The notes under the pieces were generated by a model, which had not been told where the DNA came from, searched no databases, and saw only the letters and a list, made by a program, of their open reading frames with translations. A stretch of DNA of 64,000 nucleotides from Xylophilus sp. GW821-FHT01B05 (GTDB lineage Bacteria > Pseudomonadota > Gammaproteobacteria > Burkholderiales > Burkholderiaceae_C): assembly GCA_038961845.1 (NCBI GenBank), contig CP152408.1, forward strand, positions 2,542,001 through 2,606,000, in the 5' to 3' direction. Shown in pieces: positions 1-64,000 of the stretch (positions are counted from its first letter, which is position 1; the number at the start of each line of letters is the position of its first letter). A program made the position numbers and the translations under genes.

Positions 1-1
1 C

Positions 2-1378
2 ATGCTGCCGCGCCTGCAGCCACGTACCTATTACGACCTGGTGGTGGAAGTCGCCATCGTGCGGCCCGGCCCCATTCAGGGCGGCATGGTGCACCCCTAC
101 CTGCGGCAGCGGGCGCGGCTGCGCAAGGGCGACAAGATCGAGTACGAGTACCCAGCGCTCAACGACGCGCTGGAGCGCACCCTGGGCGTGCCCATCTTCC
201 AGGAGCAGGTGATGCAGATCGCCATGATCGCCGCCGGCTTCACGGCTGACGAGGCCGACCGCCTGCGCCGCTCCATGGCGGCCTGGAAGCGCAGCGCCGG
301 CATCTCGGCCTTCCACGACAAACTGGTCGAAGGCATGGAAGCCAACGGTTATGAGCGCAGTTTTGCCGAGCGCCTCTTCAAGCAGATCGAGGGCTTTGGC
401 GAATACGGCTTCCCCGAGAGCCATGCCGCAAGCTTTGCCCAACTGGTGTACGTCAGCAGCTGGCTCAAATGCCACGAGCCCGCCGCCTTCCTGGCCGCGC
501 TGCTGGATTCACAGCCCATGGGCTTCTACTCGCCCTCGCAGCTGGTGCAAGACGCGCAGCGCCACGGCGTGGAGGTGCGGCCGGTGGATGTCACGGCGAG
601 CGATTGGGACTGCACGCTGGAGCCCGCCGCGCCAGACGCTGCCCAGCCCGCCGTGCGCCTGGGCCTGCGCCGCGTCGGCCAGTTGAGCCAGGCCGGCGCA
701 CAGCGCCTGCTGGCCGCGCGCGCCAAGGCGCCCTTCACCAGCACCGAAGACCTGGCCCAGCGCGCCCGGCTGGAGCCGGCCGACCTGCGCGCGCTGGCCG
801 CAGCCGATGCCTTGCTGCCGCTGTCCGGCCACCGCCGCCAACAGGTCTGGGACGCCACCGCCCAGCAGCGCACGCCCGCGCTGCTGCAGGATGCGCCGGT
901 AGACGAGGCGCCGCTGCTCTTGCCCCAGGCCGGGGAGGGCGAAGAGATCGTGGGCGACTACGCATCGCTGGGCCTGAGCCTGCGCCGCCACCCGCTCGCA
1001 CTGCTGCGCCCACGGCTGGCGCGCATGCAACTGCTCACCGCCCAGCAACTGCGCAACGTGCCGCACGGCCGCAGCGTGCGCGCCTGCGGCATCGTCACCA
1101 TGCGCCAGCGCCCGCCCACGGCCAAGGGCACGCTGTTCGTCACGCTGGAAGACGAAACCGGCGTGGTCAACATCATCGTCTGGCAGCACGTGCTGGAGGC
1201 GCAGCGCGAGCCACTGCTCAAGTCCCGCCTGCTGGCCGTCGAAGGCCAATGGCAGTGCAGCGAGGAAGAAGAGGGCGCGGGCGTGGTGCGCCACCTGCTG
1301 GCGCGTCGCTGCAAGGACTTGTCAGCGCTGCTGGGGGCGCTGGATGGCGAGAGTTTGCGCAGCCGGGACTTTCATTGA
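2..1378 (+). CDS. dnaE2: Error-prone DNA polymerase DnaE2 (ImuC), C-terminal part
   Basis: This is the last 458 residues of a C-family polymerase. The reading frame is open at the left edge, so the N-terminal PHP domain and most of the palm lie outside the window. The palm/fingers sequence VRPGPIQGGMVHPYL and GYGFPESHAASFAQLVY-like helices (here EYGFPESHAASFAQLVY, residues about 134-150) are typical of DnaE/DnaE2. A helix-hairpin-helix region follows, then an OB-fold near residues 355-420 (GTLFVTLEDETGVVNIIVW). The ending LARRCKDLSALLG-LRSRDFH is the usual DnaE2 tail rather than that of replicative DnaE1. DnaE2 works with ImuA and ImuB in SOS-induced translesion synthesis; those genes are probably just upstream. 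Family call is firm; the first codon is not the real start. Confidence 0.93.
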   Translation: MLPRLQPRTYYDLVVEVAIVRPGPIQGGMVHPYLRQRARLRKGDKIEYEYPALNDALERTLGVPIFQEQVMQIAMIAAGFTADEADRLRRSMAAWKRSAGISAFHDKLVEGMEANGYERSFAERLFKQIEGFGEYGFPESHAASFAQLVYVSSWLKCHEPAAFLAALLDSQPMGFYSPSQLVQDAQRHGVEVRPVDVTASDWDCTLEPAAPDAAQPAVRLGLRRVGQLSQAGAQRLLAARAKAPFTSTEDLAQRARLEPADLRALAAADALLPLSGHRRQQVWDATAQQRTPALLQDAPVDEAPLLLPQAGEGEEIVGDYASLGLSLRRHPLALLRPRLARMQLLTAQQLRNVPHGRSVRACGIVTMRQRPPTAKGTLFVTLEDETGVVNIIVWQHVLEAQREPLLKSRLLAVEGQWQCSEEEEGAGVVRHLLARRCKDLSALLGALDGESLRSRDFH

Positions 1379-1467
1379 GACGCTGCGAGTGCCGCCGTCT
1401 TTCTATGATGGCGGGTTACGCTCACTGACATCCCTCCGCGCCCATTCACGCCACCCGCGAGCCGCTC

Positions 1468-2352
1468 TTGTCCATCTTCCGCCTGTCCCAGCCCTCTGTT
1501 CCCGTCGCCGTGGCCTGCCTGGTTGGCAGCCTGATCTCGCTCTGCGTCGGCACCTCTTTTGCCAAGAGCCTGTTCCCGGCGATTGGTGCCCAGGGCACGG
1601 TGGCGCTGCGCTGCACCTTTGCCGCGGTGATCCTGCTGGCGCTGTGGCGGCCCTGGCGCAGGCCGCTGGCGCGGCGCGATGCGCTCTGGATCTGCCTCTA
1701 TGGCGCCACGCTGGGCTTTACCAACCTGCTGTTCTACCTGTCCCTGCGCACCGTGCCGCTGGGTATTGCGCTGGCGCTGGAGTTCACCGGGCCGCTGGTG
1801 CTGGCCGTGCTGTCGTCGCGGCGCCGGGCGGATTTCATCTGGGTCGGGCTGGCCGTGATCGGGCTGGCCTTTCTGCTGCTGTTCGACGGCACCGCCGCCC
1901 GGCCGGATCTGCTGGGCTCGGTCTGTGCGCTGGGGGCGGGCACGCTGTGGGCGCTGTACATCGTGTTCGGCCAAAAGGCCGGCAACGCGCATGGCGGGCA
2001 GGCTACCTCCATCGGCCTGCTGTGCGCGGCGCTGGTCACCATGCCCTTCGGCGCCGCGCACGCCGGCACCGCGCTGCTAGACCCGTCCCTGCTGGTGGCC
2101 GGGCTGCTGGTGGGCATCTTCTCCAGCGCGCTGCCCTATTCGCTGGAGATGGTGGCCCTGAAGCGCCTGCCGCGCCGCACCTTCGGCATCCTGCTGAGCC
2201 TGGAACCGGCGGTGGGCGCCCTGGCCGGCGTTTTCATCCTGGCCGAGCTACCCACGCCAGTGCAATGGCTGGGCATTGCCTTCATCATGGCCGCGGCCAT
2301 TGGCTGCACCGCCACGGCGCGTGACGCACCGGCGCCGGTGCCGGTCGATTAG
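1468..2352 (+). CDS. EamA/RhtA-family amino-acid exporter
   Basis: A 294-residue inner-membrane protein with about ten hydrophobic segments, built as two EamA (DMT superfamily) repeats. It resembles RhtA, the threonine/homoserine exporter, in the first-helix pattern and in the segment GTLWALYIVFGQKAG of the second repeat. The start used is a TTG at 1468, because no ATG is available before the first helix; the ribosome-binding site is weak. It lies 89 bp after dnaE2. Its stop codon overlaps by 4 bp the stop of the converging gene on the other strand. Substrate is inferred from family only. Confidence 0.8.
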   Translation: MSIFRLSQPSVPVAVACLVGSLISLCVGTSFAKSLFPAIGAQGTVALRCTFAAVILLALWRPWRRPLARRDALWICLYGATLGFTNLLFYLSLRTVPLGIALALEFTGPLVLAVLSSRRRADFIWVGLAVIGLAFLLLFDGTAARPDLLGSVCALGAGTLWALYIVFGQKAGNAHGGQATSIGLLCAALVTMPFGAAHAGTALLDPSLLVAGLLVGIFSSALPYSLEMVALKRLPRRTFGILLSLEPAVGALAGVFILAELPTPVQWLGIAFIMAAAIGCTATARDAPAPVPVD

Positions 2353-3515
2353 CGTAGCGCCGCCTGGATTTGCTGCTCGATCTGCGCATAGTCCCCTTCG
2401 CCCGCGTGCTGGAAGACGATGCGTCCTTCACGGTTCACCAGATAGAGGCCCGGCCAGTACTGGTTGTGCCAGGCGGTCCAGGTCTTGTAGCGGTTGTCCT
2501 GTGCCACGGCATAGTCGATGCCAAGGCGCTGGATGGCCGCCCGCACATTGCCGGTGTCGCGCTCAAACCCGAACTCCGGCGTATGCACGCCCACCACCAC
2601 CAGCCCCTGGTCGCGGTACTGCGCATGCCAGCGCTTGAGCTGCGGCAAGGTGTTCAGGCAATTGACGCAGGAGTAGGTCCAGAAATCGACCAGCACCACT
2701 TTGCCTCGCAGCTGGGCCAAGGTGAGCGGCGCGGTGTTGAGCCAAGTGTCTATGCCGGTGAATTCCGGCGCCTGTGTTGCCTCTATGTTTGCAGAGGTGC
2801 CTGCACTCTCCGTGGGCGCCGCAGAGATGGCGCGCGACAGCCAGGCCGAGGCCGCCGCATCGACCTGCCAGTGCATGGCCAGCGCGGTGGCGATGACCCC
2901 AAGGCCAAAGACTCTCCGCAGCACCCCGGCATGGCGCGACAGCCCGCGCACGCGCGCCGTCACGGCCTGCCCACCGTAGGCAATGAGCAGCATCGGCAGC
3001 CCCGCCCCTACCGCATAGGCAAGCAGCAGGGCCGCAGCCTGCCGGGGCTGCTGCTCGGTCGCGACCAGCGCCAGGATAGAGGCCAGTACCGGGCCGGCGC
3101 AGGGTGTCCACAGCAGGCCAAGGCTCAGACCGATGAGCAGGCCCCCGACGTACCCGGTGCCGGCGCGGTCCCCCAGGCGCTGCGCCAGATTGGCCAGGCC
3201 GCCGAGCGGGGCCATCGCGCGCTCAAGCAGCGTGGGCCAGATCAGCAGCAGGCCGGACAAGGCCAGCACGACGATGCTGGCCGTGCGCAGCGCGTCTGGC
3301 GACAGTCCGAGCGCCCGGGTGGACGCACCAAAAAGCCAGGCCGCGCCAGAGAAGGAAAGCACGAACCCCAGCGCGATGAACAGCGGCCGGTAACGGCCGC
3401 TGGCGCTCCCCGACCGCGCCACCGTTGCGCCCAGCAGGATGGGCAGCATCGGCAGTACGCAGGGGCTGGCGATGGTTGCGATACCGGCGCCCAGCGCCAA
3501 TGCGGTTTGCAGCAT
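2349..3515 (-). CDS. CcdA/DsbD-like membrane protein fused to a TlpA-like thioredoxin domain
   Basis: A 388-residue protein. The N-terminal half has six or so membrane helices of the CcdA/DsbD-beta type, with the paired cysteines in ASPCVLPMLPILLG (near residue 18) and LLWTPCAGPVLAS that carry electrons across the membrane. The C-terminal half is a periplasmic thioredoxin-fold domain with the redox motif CVNC in YSCVNCLNTLPQLKRWH, followed by the cis-Pro region. The architecture suggests transfer of reducing power from the cytoplasm to periplasmic thiols. The start is set at 3515 because of a GGAG box 10 bp upstream; a longer frame exists but reads into the preceding gene. It follows the DUF2147 gene by 13 bp and is probably co-transcribed. 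Confidence 0.85.
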   Translation of the reverse strand: MLQTALALGAGIATIASPCVLPMLPILLGATVARSGSASGRYRPLFIALGFVLSFSGAAWLFGASTRALGLSPDALRTASIVVLALSGLLLIWPTLLERAMAPLGGLANLAQRLGDRAGTGYVGGLLIGLSLGLLWTPCAGPVLASILALVATEQQPRQAAALLLAYAVGAGLPMLLIAYGGQAVTARVRGLSRHAGVLRRVFGLGVIATALAMHWQVDAAASAWLSRAISAAPTESAGTSANIEATQAPEFTGIDTWLNTAPLTLAQLRGKVVLVDFWTYSCVNCLNTLPQLKRWHAQYRDQGLVVVGVHTPEFGFERDTGNVRAAIQRLGIDYAVAQDNRYKTWTAWHNQYWPGLYLVNREGRIVFQHAGEGDYAQIEQQIQAALR

Positions 3516-3528
3516 GGTGGGCGCTCCT

Positions 3529-4035
3529 TCACTGTTGCGCCGGCGCTGCGGCATCGGCCGCAGCACGGTGCCAGCGCTGCGTGCTGCCGAACAGCGGAAT
3601 GCCAACATAGGCATGCAACACCAGTTCGCCTGCTGCGTTGGCGGCGGTAGTGACCGACATCTTGCAGCGGTAGGTCTTGCCGTTTTCGCGGTTGTAGATT
3701 TTTCCGTCCCATTCCGTGGCGGGTAAGGTGGCATCGCCCGTTTCGGTGGGGGTGAAGCTCTGCAGCAGCGTCATACCTAGTGCAGGGCGGGCATCGACAG
3801 GGGCCATCTCGGCTCCGTCCCGGCTCATGGAGCGGTTGCCGAGCACCTGCACGACGGTGCCACACAACTGCGGGCCGCACGGGGCGATTTCGACCACCAG
3901 GTTCCCGCTGGCGGTGACCCAGCGGCCACGCGGGTCATGCGCTGACGCTGGTTGCGCGGATGCCTGCAGTGCCACCAGCGCCAAGCCAAGCGCTGTGGCG
4001 GCCGAGAACAGGAGGGATCGAAGGGTTGTGGCCAT
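3529..4035 (-). CDS. DUF2147-family secreted protein
   Basis: A 168-residue protein with a clear signal peptide (about residues 1-27, ending ASA-QPASA). The mature part has the DUF2147 pattern: a WVTASGNLVVEIAPCG strand pair, a Cys pair (CGPQLCG), and WDGKIYNRENGKTYRCKMSV. Proteins of this family are small periplasmic beta-barrels of unknown biochemical role. The four cysteines fit its position in one operon with a thiol-redox protein, which may act on it (inference). The gene is divergent from a two-component system, with 178 bp between the two start codons. Confidence 0.8.
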   Translation of the reverse strand: MATTLRSLLFSAATALGLALVALQASAQPASAHDPRGRWVTASGNLVVEIAPCGPQLCGTVVQVLGNRSMSRDGAEMAPVDARPALGMTLLQSFTPTETGDATLPATEWDGKIYNRENGKTYRCKMSVTTAANAAGELVLHAYVGIPLFGSTQRWHRAAADAAAPAQQ

Positions 4036-4213
4036 GGTGGACTCTCAAAGGGTGGAACAAGGCCGCCATTGCAGCGCCCCGGCGTATCGCGCATGTTTCA
4101 TGGCCGGGGTATTGCGTCGCATGGCGTGTCCGGGCTGGCCGCAGACAAAGAGCGATACAAATCTGGCGCCGCGCCGAACAGCCATGACCCAGCGCTTCAG
4201 TTAACGTGCCGCC

Positions 4214-4954
<741 letters not shown>

Positions 4955-4967
4955 GTCGGGCTTTCCT

Positions 4968-6263
4968 GTGAGCTGGTGGCCCAGATCGCTGTTCGGCCGC
5001 GTCGCGCTGGTGGTGTGTGGCGGCTTGGCGCTGGCCCATGCGCTCACCTTCCTGATCATCCTGCGCGAGCGCGGCGACCAGGGGAAAAGCATGATGCTGG
5101 CCTACCTCGGGCGTGATGTGGCCAGTGCTGTGGCCATTCTTGACCGGGTCCCGCCCGCCGAGCGCCCCGCCTGGCTACCACGCCTGGCGCGGCAAAACTA
5201 CCGCTATGCGCTGGGCGCAGCATTGCCCGGCAAGCCCGCTGATGACAATCAGGCCGAAGCACTGGTACACAGTGTGGTGGCGGAGATCGGGGCGGCCCGC
5301 GTCGGCCGCCTGATGCAGACCGATTCCGCCATGGTGTTGCCGCTGCGGTTGGCCGACGGGGCGCCACTTTCGCTGTTGCTCACGCCGCCGCATCCGACGG
5401 TGTCGCGCACTACGGTGCTGTTGCTTCTGCTGCAGTTTGCGGCGCTGGCCTTGGCAGCCTGGGGCGGCGTGCGGCTCGCGGTTCGCCCGCTGGCGCGGCT
5501 GGCGCAAGCCGCCGACGCGCTCAAACCAGGGGCCGGTGGCCCGCCCCTTGACGACGCTGGCCCGCGTGAGGTGGCGCAGGCGGCGCGGGCCTTCAATGCC
5601 ATGCAGCAGCGCGTCGAAGGCCAACTGACCGAACGCATGCAGCTTCTGGCTGCCATCTCGCACGACCTGCAGACGCCGATCACCCGCATGAAGCTGCGGG
5701 CGGATCTGGTCTCTGACCGCGCGCTGCGCGACAAACTGCAGCTCGACCTGGACGGCATGCAGGCGCTGGTGGAGGAAGGCTTGGCCTACGCGCGTACCGC
5801 GCAAGCCGCGCAAGAGGTGCCGCGCGCCGTCGACCTGCATGCGCTGCTGGACGGGCTGGTCTGCGATGCCACTGATGCCGGCCAGCGGGTTGAACTCTTG
5901 GGGCGCCATGACGCGCCCCTGGTCACCCGCGTACAGGCACTGCGCCGGGTCGTGACCAACCTGCTCGACAACGCCCTGAAGTTTGGCGGGCAGGCACAGG
6001 TGGTTGTTGAGTGTGCCGGTGATGAATTGCATATCGCCGTGCGCGACCGCGGGCCCGGTATTCCCCCTGACCAACTGGAGGCAGTACTGCAGCCCTTCTA
6101 CCGGATCGAGGGCTCGCGCAACCGCGAAACCGGTGGCACTGGCCTGGGCCTGGCGATTGCGCACCAGCTCAGCCTGGCGCTCGGTGGACGCCTGGTGCTT
6201 GCCAATCGCCAGGGCGGGGGACTGGAGGCAGAACTCACGCTGCCGCTGCGGCCGCCGGTCTAG
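4968..6263 (+). CDS. Sensor histidine kinase
   Basis: A 431-residue membrane kinase starting with GTG at 4968. It has an N-terminal helix (about 10-30), a periplasmic region to about residue 140, a second helix (LLLLLQFAALALAAWGGVRLAV), a HAMP linker, a dimerisation helix with the phospho-His in AAISHDLQTPITRMKL, and an ATPase domain with N box LLDNALKFGG, DRGPGIP and TGGTGLGLAIAH. It is of the EnvZ/RstB class and pairs with the regulator 13 bp upstream. The signal sensed is not apparent. Its stop is 4 bp from the stop of the converging transporter gene. Confidence 0.9.
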   Translation: MSWWPRSLFGRVALVVCGGLALAHALTFLIILRERGDQGKSMMLAYLGRDVASAVAILDRVPPAERPAWLPRLARQNYRYALGAALPGKPADDNQAEALVHSVVAEIGAARVGRLMQTDSAMVLPLRLADGAPLSLLLTPPHPTVSRTTVLLLLLQFAALALAAWGGVRLAVRPLARLAQAADALKPGAGGPPLDDAGPREVAQAARAFNAMQQRVEGQLTERMQLLAAISHDLQTPITRMKLRADLVSDRALRDKLQLDLDGMQALVEEGLAYARTAQAAQEVPRAVDLHALLDGLVCDATDAGQRVELLGRHDAPLVTRVQALRRVVTNLLDNALKFGGQAQVVVECAGDELHIAVRDRGPGIPPDQLEAVLQPFYRIEGSRNRETGGTGLGLAIAHQLSLALGGRLVLANRQGGGLEAELTLPLRPPV

Positions 6264-6267
6264 GCCG

Positions 6268-7380
6268 TCAGCCCAATCGCAACAGCAGCGCCGTCGCGGC
6301 GCACACCAGCAAAAAGGGAATGCTGATCCGGTGAAACTCGCGCAGCCCATTTGGCAGTTTGGCCAGCCGCAGCGCGATCAGGTTGGCCAGCGAGCCCAGC
6401 ACGCAGCCAAAGCCGCCCACGCTCACTCCCGCCGCCAGCGCGGGCAGGTCGTGCACATAGCGGTCCAGCAGGATGGCGGCCGGCACATTGCTGATGAACT
6501 GTGAGGCGACGATGCCCGCCAGATAGGCGCGCCAGCCCGCGCCGATATCCAAGCCGTTCAGCCACTGCGCAATCACGGGCAGCTCTGCCAGTTGCCGCAG
6601 GTCCACAAACATCAGCGCAATGATGGCCAGCAAGGCCCAGTCCACTCCGCGCAGCACGCGCCGCTCCAACAGCAGAAAAGCGCCAAACACGCCGGCCAGC
6701 CCCGCCAGCAACCAGCGCTGGTCCAGCGCGACCACAAAGCCGACAAACATCAGGCCTGACAGCAGCAGCAAGCGCGGCCGCACCGGTGCCGGCTCGTCTG
6801 CGGGCTTGAGCGCTATGGCGCTGCGCGGCACCAGCACCCAGGTGGCGATGAAGAGCCAGACCAGCATCACTGCCACTGTCGGCGCCATCATCTCCATGAA
6901 GGCCGGAAAGCCCAGGCCCGAGCGGTGCCACAGGAACAGGTTCTGCGGATTGCCAATGGGCGTCAGGGCCGAACCAGCATTGACCGCCAGCGCCTCCAGC
7001 ACCACCAGCCGCGCCAGCGGCAGGTGCGCCTGCGCGGCCAGCACCCGGGTCAGCGGCACCAGCAGGAACAGGCTCACGTCATTGGTCACCAGGGCTGACA
7101 AGCCCGCCGCCACGGCCACCAGCAGCAGCGCCAACTGGCGCAGATCGGTCACATGCGTCAGCAGCCGCTGGGCGGCGGACTGCAGCATGCCGCTGCGTTC
7201 CACGCCCTGGGTAATGGCCAGCAGGCCAGCCAGCGCGCCCACCGTCTGCCAATCCACCAACTGCAGATAGTCCAGCGGGGCGCGCGGCCGCAGCACGGCA
7301 AACAGCACTGCCACGGCCAGCAGTATCCAGAGCAGGCCGTTGCCGCCTTCGGGTTTGGTTGTGGGTGTGGGATGGGTCAT
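6268..7380 (-). CDS. SLC13/ArsB-like anion transporter
   Basis: A 370-residue protein with about ten membrane helices. The segments LVTNDVSLFLLVPLTRVL and GSALTPIGNPQNLFLW match the signature of the citrate/arsenite (IT) superfamily, and a second copy near the C terminus reads SQFISNVPAAILL. The repeated N-D/N-V-P-A motifs are the substrate- and ion-binding loops in this superfamily. The protein is shorter than classical dicarboxylate carriers, and the substrate cannot be named. The start at 7380 (MTHPTPTTKPEGG) is preferred over a longer frame running into the divergent gene. Confidence 0.78.
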   Translation of the reverse strand: MTHPTPTTKPEGGNGLLWILLAVAVLFAVLRPRAPLDYLQLVDWQTVGALAGLLAITQGVERSGMLQSAAQRLLTHVTDLRQLALLLVAVAAGLSALVTNDVSLFLLVPLTRVLAAQAHLPLARLVVLEALAVNAGSALTPIGNPQNLFLWHRSGLGFPAFMEMMAPTVAVMLVWLFIATWVLVPRSAIALKPADEPAPVRPRLLLLSGLMFVGFVVALDQRWLLAGLAGVFGAFLLLERRVLRGVDWALLAIIALMFVDLRQLAELPVIAQWLNGLDIGAGWRAYLAGIVASQFISNVPAAILLDRYVHDLPALAAGVSVGGFGCVLGSLANLIALRLAKLPNGLREFHRISIPFLLVCAATALLLRLG

Positions 7381-7421
7381 GCAGTCGTGGCATCGTAGCG
7401 CTCTGCCTACAATCGCCCGCC

Positions 7422-8333
7422 GTGCCCAAGCTCTTTCGCCAGACCCGCAAGCTGCCCACACGCGCAGGCGTGAGCCCGAGCTGTGTCGCGCTGCCTTCCG
7501 GTCCCTGGCCCACGGTGCTGGACTATCTGGCCGAGCGCCTGCCCATCGTCACCCGCGCAGTCTGGACACAGCGCATGGCGCAGGGCGAGGTGGTCGATGA
7601 AAATGGCCAGCCCCTGTCACCCGCCGCGGCCTACCGGCCCCAAAGCCGCGTCTTCTACTACCGTACGCTGGACACCGAGCCGGCGCTGCCCTTCGAGGAA
7701 GAGGTGCTGTATCAGGACGAGCACCTGGTCGTCGCCGACAAACCGCATTTCATGCCCGTGGTGCCCAGTGGCCCCTACCTGCAGCGCAGCCTGCTGGTGC
7801 GCCTGAAGCAGCGCCTGGGCTTGGACACGCTGGCCCCCATGCACCGCATCGACCGCGAGACGGCCGGGCTGGTGCTGTTCTCGGTGCAGCCGCAGCACCG
7901 CGGCGCCTACCAGAGCCTGTTTGCCGAACGCAGCGTAGACAAGGAATACGAGGCCATCGCCCCCTGGCGGCCTGATCTGCAACTGCCCATGACCCTGCGC
8001 CTGCGCATGGCGCCGGCCGAGCAGTTCTTCCGCGAGTGTGTGGTGCCCGGCGAGCCCAACACCGAAACCCGCATCGATTTGCTGGAACAGCAGGACGCGC
8101 TGGCCCGCTACCGCCTGCAGCCGCACACCGGCCGCAAGCACCAACTGCGGGTGCACATGGCGGCGCTGGGCTTGCCCATCCTGAACGACGCCTGGTACCC
8201 CGAGGTCAATGACCCGCCCGAGGGCGACTACTCGCGGCCGTTGCAGTTGCTGGCGCGGGCCGTGGCCTTTACCGACCCGGTGACGGGCGCGCCCAGGCAC
8301 TTTGAGAGCCGGCGGCGCCTGACGGCGTTCTAA
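7422..8333 (+). CDS. RluA-family 23S rRNA/tRNA pseudouridine synthase
   Basis: A 303-residue enzyme starting with GTG at 7422. The N terminus is S4-like (VLDYLAERLP-TRAVW-RMAQGEVV). The catalytic domain carries the RluA signature HRIDRETAGLVLFS, with the catalytic Asp in HRID. The C-terminal RLQPHTGRKHQLRVHMAALGLPI motif is also typical. It isomerises uridine in rRNA or tRNA; the exact site cannot be told from sequence. Its stop codon overlaps by 4 bp the stop of selD on the opposite strand. Confidence 0.88.
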   Translation: MPKLFRQTRKLPTRAGVSPSCVALPSGPWPTVLDYLAERLPIVTRAVWTQRMAQGEVVDENGQPLSPAAAYRPQSRVFYYRTLDTEPALPFEEEVLYQDEHLVVADKPHFMPVVPSGPYLQRSLLVRLKQRLGLDTLAPMHRIDRETAGLVLFSVQPQHRGAYQSLFAERSVDKEYEAIAPWRPDLQLPMTLRLRMAPAEQFFRECVVPGEPNTETRIDLLEQQDALARYRLQPHTGRKHQLRVHMAALGLPILNDAWYPEVNDPPEGDYSRPLQLLARAVAFTDPVTGAPRHFESRRRLTAF

Positions 8334-9385
8334 ACGACCTCCACCCACGCCGGCCCGGCCTGCATCCGCCCCACCAGCGCCGCGCTGGCAAAGCCCTGGC
8401 GTGCGAACAGCTCCAGTACCTGGGCCGCAGCCTCGGGTGCGCAGGCCACCAGCAGGCCGCCCGAGGTCTGCGGATCGGTCAGCAGCGCGCGCAGCGCGGG
8501 CGTGGCCCCGGGCGGCAGCGCCACCGCATCACCGTAAGACGCCCAATTGCGGCCAGACGCACCCGTCGCCACGCCTTGGTCAGCCAGGGCCTGCACGCCC
8601 GGCAGCAGGCGCAGGCGGCGGCTGTCGATCTGCGCTGTAAGGCCCGCTCCGCGGGCCATCTCCAGCGCATGGCCCAGCAGCCCGAAGCCGGTCACATCGG
8701 TCAGCGCATGCACGGCATCCAGTTGCGCCAGCTCCGTGCCCGGCCGGTTGAGCTGGGTGGTGCTGGCAATCAGGGCCGCGTAGCCTTCAGCCGTGAGTTC
8801 GCCTTTCTTCAAGGCGGCCGACAGAATGCCCACGCCCAGCGGCTTGCCCAGGATCAGCACATCACCCGCCTGGGCGGAAGCATTGCGCTTGAGCCGCGCC
8901 GGGTCGACGATGCCGATGCCCACCAGGCCGTAGATAGGCTCCACCGAGTCGATAGAGTGGCCCCCCGCCAGCGGTATGCCCGCCGCGCGGCACACCGACT
9001 CGCCGCCTTCCAGAATCCGCCCAATCACCTCGTGCGGCAACACGTTGATCGGCATGCCGACGATGGCCAGCGCCATCAAGGGCTGGGCGCCCATGGCGTA
9101 GAGATCCGACAGCGCATTGGTCGCGGCAATGCGGCCAAAGTCGAACGGGTCGTCCACGATGGGCATGAAGAAGTCGGTCGTGGCGACGATGGCCTGGCGC
9201 TCGTTGATGCGGTAGACGGCGGCATCGTCGGCGGTCTCCGTCCCCACCAGCAGATCGGGGAAGAACTGCGGCGGCAGGCTGCTGCGGCGCAGCAGATCGG
9301 CCAGTAGCCCCGGCGCGATCTTGCAGCCGCAGCCACCACCGTGCGAGAGCGAGGTCAGCCTAGGGCTAGGGGAGGGATGGACCAT
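8330..9385 (-). CDS. selD: Selenide, water dikinase
   Basis: A 351-residue SelD, which makes selenophosphate from selenide and ATP, the selenium donor for SelA. The N terminus has the catalytic HGGGCGCKIAP, with Cys where some relatives carry selenocysteine and with the essential Lys next to it. Further family marks are TTDFFMPIVDDPFDFGRIAATNALSDLYAMG, with its metal-binding aspartates, and the glycine-rich LTDVTGFGLLGHALEMA. It starts 40 bp after the 3' end of the selenocysteine tRNA gene on the same strand and may be read from the same transcript. It closes the selenium block that begins with fdoG. Confidence 0.97.
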   Translation of the reverse strand: MVHPSPSPRLTSLSHGGGCGCKIAPGLLADLLRRSSLPPQFFPDLLVGTETADDAAVYRINERQAIVATTDFFMPIVDDPFDFGRIAATNALSDLYAMGAQPLMALAIVGMPINVLPHEVIGRILEGGESVCRAAGIPLAGGHSIDSVEPIYGLVGIGIVDPARLKRNASAQAGDVLILGKPLGVGILSAALKKGELTAEGYAALIASTTQLNRPGTELAQLDAVHALTDVTGFGLLGHALEMARGAGLTAQIDSRRLRLLPGVQALADQGVATGASGRNWASYGDAVALPPGATPALRALLTDPQTSGGLLVACAPEAAAQVLELFARQGFASAALVGRMQAGPAWVEVV

Positions 9386-9425
9386 GCAGCGAATCCTTGC
9401 GGGTTCTCACAAACCCAGATGAGGG

Positions 9426-9518
9426 CGGAAGGCAGCAGGAGTCGAACCTACCAGGGAGCGGCTGACGCCCCCTACCGGGTTTGAAGCCCGGGCGCACCAC
9501 CGGGTGCGTATGCCCTCC
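9426..9518 (-). tRNA. selC: Selenocysteine tRNA (anticodon TCA)
   Basis: Read on the minus strand, the 93-nt sequence starts GGAGGGCA and ends TGCCTTCC, giving an 8-bp acceptor stem (one G-U pair) as expected for bacterial tRNA-Sec. The anticodon loop CTTCAAA contains TCA, which decodes UGA. A long variable arm follows (about 9441-9480 on the plus strand), and the T loop is GGTTCGACTCC. The discriminator is G, and only CC of the CCA end appears encoded. It lies upstream of selD and downstream of the selB side of the cluster. Confidence 0.97.
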
Positions 9519-9560
9519 AGAGGGTCTGCGGAAATTGTAGGGGGCGGATGCATCTCAATG

Positions 9561-9633
9561 CTTCAAAATATATAGCTAATAGCCCAGGTGGCATAAAGGC
9601 TAGAGGCACTTTTCATAAAAATATGGCCTTGCA
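9561..9633 (+). repeat. Intergenic palindromic repeat, copy 1
   Basis: AT-rich element with the core ATAGCTAATAGCCCAGG, then GGCT and GGCACTTTT followed by an A-rich end. The same order of blocks appears at five other places in the window. This copy lies just after the stop of the TusA-like/ferritin gene and before selC. It may act as a 3' hairpin for that gene. Confidence 0.7.
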
Positions 9634-9639
9634 GCGGCT

Positions 9640-10851
9640 CTACATGAAGTTGCGCGTGTGCAGCGCCGCCAGCCGCTCGGCCTGCGCGCGCTCAAAGCCC
9701 AGGCGCACCAGCTTGGCGTAGCGGCCATCTGCCATGTCGCGCATGAGCTGCTGCACCCGCGCATAGCCGCTGGCCACGGCGGCGGGGCTCAGCTCGCCTG
9801 CGGCAATGAGGATGAGCGCGTCAAACACTTCTTCATTCAGGCCGCTGCTGCCGGCCAGCGCATCGTGGCGCTGCTCCACGGCCTGCGCCAGGCGGTGGCG
9901 AAAGGCCGGCTCGCGCTCCAGCCGGTACAGCAGGTGCGACATGCCCAGGGCCACGTGGCGTGCCTCGTCGCGTGCGGCCAGACGGGCGATCTGGCGCGTC
10001 AGCGGGTCAGGTGCGTGCAGTTGCAGAAACTGCAGCAGGTTCACGAAAGTGCCTTCGCCCAGCACTGATAGCAGAAAGCTCGCCACAGAAAAGTCCGGCT
10101 CATCCAGCAGGCTCTTGAGCGAGGCCTGGCCACCAGCGGTGGACAGCGATGGCTCGCCGCCCTTGTGGCGGATGCGGCGTGTGAACACGGCGATGTGCCG
10201 CGCCTCGTCCGCCACCTGGATCGCCAGTGCCGCTTGCAGTTCGCGGTAGTGCGGGTGCAGCTGGCCCAGGAAGCGCGCCGGCACCAGCAGCGCGGCGTTC
10301 TCGTTCTCGACCATGTAGGTCATGAGCTGGACGATGGCCGCCTCCACCGGCGCGGGCAGCTCGAAGGCCACGCTCCAGTCGATGGCCTGGTCCGGGTCCC
10401 ATTGCGCAGCCACGGCCTGGGCGTAGAGGTCGGCGGCGCCGTCGGTCCATAGATCCTGCTTGCGGTCGAGCCTGAAGGCGAAGGGCGGCGAGCCCGCCTC
10501 TACCCGCGCGCCGCGTGCGGCCAGGCCCCAGCCGGGTGCGGCCTGCTCGGCCACTGCACCGTCGGCATGCGGATCGCTGTGGCCAGTGTCGGCCGCACCG
10601 CGCCAGCGGCCGGCCTGCGCGCCGCCGCGCAGCACCTGGGCCCTGCTGTCCACCCATTGCAGCGCATGGCCCTGGCTGCGGCACCAGTCGGCCAACTGCA
10701 CCTGCCAGCCCGGTGCACGGCCTGCCACGCGCAGTACGTCGCCCGGCGCCAGCGCGGCCAGGGCGTGCTTGACCAGCAGGTGCGCCCCGGCGTCAAAGCC
10801 CAAGGCTTCAATATCGATAAGCGGGTTCGGTGATGCGGCCTTGGTCGTCAT
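9640..10851 (-). CDS. TusA-like domain fused to a ferritin-like di-iron domain
   Basis: A 403-residue protein with two parts. Residues about 11-65 resemble the small TusA/SirA sulfur-carrier fold (IDIEALGF-LLVKHALAALAPGDVLRV-WQVQLADWCRSQGHAL), but the catalytic CPxP cysteine is replaced by DAGA. Residues about 150-400 are helical with di-iron ligands in ferritin-like order: E182/E184, E216-xx-H219 (DEARHIAVF), E266 (LGEGTF) and E296-xx-H299 (DEARHVALG). No signal peptide is present, so it should be cytosolic. It overlaps the PhnD-like gene by 44 bp and forms a three-gene unit inside the selenium block. An oxygenase or oxidase role on a sulfur or selenium compound is possible but unproven. Confidence 0.7.
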   Translation of the reverse strand: MTTKAASPNPLIDIEALGFDAGAHLLVKHALAALAPGDVLRVAGRAPGWQVQLADWCRSQGHALQWVDSRAQVLRGGAQAGRWRGAADTGHSDPHADGAVAEQAAPGWGLAARGARVEAGSPPFAFRLDRKQDLWTDGAADLYAQAVAAQWDPDQAIDWSVAFELPAPVEAAIVQLMTYMVENENAALLVPARFLGQLHPHYRELQAALAIQVADEARHIAVFTRRIRHKGGEPSLSTAGGQASLKSLLDEPDFSVASFLLSVLGEGTFVNLLQFLQLHAPDPLTRQIARLAARDEARHVALGMSHLLYRLEREPAFRHRLAQAVEQRHDALAGSSGLNEEVFDALILIAAGELSPAAVASGYARVQQLMRDMADGRYAKLVRLGFERAQAERLAALHTRNFM

Positions 10852-11674
10852 AAAAGCGCTCTTGCGTCACGGCGCGTTCCAGCAGCGCATAGCCGCTGCT
10901 GCGCCCCGGCTGCCAGGCCTTCAGGCCTTCCAGCTCCAGCAGTGGGCGCACGGAGGCATCGCCCCAGTCCATTGCCAGCAGGATCTCGCCAAAGCGCTGC
11001 GCCGCCTCGGCCGGCACGCCGGGGCTCACGGTCATGTTGCAGTGATCGAAGGCGCCCGTAGTGGCCAGGATGCGTGTGCTGCCCGCGGGCAGCGTGCCTT
11101 CATGCGCAAAGGCTCGGTGGTTGCCCGCAATCATCCAGGCCGCATCGATCTGGCCGGCCAGCAGGGCCTGGGCGGCATCGCGCTCGCCGCCGATGTGGTC
11201 GCCATGCTTGCCGCCCAGCACGTCGAAGCGGCGCGCCGTGTAGTCGGGCCCGGCCACCAAGTTGCCTGCGTGGCGCAGATGGTCCAGCGGGATCAGCGTG
11301 GCCTGCGGCGAGTCGATGGCGCCCATGCCCACGGTCTTGCCGCGCAGGCCGGCCAGGTCTTGCACCGGGCTGGCGGCGGGCACTACCAGCACCGAGTGCA
11401 GGTCCATGTCGGTATCGCGCATGGCCAGGGCCTGCACCTGCTGGCCGCGCGCCCGCGCCATGCGATCGGCGCGCACCCAGGCCAGCGGCGAGTTCCAGGC
11501 AAAGGCGATGTCGCCTGCAAACTGGGCCTCTACCTGCGCCTCGTAGTTGGAGTAAAGCAGGTAGTCAAAGGCAAAGCCGCGCTCCGCAAAGTAGGCCTTG
11601 AAGCCTTCCCAGATAGTGACAACCTTGGGCGCGTAGGCCACCGCGCCGAGCATGAGGGGTTGGGGTGTGCTCAT
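10808..11674 (-). CDS. PhnD-like substrate-binding-fold protein without signal peptide
   Basis: A 288-residue protein of the periplasmic binding fold, closest by eye to PhnD-type phosphate/phosphonate-binding proteins. Typical parts are VAYAPKVVTIWEGFKAYF, the hinge segment DLAGLRGKTVGMGAIDSPQATLIPLDHL and the later QALLAGQIDAAWMIAGN. Family members normally begin with a signal peptide or lipobox. This one begins directly with the fold (MSTPQPLMLGAVAYAP), so it should stay in the cytoplasm. No ABC permease or ATPase gene is nearby. It starts 7 bp after the ACAD-like gene and overlaps the next gene, so the three are surely co-translated. The ligand is unknown. Confidence 0.7.
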   Translation of the reverse strand: MSTPQPLMLGAVAYAPKVVTIWEGFKAYFAERGFAFDYLLYSNYEAQVEAQFAGDIAFAWNSPLAWVRADRMARARGQQVQALAMRDTDMDLHSVLVVPAASPVQDLAGLRGKTVGMGAIDSPQATLIPLDHLRHAGNLVAGPDYTARRFDVLGGKHGDHIGGERDAAQALLAGQIDAAWMIAGNHRAFAHEGTLPAGSTRILATTGAFDHCNMTVSPGVPAEAAQRFGEILLAMDWGDASVRPLLELEGLKAWQPGRSSGYALLERAVTQERFYDDQGRITEPAYRY

Positions 11675-11681
11675 GGTCCGC

Positions 11682-12797
11682 TCAACCCAAGGGCATGTCG
11701 CACAGCGCACGGCCAATGAAGTCGTACAGCACGTCCGATGTCGGCGCCATGATCGACGCCGCGCGCGCATCGCGGAACAGGCGCTCTATGCCCACCTCCT
11801 TGCGAAAGGCCGCGCCGCCGCAGATGCGCATGGCGGTGTCGGTTACCTCCAGCGCGGCCTCGGCGGCAGAGGCTTTCACCTCCAGCACGCGCAGCATGGT
11901 GTCGGCGCGGCCGCCGGCCATGGCGGCCAAGGTGTCGTCACGCAGCGCGCGGGCCTGGTCGGTACGGATGCGGGCACGCGCCAGATAGGCGCGGATGGTG
12001 GGCAGATCGGCCAGCGTGCTGTCGCTCTCGGCAAAGCGGCTGGCGGTGATGTGGGCGATGCTGCGCTGCAAGGCACCTTCCATCAGGCCGATGGAGGCCG
12101 AGGCGATCAGCGTGGCAAACACCGGCAGCTCGTCGTTGTTCATGATGTTGCCGCCCTCGCCATCCGCGCCCAGCATGCTGTTGGCCGGCACGCGCAGGTT
12201 CTCGGCGCGCACCGGCGCGGAGTCATTGCCGCGCAGGCCCAGGCCGTCAAAGGGCTGTGGGCGCTGCAGGCCGGGCAGACGGCTGTCCACCAGCCAGAGC
12301 GTGCTCGCGCCCTCGGCCGCAACGGGGCGCGACGACCAGACGTAAGAGTCCGCTTCGCGCGCCGAGGTCACCATGCTCTTGCTGCCATTGAGCACAACGC
12401 TGTCGCCCTCGACCTGCGCCGTACCCACCGGCGCCCAGAAGTGGCTGCGCGTACCGGTCTCGGACCAGGCCAGGGTGGTGATGTGGCGGCCTGCGGCGAT
12501 GGCGCGGCGTATTTCCATGGGGCCGTATTTCTCGACCAGCACGGTGCCGGCGTAGTGCATGGTGAGCACCATGGCGGTGGAGGAACAGTCCTGCGCGATG
12601 CGCTCTACCACCTGCGCCGCCGCAGGCAGGCCCTGGCCCAGGCCGCCGGCCTCCTTGGCGCTGACCAGGCCCAGCAGGCCGGCTTTGCCCAAGGCGTCGA
12701 TGGCGGCGCGCGGAAAGCGCGCTTGCTGGTCGGTGTCGGTGGCGGCCGGTGCAATCGTCGTGCGGACGATGGGCTCCAGAACTTCAAGAAAAGACAT
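11682..12797 (-). CDS. Acyl-CoA-dehydrogenase-fold flavoprotein
   Basis: A 371-residue protein with the ACAD three-domain layout: an N-terminal helical domain with DCSSTAMVLTMHY, a beta domain with the flavin segment TLAWSETGTRSHF and VLNGSKSMVTSA, and a C-terminal helical domain with ICGGAAFRKEVGIERLFRDAR. Where most members have the catalytic Glu (YEGTSE pattern) this protein has MAPTSD, so the usual base is absent; isovaleryl-CoA-type enzymes place it elsewhere, which cannot be excluded. It may be a flavin monooxygenase of the DszC/SfnB kind rather than a dehydrogenase (inference). A good AGGAG box precedes the start. It opens the three-gene cluster between selB and selC. Confidence 0.78.
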   Translation of the reverse strand: MSFLEVLEPIVRTTIAPAATDTDQQARFPRAAIDALGKAGLLGLVSAKEAGGLGQGLPAAAQVVERIAQDCSSTAMVLTMHYAGTVLVEKYGPMEIRRAIAAGRHITTLAWSETGTRSHFWAPVGTAQVEGDSVVLNGSKSMVTSAREADSYVWSSRPVAAEGASTLWLVDSRLPGLQRPQPFDGLGLRGNDSAPVRAENLRVPANSMLGADGEGGNIMNNDELPVFATLIASASIGLMEGALQRSIAHITASRFAESDSTLADLPTIRAYLARARIRTDQARALRDDTLAAMAGGRADTMLRVLEVKASAAEAALEVTDTAMRICGGAAFRKEVGIERLFRDARAASIMAPTSDVLYDFIGRALCDMPLG

Positions 12798-13028
12798 GGA
12801 TGGGCTCCTGGGCTATGAGGCATGCCAAACGCCGTAGCCCGGAGCGTGCGACACGAAGATGCGAAGCCGGCCCTCGGGCCATGGCGCATCTGTCGTATGC
12901 AGACCTGCAACAACGACATCCCGCACGAAGAAGCCGGGCGCGGCAAGCGCCCAGGCTGAGGCGTTTTTTAACCGGCGCAGGGCAAAAAGACCAGGGTGGA
13001 AAACCGCAGGCCGTGTAGGACGAGGGCC
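12798..13028. other. Intergenic region between selB and the ACAD-like gene
   Basis: A 231-bp gap with no convincing gene. It contains an inverted repeat GGGCGC-GGCAA-GCGCCC around 12938-12954 and a run of six T on the plus strand at about 12964-12969. No clear terminator for selB is present on the minus strand. The gap is long enough to hold a promoter for the three genes downstream. Confidence 0.4.
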
Positions 13029-14948
13029 CTAAGCCGCCCAGACCGCATCAGGCCGCAGCAGATGCGCATCACGCACGCGCCGCGTGTAGCCCGCACGGTC
13101 GAAAAATTCCAGCACCTGGATAGCGCGCTTGCGGCCCAGGCCGGTCGCATCGCGGAACGCATGCGCCTCGACTTCACCGCGCGGTGCCTGCGCGGCCAGC
13201 TGCGCCACGATGGCCGCAAGCGCTGCTATCTGGTCCGACGCATAGAACAGGTCCTTCACGATCTGGAACACCGCGCCACTGCGTGCCAATTTGCGCAGCA
13301 ACTGGCGCACCGCTTCCTCCGCCGCCTGGTGCTCGCGCGCCAAGTCCCGCACCCAGGGCGGGTCAAAACCGCCAGCCAGCAGCGCCGGCAATACGCGTTC
13401 TGCCAGGGCCTGCTCGGCGGGGTTGAGCGTGACCTGGTGGCCCGGCAAGTGCAGCCAGGCCCCGCTCTGGGCCAGGCTGCCATCGGCCAGCAAGGCCGCC
13501 ACCAACCCGCGCCATAGCGCCGCATGCTCGGCCTGCACCCGACCTGGCAATGCCATGCGCTGCAGCCGTGCAGTGTTCACACCGGGTTCGTCCGGCATGC
13601 GCTCGTGGAAGCGTGTCAGCGTGGCCAGTACCAGGCTGCGCAAGAGCTCCCAGTGAGCCGGTGCGAGCAGCAAGGCATCGTCGCCGCTCAAGGGCAGTGA
13701 AATCAATCCGTCTGGCAATGTGATGTGTTCGGGCGGACGCCCCAGCAGCAGTACCAGCAGCGCGCGTGGCAAGCCGTGTGCGGCACAGGCCAGCAAGGGG
13801 CCAGGGTCGCCTGTCGCCACTGCGGCCTCCAGCGCATCCAGATAGGCCCAGCGCTCGGCACTGCGCCGCTTGCGCGCGGGCGCGAACGGGTCGATCACGC
13901 CGCCACCCGCAATGGTCTGGCTGGCCTGGGCGTTGCGCAGGATCAGGCGATCGCCGGGCAAGGCAAAAACAGGCGTGTCGAACACCAGTTGCACACGCGC
14001 CTGCGCACCAGGCGCCTGGCGCTCGCCCTCCAGCAGGGCCACATGCGCCAGATGGTGCGCAGTCCCCAGATGCACATGCACCGGCGCCCACTGCGTGAGC
14101 GGCGGCGCATCGGGCAGCAGGCGCAGGCGCACGTCGATGCGCTGCGTGGCCTGCAGCGCGCGTGCGTCTGCGATCCAGTCGCCGCGCGCAATCGCCTCGC
14201 GCGCAATGCCCGCCAGGTTCAACGCGCAGCGCTGTCCCGCGCTGCCGGTGGCGCTTTCGCGGTTCTGGGCGTGGATGCTGCGAATGCGCACCGGCGTGCC
14301 GCTGGCGGAATGCAGCAGCGTGTCGCCCACCCGCGCCGTGCCGCCAAACACCGTGCCGGTGACCACCGTGCCTTGGCCGGCGAGCGTGAACACGCGGTCC
14401 ACCGCCAAACGGAACAGGCCGTCGCTTCGGCGTGCCGGCTGGGCCTGCGCCAGGGCGTGCAGATGGGCCCGCAGTGCAGCAACGCCAGCGTCGGCGGGTT
14501 GGGTGGCGGCGGTCTCGAACACCTCGGCCTGGGCCAGCGGCGTGGGCGCGAGCAGCGCCTGCAGCTCTGCACGCACCTGGGTCAGTCGTGCTGGCGGCAC
14601 ACGATCCGCCTTGGTCAGCGCCACCGTGCCCTGCGTGACGCCCAGCAACTCCAGAATGGCCAGATGCTCGCGCGTCTGCGGCATCACGCCATCATCAGCG
14701 GCCACCACCAGCAGCGCATGGTCTATGCCCACGGCGCCCGCGGCCATGGTGTGTACAAACCGCTCATGTCCAGGCACATCGATGATGCCCAGCACGTCGC
14801 CATTGGCCAGTGGCGTGTAGGCGTAGCCCAGCTCGATCGATATGCCACGCGCCTTCTCTTCCTTGAGCCGGTCGGTGTCCACGCCGGTGAGTGCGCGCAC
14901 CAGCGTGGTCTTGCCGTGGTCGATGTGGCCCGCGGTGCCGATGATCAT
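13029..14948 (-). CDS. selB: Selenocysteine-specific elongation factor
   Basis: A 639-residue SelB that carries Sec-tRNA to the ribosome at UGA codons marked by a SECIS hairpin. The N-terminal GTPase has G1 [11 protein letters not shown] (residues 4-14), G3 DVPGHE and the G4 motif TKAD. Two EF-Tu-like beta-barrel domains follow. The C-terminal third forms winged helices (ending [16 protein letters not shown]) that bind the SECIS RNA. Its ATG overlaps the selA stop by 4 bp, so translation is likely coupled. The matching SECIS is in fdoG. Confidence 0.97.
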
Positions 14949-16372
14949 GCCGCTAGCAGCTCCGCCAAGCGCGGCAGTTGCGCAGTGAAGGCGGCTTCGT
15001 CGGCGGCCTCCAGGCAGCGCAGATCGAGCCAGAGCGCGTTGTCGGTGATGCGGCCAATCACCGGGCGGGGCAGGGCGCGCAGCGCTGCCTCCAGCCGAGC
15101 CAACTGACGGCCGCTGCGCTTGCCCTCTGCGGGCCGCAGCGCCAGGCCATGGCTTGGCAACGTATCCACGGGCAGGGCGCCGCTGCCGATCTGGCTGAAC
15201 AGCGGGGTGGCTTCGGCATTGAAGGCCGGGCCAACTGCCTGCTGCACCAGGGCCAGCAAGGCCTCGGCGCGAGCCTGGATCAGCGCCTGCGGCCGGGTCA
15301 GCAGGCGCAGCGTCGTCAGGCGCTCGGCCAGCAGTTCGGGCGCCAGGTACAGGCGCAGCACTGGCTCTAGCGCTGCGAGCGTGAGCTTGCCCACGCGCAG
15401 GGCGCGCTTGAGCGGGTTCTTCTTGATGCCGGCGATCAGGTCTTTGCGGCCCACAATCAGCCCGGCCTGCGGGCCACCCAGCAGCTTGTCGCCGCTGAAG
15501 GTGACCAGATCGGCACCAGCCTCAATCGTCTCGCGCACCGTGGCCTCGTGCGGCAGGCCCCAGCGTGTGAGGTTGACCAGAGTGCCGCTGCCCAGATCCA
15601 CCGCCAGCGGCAAGCCATGCGCATGGGCGATGCGTGCGGCCTCGGCTTCTGCCACATCGCAGGTGAAGCCGGTGACCGCGTAGTTGCTGCAATGCACTTT
15701 CATGAGCAACGCGGTGCGGGCGGTGATGGCCTCTTCATAGTCCCGGGGATGGGTGCGGTTGGTGGTGCCCACCTCGACCAGCTTGGCACCTGCGCGCGCC
15801 ATGATGTCGGGGATGCGGAAGGCGCCGCCGATCTCCACCAACTCGCCGCGCGAAACGATCACTTCCTTGCGCGCCGCCAGCGCATTGAGCGTGAGCAGAA
15901 CGGCCGCCGCATTGTTGTTGACCACGGTGGCGGCCTCGGCGCCGGTCAGCTCGCACAACAGGTCTTCGACCAGGTCATCGCGGTCGCCGCGCCCACCTGT
16001 GTTCAGGTCGAATTCCAGGTTGACCGGTGCCGTAAGCGCCTGCAGCACGGCCTGTACCGCCTCGTCGGGCAGCAGGGCACGGCCCAGGTTGGTGTGCAGC
16101 ACCGTGCCGGTCAGGTTGAACACCGTGCGCAGATGCGGGGCAAAGCGGGCCGCCAGGCGGCGCTCGCAGGCGGCGGCCAGCGCGTCGTCGGCAATGGCCT
16201 GCGGCGTCAGTTCACCGGCCAGGACCGCCGGGCGCAGCACGTCGAATTCGGCGCGCAGGGCATCGGCGACAGCGCTGTGGCCGTAGCGCTCGGCCAGCGT
16301 CTGCAGCGGTGCGGCCGCCAGCACCCGGTCGACCGAGGGCAGGCGCAGGGCTGGGGAGACGGGGCGATCCAT
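14945..16372 (-). CDS. selA: L-seryl-tRNA(Sec) selenium transferase
   Basis: A 475-residue PLP enzyme converting Ser-tRNA(Sec) to Sec-tRNA(Sec) with selenophosphate from SelD. Marks include [16 protein letters not shown], the [16 protein letters not shown] segment and the PLP-lysine motif [13 protein letters not shown] longer frame reaches 16675 but reads through fdhE out of frame, so the start MDRPVSPAL at 16372 is used. It overlaps the fdhE stop (ATCA on the plus strand) and the selB start, giving a tightly coupled fdhE-selA-selB unit. Confidence 0.97.
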
Positions 16373-17331
16373 CAGGCAATCAGTGGTTTCTCTATGGCCA
16401 GTAGCGGGTTGCTGCTGGCGCGCGCAAATTCGGTGTCGCCCATCAGCAGGTCCAGCGTGATGCTGGCCAGGTCGTCGGCCACGGGGTCGACAAACGGGTC
16501 TTGCTCCTGGTTCACCAACTTGCGGTAGGTGTGGCATTGGTCGCAGGTCTCGGCCAGTACGGCATGCCGGGTGTCGGCCTTGCTGGCCGGCTCCGCCTCT
16601 GCACCCTGCACGCCCTGGTAGCGCACGCCCTTGGTGGATTCGCAGTGGCTGCACTTGACGCGCACCATGTGCCACTCGGTGGCGCAGGCGCCGCAGTGCA
16701 GGTAGCGGTGGCCGCCGGCCTCACCGCCGATGCGCAGCACGCTGGCCACAGGCGCGCTGCCGCAGACGGGGCAGATGGTGGCGGGCTCGGCAAAGGGCAC
16801 GTCCTTCACGGACAGCGCGGCGGCGCGGCTGGCAAACCCCACCTGCAGCGCGGCCATGACCAAGGGCGCGGCGGCCAGCTCTTCGCGGCCGATGTTGTCG
16901 GCCAGCACCTGGCGGGCCAACGCGTCGAGGGCAGCATCGTCCAGCGCCGCAAGCTGGGTGAAGACAGGCGACAAGCCGGCGGGCACGGCGGCATCGCCTG
17001 TCAGCTCGGCCAGCAGCGCGCGCAGCGTGTCGTGCCATGCGGCAGGCAGGTTCTGGGATGCCGGCAGCAGCGGCATGCCATGGGCGCTGGCCCGCTGCGC
17101 CACGCCGGCGTCGAGCGGCGCGGGCGTGGGCGCGCGGGATGCCAGGTGCTGCTGTGCCTCGACCAGGCGCGCCGCAAAGCGCAGGTAGTCCGCAATCACA
17201 TGGCCATCCGCCAACTGCCGCAGGCGCGCGGCGCGCTCCTGAAACAGCGTGGCCGGCAGCGGCAGGCGCACGCGCGGAAAGTTGATGTGGTCGAGGGCTT
17301 CGATCTCGCCGGGCTGGAGAATGCGTTGCAC
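16372..17331 (-). CDS. fdhE: Formate dehydrogenase accessory protein FdhE
   Basis: About 319 residues. FdhE is a rubredoxin-like metal-binding chaperone for the Tat-exported formate dehydrogenase. The C-terminal half carries the Cys pairs [23 protein letters not shown] and CDQCHTYRK. The family begins [23 protein letters not shown], which matches a GTG start at 17331 (a TTG at 17337 is the alternative). An ATG at 17397 gives a longer frame, but it would lie upstream of a hairpin terminator at 17361-17389, so it is disfavoured. The gene follows fdoI and overlaps selA by one base. Confidence 0.9.
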
Positions 17332-17360
17332 AGGCAATGTCCAAAATAAAGGAACAGGCC

Positions 17361-17389
17361 GAAGACAAAACGCCGGGGCAAACCCGGCG
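17361..17389 (-). terminator. Intrinsic terminator between fdoI and fdhE
   Basis: On the minus strand CGCCGGG-TTTGC-CCCGGCG is followed by TTTTGTCTTC. It lies just after the fdoI stop. It could lower transcription of fdhE-selA-selB relative to the structural genes. Confidence 0.65.
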
Positions 17390-17412
17390 CTGTGCACTAG
17401 GGAGAGGCCAGT

Positions 17413-18120
17413 TTAGACATCACGCCGCTCTTGCGCCAGCGAGCGTTCACGGTCCACTACCTCGCCATACCACTTTGCATGGTGCTTGCGCGCCCAGGCA
17501 TAGGTCACCCAGCCTTGGGTCATGGCGCGGATGGAGCCCTTGACCCAGATCGCCGCATAGATGTGGACGATGATGGAGCAGATGATGGCAAAGCCGAAGA
17601 ACGCATGCAGCAGCGATGCGGCGCGAACCACGCCAATGGGAAAGAAGTGGCTGAAATACGCCCGCCAGATCACCAGCCCGGTGAGCAACAAGCCCAGCAT
17701 GCAGCCCAACAATACCCAGAACAAAATCTTCTGCCCGGCGTTGTAGCGGCTGATGGGCGGCAGCTTTTCTTCGCGGTTGGTGAGCACGTCGCCGATCTGG
17801 CGCATCCACTGCACGTCGTTCTGCTCCAGGAAGTTGTGGCGCCAGAAACGCAGCACCAGCAGCATGAACGACATGAACATCACCAGGCCTATGAACGGAT
17901 GCAGGATGCGCGTCCACGGCCCGCCGCCAAAGAGGGCGGTAAGCCAGAACATGGCCGGATGGAACAGCGCCAGGCCCGACAGCGTCAGCAGCACAAAGCA
18001 GATGGCGGTGATCCAGTGGTTGCTGCGCTCGTTGGGCGTATAGCGCTGGATCACCGGCTGGTCGTGCATGGTGGCAAAGTCGCGGGCAGTGGGGCGTTCA
18101 GCCTCGTGGGTGCTGCTCAT
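17413..18120 (-). CDS. fdoI: Formate dehydrogenase cytochrome b556 subunit (gamma)
   Basis: A 235-residue inner-membrane subunit with four membrane helices that anchors the enzyme and passes electrons to quinone. Helix histidines in [28 protein letters not shown] and [23 protein letters not shown] are the expected haem b ligands. A perfect AGGAGG box precedes the ATG at 18120. A longer frame reaching 18243 overlaps fdoH and is rejected. The true start still overlaps the fdoH 3' end by 23 bp. The sequence is of the FdnI/FdoI type. Confidence 0.93.
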
Positions 18121-19081
18121 GGCGAGCCTCCTGCTGGTGAACCTGGGCCAGTGGATTGGTGTCCACACCCGCATCCTCGCGGCGTTCGATGGCCTCGTCA
18201 TTGGCATCGTCTTCCTCGTGCTCGTTGGTCTCGTTGGGGCCAACGCGCGTGTAGTGGAAGAAGCCGGCCAGGGCAGTCAGTGCGATGCCGGCCAGCGCCA
18301 GCGGCTTGGCTGCGCCCTTCCAGAAGCTGACCATCGGACTGATCTTCGGGTTGTCGGGCAGGCCGTGGTAAAGCGAGGGCTTGTCGGCGTGGTGCAGCAC
18401 GTACATCACATGGGTGCCGCCCACGCCGGCCGGGTCGTAGAGCCCGGCCTTGGCAAAGCCACGCTCCTTCAGGTCTTCGATGCGCTCCTCGGCCTGGTCC
18501 TTCATGGCCTGCTTGGTGCCGAACATGATGGCGCCTGTGGGGCAGGTCTTGACGCAGGCCGGCTCCTGCCCCACGCCCACGCGGTCTGAGCACAGGGTGC
18601 ATTTGTAGGCCTTGTGGTCCTTTTTGGAGATGCGCGGTACATCGAACGGGCAGCCGCTCACGCAGTAGCCGCAGCCTATGCAGTTCTCTTCGTGGAAATC
18701 CACGATGCCATTGGTGTACTGCACGATGGCGCCAGGCGAGGGGCAGGCCTTGAGACAACCCGGGTCCTCGCAGTGCATGCAGCCGTCCTTGCGGATCAGC
18801 CATTCGAGGTTGCCGCTTTCCTCGTTCTCGTACTCGGAGAAGCGCATCACCGTCCACGAGTGCTCGGTCAGGTCCGTCGGGTTGTCGTAGACGCCGCTGG
18901 TGGTGCCGACCTCATCGCGCAGATCGTTCCACTCCATGCACGCCGTCTGGCAGGCCTTGCAGCCTATGCACTTGGAGACATCGATCAGCTTGGCCACCTC
19001 GCCCGATGCCGGCGCGCGCACGCTGGGCGAGGGCAGGGTGGTGGCAGAGCGGCGCTTGATATCCAGGGATTGCAGGGACAT
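18098..19081 (-). CDS. fdoH: Formate dehydrogenase iron-sulfur subunit (beta)
   Basis: A 327-residue ferredoxin-like subunit with four [4Fe-4S] cysteine groups: [37 protein letters not shown] and CTLCSDR-CVKTCP. A single membrane helix near the C terminus ([17 protein letters not shown]) anchors it. It transfers electrons from the selenoprotein subunit to the cytochrome b. An AAGGAGG site stands before the ATG, within the end of fdoG. The acidic tail after the helix ([18 protein letters not shown]) is longer than in the E. coli protein. Confidence 0.95.
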
Positions 19082-19090
19082 ACGGCCTCC

Positions 19091-22000
19091 TTAGACCTTC
19101 TCGACCTTCACCAGGAAGGTCTTGAATTCCGGCGTATTGGTATTGCCGTCGCCCACAAAAGGCGTGAGCGTGTTGGCGATAAACCCGGGTTTGGTCACGC
19201 CCTTGAAACCCCAGTGGATGGGCACGCCCACGTGGTGCACCGTGCGGCCCTCGATGGTCATGGGCTTGATGCGTTTGGTCACCACCGCCACCGCCTTGAT
19301 ATAGCCGCGCTTGGAAGACACCTTCACCCAGTCGCCGGCCTTGATGCCCAGGGACTGCGCCAGCACCTCGCCAATCTCCACGAATTGCTCGGGCTGGGTG
19401 ATGGCGTTGAGCAGTGCGTGCTTGGTCCAGTAGTGGAAGTGCTCGGTCAGCCGGTAGGTGGTACCCACGTGCGGGAACTCTGCGGCCGTGCCAAAGCTCT
19501 CCCACACGTTCTTGAACACCCGGGCCGCCGGCGAGCTGGTCGCCACCTTGTTGTTGGGGTGCATGGGGTTGTAGCCCAGCGGCGTGTCGAAGGGCTCGTA
19601 GTGCTCGGGGAAGGGCCCCTCGTTCAGCCCCTTGCGCGCGAAGAAGCGCGCCACGCCCTCGGGGTTCATGATGAAGGGCCCGGCGCCCGCGTCTGGCGCG
19701 GAGGTAATGACAAAGTCGGGCACGTCCGCGCCAGTCCAGGCGCTGCCGTTCCAGCCGATCACCCGGCGCTTGGGGTTGAACGGTTTGCCCGCCACATCGC
19801 AGGAGGCGCGGTTGTACAGAATGCGGCGGTTGGCCGGCCAAGCCCAGGCCCAGTTCAGGGTGTTGCCTATGCCGGTTGGGTCGGCGTTGTCGCGCCGCCC
19901 CATCTGGTTGCCGGCCTGGGTCCAGGCGCCGGCAAAGATCCAGCAACCGCTGGCCGTCGTGCCGTCATCGCGCAGCTCGCCAAAGCCGGATATCTGTTCG
20001 CCGCCCTTGCGCAGCACCTTGGTCGGGTCTTTCGGGTCCAGCAAATCCACTAGGGCACGGCCGTTGTATTCCTTGGCAATCTCCTCGGGTGTGGCCTCTC
20101 CTGCATGCGCATAGGGCCAGGACAGCTTGAGCATCGGGTCCGGGTACTTGCCGCCTTCCTTCTGATAAAGCTCACGCATGCGCAGGTACAGGCCCGACAT
20201 GATCGAGATGTCGGTGCGGGCCTGCCCCGGCGGCTCGGCGGCCTTCCAGTGCCACTGCAGCACGCGGGAAGAACTCACCACGGAGCCTTCCTCTTCCGCA
20301 AAACAGGTGGTCGGCAGGCGGAACACCTCGGTCTGGATCTGGCTGGCATCAACGTCGTTGTATTCGCCGTAGTTCTTCCAGAACTCCGATGTTTCGGTAG
20401 CCAACGGGTCCATGATGACCAGGAACTTGAGCTTGCCAAGGCCATTGCGCACGCGGTTCTTGTCGGCCAGCGCCGCCAGCGGGTTGAAGCCTTGCGCCAG
20501 ATAGCCGTTGACCTTGCCCTGGTCCATCAGCTCGAAGATCTGCAGCATGTCGTACTGCTTGTCGAGCTTGGGCAGAAAGTCATAGCCCCAGTTGTTCTCG
20601 GCCGTGGCATTGGCGCCGTACCAGGACTTCATCAGGCTGACGTGGAACTTCGGGTAGTTCTGCCAGTAGCTCACCTGGCCCGGGCGCAGCGGTTTTTGCG
20701 TGCGTGAAGTGATGTACTGCTGGTAGTCCTGCTCGCCCTCGTTGGGCATGGTCAGGTAGCCCGGCAGGCTGGCCGACAGCAGGCCCAGGTCAGTCAACCC
20801 CTGGATGTTGGAGTGGCCGCGCAGCGCATTCATGCCGCCTCCCGCCACGCCGATATTGCCCAGCAGCAACTGCACCATGGCACCCGTGCGCAGCATCTGC
20901 GCGCCGATGGAGTGCTGGGTCCAGCCCAGCGCATACATGATGGTGGCGGCCCGGCCGGGCACGGCGGTGGAGGCAAGTTTCTCGCACACGTGCAGGAACT
21001 TGGCCTTGGGCGTACCGCAGATGCTCTCGACCTTCTCGGGCGTGTAGCGGGCGTAATGTTGCTTCATCAACTGGTAGACACAACGCGGGTGCTGCAAGGT
21101 GGCATCGACCTTGGCAAAGCCGTCTTCGCCCAGCTCGTAGTCCCAGCTGGCCTTGTCGTAAGTGCGTTTTTCGGCGTTGTAGCCCGAGTACAGCCCGTCT
21201 TCGAAGCTGTAATCCTCGCGCACGATGAAGGCGAAGTCGGTGTAGTTCCGGACGTACTCGTGGTGGATCTTGTCGTTGGTCAGCAGGTAGTTGATGACCC
21301 CGCCAAGAAAGGCGATGTCGCTGCCGGAACGGATCGGCGCATAGAAGTCAGCCACCGACGCCGAGCGGTTGAAGCGCGGGTCCACCACCATGAAGTGTGC
21401 CTTGTTATGCGCCTTGGCCTCGGTCACCCACTTGAAGCCGCAGGGGTGGGCTTCGGCGGCATTGCCGCCCATGATCAAGATAACGTCCGCGTTCCTGATG
21501 TCCACCCAATGGTTGGTCATCGCTCCTCGGCCAAACGTCGGGGCAAGACCTGCCACCGTCGGGCCGTGTCAGACACGGGCTTGGTTGTCGAATGCGAGCA
21601 GTCCCCAGCTACGGGCGATCTTGTGGGTGATATAGCCGGCTTCGCTGCTGCTGGCAGAGGCCGCCAGCATGCCGGTGGTGAGCCAGCGGTTGACGGTCAG
21701 GCCCTCGGGGGTCTTCTCGACAAAGTTGGCGTCACGGTCGGCCTTCATCAGGCGGGCGATGCGGTCCAGCGCGTCGTCCCAGGAGATGCGCTGCCACTCG
21801 CTGGAGCCCGGCGCGCGGTACTCGGGGTAGAGCAGGCGGTTGGGGCTGTTGATGAAGTCCAGCAGGCTCGCCCCCTTGGGGCAGAGGGTGCCGCGGTTGA
21901 CCGGGTGGTCCGGATCGCCCTCGACGTGTACCACCGAGGGCTTGGCGTTCTTGGCGCCATCGCCCAGCGAGTACATCAGGATGCCGCAGCCAACCGAGCA

Positions 22001-22159
22001 GTAAGTGCAGGTCTGCCGCGTGACTGTGGTCGCCATCAGCTTGTATTGGCGAACCTCGGCCAGCGCCGTAGCGGGCGAGAAGCCCATCAAGGCCAGGCTG
22101 GAGCCTGCCAACGTGCTGCCAGTCACTTTCATGAACTGGCGTCGTGAGAGTTGCACCAT
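19091..22159 (-). CDS. fdoG: Selenocysteine-containing formate dehydrogenase major subunit (alpha)
   Basis: A 1022-residue catalytic subunit (molybdopterin, one [4Fe-4S], Sec) that oxidises formate in the periplasm. The N terminus is a Tat signal (SRRQFMK, residues 5-11). The cluster cysteines are C51, C54, C58 (CTYCSVGCG) and C93 (GTLCPKG). The frame is broken by an in-frame TGA at 21569-21571 inside DNQARV-U-HGPTVAGLAPTFGRGAM, exactly where FdnG/FdoG carry Sec; it is residue 197. Downstream, MGGNAAEAHPCGF and the C-terminal dinucleotide-binding domain are intact. The AAAAGGTAA site precedes the ATG. Two separate frames in the raw sequence are therefore one gene. Confidence 0.97.
21534..21571 (-). 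promoter_or_regulatory. bSECIS element directing UGA to selenocysteine
   Basis: Counting from the T of TGA (21571) on the minus strand, the RNA folds as CGG-u-GGCA-GGUCU-UGCC-CCG. The bulged U is at position 17 (21555) and the loop G and U are at positions 23 and 24 (21549, 21548). These are the positions that SelB recognises in the E. coli fdhF element. The hairpin is part of the coding sequence. Confidence 0.93.
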
Positions 22160-22255
22160 GGGGTTACCTTTTTAAGAGGCTTATTCGCGCATCTTAGGCC
22201 CGGTGGTGCTTTTTGCCAATTTCAGCGCCTGCGCGGCCGGCAGGGCTTTGAGCGC

Positions 22256-22560
22256 AGACCGGCTTTGTTGCACAACCCCAGTGTCATGCGCAACACCCCT
22301 GACCCCAGACGCAGTCATGCCACGGCGACCGTCATCGGGCAGCCCAGTTGCGCGAACCGGTTCAACAGTGCGACACGAATATGCAACTCGACCACCTGGC
22401 GCTCGAAGGTCCTGGCCATCACGCGCTCACCCAGTCGTTTGAAGCAGTGCATCTTGGTCTCCACCAAGCTGCGCCGGTGGCAGCCGCTCCATTTCTTCCA
22501 GATTGTTTGCCCCAGTCGCTTGCAGGCCGGTACGGCCGCATTGCGCACCTGTACACCGGC
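22256..22560 (-). mobile_element. IS5-family transposase remnant (3' end only)
   Basis: A 77-residue frame at 22315-22548 encodes only the C-terminal end of an IS5-type transposase (CHRRSLVETKMHCFKRLGERVMARTFERQV). Beyond its stop lies GGTTGTGCAACAAAGC, resembling the terminal repeat of this group. The catalytic DDE part is missing, so the copy is dead. It directly flanks the promoter side of fdoG and a broken [2Fe-2S] gene, marking a rearranged junction. Confidence 0.75.
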
Positions 22561-22681
22561 CCCGCCGCCCTTCGGGGCGGCAGCTCAGGCGCACTTGCAG
22601 CCGCGCTTGTCGGCGGCTCACGGTGCTGAAGTCGGGTACGCCCAGTTCGTCGTCCGGTACTTGCCCGGCTTCTTCTTCTCT

Positions 22682-22907
22682 TCATCCATCCTGACTGGTC
22701 AGAACGTCCCGCTCCTCGGCCAGGGACAGGGGGGCGATGCACGAGGGTACGTCCTGCCCATCGAGCACAACCTTGCAGGCCCCGCACTGCCCCGCCCGCG
22801 CCGCAGCCGCACTCGGCGCCGTTGAGGCGCAGGACGTACAGCACCGGGGTGGCCGGGGCCGCCTCCACCGTCACCGCTCGGCCATTCACTCGCAATCGGA
22901 TCGACAT
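22682..22907 (-). pseudogene. Broken [2Fe-2S] subunit of a molybdenum hydroxylase
   Basis: From the ATG at 22907, preceded by AGGAGGG, the frame reads MSIRLRVNGRAVTVEAAP-VLYVLRLNGAECGCGAG. One base too many then shifts the frame. In the next frame it continues GQCGACKVVLDGQDVPSCIAPLSLAEERDVLTSQDG and stops at 22682. Together these form the plant-type ferredoxin domain of an IorA/XdhS-like small subunit. The C-terminal second cluster domain is missing, as are the large subunits. The remnant is next to an IS5 fragment and is surely non-functional. Confidence 0.72.
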
Positions 22908-22932
22908 GGTGGCTGGCCCTCCTGTCACTTGC

Positions 22933-23826
22933 TTATGGAATGGGTGCCAGCAGCACCGTGTTCGCGCGCAGCAGCGGCAGGAGGATGCGGTTGCGCTTGA
23001 GATCGAAGTGGAAATCCGCCGCCGGCGCGGCGAGCTTACCGAATGGGCTTGTGATCTGGCCCTGCGGCGTCACGGCATAGACCTCCGACGTTTCCCAGGA
23101 CGATGCGAAGACGCGTCCGTCGGGTGCCGTGCCCACGCCATCGACGATTTTGCCAGGCAGCGTGCGCACGTTGCGCTTCTCGCCCGCGGCCGTGAGTTCG
23201 TAGACTTCTGCCGCACCGCGCGTGGAGACAAGGAAATTCCCCGAAGGCACCACCGAGATGCCATTGGGTTGGTTGAGTTGCGCTGACTGCGCGATGACTG
23301 ACACACGGCGGTCGGTGCCGATCCGGTAGACGAAGTCTTTGCCGGTGGGGGTGACGGTCGTTCCCTCCACCAACAAGGCACTTTCCGTACCGACCACTTC
23401 GCCAGAAGGCAACGCCGCCAAACCATTGAGGAAGGTGGCGCCGGGAATCGGGATGTTGCCTTGCGGCGCGCCGGTGGCAAGGTCGAACATGTACACGGTG
23501 TCGATGTCAGCCGCGTACAGCGTGCGTCCGGCGATCGCCAGACCCTTAGGCGCATGTAGCGTGGTGCCTGCGGTGGCGCCATCGGCCCACTTCAACGCCA
23601 ACACCTTGCCGTCAGGTGCAATCTGGCTGATGAAGCCGTTGCCATCCTTGGTGGCAATGCCTCCGTTGATATTGGAAACGTAATACACATCGGCCACGGT
23701 GTCATGCACGATGGATTCGGGCGCGGCGAAGCCGACGTTCTCCACAGTGATTCGTTCCGAGGCCCAGGCGGCCAGCGGGCCGAGCAGGCAGACGACGGCG
23801 AGCATCTTGAAACGGGAGCGGGACAT
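22933..23826 (-). CDS. Secreted SMP-30/gluconolactonase-like beta-propeller protein
   Basis: A 297-residue protein with a signal peptide (MSRSRFKMLAVVCLLGPLAAWA) and repeated blades of the SMP-30/NHL type: APESIVHDTVADVYYVSNINGG, HAPKGLAIAGRTLYAADIDT, NQPNGISVVPSGNFLVSTRG and VDGVGTAPDGRVFASSW. Relatives include gluconolactonases and other propeller hydrolases or sensors; the catalytic metal site cannot be assigned by eye. GGAG stands before the ATG at 23826; the longer frame to 23964 has no such site. It sits in the accessory region between IS remnants. Confidence 0.75.
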   Translation of the reverse strand: MSRSRFKMLAVVCLLGPLAAWASERITVENVGFAAPESIVHDTVADVYYVSNINGGIATKDGNGFISQIAPDGKVLALKWADGATAGTTLHAPKGLAIAGRTLYAADIDTVYMFDLATGAPQGNIPIPGATFLNGLAALPSGEVVGTESALLVEGTTVTPTGKDFVYRIGTDRRVSVIAQSAQLNQPNGISVVPSGNFLVSTRGAAEVYELTAAGEKRNVRTLPGKIVDGVGTAPDGRVFASSWETSEVYAVTPQGQITSPFGKLAAPAADFHFDLKRNRILLPLLRANTVLLAPIP

Positions 23827-23881
23827 GGAAACTCCTTCAGCGTTGAGGTTGGGCGGACGGGACATGGGGGCAACTGGGTAA

Positions 23882-24112
23882 CTACTTGCCGAGGTTCTCA
23901 ACAAGCCAGCTGTCGTGCAGCCATTTCTCGGTCTGGCGATGGCCCGGAAAGGAGATCCAGACAATGTCGCGCTCGAAGATCATCGGCCGCTCATCTCTGC
24001 CGCGATGACCCAGAACCAGCGGCGGTCAGCCAGGTTTCGTGCCTTGACCTTCATTCCCGTGAGCGTGACCGTCTCGCTGCGTCCATCTTCAAGGGAGTAC
24101 CATTTTCTCTTC
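23882..24112 (-). pseudogene. Frameshifted remnant of an unidentified gene
   Basis: Two short minus-strand frames look like halves of one protein. The upstream half reads RKWYSLEDGRSETVTLTGM and then KVKARNLADRRWFWVIAAEM (about 24112-23995). The downstream half, in another frame, reads RPMIFERDIVWISFPGHRQ and then TEKWLHDSWLVENLGK, ending with TAG at 23882. The first half overlaps the end of the permease gene. The family was not recognised. It may be a decayed 3' end of a horizontally acquired gene. Confidence 0.4.
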
Positions 24113-25381
24113 CGTCTCTCGGTGCCTGCGCAGCGTGTAAATGGCGGAGAAGACCCAGGCGAGAGCTATGCCAGCGCCCGCCACAGTGCCCATTTGCGGA
24201 CCGAGCAGGAAGTCCGAGGCTGCCTTGGCCCAGCCGCTGACAGCGTCAGCGCCGCGGTAGACAACCGTATCAATGAAATTCTTCGCTTTGTATTTGTCGG
24301 CCGTCGGCACGAACGTAAAAAGCATCTCTCTGCCTGGACGAACAAGCGAATATTCCCCGACGCGTCGTATGACCATGACGACGACGAACATGTCCAGCGC
24401 CGCAGAAAAGCTCAGCATGAGAAAGCCTGCGGTCATCATGACGGGAACCGCCAACAGCAAGGCCCGGATGCCGAAGGTGGCAGCAATCCGGCCGGTCAGG
24501 AATATCTGGATCAGCAACGTCGAGAACTGGACGATTGCATCGACTCCGGAGAAGAAACGGGTCTGCTCGGACCGATCAGTGAAATGAGCTGCGACATAAC
24601 GGGCTTGCTCAAAGTACAGAAACGTAGTGACACTGGCCAAAAGGACGACGAAGATTGCGACACCAAGGAGAAGTGGGGAGGTAAAGACATGCACTGCTCC
24701 CGCGAAGGAGTTGCCGCCCAACGACGTTCCTGCTGCACTTTCGATGGGAAAAGGTGATTCAGCCTTGCTTGAATTTGTGTGCCGACGCTGTAGGTAATCC
24801 GAACACGCGATGGTCACCACCAGCATCAAGGCGGCAATCAGAAGCAGTCCGGCGTTACCGATGCTGGTGACGAACAGCACGCCGAGTAGCGGGCCGACGA
24901 GGCCGCCCAAGCTGGCGCCGGCTGCCATGACGGCAAAGAGCCTTTTCGCCTGCTCCGAATTGAATACGTCCACCAAAACGCTCCACGCAAGCGAAATCGC
25001 TGTCAAATTGAACACGGACAACCAGACAAAGAAGACCCGGGCAAGCCAAACGGTCTCGCCGTACAGGTAAATCGCTAGTGCGAAGCAGAGTATGTTGAGG
25101 CCGAAGAAACCGAACATCCAGCGTGTGATGTTGCGGCGCCTCACCTTCGAGACGAGCCATCCGAAAAGCGGAGAGACCGCCAAAGTCGCGATGAAGGTTG
25201 CTGTGAAAAGCCATTGAAGGTTATTCACCCCGCCAACGATGCCCATGGTTTCCCGAATGGGCCTCATGGAGAAATAACACACGAACAAAGTGAATTGCAT
25301 CAGGAAGCCGGCTACAACCGCAGCGACTTCTGTCCGTTCGATATTTAATAAGCGCGAAAGGGCGGATTTAACCATCACCAT
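24089..25381 (-). CDS. MFS-like NTP/NDP-exchange-type transporter
   Basis: A 430-residue permease with about twelve membrane helices. The N-terminal segment FSMRPIRETMGIVGG, followed by NLQWLFTATFIATLAVSPLFGWLVSKVRRRN, resembles the Tlc/Npt nucleotide-transporter-like branch of the major facilitator group seen in free-living proteobacteria. In contrast to its neighbours the gene is visibly richer in A and T. Two other frames overlap its 3' end. A nucleotide substrate is not established for free-living relatives and should not be assumed. Confidence 0.62.
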   Translation of the reverse strand: MVMVKSALSRLLNIERTEVAAVVAGFLMQFTLFVCYFSMRPIRETMGIVGGVNNLQWLFTATFIATLAVSPLFGWLVSKVRRRNITRWMFGFFGLNILCFALAIYLYGETVWLARVFFVWLSVFNLTAISLAWSVLVDVFNSEQAKRLFAVMAAGASLGGLVGPLLGVLFVTSIGNAGLLLIAALMLVVTIACSDYLQRRHTNSSKAESPFPIESAAGTSLGGNSFAGAVHVFTSPLLLGVAIFVVLLASVTTFLYFEQARYVAAHFTDRSEQTRFFSGVDAIVQFSTLLIQIFLTGRIAATFGIRALLLAVPVMMTAGFLMLSFSAALDMFVVVMVIRRVGEYSLVRPGREMLFTFVPTADKYKAKNFIDTVVYRGADAVSGWAKAASDFLLGPQMGTVAGAGIALAWVFSAIYTLRRHRETEEKMVLP

Positions 25382-25469
25382 TATTGAGCCCTTCTAAATA
25401 ACGGAAGCCAACGGCATGCCGCAATCGGTAGCAGGGGAGCACAGCATCCGCGCATTGACCTCGGATCGG

Positions 25470-26450
25470 TCATGAATTTGTGAGTTGGGTGCTCAGCGTG
25501 CGAAGACGGGCGCGTGCCTCTTCGTCATAAACTTGCGAATTTGCCCGCGATGGCCGCTGACCGCTGAAATAGAGGCCCTGGCCCTCGATATCAGGAGAGT
25601 TGATGAGGTAGAGCACCGCAGCCGCCCCTTCATCGACGCTGCTCCATGGGGTGATCCCCGACTCCCGTACCATGGGTGTGTCCATGTAGTTCGCCGGATG
25701 CACTGAATTTGCAGTGACGCCTGATCCCTGCAGTTCCTTCGCCAAGTCGATCGTGAACATAATCAACGCGAGCTTGCTCTGGCCGTAGGCGCGCTGCGCG
25801 CTGTACCCACGGGACAGCATGACATCGTTGAAGTCGATCGCGTTCTGCCCGGATGATGCGACGTTGACAATCCGGGCGGGTCGGCTGGCCGTCAGCAGCG
25901 GCAGCAAGCGACGGGTCAGAGCAAAGGGCGCAAGATAGTTGACCGCGAATCGCAATTCGTGACCGTCCTTGCTGATTTGCCGCCCTTCGTCAGCCTTGCC
26001 GATATAAATGCCGGCGTTGTTGACCAGCACGTCGAGCTGGCCAAAGTCCTTAATGATCGCGTCGGCGAGCCCGGATACCTCGGTCAGTGAGGCAAGGTCG
26101 GCACGGTAGAAACGTCCTGTCCCACCCGCCCGCTGGATGGCCATCAACACCTCTTCGGCTCGTTCGCGGTCGCGACCATGGACCAGGATCGTCGTCTCGG
26201 GACCTGCCAGTCGCTCGGCGACTCGTCGACCGAGGCCACTCGTGGCACCGGTAATCAGGATGGTCCTCTTGTCCTTGGCGTCGGCAGCGCTCACTTGCGA
26301 GGCCATCGAAGCGAGAGCCGGTGCTACAACAGCGGCCCCCACCGTGGATGAAAGCACCCTGAGGAACTGGCGCCGTTCACCCCCAATTGAATCGGCAGGC
26401 AAAACTGTCTGGCCGCATGGCGAGAGTGGTGGTTTTGGCTTCTCGGACAT
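25470..26450 (-). CDS. SDR-family oxidoreductase with Tat-type signal
   Basis: A 326-residue short-chain dehydrogenase. The NAD(P)-binding motif is ITGATSGLGRR, the structural motif is VNNAGIYIG, and the active site YGQSKLALIMF gives Y-x-x-x-K. The first 60 residues contain GERRQFLRVLSSTVGAAVVAPALASMASQVSA, which resembles a twin-arginine signal. Exported SDRs are unusual because the cofactor is cytosolic, although folded proteins can carry it out by Tat. AAAGGAT precedes the ATG at 26450. It is divergent from a MmyB-type regulator, a common pairing. Confidence 0.85.
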   Translation of the reverse strand: MSEKPKPPLSPCGQTVLPADSIGGERRQFLRVLSSTVGAAVVAPALASMASQVSAADAKDKRTILITGATSGLGRRVAERLAGPETTILVHGRDRERAEEVLMAIQRAGGTGRFYRADLASLTEVSGLADAIIKDFGQLDVLVNNAGIYIGKADEGRQISKDGHELRFAVNYLAPFALTRRLLPLLTASRPARIVNVASSGQNAIDFNDVMLSRGYSAQRAYGQSKLALIMFTIDLAKELQGSGVTANSVHPANYMDTPMVRESGITPWSSVDEGAAAVLYLINSPDIEGQGLYFSGQRPSRANSQVYDEEARARLRTLSTQLTNS

Positions 26451-26639
26451 GTTGTCTGATCCTTTCAATTGCTGGTTGGATACGTCTTCGTCGGGGCCAG
26501 TTACCCCAGCGACTGCCTCAATTGATTTTCAATCGCGCCTTTCATGGCTACGATCCAAACGCCATGGGATCTTGGCACTGGCTTAAAAACATAAACAGGA
26601 CCGGATTTATCCTGGTATTAGTTCTGCTACGATGTCTTT

Positions 26640-27488
26640 ATGGATATGCCGCTAACAAGCGAGGACACGCGGCGCCGGGAGCTGGCCGACTTTCTCCGCA
26701 GCCGGCGGGAACGCCTGTCGCCCGAGGATGTCGCGCTACCCAATGGGGCACGACGACGCACACCAGGCCTGCGGCGCGAAGAAGTGGCGCTGCTCGCTGG
26801 CGTCGGGGCAACTTGGTATACGTGGCTGGAACAGGGCCGTGCTGTTCGTCCTTCGGTAGAGGTTCTCTCGGCGCTTGGCCGTGCCTTGAAGCTCGACTCC
26901 GACGAACGGCGTCATCTCTTCCGGCTCAGCGACCGAGCTCCTCCGGGTATGCCGCCATCGGGGCCCGAGGTTGTTCCTGCCGCGCTGCTGCGCATGCTGG
27001 AGAGCATGACCGGACAGCCAGCCTACGTGCTCGGGCGCCGGTGGGATGTTCTCGCCTGGAACCACGCAGCTGAGGCCGTGTTCGGCGATTACGACCTGTT
27101 GCAGGGCGACGAGCGAAACATCATGCACATGGTGTTCGCCAATCCGGATCATCGGCGGAAAGTAGTGGACTGGGGAATCATGGCGCCGATCGCTCTCGCT
27201 AACTTCCGCGCCGATAGCGTGCGTTTCGCCGGAGATCCGGACTTCGAACGCCTGATCACGCTGTTAAGCAGCAAGAGCCCTGAATTTCGAGCGTCGTGGT
27301 CAAAGCACGAAGTGTCGAGTGCCGTGGCTGGCTTCAAGCGCATCGACCAGCCTACTGTTGGGCGCATGGTGTTCGAATACACGAGGCTTTCCGTTCTTGA
27401 CCATTCCGAGATGAAGCTCGTCATCTATACCCCGCTGCAAGAGGAAGACACCGCGGAGAAGCTCGATCGGCTCCTTGGTTCCGCCTAA
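26640..27488 (+). CDS. XRE-family regulator with MmyB-like ligand domain
   Basis: A 282-residue regulator. The N-terminal helix-turn-helix (about residues 8-85) reads RRRTPGLRREEVALLAGVGATWYTWLEQGR, the hallmark of the MmyB-like group. The C-terminal domain (about 105-270, YVLGRRWDVLAWNHAAEAVFGDY) is a PAS-like fatty-acid/ligand-binding region. In this group the regulator usually represses or activates the adjacent divergent oxidoreductase, here the SDR gene. The 189-bp divergent space should hold its operator. The ATG at 26640 is followed closely by an alternative at 26646. Confidence 0.88.
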   Translation: MDMPLTSEDTRRRELADFLRSRRERLSPEDVALPNGARRRTPGLRREEVALLAGVGATWYTWLEQGRAVRPSVEVLSALGRALKLDSDERRHLFRLSDRAPPGMPPSGPEVVPAALLRMLESMTGQPAYVLGRRWDVLAWNHAAEAVFGDYDLLQGDERNIMHMVFANPDHRRKVVDWGIMAPIALANFRADSVRFAGDPDFERLITLLSSKSPEFRASWSKHEVSSAVAGFKRIDQPTVGRMVFEYTRLSVLDHSEMKLVIYTPLQEEDTAEKLDRLLGSA

Positions 27489-27953
27489 AGAGTTCGCCAA
27501 GATTCAGCTTCGTACGCTGCCCTTGGAGGTGCGCCTTTTCGCTACCCCGCTGCGACATCTGCAGCACCGCACAACCAAGACGATCAACAGCCGATGCAAG
27601 GTCGACCGGATTGACCGCCGACCACCGTGAGACCAGGAAACAACTAATTGAGTTATCGGGTACATCCCGTCTGCCGAAGGCAAAAACGCACTGCTGCCTT
27701 CAATTTCCGAATGGTTCATGCCCGACCTCAACTAATGCGCCACTCTGTGGAAACAGCGGCGTTTCACCTTTGATTCTGGCTGTAGTCTTGGTCTAGGGAT
27801 GTTCTGCAGGACACGATCTGCAATCGCAGCTGAATGAATAAGGTGATGCCGACGCGACCTGATGCATTGATCGAGCAAGCTCGGCAACGATTTGCTGCGC
27901 TTGGTAGCCGCTTTGGCCGCCCTGCAGGCCTGGTTCGGGCCTTCCAGACGCAC
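27489..27953. other. Gene-free accessory stretch
   Basis: A 465-bp stretch with only short chance frames. Its right part, next to the transposase remnant, may include the outer end of the same IS element (near GGGATGTTCTGCAGGACA, about 27796), but a matching terminal repeat could not be confirmed. Confidence 0.35.
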
Positions 27954-28510
27954 TCATTCCCTGGCCTCCATCAACTTCTCCGCACCATCCACAAGTTCGA
28001 CGGCGCGAACAGCGTGACGATCTGCGCTGTGTTTTTTGCCAAGCCGCGATAGCGCACTTTCGTGAACCCGAATTGCTGCTTGATCACCCGGAACGGGTTC
28101 TCGACCTTGGCTCGGATGCTGGCCTTCATCTTCTCGACACGCTCGGCCACGAACTCCGGCTCGATGAACGGGTTGAGCAGCCTGCGCTTGCCCGGGCGCA
28201 TCGCCACATGCCAAGTCGGCCCTGCAGCCTCTGCCCGCTTGTGCACGCCCTGGTAGCCCGAGTTCCCGAAGGCCGCGTCCTCCTCGCCGTGCAGCAACGC
28301 TCCGGCTACGTTGATGTCGCTCACATTGGCCGACGTCCCCACCACCGTGTGTGCACCAGCCCCGACGCGGCATCCACGCCGATGCGGGCTTTCATGCCAA
28401 AGCACCACGGGTTGCCCTTCTTGACCTGATGCATTTCCGGGTCGCGCTCGCCTTCAAGGTTCTTGGTCGAACTCGGTGCCGCGATCAGCGTGGCATTCAC
28501 AGCAGCTCAG
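27954..28510 (-). mobile_element. IS5-family transposase remnant, frameshifted
   Basis: Minus-strand frames together give the C-terminal two thirds of an IS5-type transposase: [20 protein letters not shown], then [20 protein letters not shown], then AERVEKMKASIRAKVENPFR and FGFTKVRYRGLAKNTAQIVTLFA. The frame shifts near 28375-28400, and a further base is lost near the end, so MVRRKLMEARE is split. The N terminus is absent. It is a different copy from the remnant at 22256-22560. Confidence 0.8.
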
Positions 28511-28618
28511 GTGGATTTCAGTGGGTGCCCCTGGAACGCTGTTTTGATTAAAAGCCGTTTGATGACAACGACTTGCAGCGCTTCATGGATTTCCACGGAT
28601 TTCCGTGGATCGATGCAG

Positions 28619-28692
28619 TGGAGCGGGTGAAGGGAATCGAACCCTCGTATGAAGCTTGGGAAGCTGCCGTTCTACCATTGAACTACACCCGC
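28619..28692 (-). tRNA. tRNA-Gly (anticodon CCC)
   Basis: Read on the minus strand, GCGGGTGTAGTTCAATGG begins a standard 74-nt cloverleaf. The acceptor arms are GCGGGTG and CACCCGC with discriminator T, and CCA is encoded. The anticodon loop TTCCCAA holds CCC and the T loop is GGTTCGATTCC. It marks the right boundary of the accessory region, as tRNA genes often do for integrated elements. A palindrome CCACGGA-TT-TCCGTGG lies just downstream (about 28593-28608). Confidence 0.95.
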
Positions 28693-28891
28693 ATCGTAAG
28701 TTGCTGATTTCAAACAACTTTCTAAGAGCCGAAGCTGCGTGGTGGGGCAGTTCGGTGGGGCGATTCTAACTGTACTTCAGGCCTTGTCGGGGGCGCTGGC
28801 GCCGTCACTGAAGGCCGATGCTTGCGGCCTCAAGTATTGGGCGACACTGGTTACAGTTAAGCGACGGAGGCCTCACTCTGCGACCTCATCC

Positions 28892-29917
28892 ATGACCATT
28901 ACCTTGAAACGTTTGATTCGGAAAATCGTCCTTGCAATGACAGCACTTTTAGTCCTTCTAGCCCTTTTTGGTGTTGCCTATGAGCGCATCGGCCAGCATC
29001 AAGCCGTGAGCGAATTCCCAGCGCCTGGCCAGATGGTGGACATCGGTGGGCGCAGGATTCAACTCGATTGCCGGGGCTCGGGTTCCCCGACCGTCGTGTT
29101 CGAGTCGGGCTTGGACCTCAGCGGTTCCCTGAGTTGGTCGGCAGTGCATGACCCGGTTGCGCAACATACGCGAGCCTGCGCATACAGCCGTGCGGGAATG
29201 ATGTGGAGCGACCCTGTGGATGGCCCGGTGAGCGCCAAACGTGTCGCAGAAGATCTGCATGCAGTCCTGAACAAGGCTGGCGAGCACGCTCCGTTTGTGA
29301 TGGTCGGCCACTCGCTGGGGGGCCCTTACGTCATGACCTACACCAAGTATTTTGGTGCCGATGTCGCGGGGCTGGTTTTTGTCGATGCGTCACACCCGGA
29401 GCAAGTCGCACGGACCCGCGCCGTGATGCCCGAGCCCAGCACCGGGGCCCTCAAGGTCGTTGCGGCGCTGGGATGGTCTGGCGCTGTGCGGGCCGCCGCG
29501 CCGCTGTTGATTCCGCAGTCACCGAACCAGCCGGCCTCTCAGGCCGAAACGGTGCGGGCCTATGCATCGACATCGCTGCGCGCACTCTCCGCAGAAAACG
29601 ATGCGCTCGACAGCACGCTGGCCGAAGCCGGGACTTTTCGGCAGCTTGGGAGCCGCCCGCTGTTTGTCATGACCGCGATGAAGCCACTCTCTCCAGCCGC
29701 CCTGGCGACGCTGAAGATGACGCCAGAGCAGGGCGCCCAGCTCAAGGCCGTCTGGAAGGAGTTGCAAGACGACGAGGCCACCTGGTCTTCGCAGAGCAAG
29801 CATCAGCTTCTGGTCAATTCCGATCACTACATCCAGTTTGACGACCCTGCTGCCGTTGTGCAGGCGGTGCGCTTTGTCGTTGACCAGGTTCGTGCGGACG
29901 GGGCCGTCAAGCCTTGA
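28892..29917 (+). CDS. Alpha/beta-hydrolase with N-terminal membrane anchor
   Basis: A 341-residue hydrolase. Residues about 8-28 (IRKIVLAMTALLVLLALFGVAY) form a membrane helix or uncleaved signal. The oxyanion region is CRGSGSPTVVFESGLD and the nucleophile elbow is VGHSLGGPYVM, with Ser as nucleophile. The Asp/His partners are likely in the later FVDASHPEQ and SDHYIQFDDP segments; the last His precedes YIQFDDPAAVV. The substrate is unknown. A longer frame to 28739 is disfavoured because it extends ahead of the membrane helix without a start signal. Its stop overlaps by 11 bp the stop of the opposing Crp-type regulator. Confidence 0.8.
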   Translation: MTITLKRLIRKIVLAMTALLVLLALFGVAYERIGQHQAVSEFPAPGQMVDIGGRRIQLDCRGSGSPTVVFESGLDLSGSLSWSAVHDPVAQHTRACAYSRAGMMWSDPVDGPVSAKRVAEDLHAVLNKAGEHAPFVMVGHSLGGPYVMTYTKYFGADVAGLVFVDASHPEQVARTRAVMPEPSTGALKVVAALGWSGAVRAAAPLLIPQSPNQPASQAETVRAYASTSLRALSAENDALDSTLAEAGTFRQLGSRPLFVMTAMKPLSPAALATLKMTPEQGAQLKAVWKELQDDEATWSSQSKHQLLVNSDHYIQFDDPAAVVQAVRFVVDQVRADGAVKP

Positions 29918-30638
29918 TGATTTGCACCGCGGGCGCTGCCCCCGCGCCGTGCTCGCGCACATAGCGCCGCAGCCCGTCGACATCGCGTACGTCGACGCTG
30001 CCATATTGCACCTGCACCAGTCCCGCGTGCTCAAGCTCATGCAGCGCGCGGTGTGCAATCTGGCGCGACAGGCCCGCCAGCCGGCCAACCTCTTCCTGTG
30101 AGATCTGCAGCAGGTGCCCGGTCAGCGGGTTGAGCTGCGGATTGAATAGCTCGGCCAGGCAGTAGGCCACGCGCGAGGCCACGTCGTGCATGCGGTAGCT
30201 CTCGACCAGGGCGACGAACTGCCCGAGCCGGGCGTTCAACTGGTCGAGCAGAAAACGGTTGAACGACAGGCTGGTGTCCACCAGGTGATGAAAGGTGGAG
30301 CTTGGCACCAGCGCTATACGGGTTTCGCGCAGCGCGACCACTTCGTAGGGCCGCAGTTCGCCCTTCAGCAAGGAGCCCTCACCCAGCCAGCCGCCGTCGG
30401 AGACACCGATGAAGGTCGTGCTGCGCCCATCTGCGGCCACGTTGTCGACCTTCACCATGCCTTCGACGACACCGATCCAGTGCAGGGCGGGTGCGCTCTT
30501 GCTGAACAGCACGGCGCCGGCCGGATAGACCCGCTCCTGGGTTTCGCTCTCAACCTTGTGTAACTGTTCTGCACTCAATCCACGGGCCCAGACCGAGGCC
30601 CGCAGCATCGCGATCGTCTGGGATGGGTGGTTTGTCAT
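29907..30638 (-). CDS. Crp/Fnr-family transcription regulator
   Basis: A 243-residue regulator. The N-terminal cyclic-nucleotide-binding-like domain spans about residues 15-135 (YPAGAVLFSKSAPALHWIGVVEGMVKV, WLGEGSLLKGELRPYEVVAL). The C-terminal winged helix has ISQEEVGRLAGLSRQIAHRALHELEHAGLV. No cysteine group for an iron-sulfur cluster is present, so it is not an Fnr-type oxygen sensor. It is divergent from the tannase-like gene, with 97 bp between the starts, and is its probable regulator. Confidence 0.87.
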   Translation of the reverse strand: MTNHPSQTIAMLRASVWARGLSAEQLHKVESETQERVYPAGAVLFSKSAPALHWIGVVEGMVKVDNVAADGRSTTFIGVSDGGWLGEGSLLKGELRPYEVVALRETRIALVPSSTFHHLVDTSLSFNRFLLDQLNARLGQFVALVESYRMHDVASRVAYCLAELFNPQLNPLTGHLLQISQEEVGRLAGLSRQIAHRALHELEHAGLVQVQYGSVDVRDVDGLRRYVREHGAGAAPAVQIIKA

Positions 30639-30735
30639 TTGGAAGATATTTTTTTTTGGACTTGCGGCCTAGCATGCGACGCGCAGGCCCTGGTTCGGGT
30701 GCCTGAGTCTAAGAAAACAGCAATAGGAGACAAGC

Positions 30736-32289
30736 ATGACAAACCCCATCCCGGGCGCGGGCCTCGTCGCGTCACCTCTTTGTGCGGCGCTTTGTGCCGC
30801 AGGCCTGCTGGTCGGTTGCGGCGGCGGCGACGGTCCCCCCGCTGCGCCGCCAGTGGCGTCGGCACAGGCGCAGTGCGACGCGCTCTCTGGCACCTCTGTG
30901 GGCGGAGCCACGCTGGGCAAGGCGACCTTGGTCGCGGCGGCGGCTGGCGTCGGCGAATACTGCAAGGTCGTCGGCACCATCCACAGCACGCTGAACTTCG
31001 AGGTGCACCTGCCCAGCAACTGGAACAACAAGCTGCTGTACCAAGGCGGCGGCGGTTGGGATGGCGCGATCACGATCACGCCCATTTCGCCCAGCGGCGC
31101 AACCGCCGGCTACGTGCTGGTTGCCTCTGACGGCGGGCGCCAGGGCAGCGCCCTCGATGCCTCGTCGTTCCTGAACAACCCCACCGGCCAGGCCGACTTT
31201 GGCTACCTGTCGATCCATACGGTCTACGAGGTGGCCAAGCTGATCGTGAACCGGCGCTACAAGGCCGATGCCGCGCAGAGCTATTTCGAGGGCTGCTCGA
31301 ATGGCGGCCGCGAGGCCCTGATCCAGGCCACGCGCTTCCCGAACGACTACAACGGCATCGTGGTGCGTGCCCCGGCCTACAGCTTCACCGAGCTGTTCCA
31401 GGCCTTCGTGGCCAACGGCAAGGCGCTGGCCGCGCCCGGCGGGCAGATCAACGATGCCAAGGCGACGTTGATCGGCAAGACCGTCACGGCGCAATGCGAT
31501 GCGCTGGACGGCGTGGCCGACGGCATCGTCAGCAACCAGGAGGCCTGCACCTTCAATCCGGCCGTGCTGCGCTGCACCGCAGGCGACGCCGATACTTGCC
31601 TGACCGATCCGCAGATCGCAACCGCGAACACGATCTACTCCGAGCTCAAGGCGGCCGACGGCAGGTCGATCTACCCTGGCTGGGGCCCTGGCGGCGAAGG
31701 GCTGGGGTGGCCCACCTGGGTGAGCGGCACGGCTGTTGGCGGCACCGGGCTGCAGTTTCAATTTGGCAGCGGCCTGATCAAGTACTGGGTGACCGGCAAT
31801 CCTGCCTTTGACGTGCTCGGTTTCACGCCCGAGAACTACGCACCTGCGCTGCAGCTGTCGGCAACCACGCTTGATGCGACGCCGGATCTGCGGTCCTTCT
31901 TTGGCCAGGGCGGCAAGATGATCTTGGCGCACGGCACGAACGACTGGGCGATCAGCTACAAGGGCTCGATCAAGTACTTCAACAACGTCGCCACCGCTGT
32001 TGGTGGCGCGACGGTGCGTGATGCCTCGATGGAGTTTTTCCTTGAGCCTGGTGTTCAGCATTGCGCGGGCGGTGTTGGTGCGGACACGGTCGACCTCGTC
32101 GACGCGGTATCCAAATGGAGCGAGGGCGGCAGCAAGCCGTCGGCGCAGAACATCATCGCCAAGCAACTGAACCCGGTCACCGGCGCCACCCAGCTCTCGC
32201 GCCCACTGTGCAAGTACCCCAGCTTCCCGAAGTACAAGGGGAGCGGCGATGTGAACTCATCCGACAGCTATAGCTGCCAGAGTTCCTGA
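30736..32289 (+). CDS. Tannase/feruloyl-esterase-family lipoprotein
   Basis: A 517-residue secreted esterase. The N terminus ends in a lipobox (AAGLLVGCGGG, Cys about residue 33), so it should be a lipoprotein. The catalytic elements are GCSNGGREALIQATRFP, with the Ser, then HGTNDWAIS with the Asp, and GVQHCAGG with the His. The Cys before Ser and the Cys after His form the CS-D-HC motif known in tannase-family enzymes. It likely hydrolyses plant-phenolic esters. AGGAG stands before the ATG. Expression is probably set by the divergent Crp-type protein. Confidence 0.88.
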   Translation: MTNPIPGAGLVASPLCAALCAAGLLVGCGGGDGPPAAPPVASAQAQCDALSGTSVGGATLGKATLVAAAAGVGEYCKVVGTIHSTLNFEVHLPSNWNNKLLYQGGGGWDGAITITPISPSGATAGYVLVASDGGRQGSALDASSFLNNPTGQADFGYLSIHTVYEVAKLIVNRRYKADAAQSYFEGCSNGGREALIQATRFPNDYNGIVVRAPAYSFTELFQAFVANGKALAAPGGQINDAKATLIGKTVTAQCDALDGVADGIVSNQEACTFNPAVLRCTAGDADTCLTDPQIATANTIYSELKAADGRSIYPGWGPGGEGLGWPTWVSGTAVGGTGLQFQFGSGLIKYWVTGNPAFDVLGFTPENYAPALQLSATTLDATPDLRSFFGQGGKMILAHGTNDWAISYKGSIKYFNNVATAVGGATVRDASMEFFLEPGVQHCAGGVGADTVDLVDAVSKWSEGGSKPSAQNIIAKQLNPVTGATQLSRPLCKYPSFPKYKGSGDVNSSDSYSCQSS

Positions 32290-32341
32290 TTTCCTGGGGC
32301 TTGCCGGGCGCGGCGCGGCTGGCCCCCGGTATGTTTCCTGC

Positions 32342-33655
32342 ATGCTTCCCGCCAAGAAAACACATGGGCGGGAGCTTGATTTGGCGGCAATCTTCAACGG
32401 CGGGCTGAGCGCGTTCTTCCTGGGGCAGTTCCTGTCCATCTTCTCGGGCCTGTTTGGCTTGTCGGTGCTGTCCTGGCACATCGTGTCGCGCTTTGGCGCG
32501 GCGGGGATTGCCGAATTCATGGGCGCGATGGCGCTGATCACGCTGTTGTCGCACCTGCTGCTGTCGCCCATCGGTGACCGCTACGACAAGCTCAAGGTGC
32601 TCAAGCGGTTTTCCTGGTTGGTGGCCTTGCGTGGGTTGCTGCTGGTCTATGTGGTCGGCCTGCAGGATGCGTCGCTGTACTGGCTGGTGGCGCTGCAGTT
32701 GGTCAATGGCATTGCGATGGCGGCGATCGTTCCGTCGCGTGCCTCGCTGGTGGTCGACATGCTGCCGCCAGACCGTGTGGCGGCCGCCTATGGCCTGCAA
32801 TCGTCGGTCGAGTCTGCCGCCCGCGTGCTGGGGCCGGCCATGGCGGGCCTGGCGTTGGTGACGTTCAGCGTCCCCAGTTGCCTCTGGGTGCATGCGGTGC
32901 TGATGTTGTTGGCCTGTGTGCTCAATATGTTCCTGAAGCTGCGCCCCGAGGCTGCTGCGGCCGAGCGTGCGCGACAGGGGCAGACTCGCAAGAGCTGGCT
33001 GCGCGACATTGCCGACATCTGGCGCGCGCGGCTCATGATCCCGATGGAGCGCACCCTGGGGCTGATGGGATTGGTCGTGGCCTGCGCCTATCTGCCGGCG
33101 ATGACCATGCTGATCCCGCTCAAGGTGCACCACCAGGGTTGGAGCACGGTCTACCTGGGCATGGCCGAGGGCATGCTGGCGGCCGGCACGCTGATTGCCG
33201 GGCTGGGCCCTGGTGCCTGGGTGGTCAAGCGCGTGGGCCGCTACCGCATGCTGATGTGCGCCGGCATGGCCCAGGGCGTGGCCTTGGTGGTGGCGGGCCT
33301 GGCATCCATGCCACTGCTGTTTGCCTTGGCCTACTTTCTGGTGGGCTTCTTTGGCATGGCGGGCGGGCTGGCCATGGCTTCGTACCGCATGCTGGCCACG
33401 CCGCGGCACTTTCGCGCGCGGCTGGGTTCAGCCGGGATGAGCCTCACCATGCTTGCCGGCTTCATCGGCTCCTATCTTTGTGGCATTGCGCTGCAGTCCT
33501 TCTCGGTGAATGGCGTGCAGGTGCTTCTGGGGAGCGTGGTGCTGCTGGGCGGCCTGGGCTATCTGCTGGTGCCACGGCTGAAGGAGTTCATGGGCCTGCC
33601 GGCGAAGGAGGTGGAGCTCTGGTACGAGCGGGAATACCGGGATGCTTTCAAATAG
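32342..33655 (+). CDS. MFS transporter
   Basis: A 437-residue protein with about twelve membrane helices. The loop LLSPIGDRYDKLKVLKRFSW after the third helix matches the MFS motif A pattern, and the second half repeats it around VVKRVGRYRMLMCAG. It belongs to the MFS_3-like branch that includes enterobactin exporter EntS-type carriers, but no siderophore synthesis genes are nearby and the substrate is open. It follows the tannase-like gene by 52 bp and may be co-transcribed. Confidence 0.82.
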   Translation: MLPAKKTHGRELDLAAIFNGGLSAFFLGQFLSIFSGLFGLSVLSWHIVSRFGAAGIAEFMGAMALITLLSHLLLSPIGDRYDKLKVLKRFSWLVALRGLLLVYVVGLQDASLYWLVALQLVNGIAMAAIVPSRASLVVDMLPPDRVAAAYGLQSSVESAARVLGPAMAGLALVTFSVPSCLWVHAVLMLLACVLNMFLKLRPEAAAAERARQGQTRKSWLRDIADIWRARLMIPMERTLGLMGLVVACAYLPAMTMLIPLKVHHQGWSTVYLGMAEGMLAAGTLIAGLGPGAWVVKRVGRYRMLMCAGMAQGVALVVAGLASMPLLFALAYFLVGFFGMAGGLAMASYRMLATPRHFRARLGSAGMSLTMLAGFIGSYLCGIALQSFSVNGVQVLLGSVVLLGGLGYLLVPRLKEFMGLPAKEVELWYEREYRDAFK

Positions 33656-33690
33656 CGGTATATCGCCGCAATCGGCCCGGAGGATTCCCC

Positions 33691-34752
33691 TTGACCATTA
33701 ACCTGCAGACGCTCAAGTGCAGTGAATGCGGCGGCGGCACGCTGCAACGCTCGGGGCTCAACCAATACACCTGCGCGCATTGCGGGTCTGTGTCGCTGGT
33801 CGAGGACGACGTGTCCGATCGGCTGGAGCGCGTGCTGGAGCAGGTCAAGGGCGAAGCCGGGCGGCGGCTGGCGGCTGAGCAGTCGGTGCGCAACAGGCGC
33901 GTGGGCCAGTCGATGGCCCTTGCCGTGGCGGCGGTCGTGGTGCTGATCATGGTCTTCTATGGCGTCATGGCCTATGTCGCGGACCGCAACCAGCCGCCCG
34001 GCACCTACCGGCCGGGCGGGGCTGCCACGGCGGCGCGCCCGATCCCGATAGACGGCTTGAAGCTGGAGGCGCGCCAGGTGCTGGTGGGCGCACCGCCTGC
34101 GCCCCAATTGTTGGTGCTGGCGCGCAACGAGACCGGCACGGCGCTGGAGCGGCCGAACATCAAGGCGATCTTCTACGACGGCAACAGCCGCGTGGGCGAG
34201 GACAGCGAATCGGTCCCGATCGGCACGCTGCTGCCGGGCGAGACGGCGCCGGTGCTGATCAAGCTGCCGCGCGACAAGACCGTCACGCGGCAGGAACTGC
34301 AGGTGGATGCGCTGTCGGCCCCGTACTGGACGACCGAGGGGCCGCCGCTGCGGTTCACGCGCGTGCGGCTGGTGCAGCAGGGGGATGAGCTGTGGCTGTT
34401 TGGCCGCCTGGCCAACGCGCGCACGGATGCACTGGCACAGGTCGGCATCGAGGTGCTGGTCACGCTGTACGACGATGCCGGGGTGGTCGTCGGCTTTGGG
34501 CGGGGCCCTTCGCTGGCCAGCGAGATCAAGCCCGGCGAGCGCAGCGCGGCAGAGGCGCGCATCGAGCGCATTGGCGACCGCAAGGCGCCGGTTGCGGCCT
34601 GGGATTACCGCATCGACTACAGCCTGACCGAAGGAGCAGGGCAGGTGCGCAAGCGGGTGCTGGGTGGCGGCCGCGTGGTCCGCTCGGCCGGCGCGCCAGA
34701 GCTGCTCCCGCCGTCGGCGCGACTGAGTAGTGAAGTGCTACTGAATCAATAG
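33691..34752 (+). CDS. Zinc-ribbon membrane protein with FxLYD-like repeats
   Basis: A 353-residue protein. The start is TTG at 33691, with GGAGG 7 bp upstream; the longer frame from 32878 overlaps the MFS gene and is rejected. Residues about 8-32 form a zinc ribbon (LKCSECGGG and YTCAHCGS). A short coiled region precedes one membrane helix (LAVAAVVVLIMVFYGVMAYVA, about 80-100). The rest is extracytoplasmic with two FxLYD-like beta domains (LVLARNETGTALERPNIKA and LFGRLANARTDALAQVGIEV). Function is unknown; similar architectures occur in proteins tied to envelope homeostasis. It may be co-transcribed with the MFS gene. Confidence 0.72.
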   Translation: MTINLQTLKCSECGGGTLQRSGLNQYTCAHCGSVSLVEDDVSDRLERVLEQVKGEAGRRLAAEQSVRNRRVGQSMALAVAAVVVLIMVFYGVMAYVADRNQPPGTYRPGGAATAARPIPIDGLKLEARQVLVGAPPAPQLLVLARNETGTALERPNIKAIFYDGNSRVGEDSESVPIGTLLPGETAPVLIKLPRDKTVTRQELQVDALSAPYWTTEGPPLRFTRVRLVQQGDELWLFGRLANARTDALAQVGIEVLVTLYDDAGVVVGFGRGPSLASEIKPGERSAAEARIERIGDRKAPVAAWDYRIDYSLTEGAGQVRKRVLGGGRVVRSAGAPELLPPSARLSSEVLLNQ

Positions 34753-34800
34753 CTATATGCCCTGGTCCATAAAGGGATTGGGCCACTTTTCTCTTAAATT
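34743..34800 (+). repeat. Intergenic palindromic repeat, copy 2
   Basis: TCAATAGCTATATGCCCTGG-AAAGGG-GGGCCACTTTTC block order, the same family as copy 1. It lies between the converging ends of the zinc-ribbon gene and the RND outer-membrane gene. Confidence 0.65.
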
Positions 34801-34834
34801 TCTCATGGCCGGTGTGAGAGCGCGCTCTGGCAAA

Positions 34835-36226
34835 TCACATGCTTTGTCCCCACCCCAGCGCCTTGTACAGGGCGATCGCATCGACGTAAGAGGCCGTTTC
34901 CGCCAGCAGCGCTTCGCGCCGGATGTCGTACAGCGCGCGCTGGTTCTCCAGCACCGCCTGGTAGCTGCCCGCGCCGCCCTGGTAGCGCGTGCTGGCAATC
35001 GCCAGCGCCGCGCTGCCGTGGCGTGCCGATTGCAGCAGGGAGGCCAGCCGCGCCTGGTTCTCTGCCAACTGGGTGACGGCGTTTTCCACGTCTTCCTGGG
35101 CCAGCAAGACGGCCTGCCTATAGCGTGCCAGCGCACCCTGCGCTGCGGCTTGCGTGCCGCGCACCCTGGCCCTGGCGCTGCCCAGGCGAAATGCCGGGTA
35201 GCTGACAGTGGGCGCAATGTCAAAGGCACGCGCGCTGCCGGCAAACACCGGGCTGCCGCGCAGCGCAAAAAAGCCCAGGAAGCCGCCCAGGCCAACCCGT
35301 GGATACAGGTCGGCCGTGGCCGCGCCCACGTCTTCGGTGGAGGCGGCCAGCAGGCGTTCGGCGCGCACCACGTCGGGCCGTTGCTGGATCAATTGGTTCA
35401 CATCGCCCAGGGGCAATTGGCCCACCAGTGGCGCCTCTTGCCGCGCCGTCGGCGCCAGCGCGATGGCGCCCGGCGCCTGGCCGCTCAGCACATCAAGCCG
35501 GTACTGCGCCTGGCGCAGGCCCGCCTGCAAGGGCGGCAGCGCCGCCTCGCTGCGCGCCAGGTTGGCCAGCGCGTTTTGCCGCTCTTCCGGCAGGCCGCTG
35601 CCGGCGCGGATGCGCGCATCGATCAGCGCCACGGTGTCGCGCCAGCTTTGCACCTGTGCCTGCGTCAGTGCCAGGTTTTGCTGGTAGCCCAGCGTCTCGT
35701 AATAGTTGCGGGCCACGTCGGCGGCAATGACCAACTGCACCTGTTGCAGGTCTGCCTGCGCCGCGTCGGCGCGCGCCTGTGCCGAGCGGCTCAGGTGTGC
35801 CAGCCGGCCGAACAAGTCCAGCTCCCATTGCGCATCGAAGCCCACGCGCGTGCTGGTGCTGGTGGCGCGCACGCCGGGCGCCGCTTGCTGCGAGCTGCGC
35901 TGCCAGCCCGCCTGGCCCGTGACAGCGGGCAGTTCATCCAGCCTGCGTTCGTCAAACACGGCACGCGCGGCCAGCAAGCTTGCTTGCGCTTGCGCGATAT
36001 CAAGGTTGTGTTTAAGCGCGCGGGTGATCAATTGCGACAAACGCGGGTCGTCAAAAAAAGTCCACCAGTCGGCCTGGCGGGCATTGGCTGCGGCCGGCGC
36101 AAATTGCGTTTGCTGGGGGCTGGCCAGCACGATGGCGGGCGTGCCCGGCGTGACATGGGCGGGGCTGACGGCGCAGCCCACCAGCAACACGGACAGCGCA
36201 GACAGTGCGAAGAGTTTGTTCGTCAT
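34835..36226 (-). CDS. RND efflux outer-membrane channel (OprM/OpmD-like lipoprotein)
   Basis: A 463-residue TolC-fold protein of the NodT group. The N terminus ends in the lipobox LLVGCAVSP (Cys about residue 18). Two OEP repeats follow; NLDIAQAQASLLAARAVFDERRLDELP and QRPDVVRAERLLAASTEDVGAATADLYPRV are family signatures. It completes a tripartite pump by forming the channel through the outer membrane. Its ATG overlaps the permease stop by 4 bp. OpmD is the closest named example by operon context; orthology was not tested. Confidence 0.9.
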   Translation of the reverse strand: MTNKLFALSALSVLLVGCAVSPAHVTPGTPAIVLASPQQTQFAPAAANARQADWWTFFDDPRLSQLITRALKHNLDIAQAQASLLAARAVFDERRLDELPAVTGQAGWQRSSQQAAPGVRATSTSTRVGFDAQWELDLFGRLAHLSRSAQARADAAQADLQQVQLVIAADVARNYYETLGYQQNLALTQAQVQSWRDTVALIDARIRAGSGLPEERQNALANLARSEAALPPLQAGLRQAQYRLDVLSGQAPGAIALAPTARQEAPLVGQLPLGDVNQLIQQRPDVVRAERLLAASTEDVGAATADLYPRVGLGGFLGFFALRGSPVFAGSARAFDIAPTVSYPAFRLGSARARVRGTQAAAQGALARYRQAVLLAQEDVENAVTQLAENQARLASLLQSARHGSAALAIASTRYQGGAGSYQAVLENQRALYDIRREALLAETASYVDAIALYKALGWGQSM

Positions 36227-39200
36227 GCTGAATCCTGCGTAAGTGCCTGCGACAAATCCCGGGCGCGCGGCGTGGCGTGGTCGGCGGCGTGGCTGCGGGC
36301 CAGCACCGTGTACACGGTGGGCAGCACCAACAGCGTAAAAAAGGTGCCGATCAGCATGCCCGAGACGATCACCACGCCCAGGCCAAAACGGCTGTTGGCG
36401 CCGGCGCCGCTGGCAAACAGCAGCGGCACCAGGCCCACCACCATGGCGGCCGTGGTCATCAGGATGGGGCGCAGGCGGATCTGCGCTGCCTTGCGGATGG
36501 CGCTGAGGCGGTCGAGCTTTTCATGCACCTGCAGCTCGTTGGCAAATTCCACCATCAGGATGCCGTGCTTGCTGATCAAACCGATCAAGGTCACCAGGCC
36601 AATCTGCGTGTAGATGTTCACGGTGGCGTAGCCCAGCGCCAGGGGTATCAGCGCGCCGCAGATCGACAGCGGCACCGTGATCAGGATGATCAGCGGGTCG
36701 GTCAGGCTTTCGTACTGCGCCGCCAGCACCAGGTAGATCACCACGACGGCGGCCAGGAAGGCCAGCAGCAGGGCATTGCCCTCGGTGGCGAACTGGCGCG
36801 CATCCGACTGCCAGTCGTAGCTGAAGCCGGGCGGCAGGGTTTTTGCCACACCGTCAAGGAAGGCGACCGCGTCGCCCAAGGTCACGCCCGGTGCGGGTAC
36901 GCCCTGGAAGGTGGCCGCATTCTGCTGGTTGAACTGCGTCAGCTTGTTGGGCTCGATCTGCTCGGCAATCGACACCACCGCCGACAGCGGCAGCAGGCTG
37001 CCGTTGTCGGCGCGCACGTACTGCTGCGTCAGCGCTTGTGCCGTCAGGCGTTGCTCGCGCGGGCTTTGCGCAATCACGTCATAGGCGCGGCCATCCATGC
37101 CAAAGCGGTTCAGGTAGTTCTCGCCCACCAGCACGGCCAGCGATTCGCCGATGTCCTGCATGCGTATGCCCAGGCTGTTGGCCTTGGAGCGGTCTACGCG
37201 CACCTTCACCACGGGGTTGTTGTAGTCAAGGTCGCTGTCCACCACGGCAAACAGGCCGCTGTCGCGCGCGCGCTGTTTGATGTCTTCCATGGTGCGGAAC
37301 AGGCTGGCGTAATCCTGCGCGCTGCGCAGCACCATCTGCACCGGCAAGCCGCCGCTCGAGCCTGGCAGGGGCGCCATCTGGAAGGCGAAGATGCTGGTGC
37401 CTTCCACGTCGCCCACCGCGTGCTGCAGCTCGGCCTGGACCACGGCCGCATTGCGTTTGCGCTCGCCCCACGGCGTCAGGTTGATGCCGCCGATGCTGGA
37501 CGCAGGGCCGTCGCTGCCGTTGATGATCCAGCGCGATTCTGTCTCTGGTACCTGAGCGTAGATGCCATCGAGCTTGTACGAAAAGCGTTCCACGTAATCC
37601 AGGTTGGCATGCTGCGGCGCCTTGATGGCCGTTAGCACGCTGGCCTGGTCTTCGGTGGGGGCCAGTTCGCGCTGCGGCAGCAGGTACAGGAACGGCAGGC
37701 TGACCATCACCAGCAGCGCGAAGCCGCCGCTGATCCAGCGGTGCTGCAGCGAGCGGTCCAGCAGCCTGGCGTAGCGCTGCGTCAGGCCGCCAAAAAAATG
37801 CTCGGCGGCGCGCGCCATGCGGCCTTCCGACTGCTTGGGCTGCAGCAGGAAGGAGCTCATCACCGGCGACAAGGTCAGCGCCACCACGCCCGACACCACC
37901 ACGGCGCCGGCCAGGGTCAGCGCGAACTCCTTGAACAGCGCGCCCGTCAGGCCGCCCATCATGCCGATGGGCGCATACACAGCCGCCAGCGTGATCGTCA
38001 TGGCGATCACCGGGCCGGCCACTTCGCGCGCGCCGACCAGGGCGGCTGCCACGGGCGTCTTGCCTTCCTCGATATGGCGGTGAACGTTTTCGACCACCAC
38101 GATGGCGTCATCGACCACCAGGCCCACGGCCAGCACCATGGCCAGCAAGGTGAGCAGGTTGATGCTGAAGCCAAAAGCCAGCATCAGCGCCGCCGCGCCC
38201 AGCATCGACAGCGGAATCGTCACGACGGGGATCAGCACCGAGCGCAGCGAACCCATGCACAGGTAAATGACGATGACGACGATCAACAGTGCTTCAAGCA
38301 GGGTATGCGCCACTTCATCGATGGAGGACTGGATGAAGCGCGCCGTCTCGAATGCCAGCTCTACCTTCACGCCCGGCGGCAGGGTCTTCTTGATGTCGGG
38401 CAGCAGCTTCTTGATGCCGTCGACGATCACCAAAGGGTTGCCGCCGGGCGTGGGGAACAGGCCCAGGTGCACGGCCGGCACGCCATCCATCGAGGCGCTG
38501 GTCTCGGTGGCGGCAGCGCCCAGTTCCACCGTGCCCACATCCTTCAGGCGCACCAGCGAGGCGCTGTCCTTGTCGGCATCGCCTTTGCTGATGACCATGT
38601 CGCGAAACCCCGCCACGCTGGTCAGATCGGTGTTGACGCTGATGTTGGAGACGACGAACTGCCCCTTCACCTTGCCCGGCGCCGCCTGGTAGTTATTGCT
38701 TCGCACGGCGCTGGCCACGTCGGCCGCCGTCAGGCCGCGCGCTGCCAGCTTGGCGGGGTCGATCCACAGGCGCATGGCCAGTTGCTGGCCACCGAACACG
38801 TCGACCTTGGCCACGCCGTCGATGGTGGAGAACATGGGCTGCACCACGCGCGCCAGGTAGTCGGTCAGGGCCGCAGCCGACACGCTGTCGCTGGCAAAGC
38901 CCACGTAGGCCACGGCCGTGGAATCGCCGGCCGAGCGCTCGATGACCGGATCGAAGGCGCCTTCGGGCAGCTTGTAGCGCACCTGGTTGACCTTGGCCAT
39001 GACCTCGGTGAGGGCCTGGGTGGAGTCGCGGTTCAGCTCCATGCGCACGGTGACCAGGCTGCTGCCCTGCACCGACGACGAGGTGAGGTAGTCGATACCT
39101 TCCACCGACGACACGGCTTGCGCGATGGGCTGGGTGACAAAGCCCTGCATCAGCTCCGCCGAGGCGCCCGGGTAGGTGGTGGCGATGGTGATGGTGGACG

Positions 39201-39324
39201 ACTCCAGCATCGGGTACTGGCGTACCGGCAGTTGCTTGATGGCGATGACACCCAGCATCAGGATCAGGGTGCTGATCACCAGCGCCAGCACGGGGCGGCG
39301 CACGAACAGGTCGGTGAATTTCAT
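36223..39324 (-). CDS. MexI-like RND multidrug-efflux permease
   Basis: A 1033-residue inner-membrane pump with twelve helices. The N-terminal FVRRPVLALVISTLILMLG, the porter segment MELNRDSTQALTEVMAKVNQ and the helix-4 proton relay VDDAIVVVENVHRHIEEG are of the HAE-1 type. The proton-carrying Asp pair is intact, and a matching Lys/Arg helix 10 is present. By eye it is closest to P. aeruginosa MexI, which exports phenazine- and quinolone-like compounds; the substrate here is unknown. It starts at the adaptor stop (4-bp overlap). Confidence 0.93.
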   Translation of the reverse strand: MKFTDLFVRRPVLALVISTLILMLGVIAIKQLPVRQYPMLESSTITIATTYPGASAELMQGFVTQPIAQAVSSVEGIDYLTSSSVQGSSLVTVRMELNRDSTQALTEVMAKVNQVRYKLPEGAFDPVIERSAGDSTAVAYVGFASDSVSAAALTDYLARVVQPMFSTIDGVAKVDVFGGQQLAMRLWIDPAKLAARGLTAADVASAVRSNNYQAAPGKVKGQFVVSNISVNTDLTSVAGFRDMVISKGDADKDSASLVRLKDVGTVELGAAATETSASMDGVPAVHLGLFPTPGGNPLVIVDGIKKLLPDIKKTLPPGVKVELAFETARFIQSSIDEVAHTLLEALLIVVIVIYLCMGSLRSVLIPVVTIPLSMLGAAALMLAFGFSINLLTLLAMVLAVGLVVDDAIVVVENVHRHIEEGKTPVAAALVGAREVAGPVIAMTITLAAVYAPIGMMGGLTGALFKEFALTLAGAVVVSGVVALTLSPVMSSFLLQPKQSEGRMARAAEHFFGGLTQRYARLLDRSLQHRWISGGFALLVMVSLPFLYLLPQRELAPTEDQASVLTAIKAPQHANLDYVERFSYKLDGIYAQVPETESRWIINGSDGPASSIGGINLTPWGERKRNAAVVQAELQHAVGDVEGTSIFAFQMAPLPGSSGGLPVQMVLRSAQDYASLFRTMEDIKQRARDSGLFAVVDSDLDYNNPVVKVRVDRSKANSLGIRMQDIGESLAVLVGENYLNRFGMDGRAYDVIAQSPREQRLTAQALTQQYVRADNGSLLPLSAVVSIAEQIEPNKLTQFNQQNAATFQGVPAPGVTLGDAVAFLDGVAKTLPPGFSYDWQSDARQFATEGNALLLAFLAAVVVIYLVLAAQYESLTDPLIILITVPLSICGALIPLALGYATVNIYTQIGLVTLIGLISKHGILMVEFANELQVHEKLDRLSAIRKAAQIRLRPILMTTAAMVVGLVPLLFASGAGANSRFGLGVVIVSGMLIGTFFTLLVLPTVYTVLARSHAADHATPRARDLSQALTQDSA

Positions 39325-40430
39325 GGAGTGTTCGGGGCGGTCAGCGCTGACGCGCGCTGGGCTTCGCCCAGGGTGTCGGGCACGGCTTGCACGGCCATGC
39401 CGTCGGCCAGTTTCAGTTGGCCCGAGGTGACCACGCGCTGGCCTTCTTGCAGGCCGCTGACGATCTCCACCCGGCCGCCGGCCCGCTCGCCCAGCTTGAC
39501 GCCCACACGCTGGACGGTGAGCGGCTGCGTGCCTTCCTGCTGCGCCACAAAGACCGTGTCGCCATATGCGCTGTAGGTAACGGCCGTCTCAGGCACCGTC
39601 AGTTGCCGGCCCGCCTCGCGCGCCACCTTGACGTTGGCATACATGCCCGCCTTCAGGGCGCCGCCCGGGTTGCTCAGCGCCGCCTGCACCTGCACCATGC
39701 GCGAGCGGGCGATCAGCGGGTCGATGGCGTTGATCTTCGCCATGAACACCTGCTCTGGATAGGCGTCCACCAGCACCTGCACGGCCTGGCCCCGCGCCAG
39801 CCTGGCGCTGCTTTGCTCGTCGAGCGAAAAGTTCACCAGCAGCGACTTGGTGTCGATCAGGCTGGCCACCGGGTCGGCCACGTTCAGGTACTGGCCCGCA
39901 TGCACGCGGCGGATGCCCAACTGGCCGGCAAACGGCGCGCGGATGGTCTTTTGCGCGATCAGCGCCTCGGTCTGGCGCACCTCGCCCAGGGCCGCGTCGC
40001 GCGCGGCCAGCGCACTGTCCAATTGCTCTTGTGTAGAGGCTTTGTCGGCCACCAACTGGCGGGTGCGCTCGTAGTTGCTTTGCGCATTCTTCAGCTGCGC
40101 GCCCAGGCGCAGCAGGGCGGCTTGTTCCGGCGCGTCATTGAGCCTGACCAGCACGGCGCCGGCAGCCACGGTTTGCCCCGATTCGAAGGTGATGTGCGTA
40201 ACCCTGCCGCCCACCTCGGCCGCCACCTGCACCTGGCGCCCGGCTTCCAGCTCGCCCACGCCGCTGAAAAAGCGCTCTTGCGTGCCAAGCACCACGGGCA
40301 CCAGCGCTACTTTGGTGGCGGGATAGCCGCCCGTGTCGGCCGCATGCGATGCGGTGCGTGGATACAGCGCGGCGCCAGCCACGGCCAGGCTGATGGCCAG
40401 CGCGCAAGCGCCGGCAATTTTCGTATTCAT
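39321..40430 (-). CDS. RND efflux periplasmic adaptor (MexH-like)
   Basis: A 369-residue membrane-fusion protein. It has a signal peptide (MNTKIAGACALAISLAVAGAALYP), a split lipoyl domain (VQVAAEVGGRVTHITFESGQ and KTIRAPFAGQLGIRRVHAGQYL) and a helical hairpin between them. Beta-barrel and membrane-proximal domains follow (AGMYANVKVA, VEIVSGLQEGQRVV). The signal is not followed by a lipobox Cys. The start at 40430 is chosen over an upstream frame that runs into the preceding gene. It links the MexI-like pump with the OpmD-like channel. Confidence 0.9.
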   Translation of the reverse strand: MNTKIAGACALAISLAVAGAALYPRTASHAADTGGYPATKVALVPVVLGTQERFFSGVGELEAGRQVQVAAEVGGRVTHITFESGQTVAAGAVLVRLNDAPEQAALLRLGAQLKNAQSNYERTRQLVADKASTQEQLDSALAARDAALGEVRQTEALIAQKTIRAPFAGQLGIRRVHAGQYLNVADPVASLIDTKSLLVNFSLDEQSSARLARGQAVQVLVDAYPEQVFMAKINAIDPLIARSRMVQVQAALSNPGGALKAGMYANVKVAREAGRQLTVPETAVTYSAYGDTVFVAQQEGTQPLTVQRVGVKLGERAGGRVEIVSGLQEGQRVVTSGQLKLADGMAVQAVPDTLGEAQRASALTAPNTP

Positions 40431-40477
40431 GACGAGGTCTTTGGGGGAGGGGGAAGAGGCAGCGCGGCGCGGGCGGA

Positions 40478-40960
40478 TCAGGCCCACTGCGTGTTGAACA
40501 CGAAGAAGCTCGCCAGGGTCCACAGCAGCAGCACCAGGTGCGTGGTCTGCAGGCTTTCCTGCGCAATCCAGTAGCCAAACCACAGGCCGCCCAGATGCAT
40601 CAGCAAAAGAAAGGCAGCCATGCCGCACAAGGCCAGGTTGAGCCAGGGGCGGGCGTCAGGCAGGCCGCTGCCGCAGAACAGGACCACGCCGGCCCAGGCG
40701 GCGATGGCGGCGGCCAGCTGCAGCGCCAGCACCACGCCCAGGGCCAGCCGGTGCAGGGGCACGGAGGTGAGCGCGCGGCGCAGCAGCGGTGTGTCCTTGG
40801 CGGGGCCCTGGCGCAGCAGGTCCATGCGCATGGTGTTGCCAATAGCCCAGGCCGAGCCGTGGAAGGCTTGCAGATTGTTGATGGTGGCCAGGCTCAGCCA
40901 GGTCGCCAAGCCCAGGGCCAGGATGGCTTGAAACAGCCAGATGGAGTGTTGCAGCGTCAT
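40478..40960 (-). CDS. DUF2165-family small membrane protein
   Basis: A 160-residue protein with four membrane helices and little else. LATINNLQAFHGSAWAIGNTMRMD after helix 1, and the C-terminal GGLWFGYWIAQESLQTTHLVLL, match the DUF2165 group. It is the first gene of the RND operon, 47 bp before the adaptor. In the mexGHI-opmD operon of Pseudomonas the same position holds MexG, a DoxX-type small membrane protein of different sequence. A helper role for the pump is a positional inference. Confidence 0.7.
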   Translation of the reverse strand: MTLQHSIWLFQAILALGLATWLSLATINNLQAFHGSAWAIGNTMRMDLLRQGPAKDTPLLRRALTSVPLHRLALGVVLALQLAAAIAAWAGVVLFCGSGLPDARPWLNLALCGMAAFLLLMHLGGLWFGYWIAQESLQTTHLVLLLWTLASFFVFNTQWA

Positions 40961-41054
40961 CTGAAAATCCTGTCAAGAAGAGAGTCTTGCAGGCATGCAG
41001 GCGTGGCTATCCCTCAATAGCAAGAAGCCATCGATCCACCATTCCCGCATTACC

Positions 41055-41068
41055 CAAGCAATTGTTTG
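41055..41068. promoter_or_regulatory. Candidate operator upstream of the RND operon
   Basis: CAAGCAATTGTTTG is a 14-bp near-perfect palindrome (12 of 14 positions symmetric). It lies 95 bp before the DUF2165 start. It is flanked by AT-rich sequence GTATAACT that could be part of a promoter. No regulator gene adjoins it. Confidence 0.35.
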
Positions 41069-41100
41069 TATAACTGGGCGATGATAGGTGGACCCTGCTA

Positions 41101-41338
41101 ATTACACAAGAAAACACTTTGGTAATGAGGGGTGTCCCAGAGCACCGAGCGTGCTCTGGGTTTCGTCAAGACCCAGAGCGGGTTTTGACGGCGATCCGGG
41201 GCCAGGTGCCCCGGTGCTCACTTGCAGTAAAACTGCAGAACTATCAAATTGATAGCTATTAGCCCAGGCGGTACCTGGGCTAATGGCATATTTCACCAAA
41301 TATCTATCTGCGAGCAAGACCTCAAAAAGGGACGCCTC
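41101..41338. other. Hairpin-rich intergenic stretch
   Basis: No gene. It contains the stem-loops CCAGAGCA-CCGAGCG-TGCTCTGG (about 41134-41156) and CCGGGGC-CAGGT-GCCCCGG (about 41197-41215), followed by repeat copy 3. With 40961-41100 it forms a 378-bp gap between the DUF2165 and porin genes. Confidence 0.45.
41241..41302 (+). repeat. Intergenic palindromic repeat, copy 3
   Basis: TTGATAGCTATTAGCCCAGG-CGGTA-CCTGGGCTAATGG. The arms TTAGCCCAGG and CCTGGGCTAA form a perfect 10-bp stem. It lies just after the porin stop codon and is the best-folding copy. Confidence 0.72.
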
Positions 41339-42766
41339 TCAGATCTCCACATGCAGCCGCACGGTGCCGATCTTCACCGGCCCGCGGTCGGCGTTGTAGC
41401 CGGGGTTGCGGACGTACTGCAGGCCAAAGCTCAGGGCCGCGTCGGTGCGGCCGAACCCAAAGCCGACGCGGTAATAGCTCTCAAGGATGGTCTCGGGCCG
41501 GTAGCGGATACGGCCATCGCCCAGGAAGACGTCGGTGCCGCCCGCGCCCAGGTAGTTGCGGTGCGCGGATGACAGGCCATTGACCGCGCTGGCAACGCCC
41601 AAGGCATCCTTCGGGCGGCCCCAGCGCGCGCCCTCGAAGGTGGCGCCGGCAGAGAAGGATTGGTCGATGGAGGTGAAGGCATAGGGCTCGGAACGCCCGT
41701 CGCTGGCGGATAGCCGGGCGAACACGCCTACGCCGTCGGCCACGTCTTGCTCAACGTGCACGCCCGCGCCGACCTTGCTGCGCCGCTGGCGCACCGGCGC
41801 GAGTTCGGGCGTGCTGCCGTTTTGTTGGGCATAGGCCAGCGCATCACTGAAGCCGGCCATGACGGCGACGTTGCGAAACACCAGCAGGCGGGCCGAGCCT
41901 TCGCGGCCATTGAGGCTGTAGCGCCGCTCCAGCTCCACCTGGTCGCCGTAGTGCGCAAAGATGTGGCGGTCCAGCGGCAGGCCGTTGGATTCCTTGGGCT
42001 GCATGAAGCGGCCGGCGCGCAGCGACCATTCGTCGTCGTGCCGGTAGTCCAGCGCCGCGCCCCAGGTGTAGCCGCGCGAGTCGGCCGCGAAGTCGTAGGC
42101 GCCGTAGGTCAGCAGCGACCAGTTGAGGAACTGGGTGCGCGCGTCGTGCGCATGGCGGCTGTCGTCGAAGATGTCGGTCACCGCCAGGTTGCCGGCGGTC
42201 AGCGTCAGGCGGCGCTTGTCGTAGACGCTGGCCAACTGGTTGGCATCGGATTCCACCCGCTCGGTGCCGCCGCCCAGGCCCCAGGTGTGGCGCAGAAACA
42301 GGCGGGCGCGGTAGACGATGGGGCTGGTGCCGGCGGTCTTTTGCAGCTCGCCGTTGGTGAGCCCGCCCATGCCGGCCAGGTGCGAGAACGCCAGGCCCTG
42401 CACCAGCTCGGGGTTGAAGTAGACCTCGGTCGCCGGGCCCAGCCGCGCGCCCAGGTAGGCGGTGGAGGTGAACGAGTAGCTGTGCGCGGCCTCGGTCGAC
42501 AGGCTGTTGGGCCCCGAGTACGCGGCCGAGAAGGACGGCTTCTTTTGCGCGACGTAGGTGGCCTGGGCGTGAAAATTCCAGTCTTCTATCTCTGGCGGAT
42601 CTTCATTGGCAGCGCGCGCCGTGCCGGGCGGGCTCAGCAGCAGGAGCAAGGGCAGGGCCAGCAGGCCACTGTGGCGGAGTCTGGAGGGCAGTTGGGCGAG
42701 TGAGTGCAACATGGCCGCCATGCCATGGCGGAGTTCGAGAGAAGCGGGGGACAGGGAACGTTTCAT
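41339..42766 (-). CDS. OprB-like carbohydrate porin
   Basis: A 475-residue outer-membrane protein with a signal peptide (SGLLALPLLLLLSPPGTARA) and many amphipathic strands. Typical OprB-type parts are DWNFHAQATYVAQKKPSFSAAY, AYLGARLGPATEVYFNPELV, LNWSLLTYGAYDFAADSRGY and the ending RGPVKIGTVRLHVEI. It likely takes up sugars or other small solutes. Start at 42766 is the first ATG before the signal; there is no strong ribosome-binding site, and an ATG 45 bp downstream (MAAMLHS) is possible. It stands alone between the efflux operon and the chemoreceptor. Confidence 0.82.
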   Translation of the reverse strand: MKRSLSPASLELRHGMAAMLHSLAQLPSRLRHSGLLALPLLLLLSPPGTARAANEDPPEIEDWNFHAQATYVAQKKPSFSAAYSGPNSLSTEAAHSYSFTSTAYLGARLGPATEVYFNPELVQGLAFSHLAGMGGLTNGELQKTAGTSPIVYRARLFLRHTWGLGGGTERVESDANQLASVYDKRRLTLTAGNLAVTDIFDDSRHAHDARTQFLNWSLLTYGAYDFAADSRGYTWGAALDYRHDDEWSLRAGRFMQPKESNGLPLDRHIFAHYGDQVELERRYSLNGREGSARLLVFRNVAVMAGFSDALAYAQQNGSTPELAPVRQRRSKVGAGVHVEQDVADGVGVFARLSASDGRSEPYAFTSIDQSFSAGATFEGARWGRPKDALGVASAVNGLSSAHRNYLGAGGTDVFLGDGRIRYRPETILESYYRVGFGFGRTDAALSFGLQYVRNPGYNADRGPVKIGTVRLHVEI

Positions 42767-42878
42767 CGCTTGGAAGCCTGGTGCGGGAGGTGCTTTGGGG
42801 CTCGGCCGGCGAGCGTGGATAAATGCTCGCACAGGCCCGAGGCCTGGTGGGGGAGGGCGGGCGGTGCGCCCGCTGTGA

Positions 42879-44597
42879 TCAGAAGCTTTCCCAGGCATCG
42901 TCACCTGTTGCCGTTGTTGCCGGCTGGCGTGCCTTGGCAAGCTTGGGTGCCGGCACGGCACGTGCCACGGTTGCCGGCCGCGTGGAATGTAGCGCGGCGC
43001 GCACGGGCGCCGCCACCGCTGCATGGGCGTGGCCCAGGTTGAACACCGCGACGGCCTGGCCGAGCTGCACGGCCTGGTCCTTCAGGCTCTCGGCCGCGGC
43101 GGCGCTTTCTTCCACCAGCGCGGCGTTTTGCTGCGTTACCTGGTCCATCTGCGCGACCGCCTGGTTGATCTGGCCCAGCCCGGTGCTTTGTTCTTGCGAT
43201 GCCGCGCTGATCTCGGCGATCAGGTCGGTCACGCGCTTGACCTGGTCAACGATGTGGGCCATGGTCCCGCCGGCTTCGTCGACCAGCCGGCCGCCGGCTT
43301 CGACTTTCTCGACCGAGCTGGCGATCATGGTCTTGATCTCTCGAGCCGCCCCGGCGCTGCGTTGCGCCAGGTTTCGGACCTCAGCGGCCACCACCGCAAA
43401 GCCGCGGCCCTGCTCGCCGGCACGTGCCGCTTCAACCGCCGCATTCAAGGCCAGGATGTTGGTCTGGAACGCGATGCTGTCGATCACACCAATGATGTCG
43501 CCCATCTTGCGGCTGGAGTCGCTGATCTCGCCCATGGTCGAGACCACCTGGCCCACCACTTCGCCGCCACGCACCGCCGCCGCACTGGCCGATGTGGCGA
43601 GCTGATTGGCCTGCCGCGCGTTGTCTGCGCTGCTGCGCACGGTGCCGGTCAGCTCCTCCATTGAAGCGGCGGTCTCTTGCAGGCTGCTGGCTTGCTGCTC
43701 GGTTCGTGCGCTCAAATCCTGGCTACCCGAGGCGATCTGGGACGACGCCGTGCCCACGGATTCGATGCCACCGCGAATGCCGCCAATCACGTGGGCCAGT
43801 CGGTCCTGCATTTGCTTGGTCAGCGCCACGATGCTGCTGGTGTCGCCCGGCCGCAAGGCCACCGTGCCGCTGAGGTCGCCCGCCGCAACCCGGCGCACTA
43901 TGGCCTGCACGTCGGATGGCTCGCCCCCGATCACCCGCAGGATGGCGCGCTGCGTGAGCCAGCCCAACCCGCCCGCGCTGACCAGCAGCAGCGGCGCGGC
44001 GATGGCAAGTACCAGGATGGCGTGGTCATAGGCAGCCGATGCGCTGATGCCTTGGTCAGTGGTGGATTGCTCGATCATGCTCACCGTCTTGTCGGCCATG
44101 TCCAGGGCGGCGTCCTCCAGGGGGTCGTATTCGCGGTACAGGCGCAGCGCGATCTCGTCACGCTTGCCATCGACCGCCAGTTTCAGGTATTCCTGTGACA
44201 ACTGGTCGAGCCGGCCCCCCTGAGTGAGCAGTTCGTCTATCGCGCGGCGTTCCCCTATGTCCGAGCGTTCGGGGGTGAAGGCCTCATGAATCTGCTTGGC
44301 GATTTGTGCGGATTTGGCGAGCAGCTCGCGCAGCGTCTGCGCCTCTTTGGCTCTTGCCGCATCGTCGGCCAATGACATCAGGTTGCGTACCGAAATGCCA
44401 CGGGCGTTCAGGTTGTCGTTCAGGGCGTTGACCAAGGAGGTCTGCGGCAGATTGTTCTGCTGCAAGTCGTCGTTGATGCGATCGAATGCCTGCATCTGGC
44501 CCCAAATGACGAATAGCGCCAGCATGCTCAGCGCCACGATCGCGCCAAAGGCCAGGCCCAGACGACGTTTCAGGCTCATGCCCGCAAGATTGCTCAT
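42879..44597 (-). CDS. Methyl-accepting chemotaxis protein
   Basis: A 572-residue transmembrane receptor. Membrane helix 1 is about residues 11-31 and helix 2 about 200-220 ([21 protein letters not shown]), enclosing a four-helix-bundle-like periplasmic domain ([20 protein letters not shown]). HAMP and the signalling domain follow, with the hairpin tip [21 protein letters not shown]. The C terminus ends DDAWESF, resembling the NWETF tail that docks CheR/CheB. The ligand is unknown. It follows the heavy-metal efflux operon after a 347-bp gap. Confidence 0.92.
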
Positions 44598-44738
44598 ACC
44601 GATTGCTCCAGTTCAGGATTTCGTGTGACAACACGGTCTGAATTTCGGTGCAGTTGGATGCAACTTGAATCGCTAGTTTCAAGAGGGTTTTCCCTTGTTA
44701 CATGCGTTTCATAGGAGGCGGGGCTGAAATGTCGAAAT

Positions 44739-44766
44739 TTATCGTCGATTTGTTACTTGCGTTTTA
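44739..44766 (-). promoter_or_regulatory. Possible flagellar-sigma promoter for the chemoreceptor
   Basis: On the minus strand TAAAACGC is followed 12 bp later by GACGATAA, close to the sigma-28 pattern (TAAAGTTT, 11 bp, GCCGATAA). The spacing is one base longer than consensus. It lies about 140 bp before the chemoreceptor start. The rest of the 44598-44944 gap holds repeat copy 4 and no gene. Confidence 0.35.
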
Positions 44767-44871
44767 CAAGCATGATTCATTGAGTTGACGATTTAGTTAC
44801 TTTGTATGAGTATTTTTCACCGCCACGGCGCACTTGATTTGCGCTAAAAGAGCAGGAGGCCGGGCAATTTT

Positions 44872-44932
44872 CTGATGAAAAGTGCCTGTAGCCCTTATAA
44901 ATAAAGGGCTGTTAGCTATCTATTTGATAGCT
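44872..44932 (-). repeat. Intergenic palindromic repeat, copy 4
   Basis: In reverse orientation: TGATGAAAAGTGCC, AGCCCTT-ATAAATA-AAGGGCT and AGCTATC-TATTT-GATAGCT. Both stems are perfect, 7 bp each. It lies just after the CzcC-like stop codon. Confidence 0.7.
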
Positions 44933-44944
44933 CCGGCTTGGCTC

Positions 44945-46252
44945 TTAGCCCGGCGCGCCCTCGCTGCGCCCAAAGGCCCCGCTGGCGGCCTGCAGGTCCA
45001 GATCGGCTTGCAGGGCGGCTTCCAACAGGTCCAGGTAGGCGGTCTGGCGCTCAGACACCGCCTGCAGCGCGTCGATGAACTCCAGGATGCCGCCGCTGCC
45101 CAGGGTGTAGGCGTCTTGCGCCATGCGGCGCAGCTCGGGCAGCAGGGCCATGGCCTGGCGCTCGTAGCGTTCGGCCAACTGGCGGCGGCGCTGGTACTGG
45201 TCGGCGGCGCGCTGCAGCTCGGCCTCGGCCTCGCGCAGCACGGCTTCGCGGCGCAGGCGCTGCTCGTCGGCCTCGGCGCGGGCGCGGGCGATCGGGCCCT
45301 GGTTGCGGTCAAACAGCGGGATGGTGACCGACACGCCAATGATGTTGTGCCGGCCCTCGCCGTCGCGCAGCCGGCCCACGCCGATGGCGGGCACCGGCCA
45401 GGCTTCGCGCCGCTCTACCTCGATGCGCTGGCGCGCCTGGGCTTCTTCGGCCAGCGCGGCGCGCACCGTGGGCAGGCGCTCTTGCGCCTGTAGCCAGAGC
45501 GCGCTGGTGCCGGGCAGCACGGGCGGCAGGGCGGGGCGCTCTGCCACTGCGGGGCGCCAGCCGGGCATGCCGACCAGCACGGCCAGTTGCGCCGCGGCCT
45601 CGGCGGTAGCGGCTTGCAGCTCTTCTGTATGCGAGGCGATAGCGGCGGTTTCCACCTCGATGCGGGTGCGCTCGTAGCGGCTGCGCGCGCCGGCCTCGAC
45701 CTGGCCGATGACGATGCGCGCGGCCAGGCCAAAGTCGGCCTCGGCGGCGCGCCAGCTGCGTTCGCGCTCTTGCGCGATCTGCAGGCCAACAAAGGCCTTG
45801 GCGGCGCTGCGCAGCGTCTCTGCCACCGCCGCGTCGCGCTGGGCCTGCGTGGTGCGTATGCCCAGTCGGGCGTTTTCCTGGCGCAGGCCGCGCTGGCCAA
45901 AGATGGGCAGCGGTTGCTCAATGGCGACTTCGCGCTCACTGGGCTCACCCGGGGTTCCGCGTTGGCGGGCGGCAGAGAACGTGGGGTTGGGCAGGGTGCC
46001 GGCGGTGATCAGGTCGGCGCGCGCGGCGTCGATGCGCACGCGCTCGGCCGCCAGCGTGGGGTTGCGCCAGCGCACCAGCTCCAGCAGCTCGGGCAGGGTG
46101 ACGCGGGCGGGCAGCGCCGGCAGGCCGGGCTCTACCGGCAATGCCAGTACGTTGGGCGGTGCATCAACGGATGGCGTGGGCTGGGCCAGCGCGGGGGCGC
46201 AGGCCAGCAGCAGTGCCAGCAGGATGGGCGTAGGACGCGGGGCGTAGGTCAT
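44945..46252 (-). CDS. CzcC-like outer-membrane efflux protein
   Basis: A 435-residue TolC-fold protein with a signal peptide (LLALLLACAPALA). Marks are PELLELVRWRNPTLAAERVRIDAARADLITAGTLPNP, REVAIEQPLPIFGQRGLRQENARLGI and ASGGILEFIDALQ-like AYTLGSGGILEFIDALQAV. The pattern is that of CzcC/CusC outer-membrane parts of heavy-metal pumps. It is the last gene of the operon, 15 bp after the CzcA-like permease. Confidence 0.88.
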   Translation of the reverse strand: MTYAPRPTPILLALLLACAPALAQPTPSVDAPPNVLALPVEPGLPALPARVTLPELLELVRWRNPTLAAERVRIDAARADLITAGTLPNPTFSAARQRGTPGEPSEREVAIEQPLPIFGQRGLRQENARLGIRTTQAQRDAAVAETLRSAAKAFVGLQIAQERERSWRAAEADFGLAARIVIGQVEAGARSRYERTRIEVETAAIASHTEELQAATAEAAAQLAVLVGMPGWRPAVAERPALPPVLPGTSALWLQAQERLPTVRAALAEEAQARQRIEVERREAWPVPAIGVGRLRDGEGRHNIIGVSVTIPLFDRNQGPIARARAEADEQRLRREAVLREAEAELQRAADQYQRRRQLAERYERQAMALLPELRRMAQDAYTLGSGGILEFIDALQAVSERQTAYLDLLEAALQADLDLQAASGAFGRSEGAPG

Positions 46253-46267
46253 GGCAACAGGCGTCTC

Positions 46268-49200
46268 TCAGGAAAGGGTCGGGGCCGAGGGCAGGGCGGG
46301 CAGGGGCGTCGGTGGGGCTTCGTCTTCGTCGTCCACCTCGCTGCTGCCAGTGCGCAGTTGGCGCGGGCCCAGGAAGGCGTAGAGCACCGGCAGCAGGAAC
46401 AGCGCCACCAGCGGCAAGATCGCCATGCCGCCCACGATCACCGAGGCAAAGGGCCGCTGCGTCTCGCTGCCAACGCCGGTGGACAGCGCCATGGGCAGCA
46501 GGCCCAGCAGCGCCAGCAGGGTCACCAGCAGCACCGAGCGCATGCGCTCGGCCGTGCCTTCGATCAGCGCCGGCACCAGGGCCATGCCCTGCTCGCGGCG
46601 CAGGGTCTCGACCGAGCTCAGCACCAGCAGGCCCACCAGCGCCACCTGGCCCAGCAGCGCGATAAAGCCAATGGCCGCGCTGATCGACAGGTCGATGCCG
46701 GTCAGGTGCAGGGCCACCACGCCGCCCACCATGGCGAAGGGCGCGGTCAGCAGGATGATGCCGGCTGAGCGCGCGCTGCCCAGCGCGCCGTAGAGCAGCG
46801 CGAACACGATCACCAGCGACAGCGGGATGACGATCTTCAGGCGCTCTGCAGCGCGCTGCTGGTTCTCCCATTCGCCGCCCCAGACGGCCTGGTAGCCCTC
46901 GGGCACTTCCACTGCGCGGTCGACCGCGGCCAGGGCGTCTTTCACCACCGAGCCGATGTCGCGGCCTTCCACGTTGAACTTGAGCGCCATGAAGCGCGCG
47001 TTGCCTTCGCGAAAGATCGACGAGTTGCCCACCTTGATGCCGATGCTGGCCAGCGCGTGCAGCGGCACCGTGGCGCCACCGGGCGCGGCCACGGCGATCT
47101 CGCGGATGGCGGCTTCGTCCATGCGGTCGGCATAGGGCAGGCGCACGCGTACCGGCACGCCGTGCTCGCCCTCCCAGAGCGTGGTCACGACCTGGCCGGC
47201 CAGCGCGATCTCCACCGCCGATTCGGCCGACTCGACCGAGATGCCGCGGCGCGCCAGCTCTTGCCGATTGAACTCGATATGCAGCTGCGGCGCGGGTGCG
47301 TCGCGATACAGATCCAGATCGACCACACCGCTGATCGGCGCAATCGCGGTCTTGGCCTGCTGCAACTTGGCGCGCAGGGTTTCGATGTCGGGGCCGAACA
47401 GCTTGAGCACCACGTGGCCGCGCGCGCCGGAGGTGGATTCCTCCACGCTGTCGCGGATCGGCTGGGCAAAGTTGAAGGCCACACCGGGGATCTCTTGCAG
47501 CGAGGCACGCATCTGGTCCACCAGCTGCTTCTTGTCCAACCCCTTGCGCCAATCCGCATGCGGCTTGAGCCGCACCAGCACCTTGGCCATGTTGATGGTC
47601 TCGTTGTCGGTGCCGGATTCGGGCCGGCCCTGCTCGCTGATGGCGGTGATCGCCTCGGGGAAGGCGCCCAGCCGCGCGCGGATGTCGCGCAGCACCTCGC
47701 GGCCGGTCTCCAGCGAGATGGAAGGCTCCATCTGCACCAGCACATAGACATCGCCTTCGTCCAGCTCAGGCAAAAATTCGGTGCCCAGCGTCAGCGCGGA
47801 CACTGCGGCCAATACCAGCGCCGCGATGGCAGCCGTGATCACGCCCCAGCGCCGCCGGCCGCTTTCCAGCAGGCGGTTGAGCAGGCTTTGATAGCGGTGG
47901 TGCATCCAGTCGAATACGCGCGGCTCGGCAATCACCACGTCCTTGGGCTTGAGCAGCAGCGCGCACAGTGCGGGCACCAGCGTCAGCGCGAACACCAGCG
48001 CGCCCACTAGCGCAAAGGTATAGGTCAGCGCCAGCGGCCGGAAGATGCGGCCTTCAATGCTTTGCAGCGAAAACACCGGGATCAGTGCCGCGATCACGAT
48101 GGCCATGGCAAACAGCGTGGGCCGCGCCACGGCAATGGCCGAGTCGATGATCAGCGCGCGCATGTCGGCGCGCGTGCGCGGCTGGCGCAGGCGGGCGTTG
48201 CGGATGATGTTTTCTGTCAGCACCACGGCGCCGTCGACGATGATGCCGAAGTCGATCGCGCCCATCGAGATCAAATTGGCCGGCATGCCCAGCAGGTACA
48301 GGCCAATGAAGGCCACCAGCAGCGACATCGGGATCACGGTCGCCACGATCAGCGAGCCGCGCACGCTGCGCAAGAACAGCCACAGCACGCCCACGATCAG
48401 CGTCGCACCGAACAGCAGGTTGTGATAGACGGTGGCCAGCGTGTGCGAGACCAGGTCCGAGCGGTCGTAGTTGGTCTCCATGCGCATGCCGCGCGGCAGC
48501 ACCTTGTCGTTCAGTTGCTGCACCTTCAGGTGGATCTGCTCCAGCACCTTGGAGGGGTTTTCGTCGCGCTTCAAGAGCACGATGCCCTGCACCACGTCGT
48601 CATGCTCGTCCATGCCGACCGAGCCCTGGCGCGGCGTGTGCGATTGCGTCACGCGTGCCACATCGCCCACCGTCACCGGCGTGCCGCCGTCGGCCTTGAG
48701 CACTACCGATTCGATGTCGGCCGGCGTCTTCAGCAGGCCAATGCCGCGCACGATCAGCGACTGCTCGCCGCGCCGCAGCAGGCCGCCGCCCACGTTCTTG
48801 TTGGACTTGGAAATCGCCTCGACCACGTCGCCCAGCGTCAGGCCCAGGCCTTGCACGCGCATGGGGCTGACCTCGACGTGGAACTCTTTCACGAAGCCGC
48901 CGATGCTCACCACGTCGGCCACGCCCTGCACTTGCTTGAGCATGCGGGTGATGGTCCATTCCTGCTCGGTGCGCAGCTCGGGCAGGGTGTGGCGGTCGCT
49001 GTTGAGGCGGTAGTAGAAGATCTTGCCCAGCGGCGTGTAGTCGGGCGCCATCTCGGGCTGCACCTCGTCGGGCAGCTCGGCCTGGGGCAGGCGCTGGATC
49101 ACCTCGGCGCGGGCTGCGGCGCTCTTGGTCTGGTCGTTGAAGACCATCGAGATCATGGCCAGGCCAAAGTAGCTCTCCGAGCGCAGCGCGGTCAGGCCGG

Positions 49201-49429
49201 GCGTGCCGTTGAGCACGCGCTCCAGCGGCAGGGTGATCTGGCGCTCGACCTCTTCGGGCGCCAGGCCCGGGGCCTGGGCAATGATGCCGACCTGCACGTT
49301 GGTAACGTCTGGGTAGGCCTCGATGGCGGTATTGAGGTAGGCGTAAACGCCGTACAGCGCAATGGCGATGGTGGCCGTGAGCGCGACCAGGCGGCGCTGC
49401 ACGGCAAAGGTGATGAGGGCGCGGAGCAT
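46268..49429 (-). CDS. CzcA-like heavy-metal-efflux RND permease
   Basis: A 1053-residue pump of the heavy-metal (HME) branch. The N-terminal LITFAVQRRLVALTATIAIALYGVYAYLNTAIEAYPDVTN and helix 4 DFGIIVDGAVVLTENIIRNA match the CzcA-type signature; Asp, Asp and Glu of the proton/metal relay are all present. This helix-4 form is seen in zinc/cobalt/cadmium pumps rather than in CusA-type copper/silver pumps, but metal specificity needs testing. Adaptor and channel flank it. No metal-responsive regulator gene adjoins the operon. Confidence 0.92.
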   Translation of the reverse strand: MLRALITFAVQRRLVALTATIAIALYGVYAYLNTAIEAYPDVTNVQVGIIAQAPGLAPEEVERQITLPLERVLNGTPGLTALRSESYFGLAMISMVFNDQTKSAAARAEVIQRLPQAELPDEVQPEMAPDYTPLGKIFYYRLNSDRHTLPELRTEQEWTITRMLKQVQGVADVVSIGGFVKEFHVEVSPMRVQGLGLTLGDVVEAISKSNKNVGGGLLRRGEQSLIVRGIGLLKTPADIESVVLKADGGTPVTVGDVARVTQSHTPRQGSVGMDEHDDVVQGIVLLKRDENPSKVLEQIHLKVQQLNDKVLPRGMRMETNYDRSDLVSHTLATVYHNLLFGATLIVGVLWLFLRSVRGSLIVATVIPMSLLVAFIGLYLLGMPANLISMGAIDFGIIVDGAVVLTENIIRNARLRQPRTRADMRALIIDSAIAVARPTLFAMAIVIAALIPVFSLQSIEGRIFRPLALTYTFALVGALVFALTLVPALCALLLKPKDVVIAEPRVFDWMHHRYQSLLNRLLESGRRRWGVITAAIAALVLAAVSALTLGTEFLPELDEGDVYVLVQMEPSISLETGREVLRDIRARLGAFPEAITAISEQGRPESGTDNETINMAKVLVRLKPHADWRKGLDKKQLVDQMRASLQEIPGVAFNFAQPIRDSVEESTSGARGHVVLKLFGPDIETLRAKLQQAKTAIAPISGVVDLDLYRDAPAPQLHIEFNRQELARRGISVESAESAVEIALAGQVVTTLWEGEHGVPVRVRLPYADRMDEAAIREIAVAAPGGATVPLHALASIGIKVGNSSIFREGNARFMALKFNVEGRDIGSVVKDALAAVDRAVEVPEGYQAVWGGEWENQQRAAERLKIVIPLSLVIVFALLYGALGSARSAGIILLTAPFAMVGGVVALHLTGIDLSISAAIGFIALLGQVALVGLLVLSSVETLRREQGMALVPALIEGTAERMRSVLLVTLLALLGLLPMALSTGVGSETQRPFASVIVGGMAILPLVALFLLPVLYAFLGPRQLRTGSSEVDDEDEAPPTPLPALPSAPTLS

Positions 49430-49445
49430 GCGGGGTGCTTCTCTT

Positions 49446-50588
49446 TCAGAGCAACTGGCTGGCCGCGCCGTCGAGCAGCAGGCCGCCCTTGATGACGATG
49501 CGTTCGCCCGGCGCCAGGCCTTCCAGCACAGTGATGGAGCCGCGCAGTGGCAGGCCCAGCTTCACGTCGCGCGCCTCGAACAAGGTGCTGTCGGGTGCGC
49601 CTTCCTTTTGCACATAGACGATGGAGCGGCGCTCGTCCTTGATCAGCACGGCCGATAGCGGGATCACCATGCCGGCGCCACTCGCCACCTCGATCCCCAC
49701 GCGGGCCAGCGCACCGGGCCGCAGGCCCGGCACCGGCTCGGCCAGCGCGATATAGACCGGCGCGCGCCGGGTGTCGGCGTTGAGCGCCGCGCCCACACGC
49801 TCGACGCGCCCGCGCACCGGGTGCGCAAGCGAAGAGAACTGCACCTGCACCGCCGAGCCCTGGGCGATACCCTCCATGTCGCTTTCGAACACGTCGGCCA
49901 GGATCCACAGCGCGGCCGGGTCACCCACGGTGAACAGCGCTTCACCACCAGGCTCGGCCGTGCCGCCGACCGTGGCCGCGCGGCTCACCACCACGCCGGC
50001 GCGCGGCGAGCGCAGCACGACTTCGTCCTGCCCGCCCGCGCCCACAAAGGCCGATGCGCGGCCGGCGCGCCGGGCTTCCAGCGTGGCGGCGTCGTGGCGG
50101 CCTTGCGCAGCCGCCGTTTCTGATGCCGTGCCCACGCCCTTGTCCAGCATGCTGCGCTGGCGCTCCAGCTCCACCTGCGCCAGCCGCAACTCGACTTGGG
50201 AGGCGGCGGTTTCGGTGCGCACGCGCGCCGCATCCGGGCTGGCCAGTGTGGCCAGCGGCGCACCCGCCTTCACCACGTCGCCCACGCGCGCATGCACCTG
50301 GGTGATGCGGCCAGAGGAGGGCGCGCCGACTGAAATGACGCGGTCGTCCTGGAACACCACGCGTGCCGGCGCCCAGACGGTCTGGATGTCGCGCTCGCCT
50401 GATACCGGCTGGATCTGCAAGACCTTGAGCGAAGCCGGCTGCACCCGGGTCTGGCCGGACGGCAGCGGGGCAGGGCGCTCGCTGACGCGGGTAGGCGGCA
50501 CCTCAGGCGTAGGGCCGCAGCCGGTGGAAAGCGCTGCCAAGGTGGTGGCACAGGCTGCCAACACGGCGCGCCAGGAATGGTCGGTCAT
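49446..50588 (-). CDS. CzcB-like periplasmic adaptor lipoprotein
   Basis: A 380-residue membrane-fusion protein. The signal ends with the lipobox LAALSTGCGPTP (Cys about residue 22). Lipoyl halves are VISVGAPSSGRITQVHARVGDVV and EVVLRSPRAGVVVSRAATVG, followed by barrel segments (FEARDVKLGLPLRGSITVLEGLAPGERIVIKGG). No His-rich N-terminal metal-binding extension is seen, unlike R. metallidurans CzcB. GGAG precedes the ATG at 50588; the longer frame to 50744 lacks one. It is the first gene of the czc-like operon. Confidence 0.88.
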   Translation of the reverse strand: MTDHSWRAVLAACATTLAALSTGCGPTPEVPPTRVSERPAPLPSGQTRVQPASLKVLQIQPVSGERDIQTVWAPARVVFQDDRVISVGAPSSGRITQVHARVGDVVKAGAPLATLASPDAARVRTETAASQVELRLAQVELERQRSMLDKGVGTASETAAAQGRHDAATLEARRAGRASAFVGAGGQDEVVLRSPRAGVVVSRAATVGGTAEPGGEALFTVGDPAALWILADVFESDMEGIAQGSAVQVQFSSLAHPVRGRVERVGAALNADTRRAPVYIALAEPVPGLRPGALARVGIEVASGAGMVIPLSAVLIKDERRSIVYVQKEGAPDSTLFEARDVKLGLPLRGSITVLEGLAPGERIVIKGGLLLDGAASQLL

Positions 50589-50737
50589 GGAATGCTGTCT
50601 CCAAAAATGCGGGAGCGCATGCGTGCAGCCGCGCTGCTGCGACGCCTTCGCGGCACGGATGCTAGGCCGGCCCCGTGCGCCGTGGCATGACGGCCACATT
50701 GCCGTTTGGAGAGGTGGCGTGAGGCCTCCGCTGACCC

Positions 50738-50765
50738 CCTTCACGGCATGGCGTTGTCGTGAAGG
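50738..50765. promoter_or_regulatory. Inverted repeat upstream of the czc-like operon
   Basis: CCTTCACGGCA-TGGCGT-TGTCGTGAAGG, 11-bp arms with one G-T pair. It lies 150 bp before the adaptor start and after the TonB-receptor stop. It could be an operator or an RNA hairpin; no T-run follows, so it is not a typical terminator. Confidence 0.4.
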
Positions 50766-50778
50766 GCGCTTTTGAAGG

Positions 50779-50832
50779 AAAAGTGGCTGAAGTCGTCTGT
50801 ATGACTGGACTATTAGCTATCTATTAAATAGC
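50779..50832 (-). repeat. Intergenic palindromic repeat, copy 5
   Basis: Reverse orientation, with AAAAGTGGC, then GACTATTAGCTATCTATT and AAATAGC. It is more diverged than the other copies. It lies just after the stop of the TonB-dependent receptor. Confidence 0.6.
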
Positions 50833-50844
50833 AATAACTGCCTG

Positions 50845-53298
50845 TCAGAAATCCACCGTAGCCGACACCAGCACGCTGCGTGGCGCGCCGACCAGCAGCG
50901 TGCCCCAGGTAGACGAGCCGGCCCAGTAGCGGCGGTCGCCCGCGTTGCGCAGGGCCGCGCGCAGCGTGGTGGTCTTGCCGGCCAGCTGCAGGCGATAGCG
51001 CAGGCCCAGGTCGACCGTGCTCCAGGCCGGCAGGCGCTGGGTGTTGGCCTGGTCGGCAAACTGCGCGCTGTTGTAGACCAGCCCGGCGGTGGCGGTGAGC
51101 CCGGGCAGGGCCTGCAGGTCGCGCTCTACATTCAGGGCGACCTGGGTGCGCGGCACGCCGACGGCGGTGCGGCCGGTGGTGGTGGCGCTGCCGGTGCGCA
51201 TGAGCTTGGCATCGACCCAGGTCACGCCGCCGTACAGGCGCCAGCCGTCGCCGGGCGTGCCGTACATGCTCAGCTCGAGCCCGCGGTTGCGCTGCTCGCC
51301 ATTCACGTCAAAGCGGTTGTCTTGCAGAAAGCCGCTGGGCTTCTTGATCTGGAACAGGCTGAGTGTGGTCAGCACGCGGCCGTTGTCGAGCTTGATGCCC
51401 ACCTCTTGCTGCTTGGCCTTGTAGGGCGCAAAGATTTCGCCCGCGTTGCTGGCGGTGTTGGGGGCGGTGTCGCCCTTACTCAGGCCTTCTATGTAGTTGC
51501 CGTACAGCGACACGCCTTGCCAGGGCTTTACCACCAGCCCGGCCATGGGCGTGACGGCGCTCTTGCGGTAGGTCGAGGCCAGGCTGCCGTCGGTGCCAAA
51601 GTTGTCTGAGTCCACCTGCTGGTGGCGCAGGCCCAGCACCACCAGCAGGCGGTCGTCCAGCAGGCGCAACGTGTCTGACAGCGCCACGCCGCCAAGCCGG
51701 TTCGACGAGCGCTGGGGCACCGTGCCGGGTGCGGCCACGTCTTGCGCTGGCGCGTCCAGCGGCGAATAGATGTTGGACACATAGGCGGCGCCGGCATTGG
51801 AGCCCATGTAGTAGTGGTCGCGGTAGCCGCTCCACTGCAGCGTGGCCTCGTGTGCCACCGCGCCGGTGGCAAAGCGCGCGCGCAGGCCAGCCTCGGCGGT
51901 GCTGCGCTCGATGTGGAAGAGCGCCCGGCTAGGCGTGACGCGGGTGTCGCCGGCGGCGTTGAAGATGGTGGGGGTGTTGAACAGTCGATCCACGTCCGAC
52001 CGGGCCGCGCCATAGCTGGCAAACCAGGCGAGCTGGGAGTTCACCTCGTGCTGTACGCGCAGCAGCGCGGATTTCTCGGTGCTGTCGTACCACTCCCAGC
52101 GCTGGGTGATGTTGCGCCGCCCGTCGGGGGCGGCGGGCACGGCCAGGCCGCTGGCCAGCAAGGGGCGGCGCGAGGGGGCGTCTACCTTCTCGCGCTGGTG
52201 GATCAGGTCCAGCGTGACGGTGGTGCCGCCGCCGGTGTAGTCCAGCGCCAGCGCGCCCAGCGTGGCCTTGCGGCTCTGGTGGTCTATGGGCGTGTCGCCG
52301 TCGCGGTAGCTGCCGTTGAAGCGCACGCCGATCTCGCGGGCCTGGCCAAAGCGCCGCGCCACGTCGATGTGGCCGCCGCCCTGCGAGCGGCTGGCGTAGT
52401 CGGTGCGCAGCCGCGTCAGGTCGGCGCCGGCCCGCTTGGGCACGATGTTGATGCCGCCGCCAATGCCGCTGTTGGGCGACATGCCATAGAGCATGGCGGC
52501 CGGGCCCTTGAGCACTTCGATGCGCTCGGCGTAGTCGGTCAGCAGCCGGTAGTTGGGCGCCACGCCATAGAGGCCGTCGAAGGCGACTTCACCGATGTTG
52601 TTGTCGCCCATGGCAAAGCCGCGCACAAAGAAGGCATCGGCCACGTCGCCGCTGGGGGCGGTGCTGCGCACGGATGGGTCCAGCGCCAGCGCGTCGCCCA
52701 GGGTGGTGGCCTGCCGGTCTTCTATGGCCTGCGCGGTGTAGCTGGTGATGTTGAAGGGCGCGTCCATCACGTCGGTCTGGCCCAGCAGCCCCAAGCGGCC
52801 GCCGCGCGCCAGTTGCCCGCCGGCATAGGCGGCGGGCGGGCCGTCCAGCAGCGAAGGGGCGGCGGCGGTCACGGTGACTTCGCGCAGCGCGGCGCCGGTG
52901 GCGGGGGGCGCGGCATCGCTGGCCGGGGCCGCGCGCTGCAGCGTGTAGCTGCCGCTGGGGTCTGCGGCGGCCTCCAGCCCGGTGCCGGCCAGTAGCGTGG
53001 CAAGCGCCTGCGGCACGGTATGGCTGCCGGCCAGGCCCGCGGTGCGCAGGCCCTCTGTCAGCGTGGGCGAAAAGCTCAGCAGCGTGCCTGACTCCCGTCC
53101 CAGGCGGGTCAGCGCCGGGCCCAGCGGGCCGGCCGGGATGGCATAGCTCTGGCGGGCCTGCTCGGCGGGCTGTGCCCAGGCTGGGGCCAGGGGCGCGGCC
53201 AGGCCGGCGCAGACCAGGTACGTGGCGAGCGCGGTGCGGCGCAGGGAAGGGCGGGCGGCGATGCGGACGGTTGTGCGCAATAGGCGCGGCGGGTTCAT
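50845..53298 (-). CDS. TonB-dependent siderophore receptor/transducer (FecA/FpvA type)
   Basis: An 817-residue outer-membrane receptor. The signal ends APLAPAWA. The first mature domain is an STN/secretin-like signalling domain (QSYAIPAGPLGPALTRLGRE, LSFSPTLTEGLRTAGLAGSH), which touches an anti-sigma factor. A plug domain (TLGDALALDPSVRST-VRGFAMGDNNIGE) and a 22-strand barrel follow, ending with the terminal Phe in VLVSATVDF. FecI and FecR homologues lie directly upstream. The ligand, probably a ferric siderophore, is not known. The start at 53298 avoids a longer frame with no signal features. Confidence 0.92.
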   Translation of the reverse strand: MNPPRLLRTTVRIAARPSLRRTALATYLVCAGLAAPLAPAWAQPAEQARQSYAIPAGPLGPALTRLGRESGTLLSFSPTLTEGLRTAGLAGSHTVPQALATLLAGTGLEAAADPSGSYTLQRAAPASDAAPPATGAALREVTVTAAAPSLLDGPPAAYAGGQLARGGRLGLLGQTDVMDAPFNITSYTAQAIEDRQATTLGDALALDPSVRSTAPSGDVADAFFVRGFAMGDNNIGEVAFDGLYGVAPNYRLLTDYAERIEVLKGPAAMLYGMSPNSGIGGGINIVPKRAGADLTRLRTDYASRSQGGGHIDVARRFGQAREIGVRFNGSYRDGDTPIDHQSRKATLGALALDYTGGGTTVTLDLIHQREKVDAPSRRPLLASGLAVPAAPDGRRNITQRWEWYDSTEKSALLRVQHEVNSQLAWFASYGAARSDVDRLFNTPTIFNAAGDTRVTPSRALFHIERSTAEAGLRARFATGAVAHEATLQWSGYRDHYYMGSNAGAAYVSNIYSPLDAPAQDVAAPGTVPQRSSNRLGGVALSDTLRLLDDRLLVVLGLRHQQVDSDNFGTDGSLASTYRKSAVTPMAGLVVKPWQGVSLYGNYIEGLSKGDTAPNTASNAGEIFAPYKAKQQEVGIKLDNGRVLTTLSLFQIKKPSGFLQDNRFDVNGEQRNRGLELSMYGTPGDGWRLYGGVTWVDAKLMRTGSATTTGRTAVGVPRTQVALNVERDLQALPGLTATAGLVYNSAQFADQANTQRLPAWSTVDLGLRYRLQLAGKTTTLRAALRNAGDRRYWAGSSTWGTLLVGAPRSVLVSATVDF

Positions 53299-53427
53299 GG
53301 CGAAGGGTTCCTTGGTGCGGTCGGAGGGCAGGCAAAGCGCTCGGACGGAGCGCGTCTGATCTGCTTGACACGCAGGGCGGCAGGAATGGCCAGGTTTTTT
53401 TGTTTTGTTTGTCGCCGGACCGTCCCA

Positions 53428-53490
53428 AGACAAAAGGCGCCCCCTTGGGGGCAGCGAAGCACACGCAGTGGCCAAGCGTGGGGGCTTGAT
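53428..53490 (-). repeat. GC-rich hairpin repeat after fecR
   Basis: On the minus strand AGCCCCCACGCTTGGCCAC, then TGCGTGTGCTTCGC, TGCCCCCAAGGGGGC and GCCTTTTGTC. The hairpin plus T-run can act as a terminator for the fecIR transcript. The same wording is common between genes in Comamonadaceae (recalled, not searched). The rest of the 196-bp gap to the receptor should hold the sigma-factor-dependent promoter. Confidence 0.5.
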
Positions 53491-53494
53491 GTGT

Positions 53495-54454
53495 TTAACG
53501 CCGGACGACGGTCACCCACCAGCGCGTGCGCGCCTGGATCTGCACCGGCAGCGAGCGCGTGAGCGCGGCCAGTACGCGGTCGGTATCGGCCAGCGGGTAG
53601 GAGCCGGACACGCGCAGCTCGGCCGCCTCAGGGGCGCAGCGCAGCAGGCCCCGGCGGTAGCGCGCCAGCTCGGTGATGAAGTCCGACAGGCGCTGGGCGT
53701 CGGCCAGGATCATGCCTTCGCTCCAGGCGCTGTCGGCCTCGCGCAGCGGCTCGGGTCGCGTGGCCTGCTCGCGGGTGAAGCGGCCCTGCTGGCCGGCCTG
53801 CAGGCGCAGCGCCGGCCCGGTGCCGCCGTCAGGCCGCAGCTCGACCGCGCCCTGCAGCACGGCGACCGCGCTGTAGCCGTCTTGCTGGCGCACGGTGAAG
53901 CGGGTGCCTATGGGCTGGACGCTGCCTTCGGCGGTGCGCACCAGTAGGGGCCGGGCGCTGCCATGGCCCAGGTCCGGCCCGGTCTGCACCAGGATCTCGC
54001 CCGCGCGCAGGACCAGCAGGCGCTCGGTGGCGCCAAAGCGCACGTCCACGGCCGAGGCGGTGTTGAGCTGCAGCCGTGTGCCGTCGGCCAGCACCGTCTC
54101 GCGGCGCTCGCCGGTGGCGGTGGCCAGGTCGGCGGTCCATTGTTGCCAGGGCGTGGTCTGGCGCGCCGCCAGCAGGCCGCCCGTGCCAGCGGCCAACAGC
54201 ACGGCCAGCTTGGCCGCGTGGCGCCGCCCCAGGCCCGGCGCGGCCAGGGTTTGCAGCGCCAGCGGGGCCGAGATGCCGCGCAACTGCGCGTCGACCTCGG
54301 CAATGCGCGCCCAGGCCTGGGCGTGTTCGGGGCTTTGCTGCAGCCAGGCCTGCCATTGGCCGCGCTGTTGTTCGGTGGGGCGGCCGCCTTGCAGGTCCAG
54401 CAGCCACTGAACGGCTTGGCGCGCCACTTCGGGTGCCACGATGGCTGTGTTCAT
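53495..54454 (-). CDS. FecR-family anti-sigma factor
   Basis: A 319-residue inner-membrane regulator. The N-terminal DUF4880-like part is RQAVQWLLDLQGGRPTEQQRGQWQAWLQQSPEHAQAWARI. A membrane helix follows near residues 85-100 (LAVLLAAGTGGLLAA), then the periplasmic FecR domain (LLVLRAGEILVQTG, VRTAEGSVQPIGTRFTVRQ). It binds the sigma factor and relays the receptor's signal. The start at 54454 is 15 bp after fecI. Confidence 0.88.
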   Translation of the reverse strand: MNTAIVAPEVARQAVQWLLDLQGGRPTEQQRGQWQAWLQQSPEHAQAWARIAEVDAQLRGISAPLALQTLAAPGLGRRHAAKLAVLLAAGTGGLLAARQTTPWQQWTADLATATGERRETVLADGTRLQLNTASAVDVRFGATERLLVLRAGEILVQTGPDLGHGSARPLLVRTAEGSVQPIGTRFTVRQQDGYSAVAVLQGAVELRPDGGTGPALRLQAGQQGRFTREQATRPEPLREADSAWSEGMILADAQRLSDFITELARYRRGLLRCAPEAAELRVSGSYPLADTDRVLAALTRSLPVQIQARTRWWVTVVRR

Positions 54455-54468
54455 GCTGCCGGGCACGG

Positions 54469-54975
54469 CTATTCGGGAAAGTAGCAGCGCTGCGCCGCAG
54501 CCGCCAGATGCCGGCGCACGCTGGTGCGCGAGATGCCCAATTGCGCGGCAATGTCTTCCTGCGTCATCTCCTCCAGCCGCCACAGCAGGAAGGCTTTGCG
54601 CGCCACTACCGGCAGGCCGTCCAGCCGGCGGTCGATGGCCAGCAGGGTTTCCATCACCATCAGGCGTGCTTCAGGTGGCGGCGCCTGTGGCTCGGGCAGC
54701 AGGGCCAGGGCGTCGAGGTAAGCGCGTTCGATCTGGCGCCGGCGCAGGTGGTTGGACAGCAGGCGCTGGGCGATGGTGGTGAGGTAGGCACGCGGCTCGG
54801 CCACCTGCTCCACGCCACGCGCTGCCAGCACCCGCACAAAGGTGCTTTGCGCCAGGTCCGCCGCGTCCCAGGCGCAGCCCAGCTTGCGGCGCAGGCGGGC
54901 AAGCAGCCAGCCGTGGTGGTGCTGGTACAGGGCGTGCACGGCGTCGCCAGACGCCGTGGGATGGGGGGCAGGCAT
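54469..54975 (-). CDS. FecI-like ECF sigma factor
   Basis: A 168-residue sigma-70-family protein. Region 2 is YQHHHGWLLARLRRKLGCAWDAADLAQSTFVRVLA and region 4 is ARKAFLLWRLEEMTQEDIAAQLGISRTSVRRHL. It should direct transcription of the downstream receptor gene when the ligand is bound. GGAGATC precedes the ATG. A Fur-like box lies 51-67 bp upstream. Confidence 0.92.
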   Translation of the reverse strand: MPAPHPTASGDAVHALYQHHHGWLLARLRRKLGCAWDAADLAQSTFVRVLAARGVEQVAEPRAYLTTIAQRLLSNHLRRRQIERAYLDALALLPEPQAPPPEARLMVMETLLAIDRRLDGLPVVARKAFLLWRLEEMTQEDIAAQLGISRTSVRRHLAAAAQRCYFPE

Positions 54976-55025
54976 GCGGGATCTCCAGGCAACCCATGCG
55001 CGCCGCGCCGGGCGGCGCCTTGCGG

Positions 55026-55042
55026 ATGAGAATTGATCTCAT
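55026..55042. promoter_or_regulatory. Fur-box-like operator before fecI
   Basis: ATGAGAATTGATCTCAT is a palindrome with 6-bp arms, flanked by TTTTATAAG. The spacing and AT-rich symmetric arms resemble betaproteobacterial Fur sites. It fits iron repression of a fecIRA locus. Confidence 0.55.
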
Positions 55043-55082
55043 TTTATAAGATCGGCTGCCATGGTCTGCCCTGGCAAGCTAA

Positions 55083-55150
55083 TGTAGCTATTGAATGTAT
55101 AGCTATAAGCCCAGGTGTAGACTGGGCTTGCGGCACTTTTTGCCAATATT
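55083..55150 (+). repeat. Intergenic palindromic repeat, copy 6
   Basis: TGTATAGCTATAAGCCCAG-GTGTAGA-CTGGGCTT, then GCGGCACTTTTTGCC. The stem AAGCCCAG/CTGGGCTT is 8 bp and is followed by five T. It lies just after the LysR-type gene's stop. Confidence 0.72.
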
Positions 55151-55200
55151 CCAGAAACTACTCAGGCCTGCCGCGCCGCCCATGGCTTCTTACCGCAAGA

Positions 55201-56136
55201 TCAATCCTGCGCCGGGTTGGCCATTGACTTGAGCCAGTCCAGCAAGTCCCCTGGCGGTGTGCCCTTGGCCAAGGGCGCGGGCGACAGCAGGCAGTAGTGC
55301 GATCCGTCTTCGATGAAGCCCATCGGCGCCGCCAGCACGCCGTTGTTGACATCGTCGCGCACCAGGTGCCAAGGGCCGACGGCCACGCCCAGGCCGGCCA
55401 CGGCCGCCTGCAAGCTGAAATAGAAATGCTCGAAGCTCTGCTCCGCCGCTTTGGGCAGTGACTGGCCGGCAATGTCCGCCCAGGTCTGCCAGGCGTTTGG
55501 CCGCGTGCGCGTGTGCAGGCGCGGCGCCGCCGGCCGCAGGGCGGGGTTCTTCCTTGAGGTGAACCACGTTGCCGCCTTGTCCGGGCGGCATACCGGGCCG
55601 ATTTTTTCGGCAAACAGGGGCGTGGCGTGGACCGTATCGGGCCACGCGAAATCATCGCGGCGGATGGCCAGGTCAATGCCGTGGCCAAACGAGAACGGCC
55701 CGCCGCCGGCGACCAGGTGAACGTTGATGCCGGGATGCCGGGCCTGGAAGCCCGGCCAGCGCGGGATGAGCCAGCGCATCAGCAGCGTGGGCTCACACGA
55801 CAACACCCACTGCCGTTCCCGGCGAGCGTTGGCACGCAGCTCACGGGTGGCCTGCTGCATCAGCGCCAGCCCGTCGCGCACGGCCTGCGCCAGTGTGCGG
55901 CCGGCATCGGTCAGAAAGACGCGGCGGCTGCGCCGCTCGAACAGCACCACGCCGAGGTCGTCTTCGAGCGTGCGCACGGCGCGGCTGATCGCGCCGTGGG
56001 TCAGGTGCAGCTCGTCGGCGGCGCGGGTGAAGTTCTCTAGCCGTGCCGCTACCTCGAAGCAGCGCAGGGCCAGCAGCGAGGGCAAGCGAGCGTCATTCAA
56101 CGGTGAGTCTGAATCACCATCATGGTCATAAATCAT
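55201..56136 (-). CDS. LysR-family regulator (GcvA-like)
   Basis: A 311-residue regulator. The N-terminal helix-turn-helix is LRCFEVAARLENFTRAADELHLTHGAISRAVRTLEDDLGV-LFERRSRRVFLT. The effector domain begins near residue 95 and includes PGINVHLVAGGGPFSFGHGIDLAIRRDD, the GcvA/AmpR-like pattern. It is divergent from a LysE-type exporter, with 67 bp between the starts, and probably controls it. The gene start may lie a few codons later. Confidence 0.9.
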   Translation of the reverse strand: MIYDHDGDSDSPLNDARLPSLLALRCFEVAARLENFTRAADELHLTHGAISRAVRTLEDDLGVVLFERRSRRVFLTDAGRTLAQAVRDGLALMQQATRELRANARRERQWVLSCEPTLLMRWLIPRWPGFQARHPGINVHLVAGGGPFSFGHGIDLAIRRDDFAWPDTVHATPLFAEKIGPVCRPDKAATWFTSRKNPALRPAAPRLHTRTRPNAWQTWADIAGQSLPKAAEQSFEHFYFSLQAAVAGLGVAVGPWHLVRDDVNNGVLAAPMGFIEDGSHYCLLSPAPLAKGTPPGDLLDWLKSMANPAQD

Positions 56137-56203
56137 CGTTATTCATGGCTGCGTTATTTACCTAGCATCGCTGCATTCTGCAAATTCCCCAAAAGGATAG
56201 TTC

Positions 56204-56821
56204 ATGACGGAACTGTTAGCTGTCATCACCATTACCCTGCTGGCGGTGATCAGCCCCGGCCCGGATTTCGCGATGGTCACGCGCAACAGCCTGATGCTGT
56301 CGCGCCGCGCCGGCGTGCTCACGGCCCTGGGCATTGGCCTGGGGGTGCTGGTCCACGTGGGCTACACCCTGATTGGCGTGGGCCTGTTGATCCAGCAGTC
56401 GCTGTGGCTGTTCAACGCCATCAAGTGGGTGGGGGCGGGCTACCTGATCTGGCTCGGCGTGAAGATGCTGCGGGCCACGCCCGGCGGCACGCTGGCCGAT
56501 GGGGCGGTCGCACCGCTGTCGGACGTGGCGGCGCTGCGCAGGGGCTTTCTGACCAATGCGCTGAACCCCAAGACCACGGTGTTCATCGTCAGCCTGTTCA
56601 TGCAGGTGGTGCGGCCCGACACGCCGATGTCTGTCCAGATCGGCTATGGCGCCTTCATCTCGGTGGCGCACGTGGCCTGGTTCAGCCTGGTGGCGCTGTG
56701 CTTCTCGACCGGCGCCGTGCGGGAGCGGCTGCTGGCCTTGCGCCACTGGATCGACCGCATGTTTGGCGGCCTGCTGGTGGGCTTCGGTGTCTTGCTGGCG
56801 CTGGCGCGCGTCTCGCGCTGA
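56204..56821 (+). CDS. LysE/RhtB-family amino-acid exporter
   Basis: A 205-residue protein with six membrane helices. The N-terminal LLAVITITLLAVISPGPDFAMVTRNSLMLSRRAGVLTALGIGLG is the LysE/RhtB signature with the SPGP motif. AAFLRGFLTN-like RRGFLTNALNPKTTVFIVSLFMQVV is in the middle. It exports an amino acid or derivative; which one is unknown. AAAGGATAGTTC precedes the ATG. Expression is likely controlled by the divergent LysR protein. Confidence 0.9.
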   Translation: MTELLAVITITLLAVISPGPDFAMVTRNSLMLSRRAGVLTALGIGLGVLVHVGYTLIGVGLLIQQSLWLFNAIKWVGAGYLIWLGVKMLRATPGGTLADGAVAPLSDVAALRRGFLTNALNPKTTVFIVSLFMQVVRPDTPMSVQIGYGAFISVAHVAWFSLVALCFSTGAVRERLLALRHWIDRMFGGLLVGFGVLLALARVSR

Positions 56822-56833
56822 TGTCGCCCCTGG

Positions 56834-58234
56834 CTACCCCGGCAGCGCCGGCAGCTCCACCGTCATCACCAGGCCCGGTGCCGCGTCCGCCAGCAGCACG
56901 CGGCCGCCGTGCAGGTGGACGATGGCCATCACGCTGGCTAGGCCCAGGCCGTAGCCGGGCACGGGCCGCGCCGGGTCGCCTGGCAGGCGGTGAAAGCGCG
57001 TGCCGATGCGCGCATGCTCGGCTGCCGGAATGCCGGGGCCGTTGTCGCGCACGATGATGCGCGACACCTCGCCCCAGCGCTCTACCCGCACCTGCACGGC
57101 AGCAGGCAGGCCGGCGCTGCCGCCGTACTTGAGCGCGTTGTCCACCAGGTTGGCGAGGGCGCTGGCCAGCAGGTCGCGGTCGCCGCGCGCCACGGCTGCA
57201 TCGTCGGTGGCCAGGGTCAGCGTGGCGCCTTGCGCCTCGGCCAGCGCGTCGTACAGCTCGACCACGCCGGTGGCGATGTCGTCCAGCGCCAGGGGGGCAA
57301 AGCCGTGGCGGCGCGCGCCGGATTCGGCCTCGGCGATCTGCATCAGCTTGTCGAAGACTACGGTCAGGTCTTCGATCTCGCGCACGGCGGTTTGCGCGGC
57401 CTCGTGCATTTCCTCCAGCGGCGTACCCGGGCGCTGGGCCTGGCGCAGGCGCAGCAGCACGCGCGACAGCGGCGTGCGCAGGTTGTGGGCGATGGTGTTG
57501 GAGACATGGCGCACGCCGGCCATCAGGTCCTCGATGCGGTCGAGCATGCGGTTGATGTCCTGGCTCAGGCCGGCGAACTCGTCGCCCTGGTCCGCGCCGG
57601 GAATGCGCTGGTGCAGCTCGCCGGCCTCGATGCGGGCGGCGGTGCGGCGGATGCCGGCCACGCGGGTTTCGATGTCGAGCCGGAACAGGTAGGCGCCCAC
57701 GATCACCAGCAGCAGTGCCACCAGCGCGGCGGCCAGGATGGCGCGGCCCACCGCGAGCTCGACCTGGCGCTGATCGCGCAGGTCACGGCCGACCACCAGC
57801 AGCTTGCCGTCGTCCAGCGCGCGGGCGACCACCCGCAGACGCACGCGCTGGCCGCCGCGCGTGGTGTCTTGCGAGCTGATCGCGTCGCCTACGCTGCGCC
57901 AGTGCGCGGCCGCTGGCAGGTTGCCGGCCACGCGCTGGCCGCTGCTGTCTTGCAGCAGGTAGACCTCGCTGTCGCTGTCCACGCCGTCGGCCAGGTTGAT
58001 GGCGATCTGCTCGGTCAGTGCCTCGGCGCCACCTTGTACAAAGCGTGCGACCAGCCGCTGCGAGGCCAGGGTGATCTGCCGGTCGATGTGGTGACGCTGC
58101 CCCACCACCGTCTGGAAGTAGACGATGGACAGCAGCACGGCCATGAAGAAAAGCGTGAGCAGCCCGTAGTTGAGCGCGATGCGAAAGGCCACCGAGCGCC
58201 ACGGGCCGCGCAGGGGCGCCGTCGCAGCGCTCAT
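56834..58234 (-). CDS. Sensor histidine kinase with HNLRTP phospho-site
   Basis: A 466-residue kinase. Helix 1 is about residues 20-40 (LNYGLLTLFFMAVLLSIVYF) and helix 2 about 165-185, with a periplasmic loop between, then HAMP. The His box is SNTIAHNLRTPLSRVLLRL, with Asn where most kinases have Glu or Asp after the His. The ATPase domain has LVDNALKYGGSAG, DNGPGIP and GYGLGLASVMAIV. It overlaps its response regulator by 4 bp and follows it in the transcript. Confidence 0.9.
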   Translation of the reverse strand: MSAATAPLRGPWRSVAFRIALNYGLLTLFFMAVLLSIVYFQTVVGQRHHIDRQITLASQRLVARFVQGGAEALTEQIAINLADGVDSDSEVYLLQDSSGQRVAGNLPAAAHWRSVGDAISSQDTTRGGQRVRLRVVARALDDGKLLVVGRDLRDQRQVELAVGRAILAAALVALLLVIVGAYLFRLDIETRVAGIRRTAARIEAGELHQRIPGADQGDEFAGLSQDINRMLDRIEDLMAGVRHVSNTIAHNLRTPLSRVLLRLRQAQRPGTPLEEMHEAAQTAVREIEDLTVVFDKLMQIAEAESGARRHGFAPLALDDIATGVVELYDALAEAQGATLTLATDDAAVARGDRDLLASALANLVDNALKYGGSAGLPAAVQVRVERWGEVSRIIVRDNGPGIPAAEHARIGTRFHRLPGDPARPVPGYGLGLASVMAIVHLHGGRVLLADAAPGLVMTVELPALPG

Positions 58235-58929
58235 GCAGCCGCCGCTTCGCCGGTTTCCGACAGCAGGTAGCCCACGCCGCGCACGGTGTGGATCAGCGGC
58301 AGGGCAAAGCCGGTGTCGACCTTTTGCCGCAGGCGGCTGATCTGCACGTCGATCACATTGGTCTGCGGGTCGAAGTGGTAGTCCCAGACCGATTCCAGCA
58401 GCATGGTGCGGGTGACCACCTGGCGCGCGTGGGTCATCAGGTAGGCCAGCAGGCGAAATTCGCGCGGCTGCAGCGCAATGGCGGTGCCGGCGCGCTCGAC
58501 GCTGCGGTTGACCAGGTTCACGCGCAGGTCGGCCACCTGCAGCTCGCGCACCTCGGGGCCGCTGCGGGCGCGGCGCATCAGCGCCTCCAGCCGCGCCATC
58601 AGCTCGGAGAAGGCAAAGGGCTTGGTCAGGTAGTCGTCGCCGCCGGCGTTCAGGCCGCGCACCCGCTCGTCCAGCGCCGACAGCGCCGACAGCACCAGCA
58701 CCGGCGTCTTCTTGCCCAGGTTGCGCAGGGTCGAGAGGATGGCCAGGCCGTCCACCTCGTTGGGCAGCATGCGGTCGAGCACGATCAGGTCCCAGGCTTC
58801 GGACACCGCACGCTGCAGGCCCTCCATGCCGTCGCGGCAGACCACGGCGACATGGCCGTGTTCGCGCAGGCCTTCGGCCACGTAGCGGGCGTTTTCAGCG
58901 TCGTCTTCAACGATCAGGCAGCGCCACAT
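58231..58929 (-). CDS. OmpR-family response regulator
   Basis: A 232-residue regulator. Receiver motifs are LIVEDDAENARYVAEGL, VLDRMLPNEVDG, and DDYLTKPFAFSELMARL. The C-terminal winged helix ends IHTVRGVGYLLSETG. It resembles QseB/CzcR/CopR-type regulators. The start at 58929 has GGAGAT 9 bp upstream; an ATG at 58956 is possible. The kinase is encoded next. The regulon is unknown; metal-efflux genes 8 kb away are a conceivable target only. Confidence 0.9.
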   Translation of the reverse strand: MWRCLIVEDDAENARYVAEGLREHGHVAVVCRDGMEGLQRAVSEAWDLIVLDRMLPNEVDGLAILSTLRNLGKKTPVLVLSALSALDERVRGLNAGGDDYLTKPFAFSELMARLEALMRRARSGPEVRELQVADLRVNLVNRSVERAGTAIALQPREFRLLAYLMTHARQVVTRTMLLESVWDYHFDPQTNVIDVQISRLRQKVDTGFALPLIHTVRGVGYLLSETGEAAAA

Positions 58930-58960
58930 GGCAAGGCATCTCCGGTTGGCAGGCACAAAT

Positions 58961-58990
58961 GAAAAAGGCCGGCGAAACCTCGCCGGCCTT
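58961..58990 (-). terminator. Strong intrinsic terminator after tctA
   Basis: On the minus strand AAGGCCGGCG-AGGTTT-CGCCGGCCTT is followed by TTTC. It lies between the tctA stop and the next response-regulator gene. A second hairpin (GGGGGAT/AATCCCCC) lies at about 58993-59014. Confidence 0.85.
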
Positions 58991-59041
58991 GCGGGGGATT
59001 ATAGAAATCCCCCTGCTATGCCCTGCACCGTGTGGGGCTGA

Positions 59042-60610
59042 TCAGACCGCCTGGCTGATCTGCTGTGCCGGTATCTTTGCCGATGCCAGCACTTCTTCAG
59101 CGATTGACTCCTGCGGTTTGCCGCGCTTCTTGCCGCGCCAGGCCGACCAGGTCACGCCCACCAGCAGCAGCGCGCTGAAGGCGATGAAGGTGCCGCTGAT
59201 CGGCCGGGTGACGAAGATCGACATGTCGCCCCGCGACAGCAGCAGGGCGCGGCGGAAGTTCTCTTCCACCATCGGCCCAAGCACAAAGCCCAGCATGATC
59301 GGCGCCACCGAGAAATCAAGCGCCATCAGCAGCGCACCGATCAGCCCAAAGGCCAGCACTTCCCAGATCTGGAACAGGTTGTTCTGGGTACTGAACACGC
59401 CCACCGCAATGAAGAACATGGCCGAGGGGAACAGGTAGCGGTAGGGCACCTGCAGCAGCTTGACCCAGACGCCGATCATCGGCACGTTGAGCACGATCAG
59501 GATCACGTTGCCAATCCAGAAGCTGGCAATCAGGCCCCAGAAGATGTCCGGATGCTCGGTGATCAGTTGCGGGCCGGGCTGGATGCCCTGGATCAGCAGC
59601 GCACCCAGGATCAGCGCCATCACCGCATCACCCGGGATACCCAGGCTCATGGTCGGGATGAAGTCCACCTGCGTCTTGGAGTGGGCCGAGGCCTCGGGGC
59701 CGGCCACGCCAGCGATCATGCCGGTGCCAAACTTCTCTGGCGTCTTGGAGATCTTGCGTTCCAGCGCATAGGCAATGAAGGTGGTGATGGTCGGGCCCGT
59801 GCCCGGCATGGCGCCAAACAGCGTGCCCACGCCGGTGCCGCGCACCATGGGCCAGAAGGCTTCCTTCATCTCGGCCCAGCTCGGCCGCATGTCGCGGATG
59901 CGCAGCGAGGTATTGGCGGTGATCACCTTCATGCGGTTGACGTTGAGCAGGAAGTCGGCCACGCCGAACAGGCCCATGGCGATCGCCACCAGCTCCAGGC
60001 CGTCGCTCAGTTCAGGCACGCCAAACGAGAAGCGGAAGCTGCCGGTGTTGACGTCGGTGCCGACGATGCCGCACAGCAGGCCAAACAGCGTCATGGCCAC
60101 GCCCTTCAAGGGCGAGCCGCGCGACATGGTCGAGCCCGCCAGCAGGCCCAGCAGCATGATCGAGAAGATCTCGGTCGGGCCGAACTTGAAGGCGATTTCG
60201 GTCAGCAGCGGCGAGGCAAACACCATCACCAGAATGCCCACCGATGCCGCAAAGAACGAGCAGATCATGGTGATGCCCAGCGCCGTGCCGCCCTTGCCGG
60301 CCTTGGTCATGGGGTAGCCGTCCAGGCAGGTCACCGCGTGCGGCGGGTGCGAGGGCAGGTTCAGCAGAATGGCGCCAATCGCGCCGCCGTACTGCGAGCC
60401 GTAGAAGATGCCGGCGAGCATCAGAATGGCCGGCACCGGGTGCATGGCATAGGTCAGCGGCAGCAGGATGGAGATGGCCGACAGCGCGCCCATGCCCGGC
60501 AGCACGCCGATCAGGTTGCCCACCAGCACGCCAAAGAAGGACCACATCAGGTTGCTGCCCTGGAAGGCGACACCAAAGCCGAACCAAAGGTCTTGCAGTG
60601 ATTGCATCAT
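59042..60610 (-). CDS. tctA: Tripartite tricarboxylate transporter, large permease TctA
   Basis: A 522-residue protein with about twelve membrane helices. The motif VLVGNLIGVLPGMGALSAISILLPLTY and its internal repeat GTLFGAMPGTGPTITTFIAYALE are the TctA signature. It carries a carboxylate (citrate in the type case) with TctB, driven by an ion gradient and served by a periplasmic TctC. It follows tctB by 3 bp. An ATG one codon later could also be the start. A strong terminator follows. Confidence 0.94.
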   Translation of the reverse strand: MMQSLQDLWFGFGVAFQGSNLMWSFFGVLVGNLIGVLPGMGALSAISILLPLTYAMHPVPAILMLAGIFYGSQYGGAIGAILLNLPSHPPHAVTCLDGYPMTKAGKGGTALGITMICSFFAASVGILVMVFASPLLTEIAFKFGPTEIFSIMLLGLLAGSTMSRGSPLKGVAMTLFGLLCGIVGTDVNTGSFRFSFGVPELSDGLELVAIAMGLFGVADFLLNVNRMKVITANTSLRIRDMRPSWAEMKEAFWPMVRGTGVGTLFGAMPGTGPTITTFIAYALERKISKTPEKFGTGMIAGVAGPEASAHSKTQVDFIPTMSLGIPGDAVMALILGALLIQGIQPGPQLITEHPDIFWGLIASFWIGNVILIVLNVPMIGVWVKLLQVPYRYLFPSAMFFIAVGVFSTQNNLFQIWEVLAFGLIGALLMALDFSVAPIMLGFVLGPMVEENFRRALLLSRGDMSIFVTRPISGTFIAFSALLLVGVTWSAWRGKKRGKPQESIAEEVLASAKIPAQQISQAV

Positions 60611-60613
60611 GGC

Positions 60614-61090
60614 TCAGGCCCCCCACTTGAACAGCGGCAGCTGCAGTTGCAGCGCCCACCAGAACACGATGGTGGCAACCGCCATCATGGCCAGCGACAG
60701 CAGCAGCGCCTGCAGCCAGCTATTGCTGCGGTCACCCATCGCCGAGATGAAGACGATGGCAAAGGTTGCCGGCAGCAGGCCCAGGTATTCGCCAAACAGC
60801 AGGAAGGCGAGCACGCCCAGGATGATGCAGATGGCGCCGCGCATGTCGGGCATGCCGTGCGCGTGGCCCACGGCCGGCGCGGCCGGTGCCGTGTCCGAGC
60901 GGGCCGAGGCGGCGATCAGCACCCCGCACACCACCATCAGCACGCCAATGGCGCAGGGGAAGAAGCCCGGGCCCATGTGGGCCAGCGTGCCGAGCCGGTA
61001 CTGCACGCTGGCGTAGGTCGCCCCCAGGCCGACCAGCACCATCAAGGCGCCGCCGTAGTAGTCCTTCTTGAAGTGGGAGGGGGATTTCAT
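60614..61090 (-). CDS. tctB: Tripartite tricarboxylate transporter, small permease TctB
   Basis: A 158-residue membrane protein with four helices: YYGGALMVLVGLGATYASV, GPGFFPCAIGVLMVVCGVLIAASA, GAICIILGVLAFLLFGEYLGLLPATFAIVFISAMG and LQALLLSLAMMAVATIVFWWAL. It partners TctA. GGAGG precedes the ATG at 61090, and a short ORF ends across that ATG (ATGA). No tctC was found on either side within the window. Confidence 0.9.
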   Translation of the reverse strand: MKSPSHFKKDYYGGALMVLVGLGATYASVQYRLGTLAHMGPGFFPCAIGVLMVVCGVLIAASARSDTAPAAPAVGHAHGMPDMRGAICIILGVLAFLLFGEYLGLLPATFAIVFISAMGDRSNSWLQALLLSLAMMAVATIVFWWALQLQLPLFKWGA

Positions 61091-61146
61091 CGCGGGCCTC
61101 CGACGATGGGCCGGCTGTGTGTGCCGGCAGCGTGTCTGTGTTGCAT
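61087..61146 (-). CDS. 19-residue leader ORF overlapping tctB
   Basis: MQHRHAAGTHSRPIVGGPR, preceded by AAGGAGAG with good spacing. The stop TGA overlaps the tctB ATG (ATGA), so the two would be translationally coupled. It may be a leader peptide, or the surviving first codons of a lost gene such as tctC. Too short for family matching. Confidence 0.4.
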   Translation of the reverse strand: MQHRHAAGTHSRPIVGGPR

Positions 61147-61280
61147 GGTCTGTCTCTCCTTCCGTGGAAACCCGCGGCCACCAAAGCACGGCGGGCAGGA
61201 ACGGTGAAAGGCAGTCTAGGAAGCGAAGCTTCCAATCAGCTTCCGACAGGCCTGCGGAGGCCCAAAATACGTGTTATTGC

Positions 61281-62804
61281 TTATGCGCCGGCCGCGTGCG
61301 GCAACTGCAGTTGGGCGCTCAAACCATGGTGGCCGTCAGGGCTTGCATCGCCCTCGGCCAACACGATGTCGCCACCATTGCGCCTGGCATAGGCGCGCGC
61401 AATCGCCAGGCCCAGGCCAGCGCCGCCGGTGCTGCGGCCAAAGCGCTCGAACACCGCCTCGCGCCGCTCGGGCGCAATGCCCGGGCCGGTATCACGGATA
61501 TCGGCTACGACAGCATCTACCGTCAGGCGCAGCGCCACGGTGACGCTGCCACCCGCGGCCGTATGGCGGATCGCGTTGTGCAGCAGGTTGGCCAGGGCTT
61601 CGTGCAGCTCGGCGGCCTGGGCCCGCACCGGGGCGGCCAGTGCCTGGGCGTCGGCGCCCTCGGGCGCGTCTTCACCGCGCACGTCCACCCAGCCCAGGTC
61701 CAGTTGCTTCTCGCGCGCCAGCGGCAGGTACTGCAGAACCACTTCGCGCGCGACCGTGTTCAGATCTATCAGCGGCGGCGGCCCGGCGGCGTCCTGCACG
61801 CGGCTGGCATGCGCCAGGGCCAGCAACTGGTCCGACAGGCGCCGGCTGCGGCCCAACTGGGCAATGATGGCGTGCAGGGTTTCGCGCATGCGCGCCGGGT
61901 CTTGCTCGCGCAGCGCGTAGCCGGCCTGGGCCAGCATGATGGCCAGCGGCGTGCGCAACTGGTGTGATGCATCGGCCAAAAAGCGCGCCTGTTCGGCCAG
62001 CACCTCGCGGTGGTCGGCGATGTGGTGGTTCACGGCATCGACCAGCGGCGCGACCTCGGACGGCACGCCGCTGGCGTCCAGCGGCTGCAGCTCGTGCGCG
62101 GGACGCTCGCGCAGCGAGGCGCGCAGGCGTTGCAAGGGCCGCAGCGCCCAGGTCACCCCCAGCCATACCAGCAGCAAGGTCACGCCCAGCATGCGTGCGT
62201 TTTGCCATAGCTCGCGCTGTAGCCAGGCTTGCCGCGCCTCGATGCGCCGGCCAGTGCTCTCAGCGGCCTGCACCTGCAGCCGGTAACGCTGGCCTGCGGC
62301 GTTCTCGATGTCACGCTGCAGCGCCGCCACGCGCAGCGGGTAGCCGCGGTAGATGGCGTCGTAGAACAGGATGTGCCCGCCCAGCGGCCCGCCAAAGGTG
62401 GCCGGCGGCGGCGAAAAAACGGCGCCCGACGGCGGTGGCGGCAGATCGGACACGCCCATCAGGATGCGCTCCGGCGCGCCGGGCGGGCTGAGCGGCATAA
62501 GTCCCACGCGCAGGTGCTTGTGGCGCGCCTGCACCGACTCGAACATGGCCTCTACCGCGAAGGGCGCGGTCAGGTCGACCTCGCCCTGCGTGTCTAGGTT
62601 GACGCTGTCGTCGAGCGCGGACAAGGGCTCCAGCAGGGCCTGGTCGTAGGCGTTTTCGATGGTGCGGGAAAAGGCTCGGTAGTCGCTCCAGCTGTCGATT
62701 GCCAGCAGGGCGGTGACCCCGGGCAGCAGCAAGGCCAGCAGCAGCGTGCGTATGCCCAGGCGCCGCGCTGGCGGGGCGTGGTCAGGTGCCAGCGATGTCG
62801 GCAT
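61281..62804 (-). CDS. tctE: TctE-like sensor histidine kinase
   Basis: A 507-residue kinase with an N-terminal helix (LLLALLLPGVTALLAIDSW), a long periplasmic sensor region of the 2CSK_N type, and a second helix near 212-228 (MLGVTLLLVWLGVTWAL). HAMP, the His box ADASHQLRTPLAIMLAQAGY and an ATPase domain (LANLLHNAIRHTA, RDTGPGIAP, GGAGLGLAIARAYA) follow. In relatives TctE senses carboxylates and with TctD switches on tctCBA. It overlaps tctD by 23 bp and lies 134 bp before the tctB leader. Confidence 0.9.
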   Translation of the reverse strand: MPTSLAPDHAPPARRLGIRTLLLALLLPGVTALLAIDSWSDYRAFSRTIENAYDQALLEPLSALDDSVNLDTQGEVDLTAPFAVEAMFESVQARHKHLRVGLMPLSPPGAPERILMGVSDLPPPPSGAVFSPPPATFGGPLGGHILFYDAIYRGYPLRVAALQRDIENAAGQRYRLQVQAAESTGRRIEARQAWLQRELWQNARMLGVTLLLVWLGVTWALRPLQRLRASLRERPAHELQPLDASGVPSEVAPLVDAVNHHIADHREVLAEQARFLADASHQLRTPLAIMLAQAGYALREQDPARMRETLHAIIAQLGRSRRLSDQLLALAHASRVQDAAGPPPLIDLNTVAREVVLQYLPLAREKQLDLGWVDVRGEDAPEGADAQALAAPVRAQAAELHEALANLLHNAIRHTAAGGSVTVALRLTVDAVVADIRDTGPGIAPERREAVFERFGRSTGGAGLGLAIARAYARRNGGDIVLAEGDASPDGHHGLSAQLQLPHAAGA

Positions 62805-63477
62805 GCACGCCGCCTTCTTCCAGCAGGTAGCCCAGGCCGCGCACGGTGACGATGTGCACGTCGCTGCCGGCCAGCTTGCGCCGCAGGCGATGCAGCACCT
62901 GCTCGATGGCGTCGGGCCCGGCGTTGCTGTCGTGCGGGAACACCTTGCCGTAGAGCTGCGACTTGCCCACCGGCGTGCCGGCGCGCATCAGCAGCGCGGT
63001 GAGTGCTGCATGTTCGCGCGGCGTGAGCTGCAGCAGCACGCCGGCCAGGGTGAAGGCGCGGCTGTCGCTGTCATAGGCCAGCGAGGCGCATTGCAGCCGC
63101 GGGTGCTGGCGGCCGTGGCTGCGCCGCACCAGGGCGGCCAGCCGGGCTTCTAGCTCTTCGATGGCAAAGGGCTTGGCCAGGAAGTCGTCGGCGCCCAGGT
63201 TCAGGCCGCGCACCCGGTCGGGCAGGGCACCCTGGGCGGTCAGCACCAGCACCGGCGTGTGGTCGCCGCCGTCGCGCATGGTCGACAGCACGGTCAGCCC
63301 GTGGCGGTCGGGCAGGCCCAGGTCCAGCACCACGGCGTCGTACTCGGTGCCGCTGGCCAGAAAGGCCTCGGCCGTGCGCGCGTCGGGGGCGTGGTCGGGG
63401 ACGAAGCCGCTCTGCTTGAGCGCGCGCGACAGCCACGACGCCATGTCGTGCTCGTCCTCTACCAACAGGATGCGCAT
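62782..63477 (-). CDS. tctD: TctD-like response regulator
   Basis: A 231-residue OmpR-type regulator. Receiver motifs are MRILLVEDEHDMASWLSRAL, VVLDLGLPDRHGL and DDFLAKPFAIEELEARL. The winged helix ends IVTVRGLGYLLEEGG. It starts 19 bp after the aldehyde-dehydrogenase gene, so it may be expressed with it. The paired kinase gene overlaps its 3' end. Confidence 0.92.
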   Translation of the reverse strand: MRILLVEDEHDMASWLSRALKQSGFVPDHAPDARTAEAFLASGTEYDAVVLDLGLPDRHGLTVLSTMRDGGDHTPVLVLTAQGALPDRVRGLNLGADDFLAKPFAIEELEARLAALVRRSHGRQHPRLQCASLAYDSDSRAFTLAGVLLQLTPREHAALTALLMRAGTPVGKSQLYGKVFPHDSNAGPDAIEQVLHRLRRKLAGSDVHIVTVRGLGYLLEEGGVHADIAGT

Positions 63478-63496
63478 GATGGCGCCAGGCGCGCTA

Positions 63497-64000
63497 TTAC
63501 TGGATGTCGCCCATGCAGAGGTACTTGATCTCTACATAGTCATCAATGCCGTGGTGCGAACCCTCGCGGCCCAGGCCCGACTGCTTGACGCCGCCAAAGG
63601 GCACGTGCTCGGAGGCGATCACGCCGGCATTGATGCCGACCATGCCGTATTCCAGCGCTTCGGCCACGCGGAAGATGCGGCCGACGTCGCGGCTGTAGAA
63701 GTAGCTCGCCAGGCCAAACTCGGTGTTGTTGGCGGCGTCTATGGCCTCCTGTTCTTCCTTGAAGCGGAACACCGGGGCGAAGGGGCCAAAGGTTTCCTCG
63801 CGCGCACACAGCATGTCTGGCGTGGCGCCGGCAACGACGGTGGGCTGGAAGAATTGGCCTTCGAGCTTCTGGCCGCCGGCAACGATCTTGCCGCCCTTGG
63901 CCAGGGCGTCTTCGAGGTGCTTCTGCACCTTTTCCACGGCAGCGGGTTCGATCAGCGGACCTTGCACCACGCCGGCATCGAAGCCGTTGCCGACCTTCAG
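63497..64000 (-). CDS. gabD: NAD(P)-dependent succinate-semialdehyde dehydrogenase-type protein, 3' part
   Basis: The last 167 codons of an aldehyde dehydrogenase; the frame is open at the right edge. VGNGFDAGVVQGPLIEPAAVEKVQ, the EETFGPFAPVFRF active-core motif and VGINAGVIASEHVPFGGVKQSGLGREGS are typical of GabD/SSADH rather than of glyceraldehyde or betaine dehydrogenases. The catalytic Cys lies outside the window. It makes succinate from succinate semialdehyde, which would suit a carboxylate-uptake cluster just downstream. Confidence 0.85.
   Translation of the reverse strand: MKVGNGFDAGVVQGPLIEPAAVEKVQKHLEDALAKGGKIVAGGQKLEGQFFQPTVVAGATPDMLCAREETFGPFAPVFRFKEEQEAIDAANNTEFGLASYFYSRDVGRIFRVAEALEYGMVGINAGVIASEHVPFGGVKQSGLGREGSHHGIDDYVEIKYLCMGDIQ

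Follow-up and report, generated by a model that had tools for sequence, protein, structure and literature searches.

Described systems closest to the locus

The enzyme 3-sulfinopropionyl-CoA desulfinase has been described as a protein of the acyl-CoA dehydrogenase (ACAD) fold that cleaves a C-S bond in a non-redox reaction (PMC8360864, PMC6370202), and the Glu of the YEG motif is reported to be absent from it (PMC8360864). Binding proteins of the PhnD/PtxB type have as their hallmark an STS-H oxygen-binding motif together with a D/Y cap (PMC5700983). SirA-like/YedF, a protein with the TusA fold, is genetically linked to selD according to two reports (PMC2432076, PMC5322559); the term 'acyl-CoA' is absent from the main text of both, and 'ferritin' and 'phosphonate' are absent from the main text of PMC5322559. 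Clusters of the Rv1678-Rv1681 type in actinobacteria (NF049986, NF049984, NF049985 and NF049973) have adjacent genes for an ACAD protein and a leaderless PhnD/PtxB-fold protein (SBP), with a radical SAM protein and a DoxX-like protein as partners. A literature search by gene names and their combinations gave, among the matches listed, no title describing the unit reported below; papers that mention FadE16, Rv1677 or Rv1681 were considered at title level.

A three-gene cassette among selenium genes

The window analysed here is a stretch of 64,000 nucleotides from Xylophilus sp. GW821-FHT01B05, and all features given below lie on its minus strand. The cassette comprises gene 1, encoding an ACAD-fold flavoprotein of 371 aa (11682..12797; PF00441, PF02771 and PF02770), gene 2, encoding a PhnD/PtxB-fold protein of 288 aa (10808..11674; Phosphonate-bd PF12974, 104 bits), and gene 3 (G3), encoding a TusA-like and ferritin-like di-iron fusion of 403 aa (9640..10851). 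At full length the gene 2 ORF extends from 11770 to 10808, and the ATG at 11674 is its likely start; given this start, a gap of 7 bp (11675-11681) separates genes 1 and 2, while genes 2 and 3 overlap by 44 bp (10808-10851). On one side lie selB (13029..14948; TIGR00475, 444 bits) and the selA ORF (14945..16675), whose SelA match begins only at residue 111, so that the true start is probably inside the ORF. On the other side are selC, the tRNA-Sec gene (9424..9518), and selD (8330..9385; TIGR00476, 427 bits). Beyond selA there are fdhE (16372..17397) and genes labelled fdoI, fdoH and fdoG for the formate dehydrogenase gamma subunit (17413..18243; TIGR01583, 213 bits), beta subunit (18098..19081; TIGR01582, 458 bits) and N-type alpha subunit (19091..21556, from profile position 201 on; TIGR01553, 1191 bits), the last with a bacterial SECIS (SECIS_3, 21516..21574, 79.2 bits). 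The initial annotation had given the three genes, their order, the gap, the overlap and the site between selB and selC-selD exactly to the base.

The three proteins keep their folds and lose hallmark residues

In gene 1 the YEG motif with the catalytic Glu of acyl-CoA dehydrogenases is replaced by MAP, of which M350 and P352 are invariant in 24 aligned rows and A351 is present in at least 90% of them. An ordinary acyl-CoA dehydrogenase was rejected on the loss of this Glu. The desulfinase structures 5af7 and 5ahs are among the hits of gene 1, which has in common with that enzyme the ACAD fold and the absence of the Glu; gene 1 differs in its position among selenium genes and in its score against the desulfinase family NF042439, which at 93.8 bits is far below the curated cut-off of 600. 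This low score counts against the model proposed below.

In gene 2 the first strand of the domain occupies residues 7-12, and because the protein thus begins with this strand it appears by eye to have no leader. Its nearest folds are binders of phosphite, hypophosphite, arsenate and phosphonate, in keeping with the PhnD/PtxB fold. The STS position is occupied by S122-P123-Q124 and the D/Y cap position by H211-C212, and the His of STS-H aligns with R165 (PhnD row) or E164 (PtxB row). An invariant loop with KHGDH is present in addition to His211-Cys212. The neighbours in the window are the ACAD gene, G3, selB and selC, with no adjoining permease or ATPase gene. A PhnD-type transporter component was rejected, since the STS motif and the cap are replaced. 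Gene 2 thus differs from the periplasmic binding proteins PtxB, PhnD and HtxB, and from the SBP of the putative selenate ABC transporter (TIGR04553), in the missing leader (by eye), in the missing transporter neighbours in the window, in the replaced STS and cap residues and in the extra invariant loop.

For G3 the Pfam matches to AurF (24.7 bits) and TusA (20.4 bits) are both under the cut-off of the Pfam copy used; AurF is also listed for G3 (P0002) in a precomputed Pfam assignment. The structure model has a beta-alpha-beta-alpha-beta-beta domain (residues 11-74) followed by a helical bundle. At the Cys site of the TusA CPxP motif, which was set by eye outside the Pfam match, 14 G3 rows have A, Q or E, and a TusA sulfur carrier was rejected on the loss of this active-site Cys. 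The TusA-like domain does have another, nearly invariant Cys (C57), which leaves room for a chemical role of the domain. The ligand positions E182/E184, E216-H219, E266 and E296-H299 are invariant in 46 rows and follow the pattern E, ExxH, E, ExxH; on this sequence pattern G3 is predicted to be an iron-binding, O2-using di-iron protein. VlmB, the aldehyde-deformylating oxygenases and R2lox are nearest to it; from these and from AurF it is set apart by the TusA-like N-terminal fusion, and the AurF score is below the Pfam cut-off. G3 resembles SirA-like/YedF and other selD-linked accessory genes in that its TusA fold is tied to selD, whereas YedF retains CPxP along with a DsrE-like domain, and G3 combines the absence of that Cys with a di-iron domain.

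Relatives in other genomes

According to the initial annotation, nothing in the three families explains why they should be found at this site. An addition is needed here: by sequence, the first two cassette genes resemble the named, uncharacterised Rv1679 and Rv1680 families (NF049984 and NF049985), the window proteins scoring 362.5 and 222.1 bits, below the cut-offs of 600 and 400. As in the Mycolicibacterium relative of Rv type, the ACAD Glu is lost and the KHGD loop and His-Cys are kept; unlike the Rv1678-Rv1681-type clusters, the window has the TusA-like/di-iron fusion. In Mycolicibacterium and two genomes of the same phylum a radical SAM gene stands in place of G3, and no sel gene was found in the stretches examined around these sets; the core chemistry may thus not be selenium-specific.

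Relatives were collected with two SBP peptide patterns, and the best 80 of the 238 found, all from other species, were analysed, so that distant forms are under-sampled. All three genes are together in 75 of these 80 loci, which bears out the earlier view that the triplet is one unit; a weak G3 was seen within a long contig (L085, L090) or at contig ends (L104, L128, L140, L143). The SBP and G3 frames overlap in 61 of the 72 loci with both starts placed, by 44 nt in 28 of them, as judged by a start picker biased towards the start in the window. Tblastn alignments above 45% identity (98 SBP, 96 ACAD and 95 G3 loci) were free of in-frame stops, and a selenoprotein among the three was rejected.

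Sel genes lie within 10 kb in 29 of the best 80 loci, in five gene orders, and in 13 of 18 carriers of the window's own family, the window included. Mapped on an SBP tree with 79 labelled rows, this adjacency changes 6 times and is clustered, so the number of events behind the 29 loci is much smaller than 29. Of the 80 loci, three whose SBP had no motif for trimming were dropped from the tree. A same-genus genome has the identical order selA-selB-selC-selD with an empty site instead of the cassette. On an actinobacterial plasmid an ACAD-SBP pair lies 6 kb from selD-selA-selB; a search of plasmids for G3 gave no match. A putative selenate-transporter SBP gene is 3-4 kb away in 11 of the best 80 loci, and a partial one is 11 bp from one solitary unit. 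In a neighbour clustering of 51 solitary loci from the same 80, neither a flavin reductase nor a CoA-activating partner was recurrent. A recurrent non-selenium partner was rejected, as the commonest other cluster, by eye a transporter ATPase, reached only 7 of the 51. The sole other match in a 274-genome class sample, G120, was not accepted as a further carrier: its di-iron protein is 32% identical and matched outside the TusA-like part, and the other two cassette genes are absent from the 20 kb examined.

Co-occurrence with selenium traits

Among 399 genomes of the window's own family, a set partly overlapping the 80 loci, G3 is present in 18, and each of SelA, SelB and SelD is found in all 18 carriers (SelB above the cut-off in 15 and in three more by re-test). 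As SelB occurs in about 109 of the 399, its co-occurrence with the cassette is above expectation (Fisher 2.4e-11; 3.6e-7 with strict cut-off calls). The association holds within genera (product 5.3e-4; SelB labels compiled by hand, one single-genome genus dropped). The 290 family genomes in which SelB was not detected, the majority of them with SelD, yielded no G3; the SelB re-test covered six genomes, so a few more SelB misses are possible among the 290. SelD is near-universal in the family (363/399) and its co-occurrence proves little; SelD co-occurrence as proof of a selenium link was rejected on that ground.

Of 50 genomes with a solitary unit, drawn from the best 80 of the 238 relatives, 23 lack SelA. 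Selenocysteine is therefore not required by the unit, and a strict selenocysteine accessory was rejected. SelD is present in 19 of the 23, and SelU in 18 of those 19. Four of the 50, three MAGs and one fragmented draft, show no SelA, SelD or SelU. The link itself draws on varied sel neighbourhoods and the SelA/SelB co-occurrence, SelD being uninformative, and we regard it as highly probable that the cassette is linked to selenium use.

A tentative model and its alternatives

The earlier guess of a cytosolic oxidative pathway feeding the selenophosphate pool is compatible with the data. Our best reading, tentative and possible rather than probable, is that such a pathway would supply SelD with selenium released from an organic compound. 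G3, the di-iron protein, would oxidise an organoselenium compound with O2, giving an oxyanion of the seleninate type. The re-modelled cleft of the leaderless PhnD-fold protein would serve to hold this oxyanion or the released selenium. The ACAD-fold protein without the proton-abstracting Glu might cleave the C-Se bond, by analogy with the C-S cleavage to sulfite by 3-sulfinopropionyl-CoA desulfinase, and the TusA-like domain, having no TusA active-site Cys, would be limited to docking G3 to a partner. As to the chemistry, the model draws on the change from YEG to MAP, on the desulfinase hits of gene 1 and on the nearest folds of G3 and of the SBP. The presence of SelD, mostly with SelU, in SelA-less carriers and the putative selenate-transporter SBP genes nearby support supply over selenocysteine insertion. 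That the cassette tracks SelB and is not seen in family genomes with SelD but no detected SelB is odd for a general supply to SelD. The solitary-unit genomes without SelA and the result of the neighbour clustering also weigh against the model.

Placing the cassette downstream of SelD, where selenophosphate would be used to make some cofactor or small molecule that contains selenium and is as yet undescribed, appears unlikely. The several arrangements with selD nearby (6 kb away in the actinobacterium) and the SelA-less genomes with SelD agree with it, and ACAD folds without the base and VlmB/AurF-like oxygenases are of biosynthesis types; leaderless SBP-fold proteins, too, are a type employed in biosynthesis. 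For a separate metabolite, however, the embedding between selA and selB would be odd, and so would the restriction of the cassette to genomes with SelB in the family sample; the solitary loci have no recurrent partner gene. A narrower role for the leaderless PhnD-fold protein as a cytosolic selenophosphate carrier, with the two oxidoreductases confined to serving or regenerating it, would suit nearest folds that bind X-PO3 anions (phosphite, methylphosphonate) and Cys212, beside His211, at the cap position facing the non-oxygen group. We consider it distinctly unlikely, given Pro and Gln at two of the three STS positions and the His-Cys kept in the Mycolicibacterium relative, where there is no sign of selenium use.

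A role of the cassette in maturing or protecting the selenocysteine formate dehydrogenase, as opposed to handling selenium itself, is suggested by the many copies downstream of formate dehydrogenase genes and fdhE, by a Paraburkholderia copy (L087) that follows fdhE and has no sel gene within 10 kb, and by the SECIS in the alpha-subunit gene. This seems quite improbable, since copies in Xenophilus, Lampropedia and Miltoncostaea lie next to selD or other sel genes, and no gene for a formate dehydrogenase was seen in the stretch examined; SelA-less carriers also exist. It is very unlikely that the unit is portable, carries out an unrelated oxidation and entered sel regions for other reasons. The varied neighbours of solitary copies, the solitary-unit genomes without SelA (23/50) and the relatives without sel neighbours would fit such a hitch-hiker, but the variety of sel neighbourhoods (five gene orders, involving different sel genes), a like placement beside sel genes in another phylum, the want of any other widely recurrent neighbour and a SelB association that holds within genera speak against it.

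Returning to the release of selenium from an organic compound, a fuller version would have a phosphite-receptor fold that, with its His-Cys cap and inserted KHGDH loop, has become a selenium carrier or an enzyme of the cytosol, together with an ACAD-fold C-Se lyase without the base and a TusA-docked di-iron oxygenase. These would form a portable module that entered sel operons on separate occasions in Burkholderiales, in Luteimonas and in an actinobacterium, a radical SAM protein perhaps replacing the oxygenase in the actinobacterium. As a whole this version is speculative and rather unlikely.

Significance

To our knowledge, the source compounds and the route of reduced selenium to SelD in bacteria are still open. 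As three folds are kept and the residues that define their activities are lost, new chemistry is plausible. The compactness of the three-gene cassette and the empty-site relative in the same genus make a direct test by deletion possible. There would also be a lead for the related Rv1679 and Rv1680 families, to which no function has been assigned either.

Organization of the cassette

The three genes lie on the minus strand and encode an ACAD-fold protein of 371 aa (12797-11682), a PhnD-fold protein of 288 aa (SBP), whose start was put at 11674 as against 11770 for a longer ORF, and G3 (403 aa; 10851-9640), in which a TusA-like domain is joined to a ferritin-like di-iron domain. The 7-bp gap and the 44-bp overlap within the triplet, reported in the initial annotation, gave the same values when re-measured, and the gene map of the window bore out its placement of the triplet, with selB on one side and selC on the other. 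The genes for formate dehydrogenase alpha, beta and gamma, fdhE, selA and selB are located upstream, and selC and selD downstream. A SECIS element was found in the formate dehydrogenase alpha-subunit gene (SECIS_3, 21516-21574, minus strand), at the start of the listed alpha ORF; since this ORF matches its family only from profile position 201 onward, the selenoprotein frame must extend upstream through the Sec codon.

The three genes are a cassette. The genome G419, of the same genus, carries the formate dehydrogenase genes, fdhE, selA, selB, selC and selD in the window's order with no cassette at this locus, where selB and selC are spaced by 207 bp; in the aligned stretches, selB and selD are 85-86% and selC 100% identical to those of the window. 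In five further cassette-less relatives, the tRNA-Sec gene lies at most 200 bp from selB. The full triplet was present in 75 of 80 loci of other species, which are the best 80 of 238 relatives taken from genome records; in the others no ACAD match passed the filter (L085 and L106) or a contig ended (L109, L113 and L130). Five of the 75 have only a weak or partial G3: L090, and four loci where it falls at a contig end (L104, L128, L140 and L143). The SBP and G3 reading frames overlap in 61 of the 72 loci with both starts placed, by 44 nt in 28 of them. In genome G560 (L044, 9466-10807), G3 is reduced to frame-shifted pieces and the ACAD and SBP genes are seemingly intact. In Lampropedia puyangensis (L116), the SBP-G3 pair is bracketed by two ACAD copies, followed by selD.

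Genomic neighbourhood

A selA, selB or selD gene was located within 10 kb in 29 of these best 80 loci, and 25 of 59 were sel-adjacent when at least 6 kb was present on both sides. The chance of a sel gene in a random 20 kb of a 6-Mb genome is, by a rough estimate, about 1%. Five gene orders were observed. The order selA-cassette-selB accounts for 15 loci, selA-selB-cassette for 5 in addition to the window, and cassette-selD for another 5; two Lampropedia loci have orders that end in selD, and in two Luteimonas loci selD-selB-selA lies on the opposite strand. Being sel-adjacent required 6 changes on the SBP tree, and the 29 loci therefore represent a handful of events. In the family sample, sel genes were near the cassette in 13 of 18 carriers (genomes with the cassette, scored by G3) including the window, with up to 20 kb fetched and one carrier split across two contigs. 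An ACAD-SBP pair also occurs in the actinobacterium Miltoncostaea oceani (SBP 61%, ACAD 51% identity), about 6 kb from selD-selA-selB; genes for a DUF2515 protein and a radical SAM/SPASM protein follow the pair, and a search of the plasmid for G3 found none.

Some other neighbours were also recorded. A putative selenate ABC-transporter SBP gene lies about 3-4 kb from the cassette in L119, L125, L126, L129, L131, L132, L135, L138, L141, L147 and L148; apart from L148, these loci also have selU at a distance of about 6-8 kb. A 430-aa flavoprotein gene adjoins the cassette in two loci of one genus (L032, 12853-14145; L033, 5570-6862), and its product shows a weak similarity to sulfide:quinone reductases (NF049943; 93-95 bits vs a cut-off of 525). 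A genome of the window's genus (G632; L203, 9989-12932) has a diverged second selB with its own tRNA-Sec, apart from the formate dehydrogenase-sel cluster, and in G296 selA and selB are separated by a 1014-aa ORF (L035, 1929-4973) that matches no NCBIfam family at E 1e-10.

Distribution and co-occurrence with selenium genes

G3 was detected in 18 of the 399 family genomes, spread over 13 of 141 genera, and in 2 of the 274 genomes of the class sample, namely the window's own and one with a 32% identical stand-alone protein. The SBP profile (E 1e-20) matched 5 of 364 genomes in the phylum sample: the window's, one family carrier, two with the radical SAM form, and one congener with a weak match near selD, where the SBP-like ORF reaches just 60 bits when compared with the SBP of the window.

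Within the family sample, the cassette keeps to genomes with SelB. SelB was over the cut-off in 105 of the 399 genomes, including 15 of the 18 carriers; the remaining three carry a SelB sharing 66% identity with that of the window, by a re-test limited to six genomes, which additionally recovered SelB in one non-carrier. The association is significant by Fisher's exact test (P = 2.4e-11; 3.6e-7 with cut-off passes alone). Because the family genomes are related, it was asked again inside the 12 genera having carriers and more than one genome, where SelB occurred in 17/17 carriers vs 20/39 non-carriers (product of exact probabilities, 5.3e-4). The initial annotation had suggested counting how often the triplet co-occurs with selA, selB and selD. 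Co-occurrence was complete for SelB (18/18 carriers) and for SelA (18/18); SelD, also in 18/18, is no test, because 363 of the 399 family genomes have it (SelA and SelD were each found in 20 of 21 genomes examined). We consider the selenium link of the cassette very probable.

Relation to known systems

The ACAD-SBP pair is a relative of the Rv1679 and Rv1680 families but scores under their cut-offs. Pairs of this kind are accompanied by radical SAM and DoxX-like proteins in Mycolicibacterium as well as in two genomes from the phylum of the window. The two loci of the window's phylum (L194 and L195) contain DoxX-like, ACAD, SBP and Rv1681-like radical SAM genes, with a TIGR04282 (arsenosugar-type) gene close by in L195 and a TIGR04282-like one in Miltoncostaea (L187). 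Two comparative-genomics papers on selenium genes (PMC2432076, PMC5322559) name SirA-like, YedE, YedF and DUF3343 proteins, and a word search of their main text for 'acyl-CoA' gave no hit. No description of the cassette was found in the literature searched by title, with subscription papers and preprints outside the scope. Every known family tested, the bare di-iron fold excepted, fails at least one defining test, and the function proposed below for the cassette is inferred from its parts.

Possible function

The combination of a di-iron oxygenase, a base-less ACAD-fold relative of a C-S lyase and a leaderless oxyanion-binding fold suggests an organoselenium pathway. G3 would oxidize an organoselenium compound, the SBP, having no export signal, would capture the resulting oxyanion, and a cleavage step would free selenium for reduction and for SelD. 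We put forward this oxidative release of selenium for SelD tentatively. Biosynthesis using selenophosphate, a role specific to formate dehydrogenase, a selenophosphate carrier and a hitch-hiker all remain as alternatives to it.

In 51 loci there was neither a sel gene in range nor another widely recurrent neighbour. SelA was found in 27 of 50 genomes of these solitary loci (L094 left out); of the 23 SelA-less genomes, 19 have SelD and 18 of those 19 SelU. In four SelA-less carriers, chosen among 15 selD loci because the selD neighbour looked SenB-like, the gene beside selD is assigned by NCBIfam to SenB (selenoneine synthesis). SelA, SelD and SelU were all undetected in three MAGs and a fragmented Ideonella azotifigens draft; one of these MAGs is a 1.5-Mb Gallionellaceae bin in which a partial match to the putative selenate-transporter SBP family lies 11 bp from G3. 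Despite the restriction to SelB genomes in the window's family, the SelD and SelU of most SelA-less carriers make a role of the cassette in the selenium pool, to which exceptions are possible, a better fit than one in Sec insertion.
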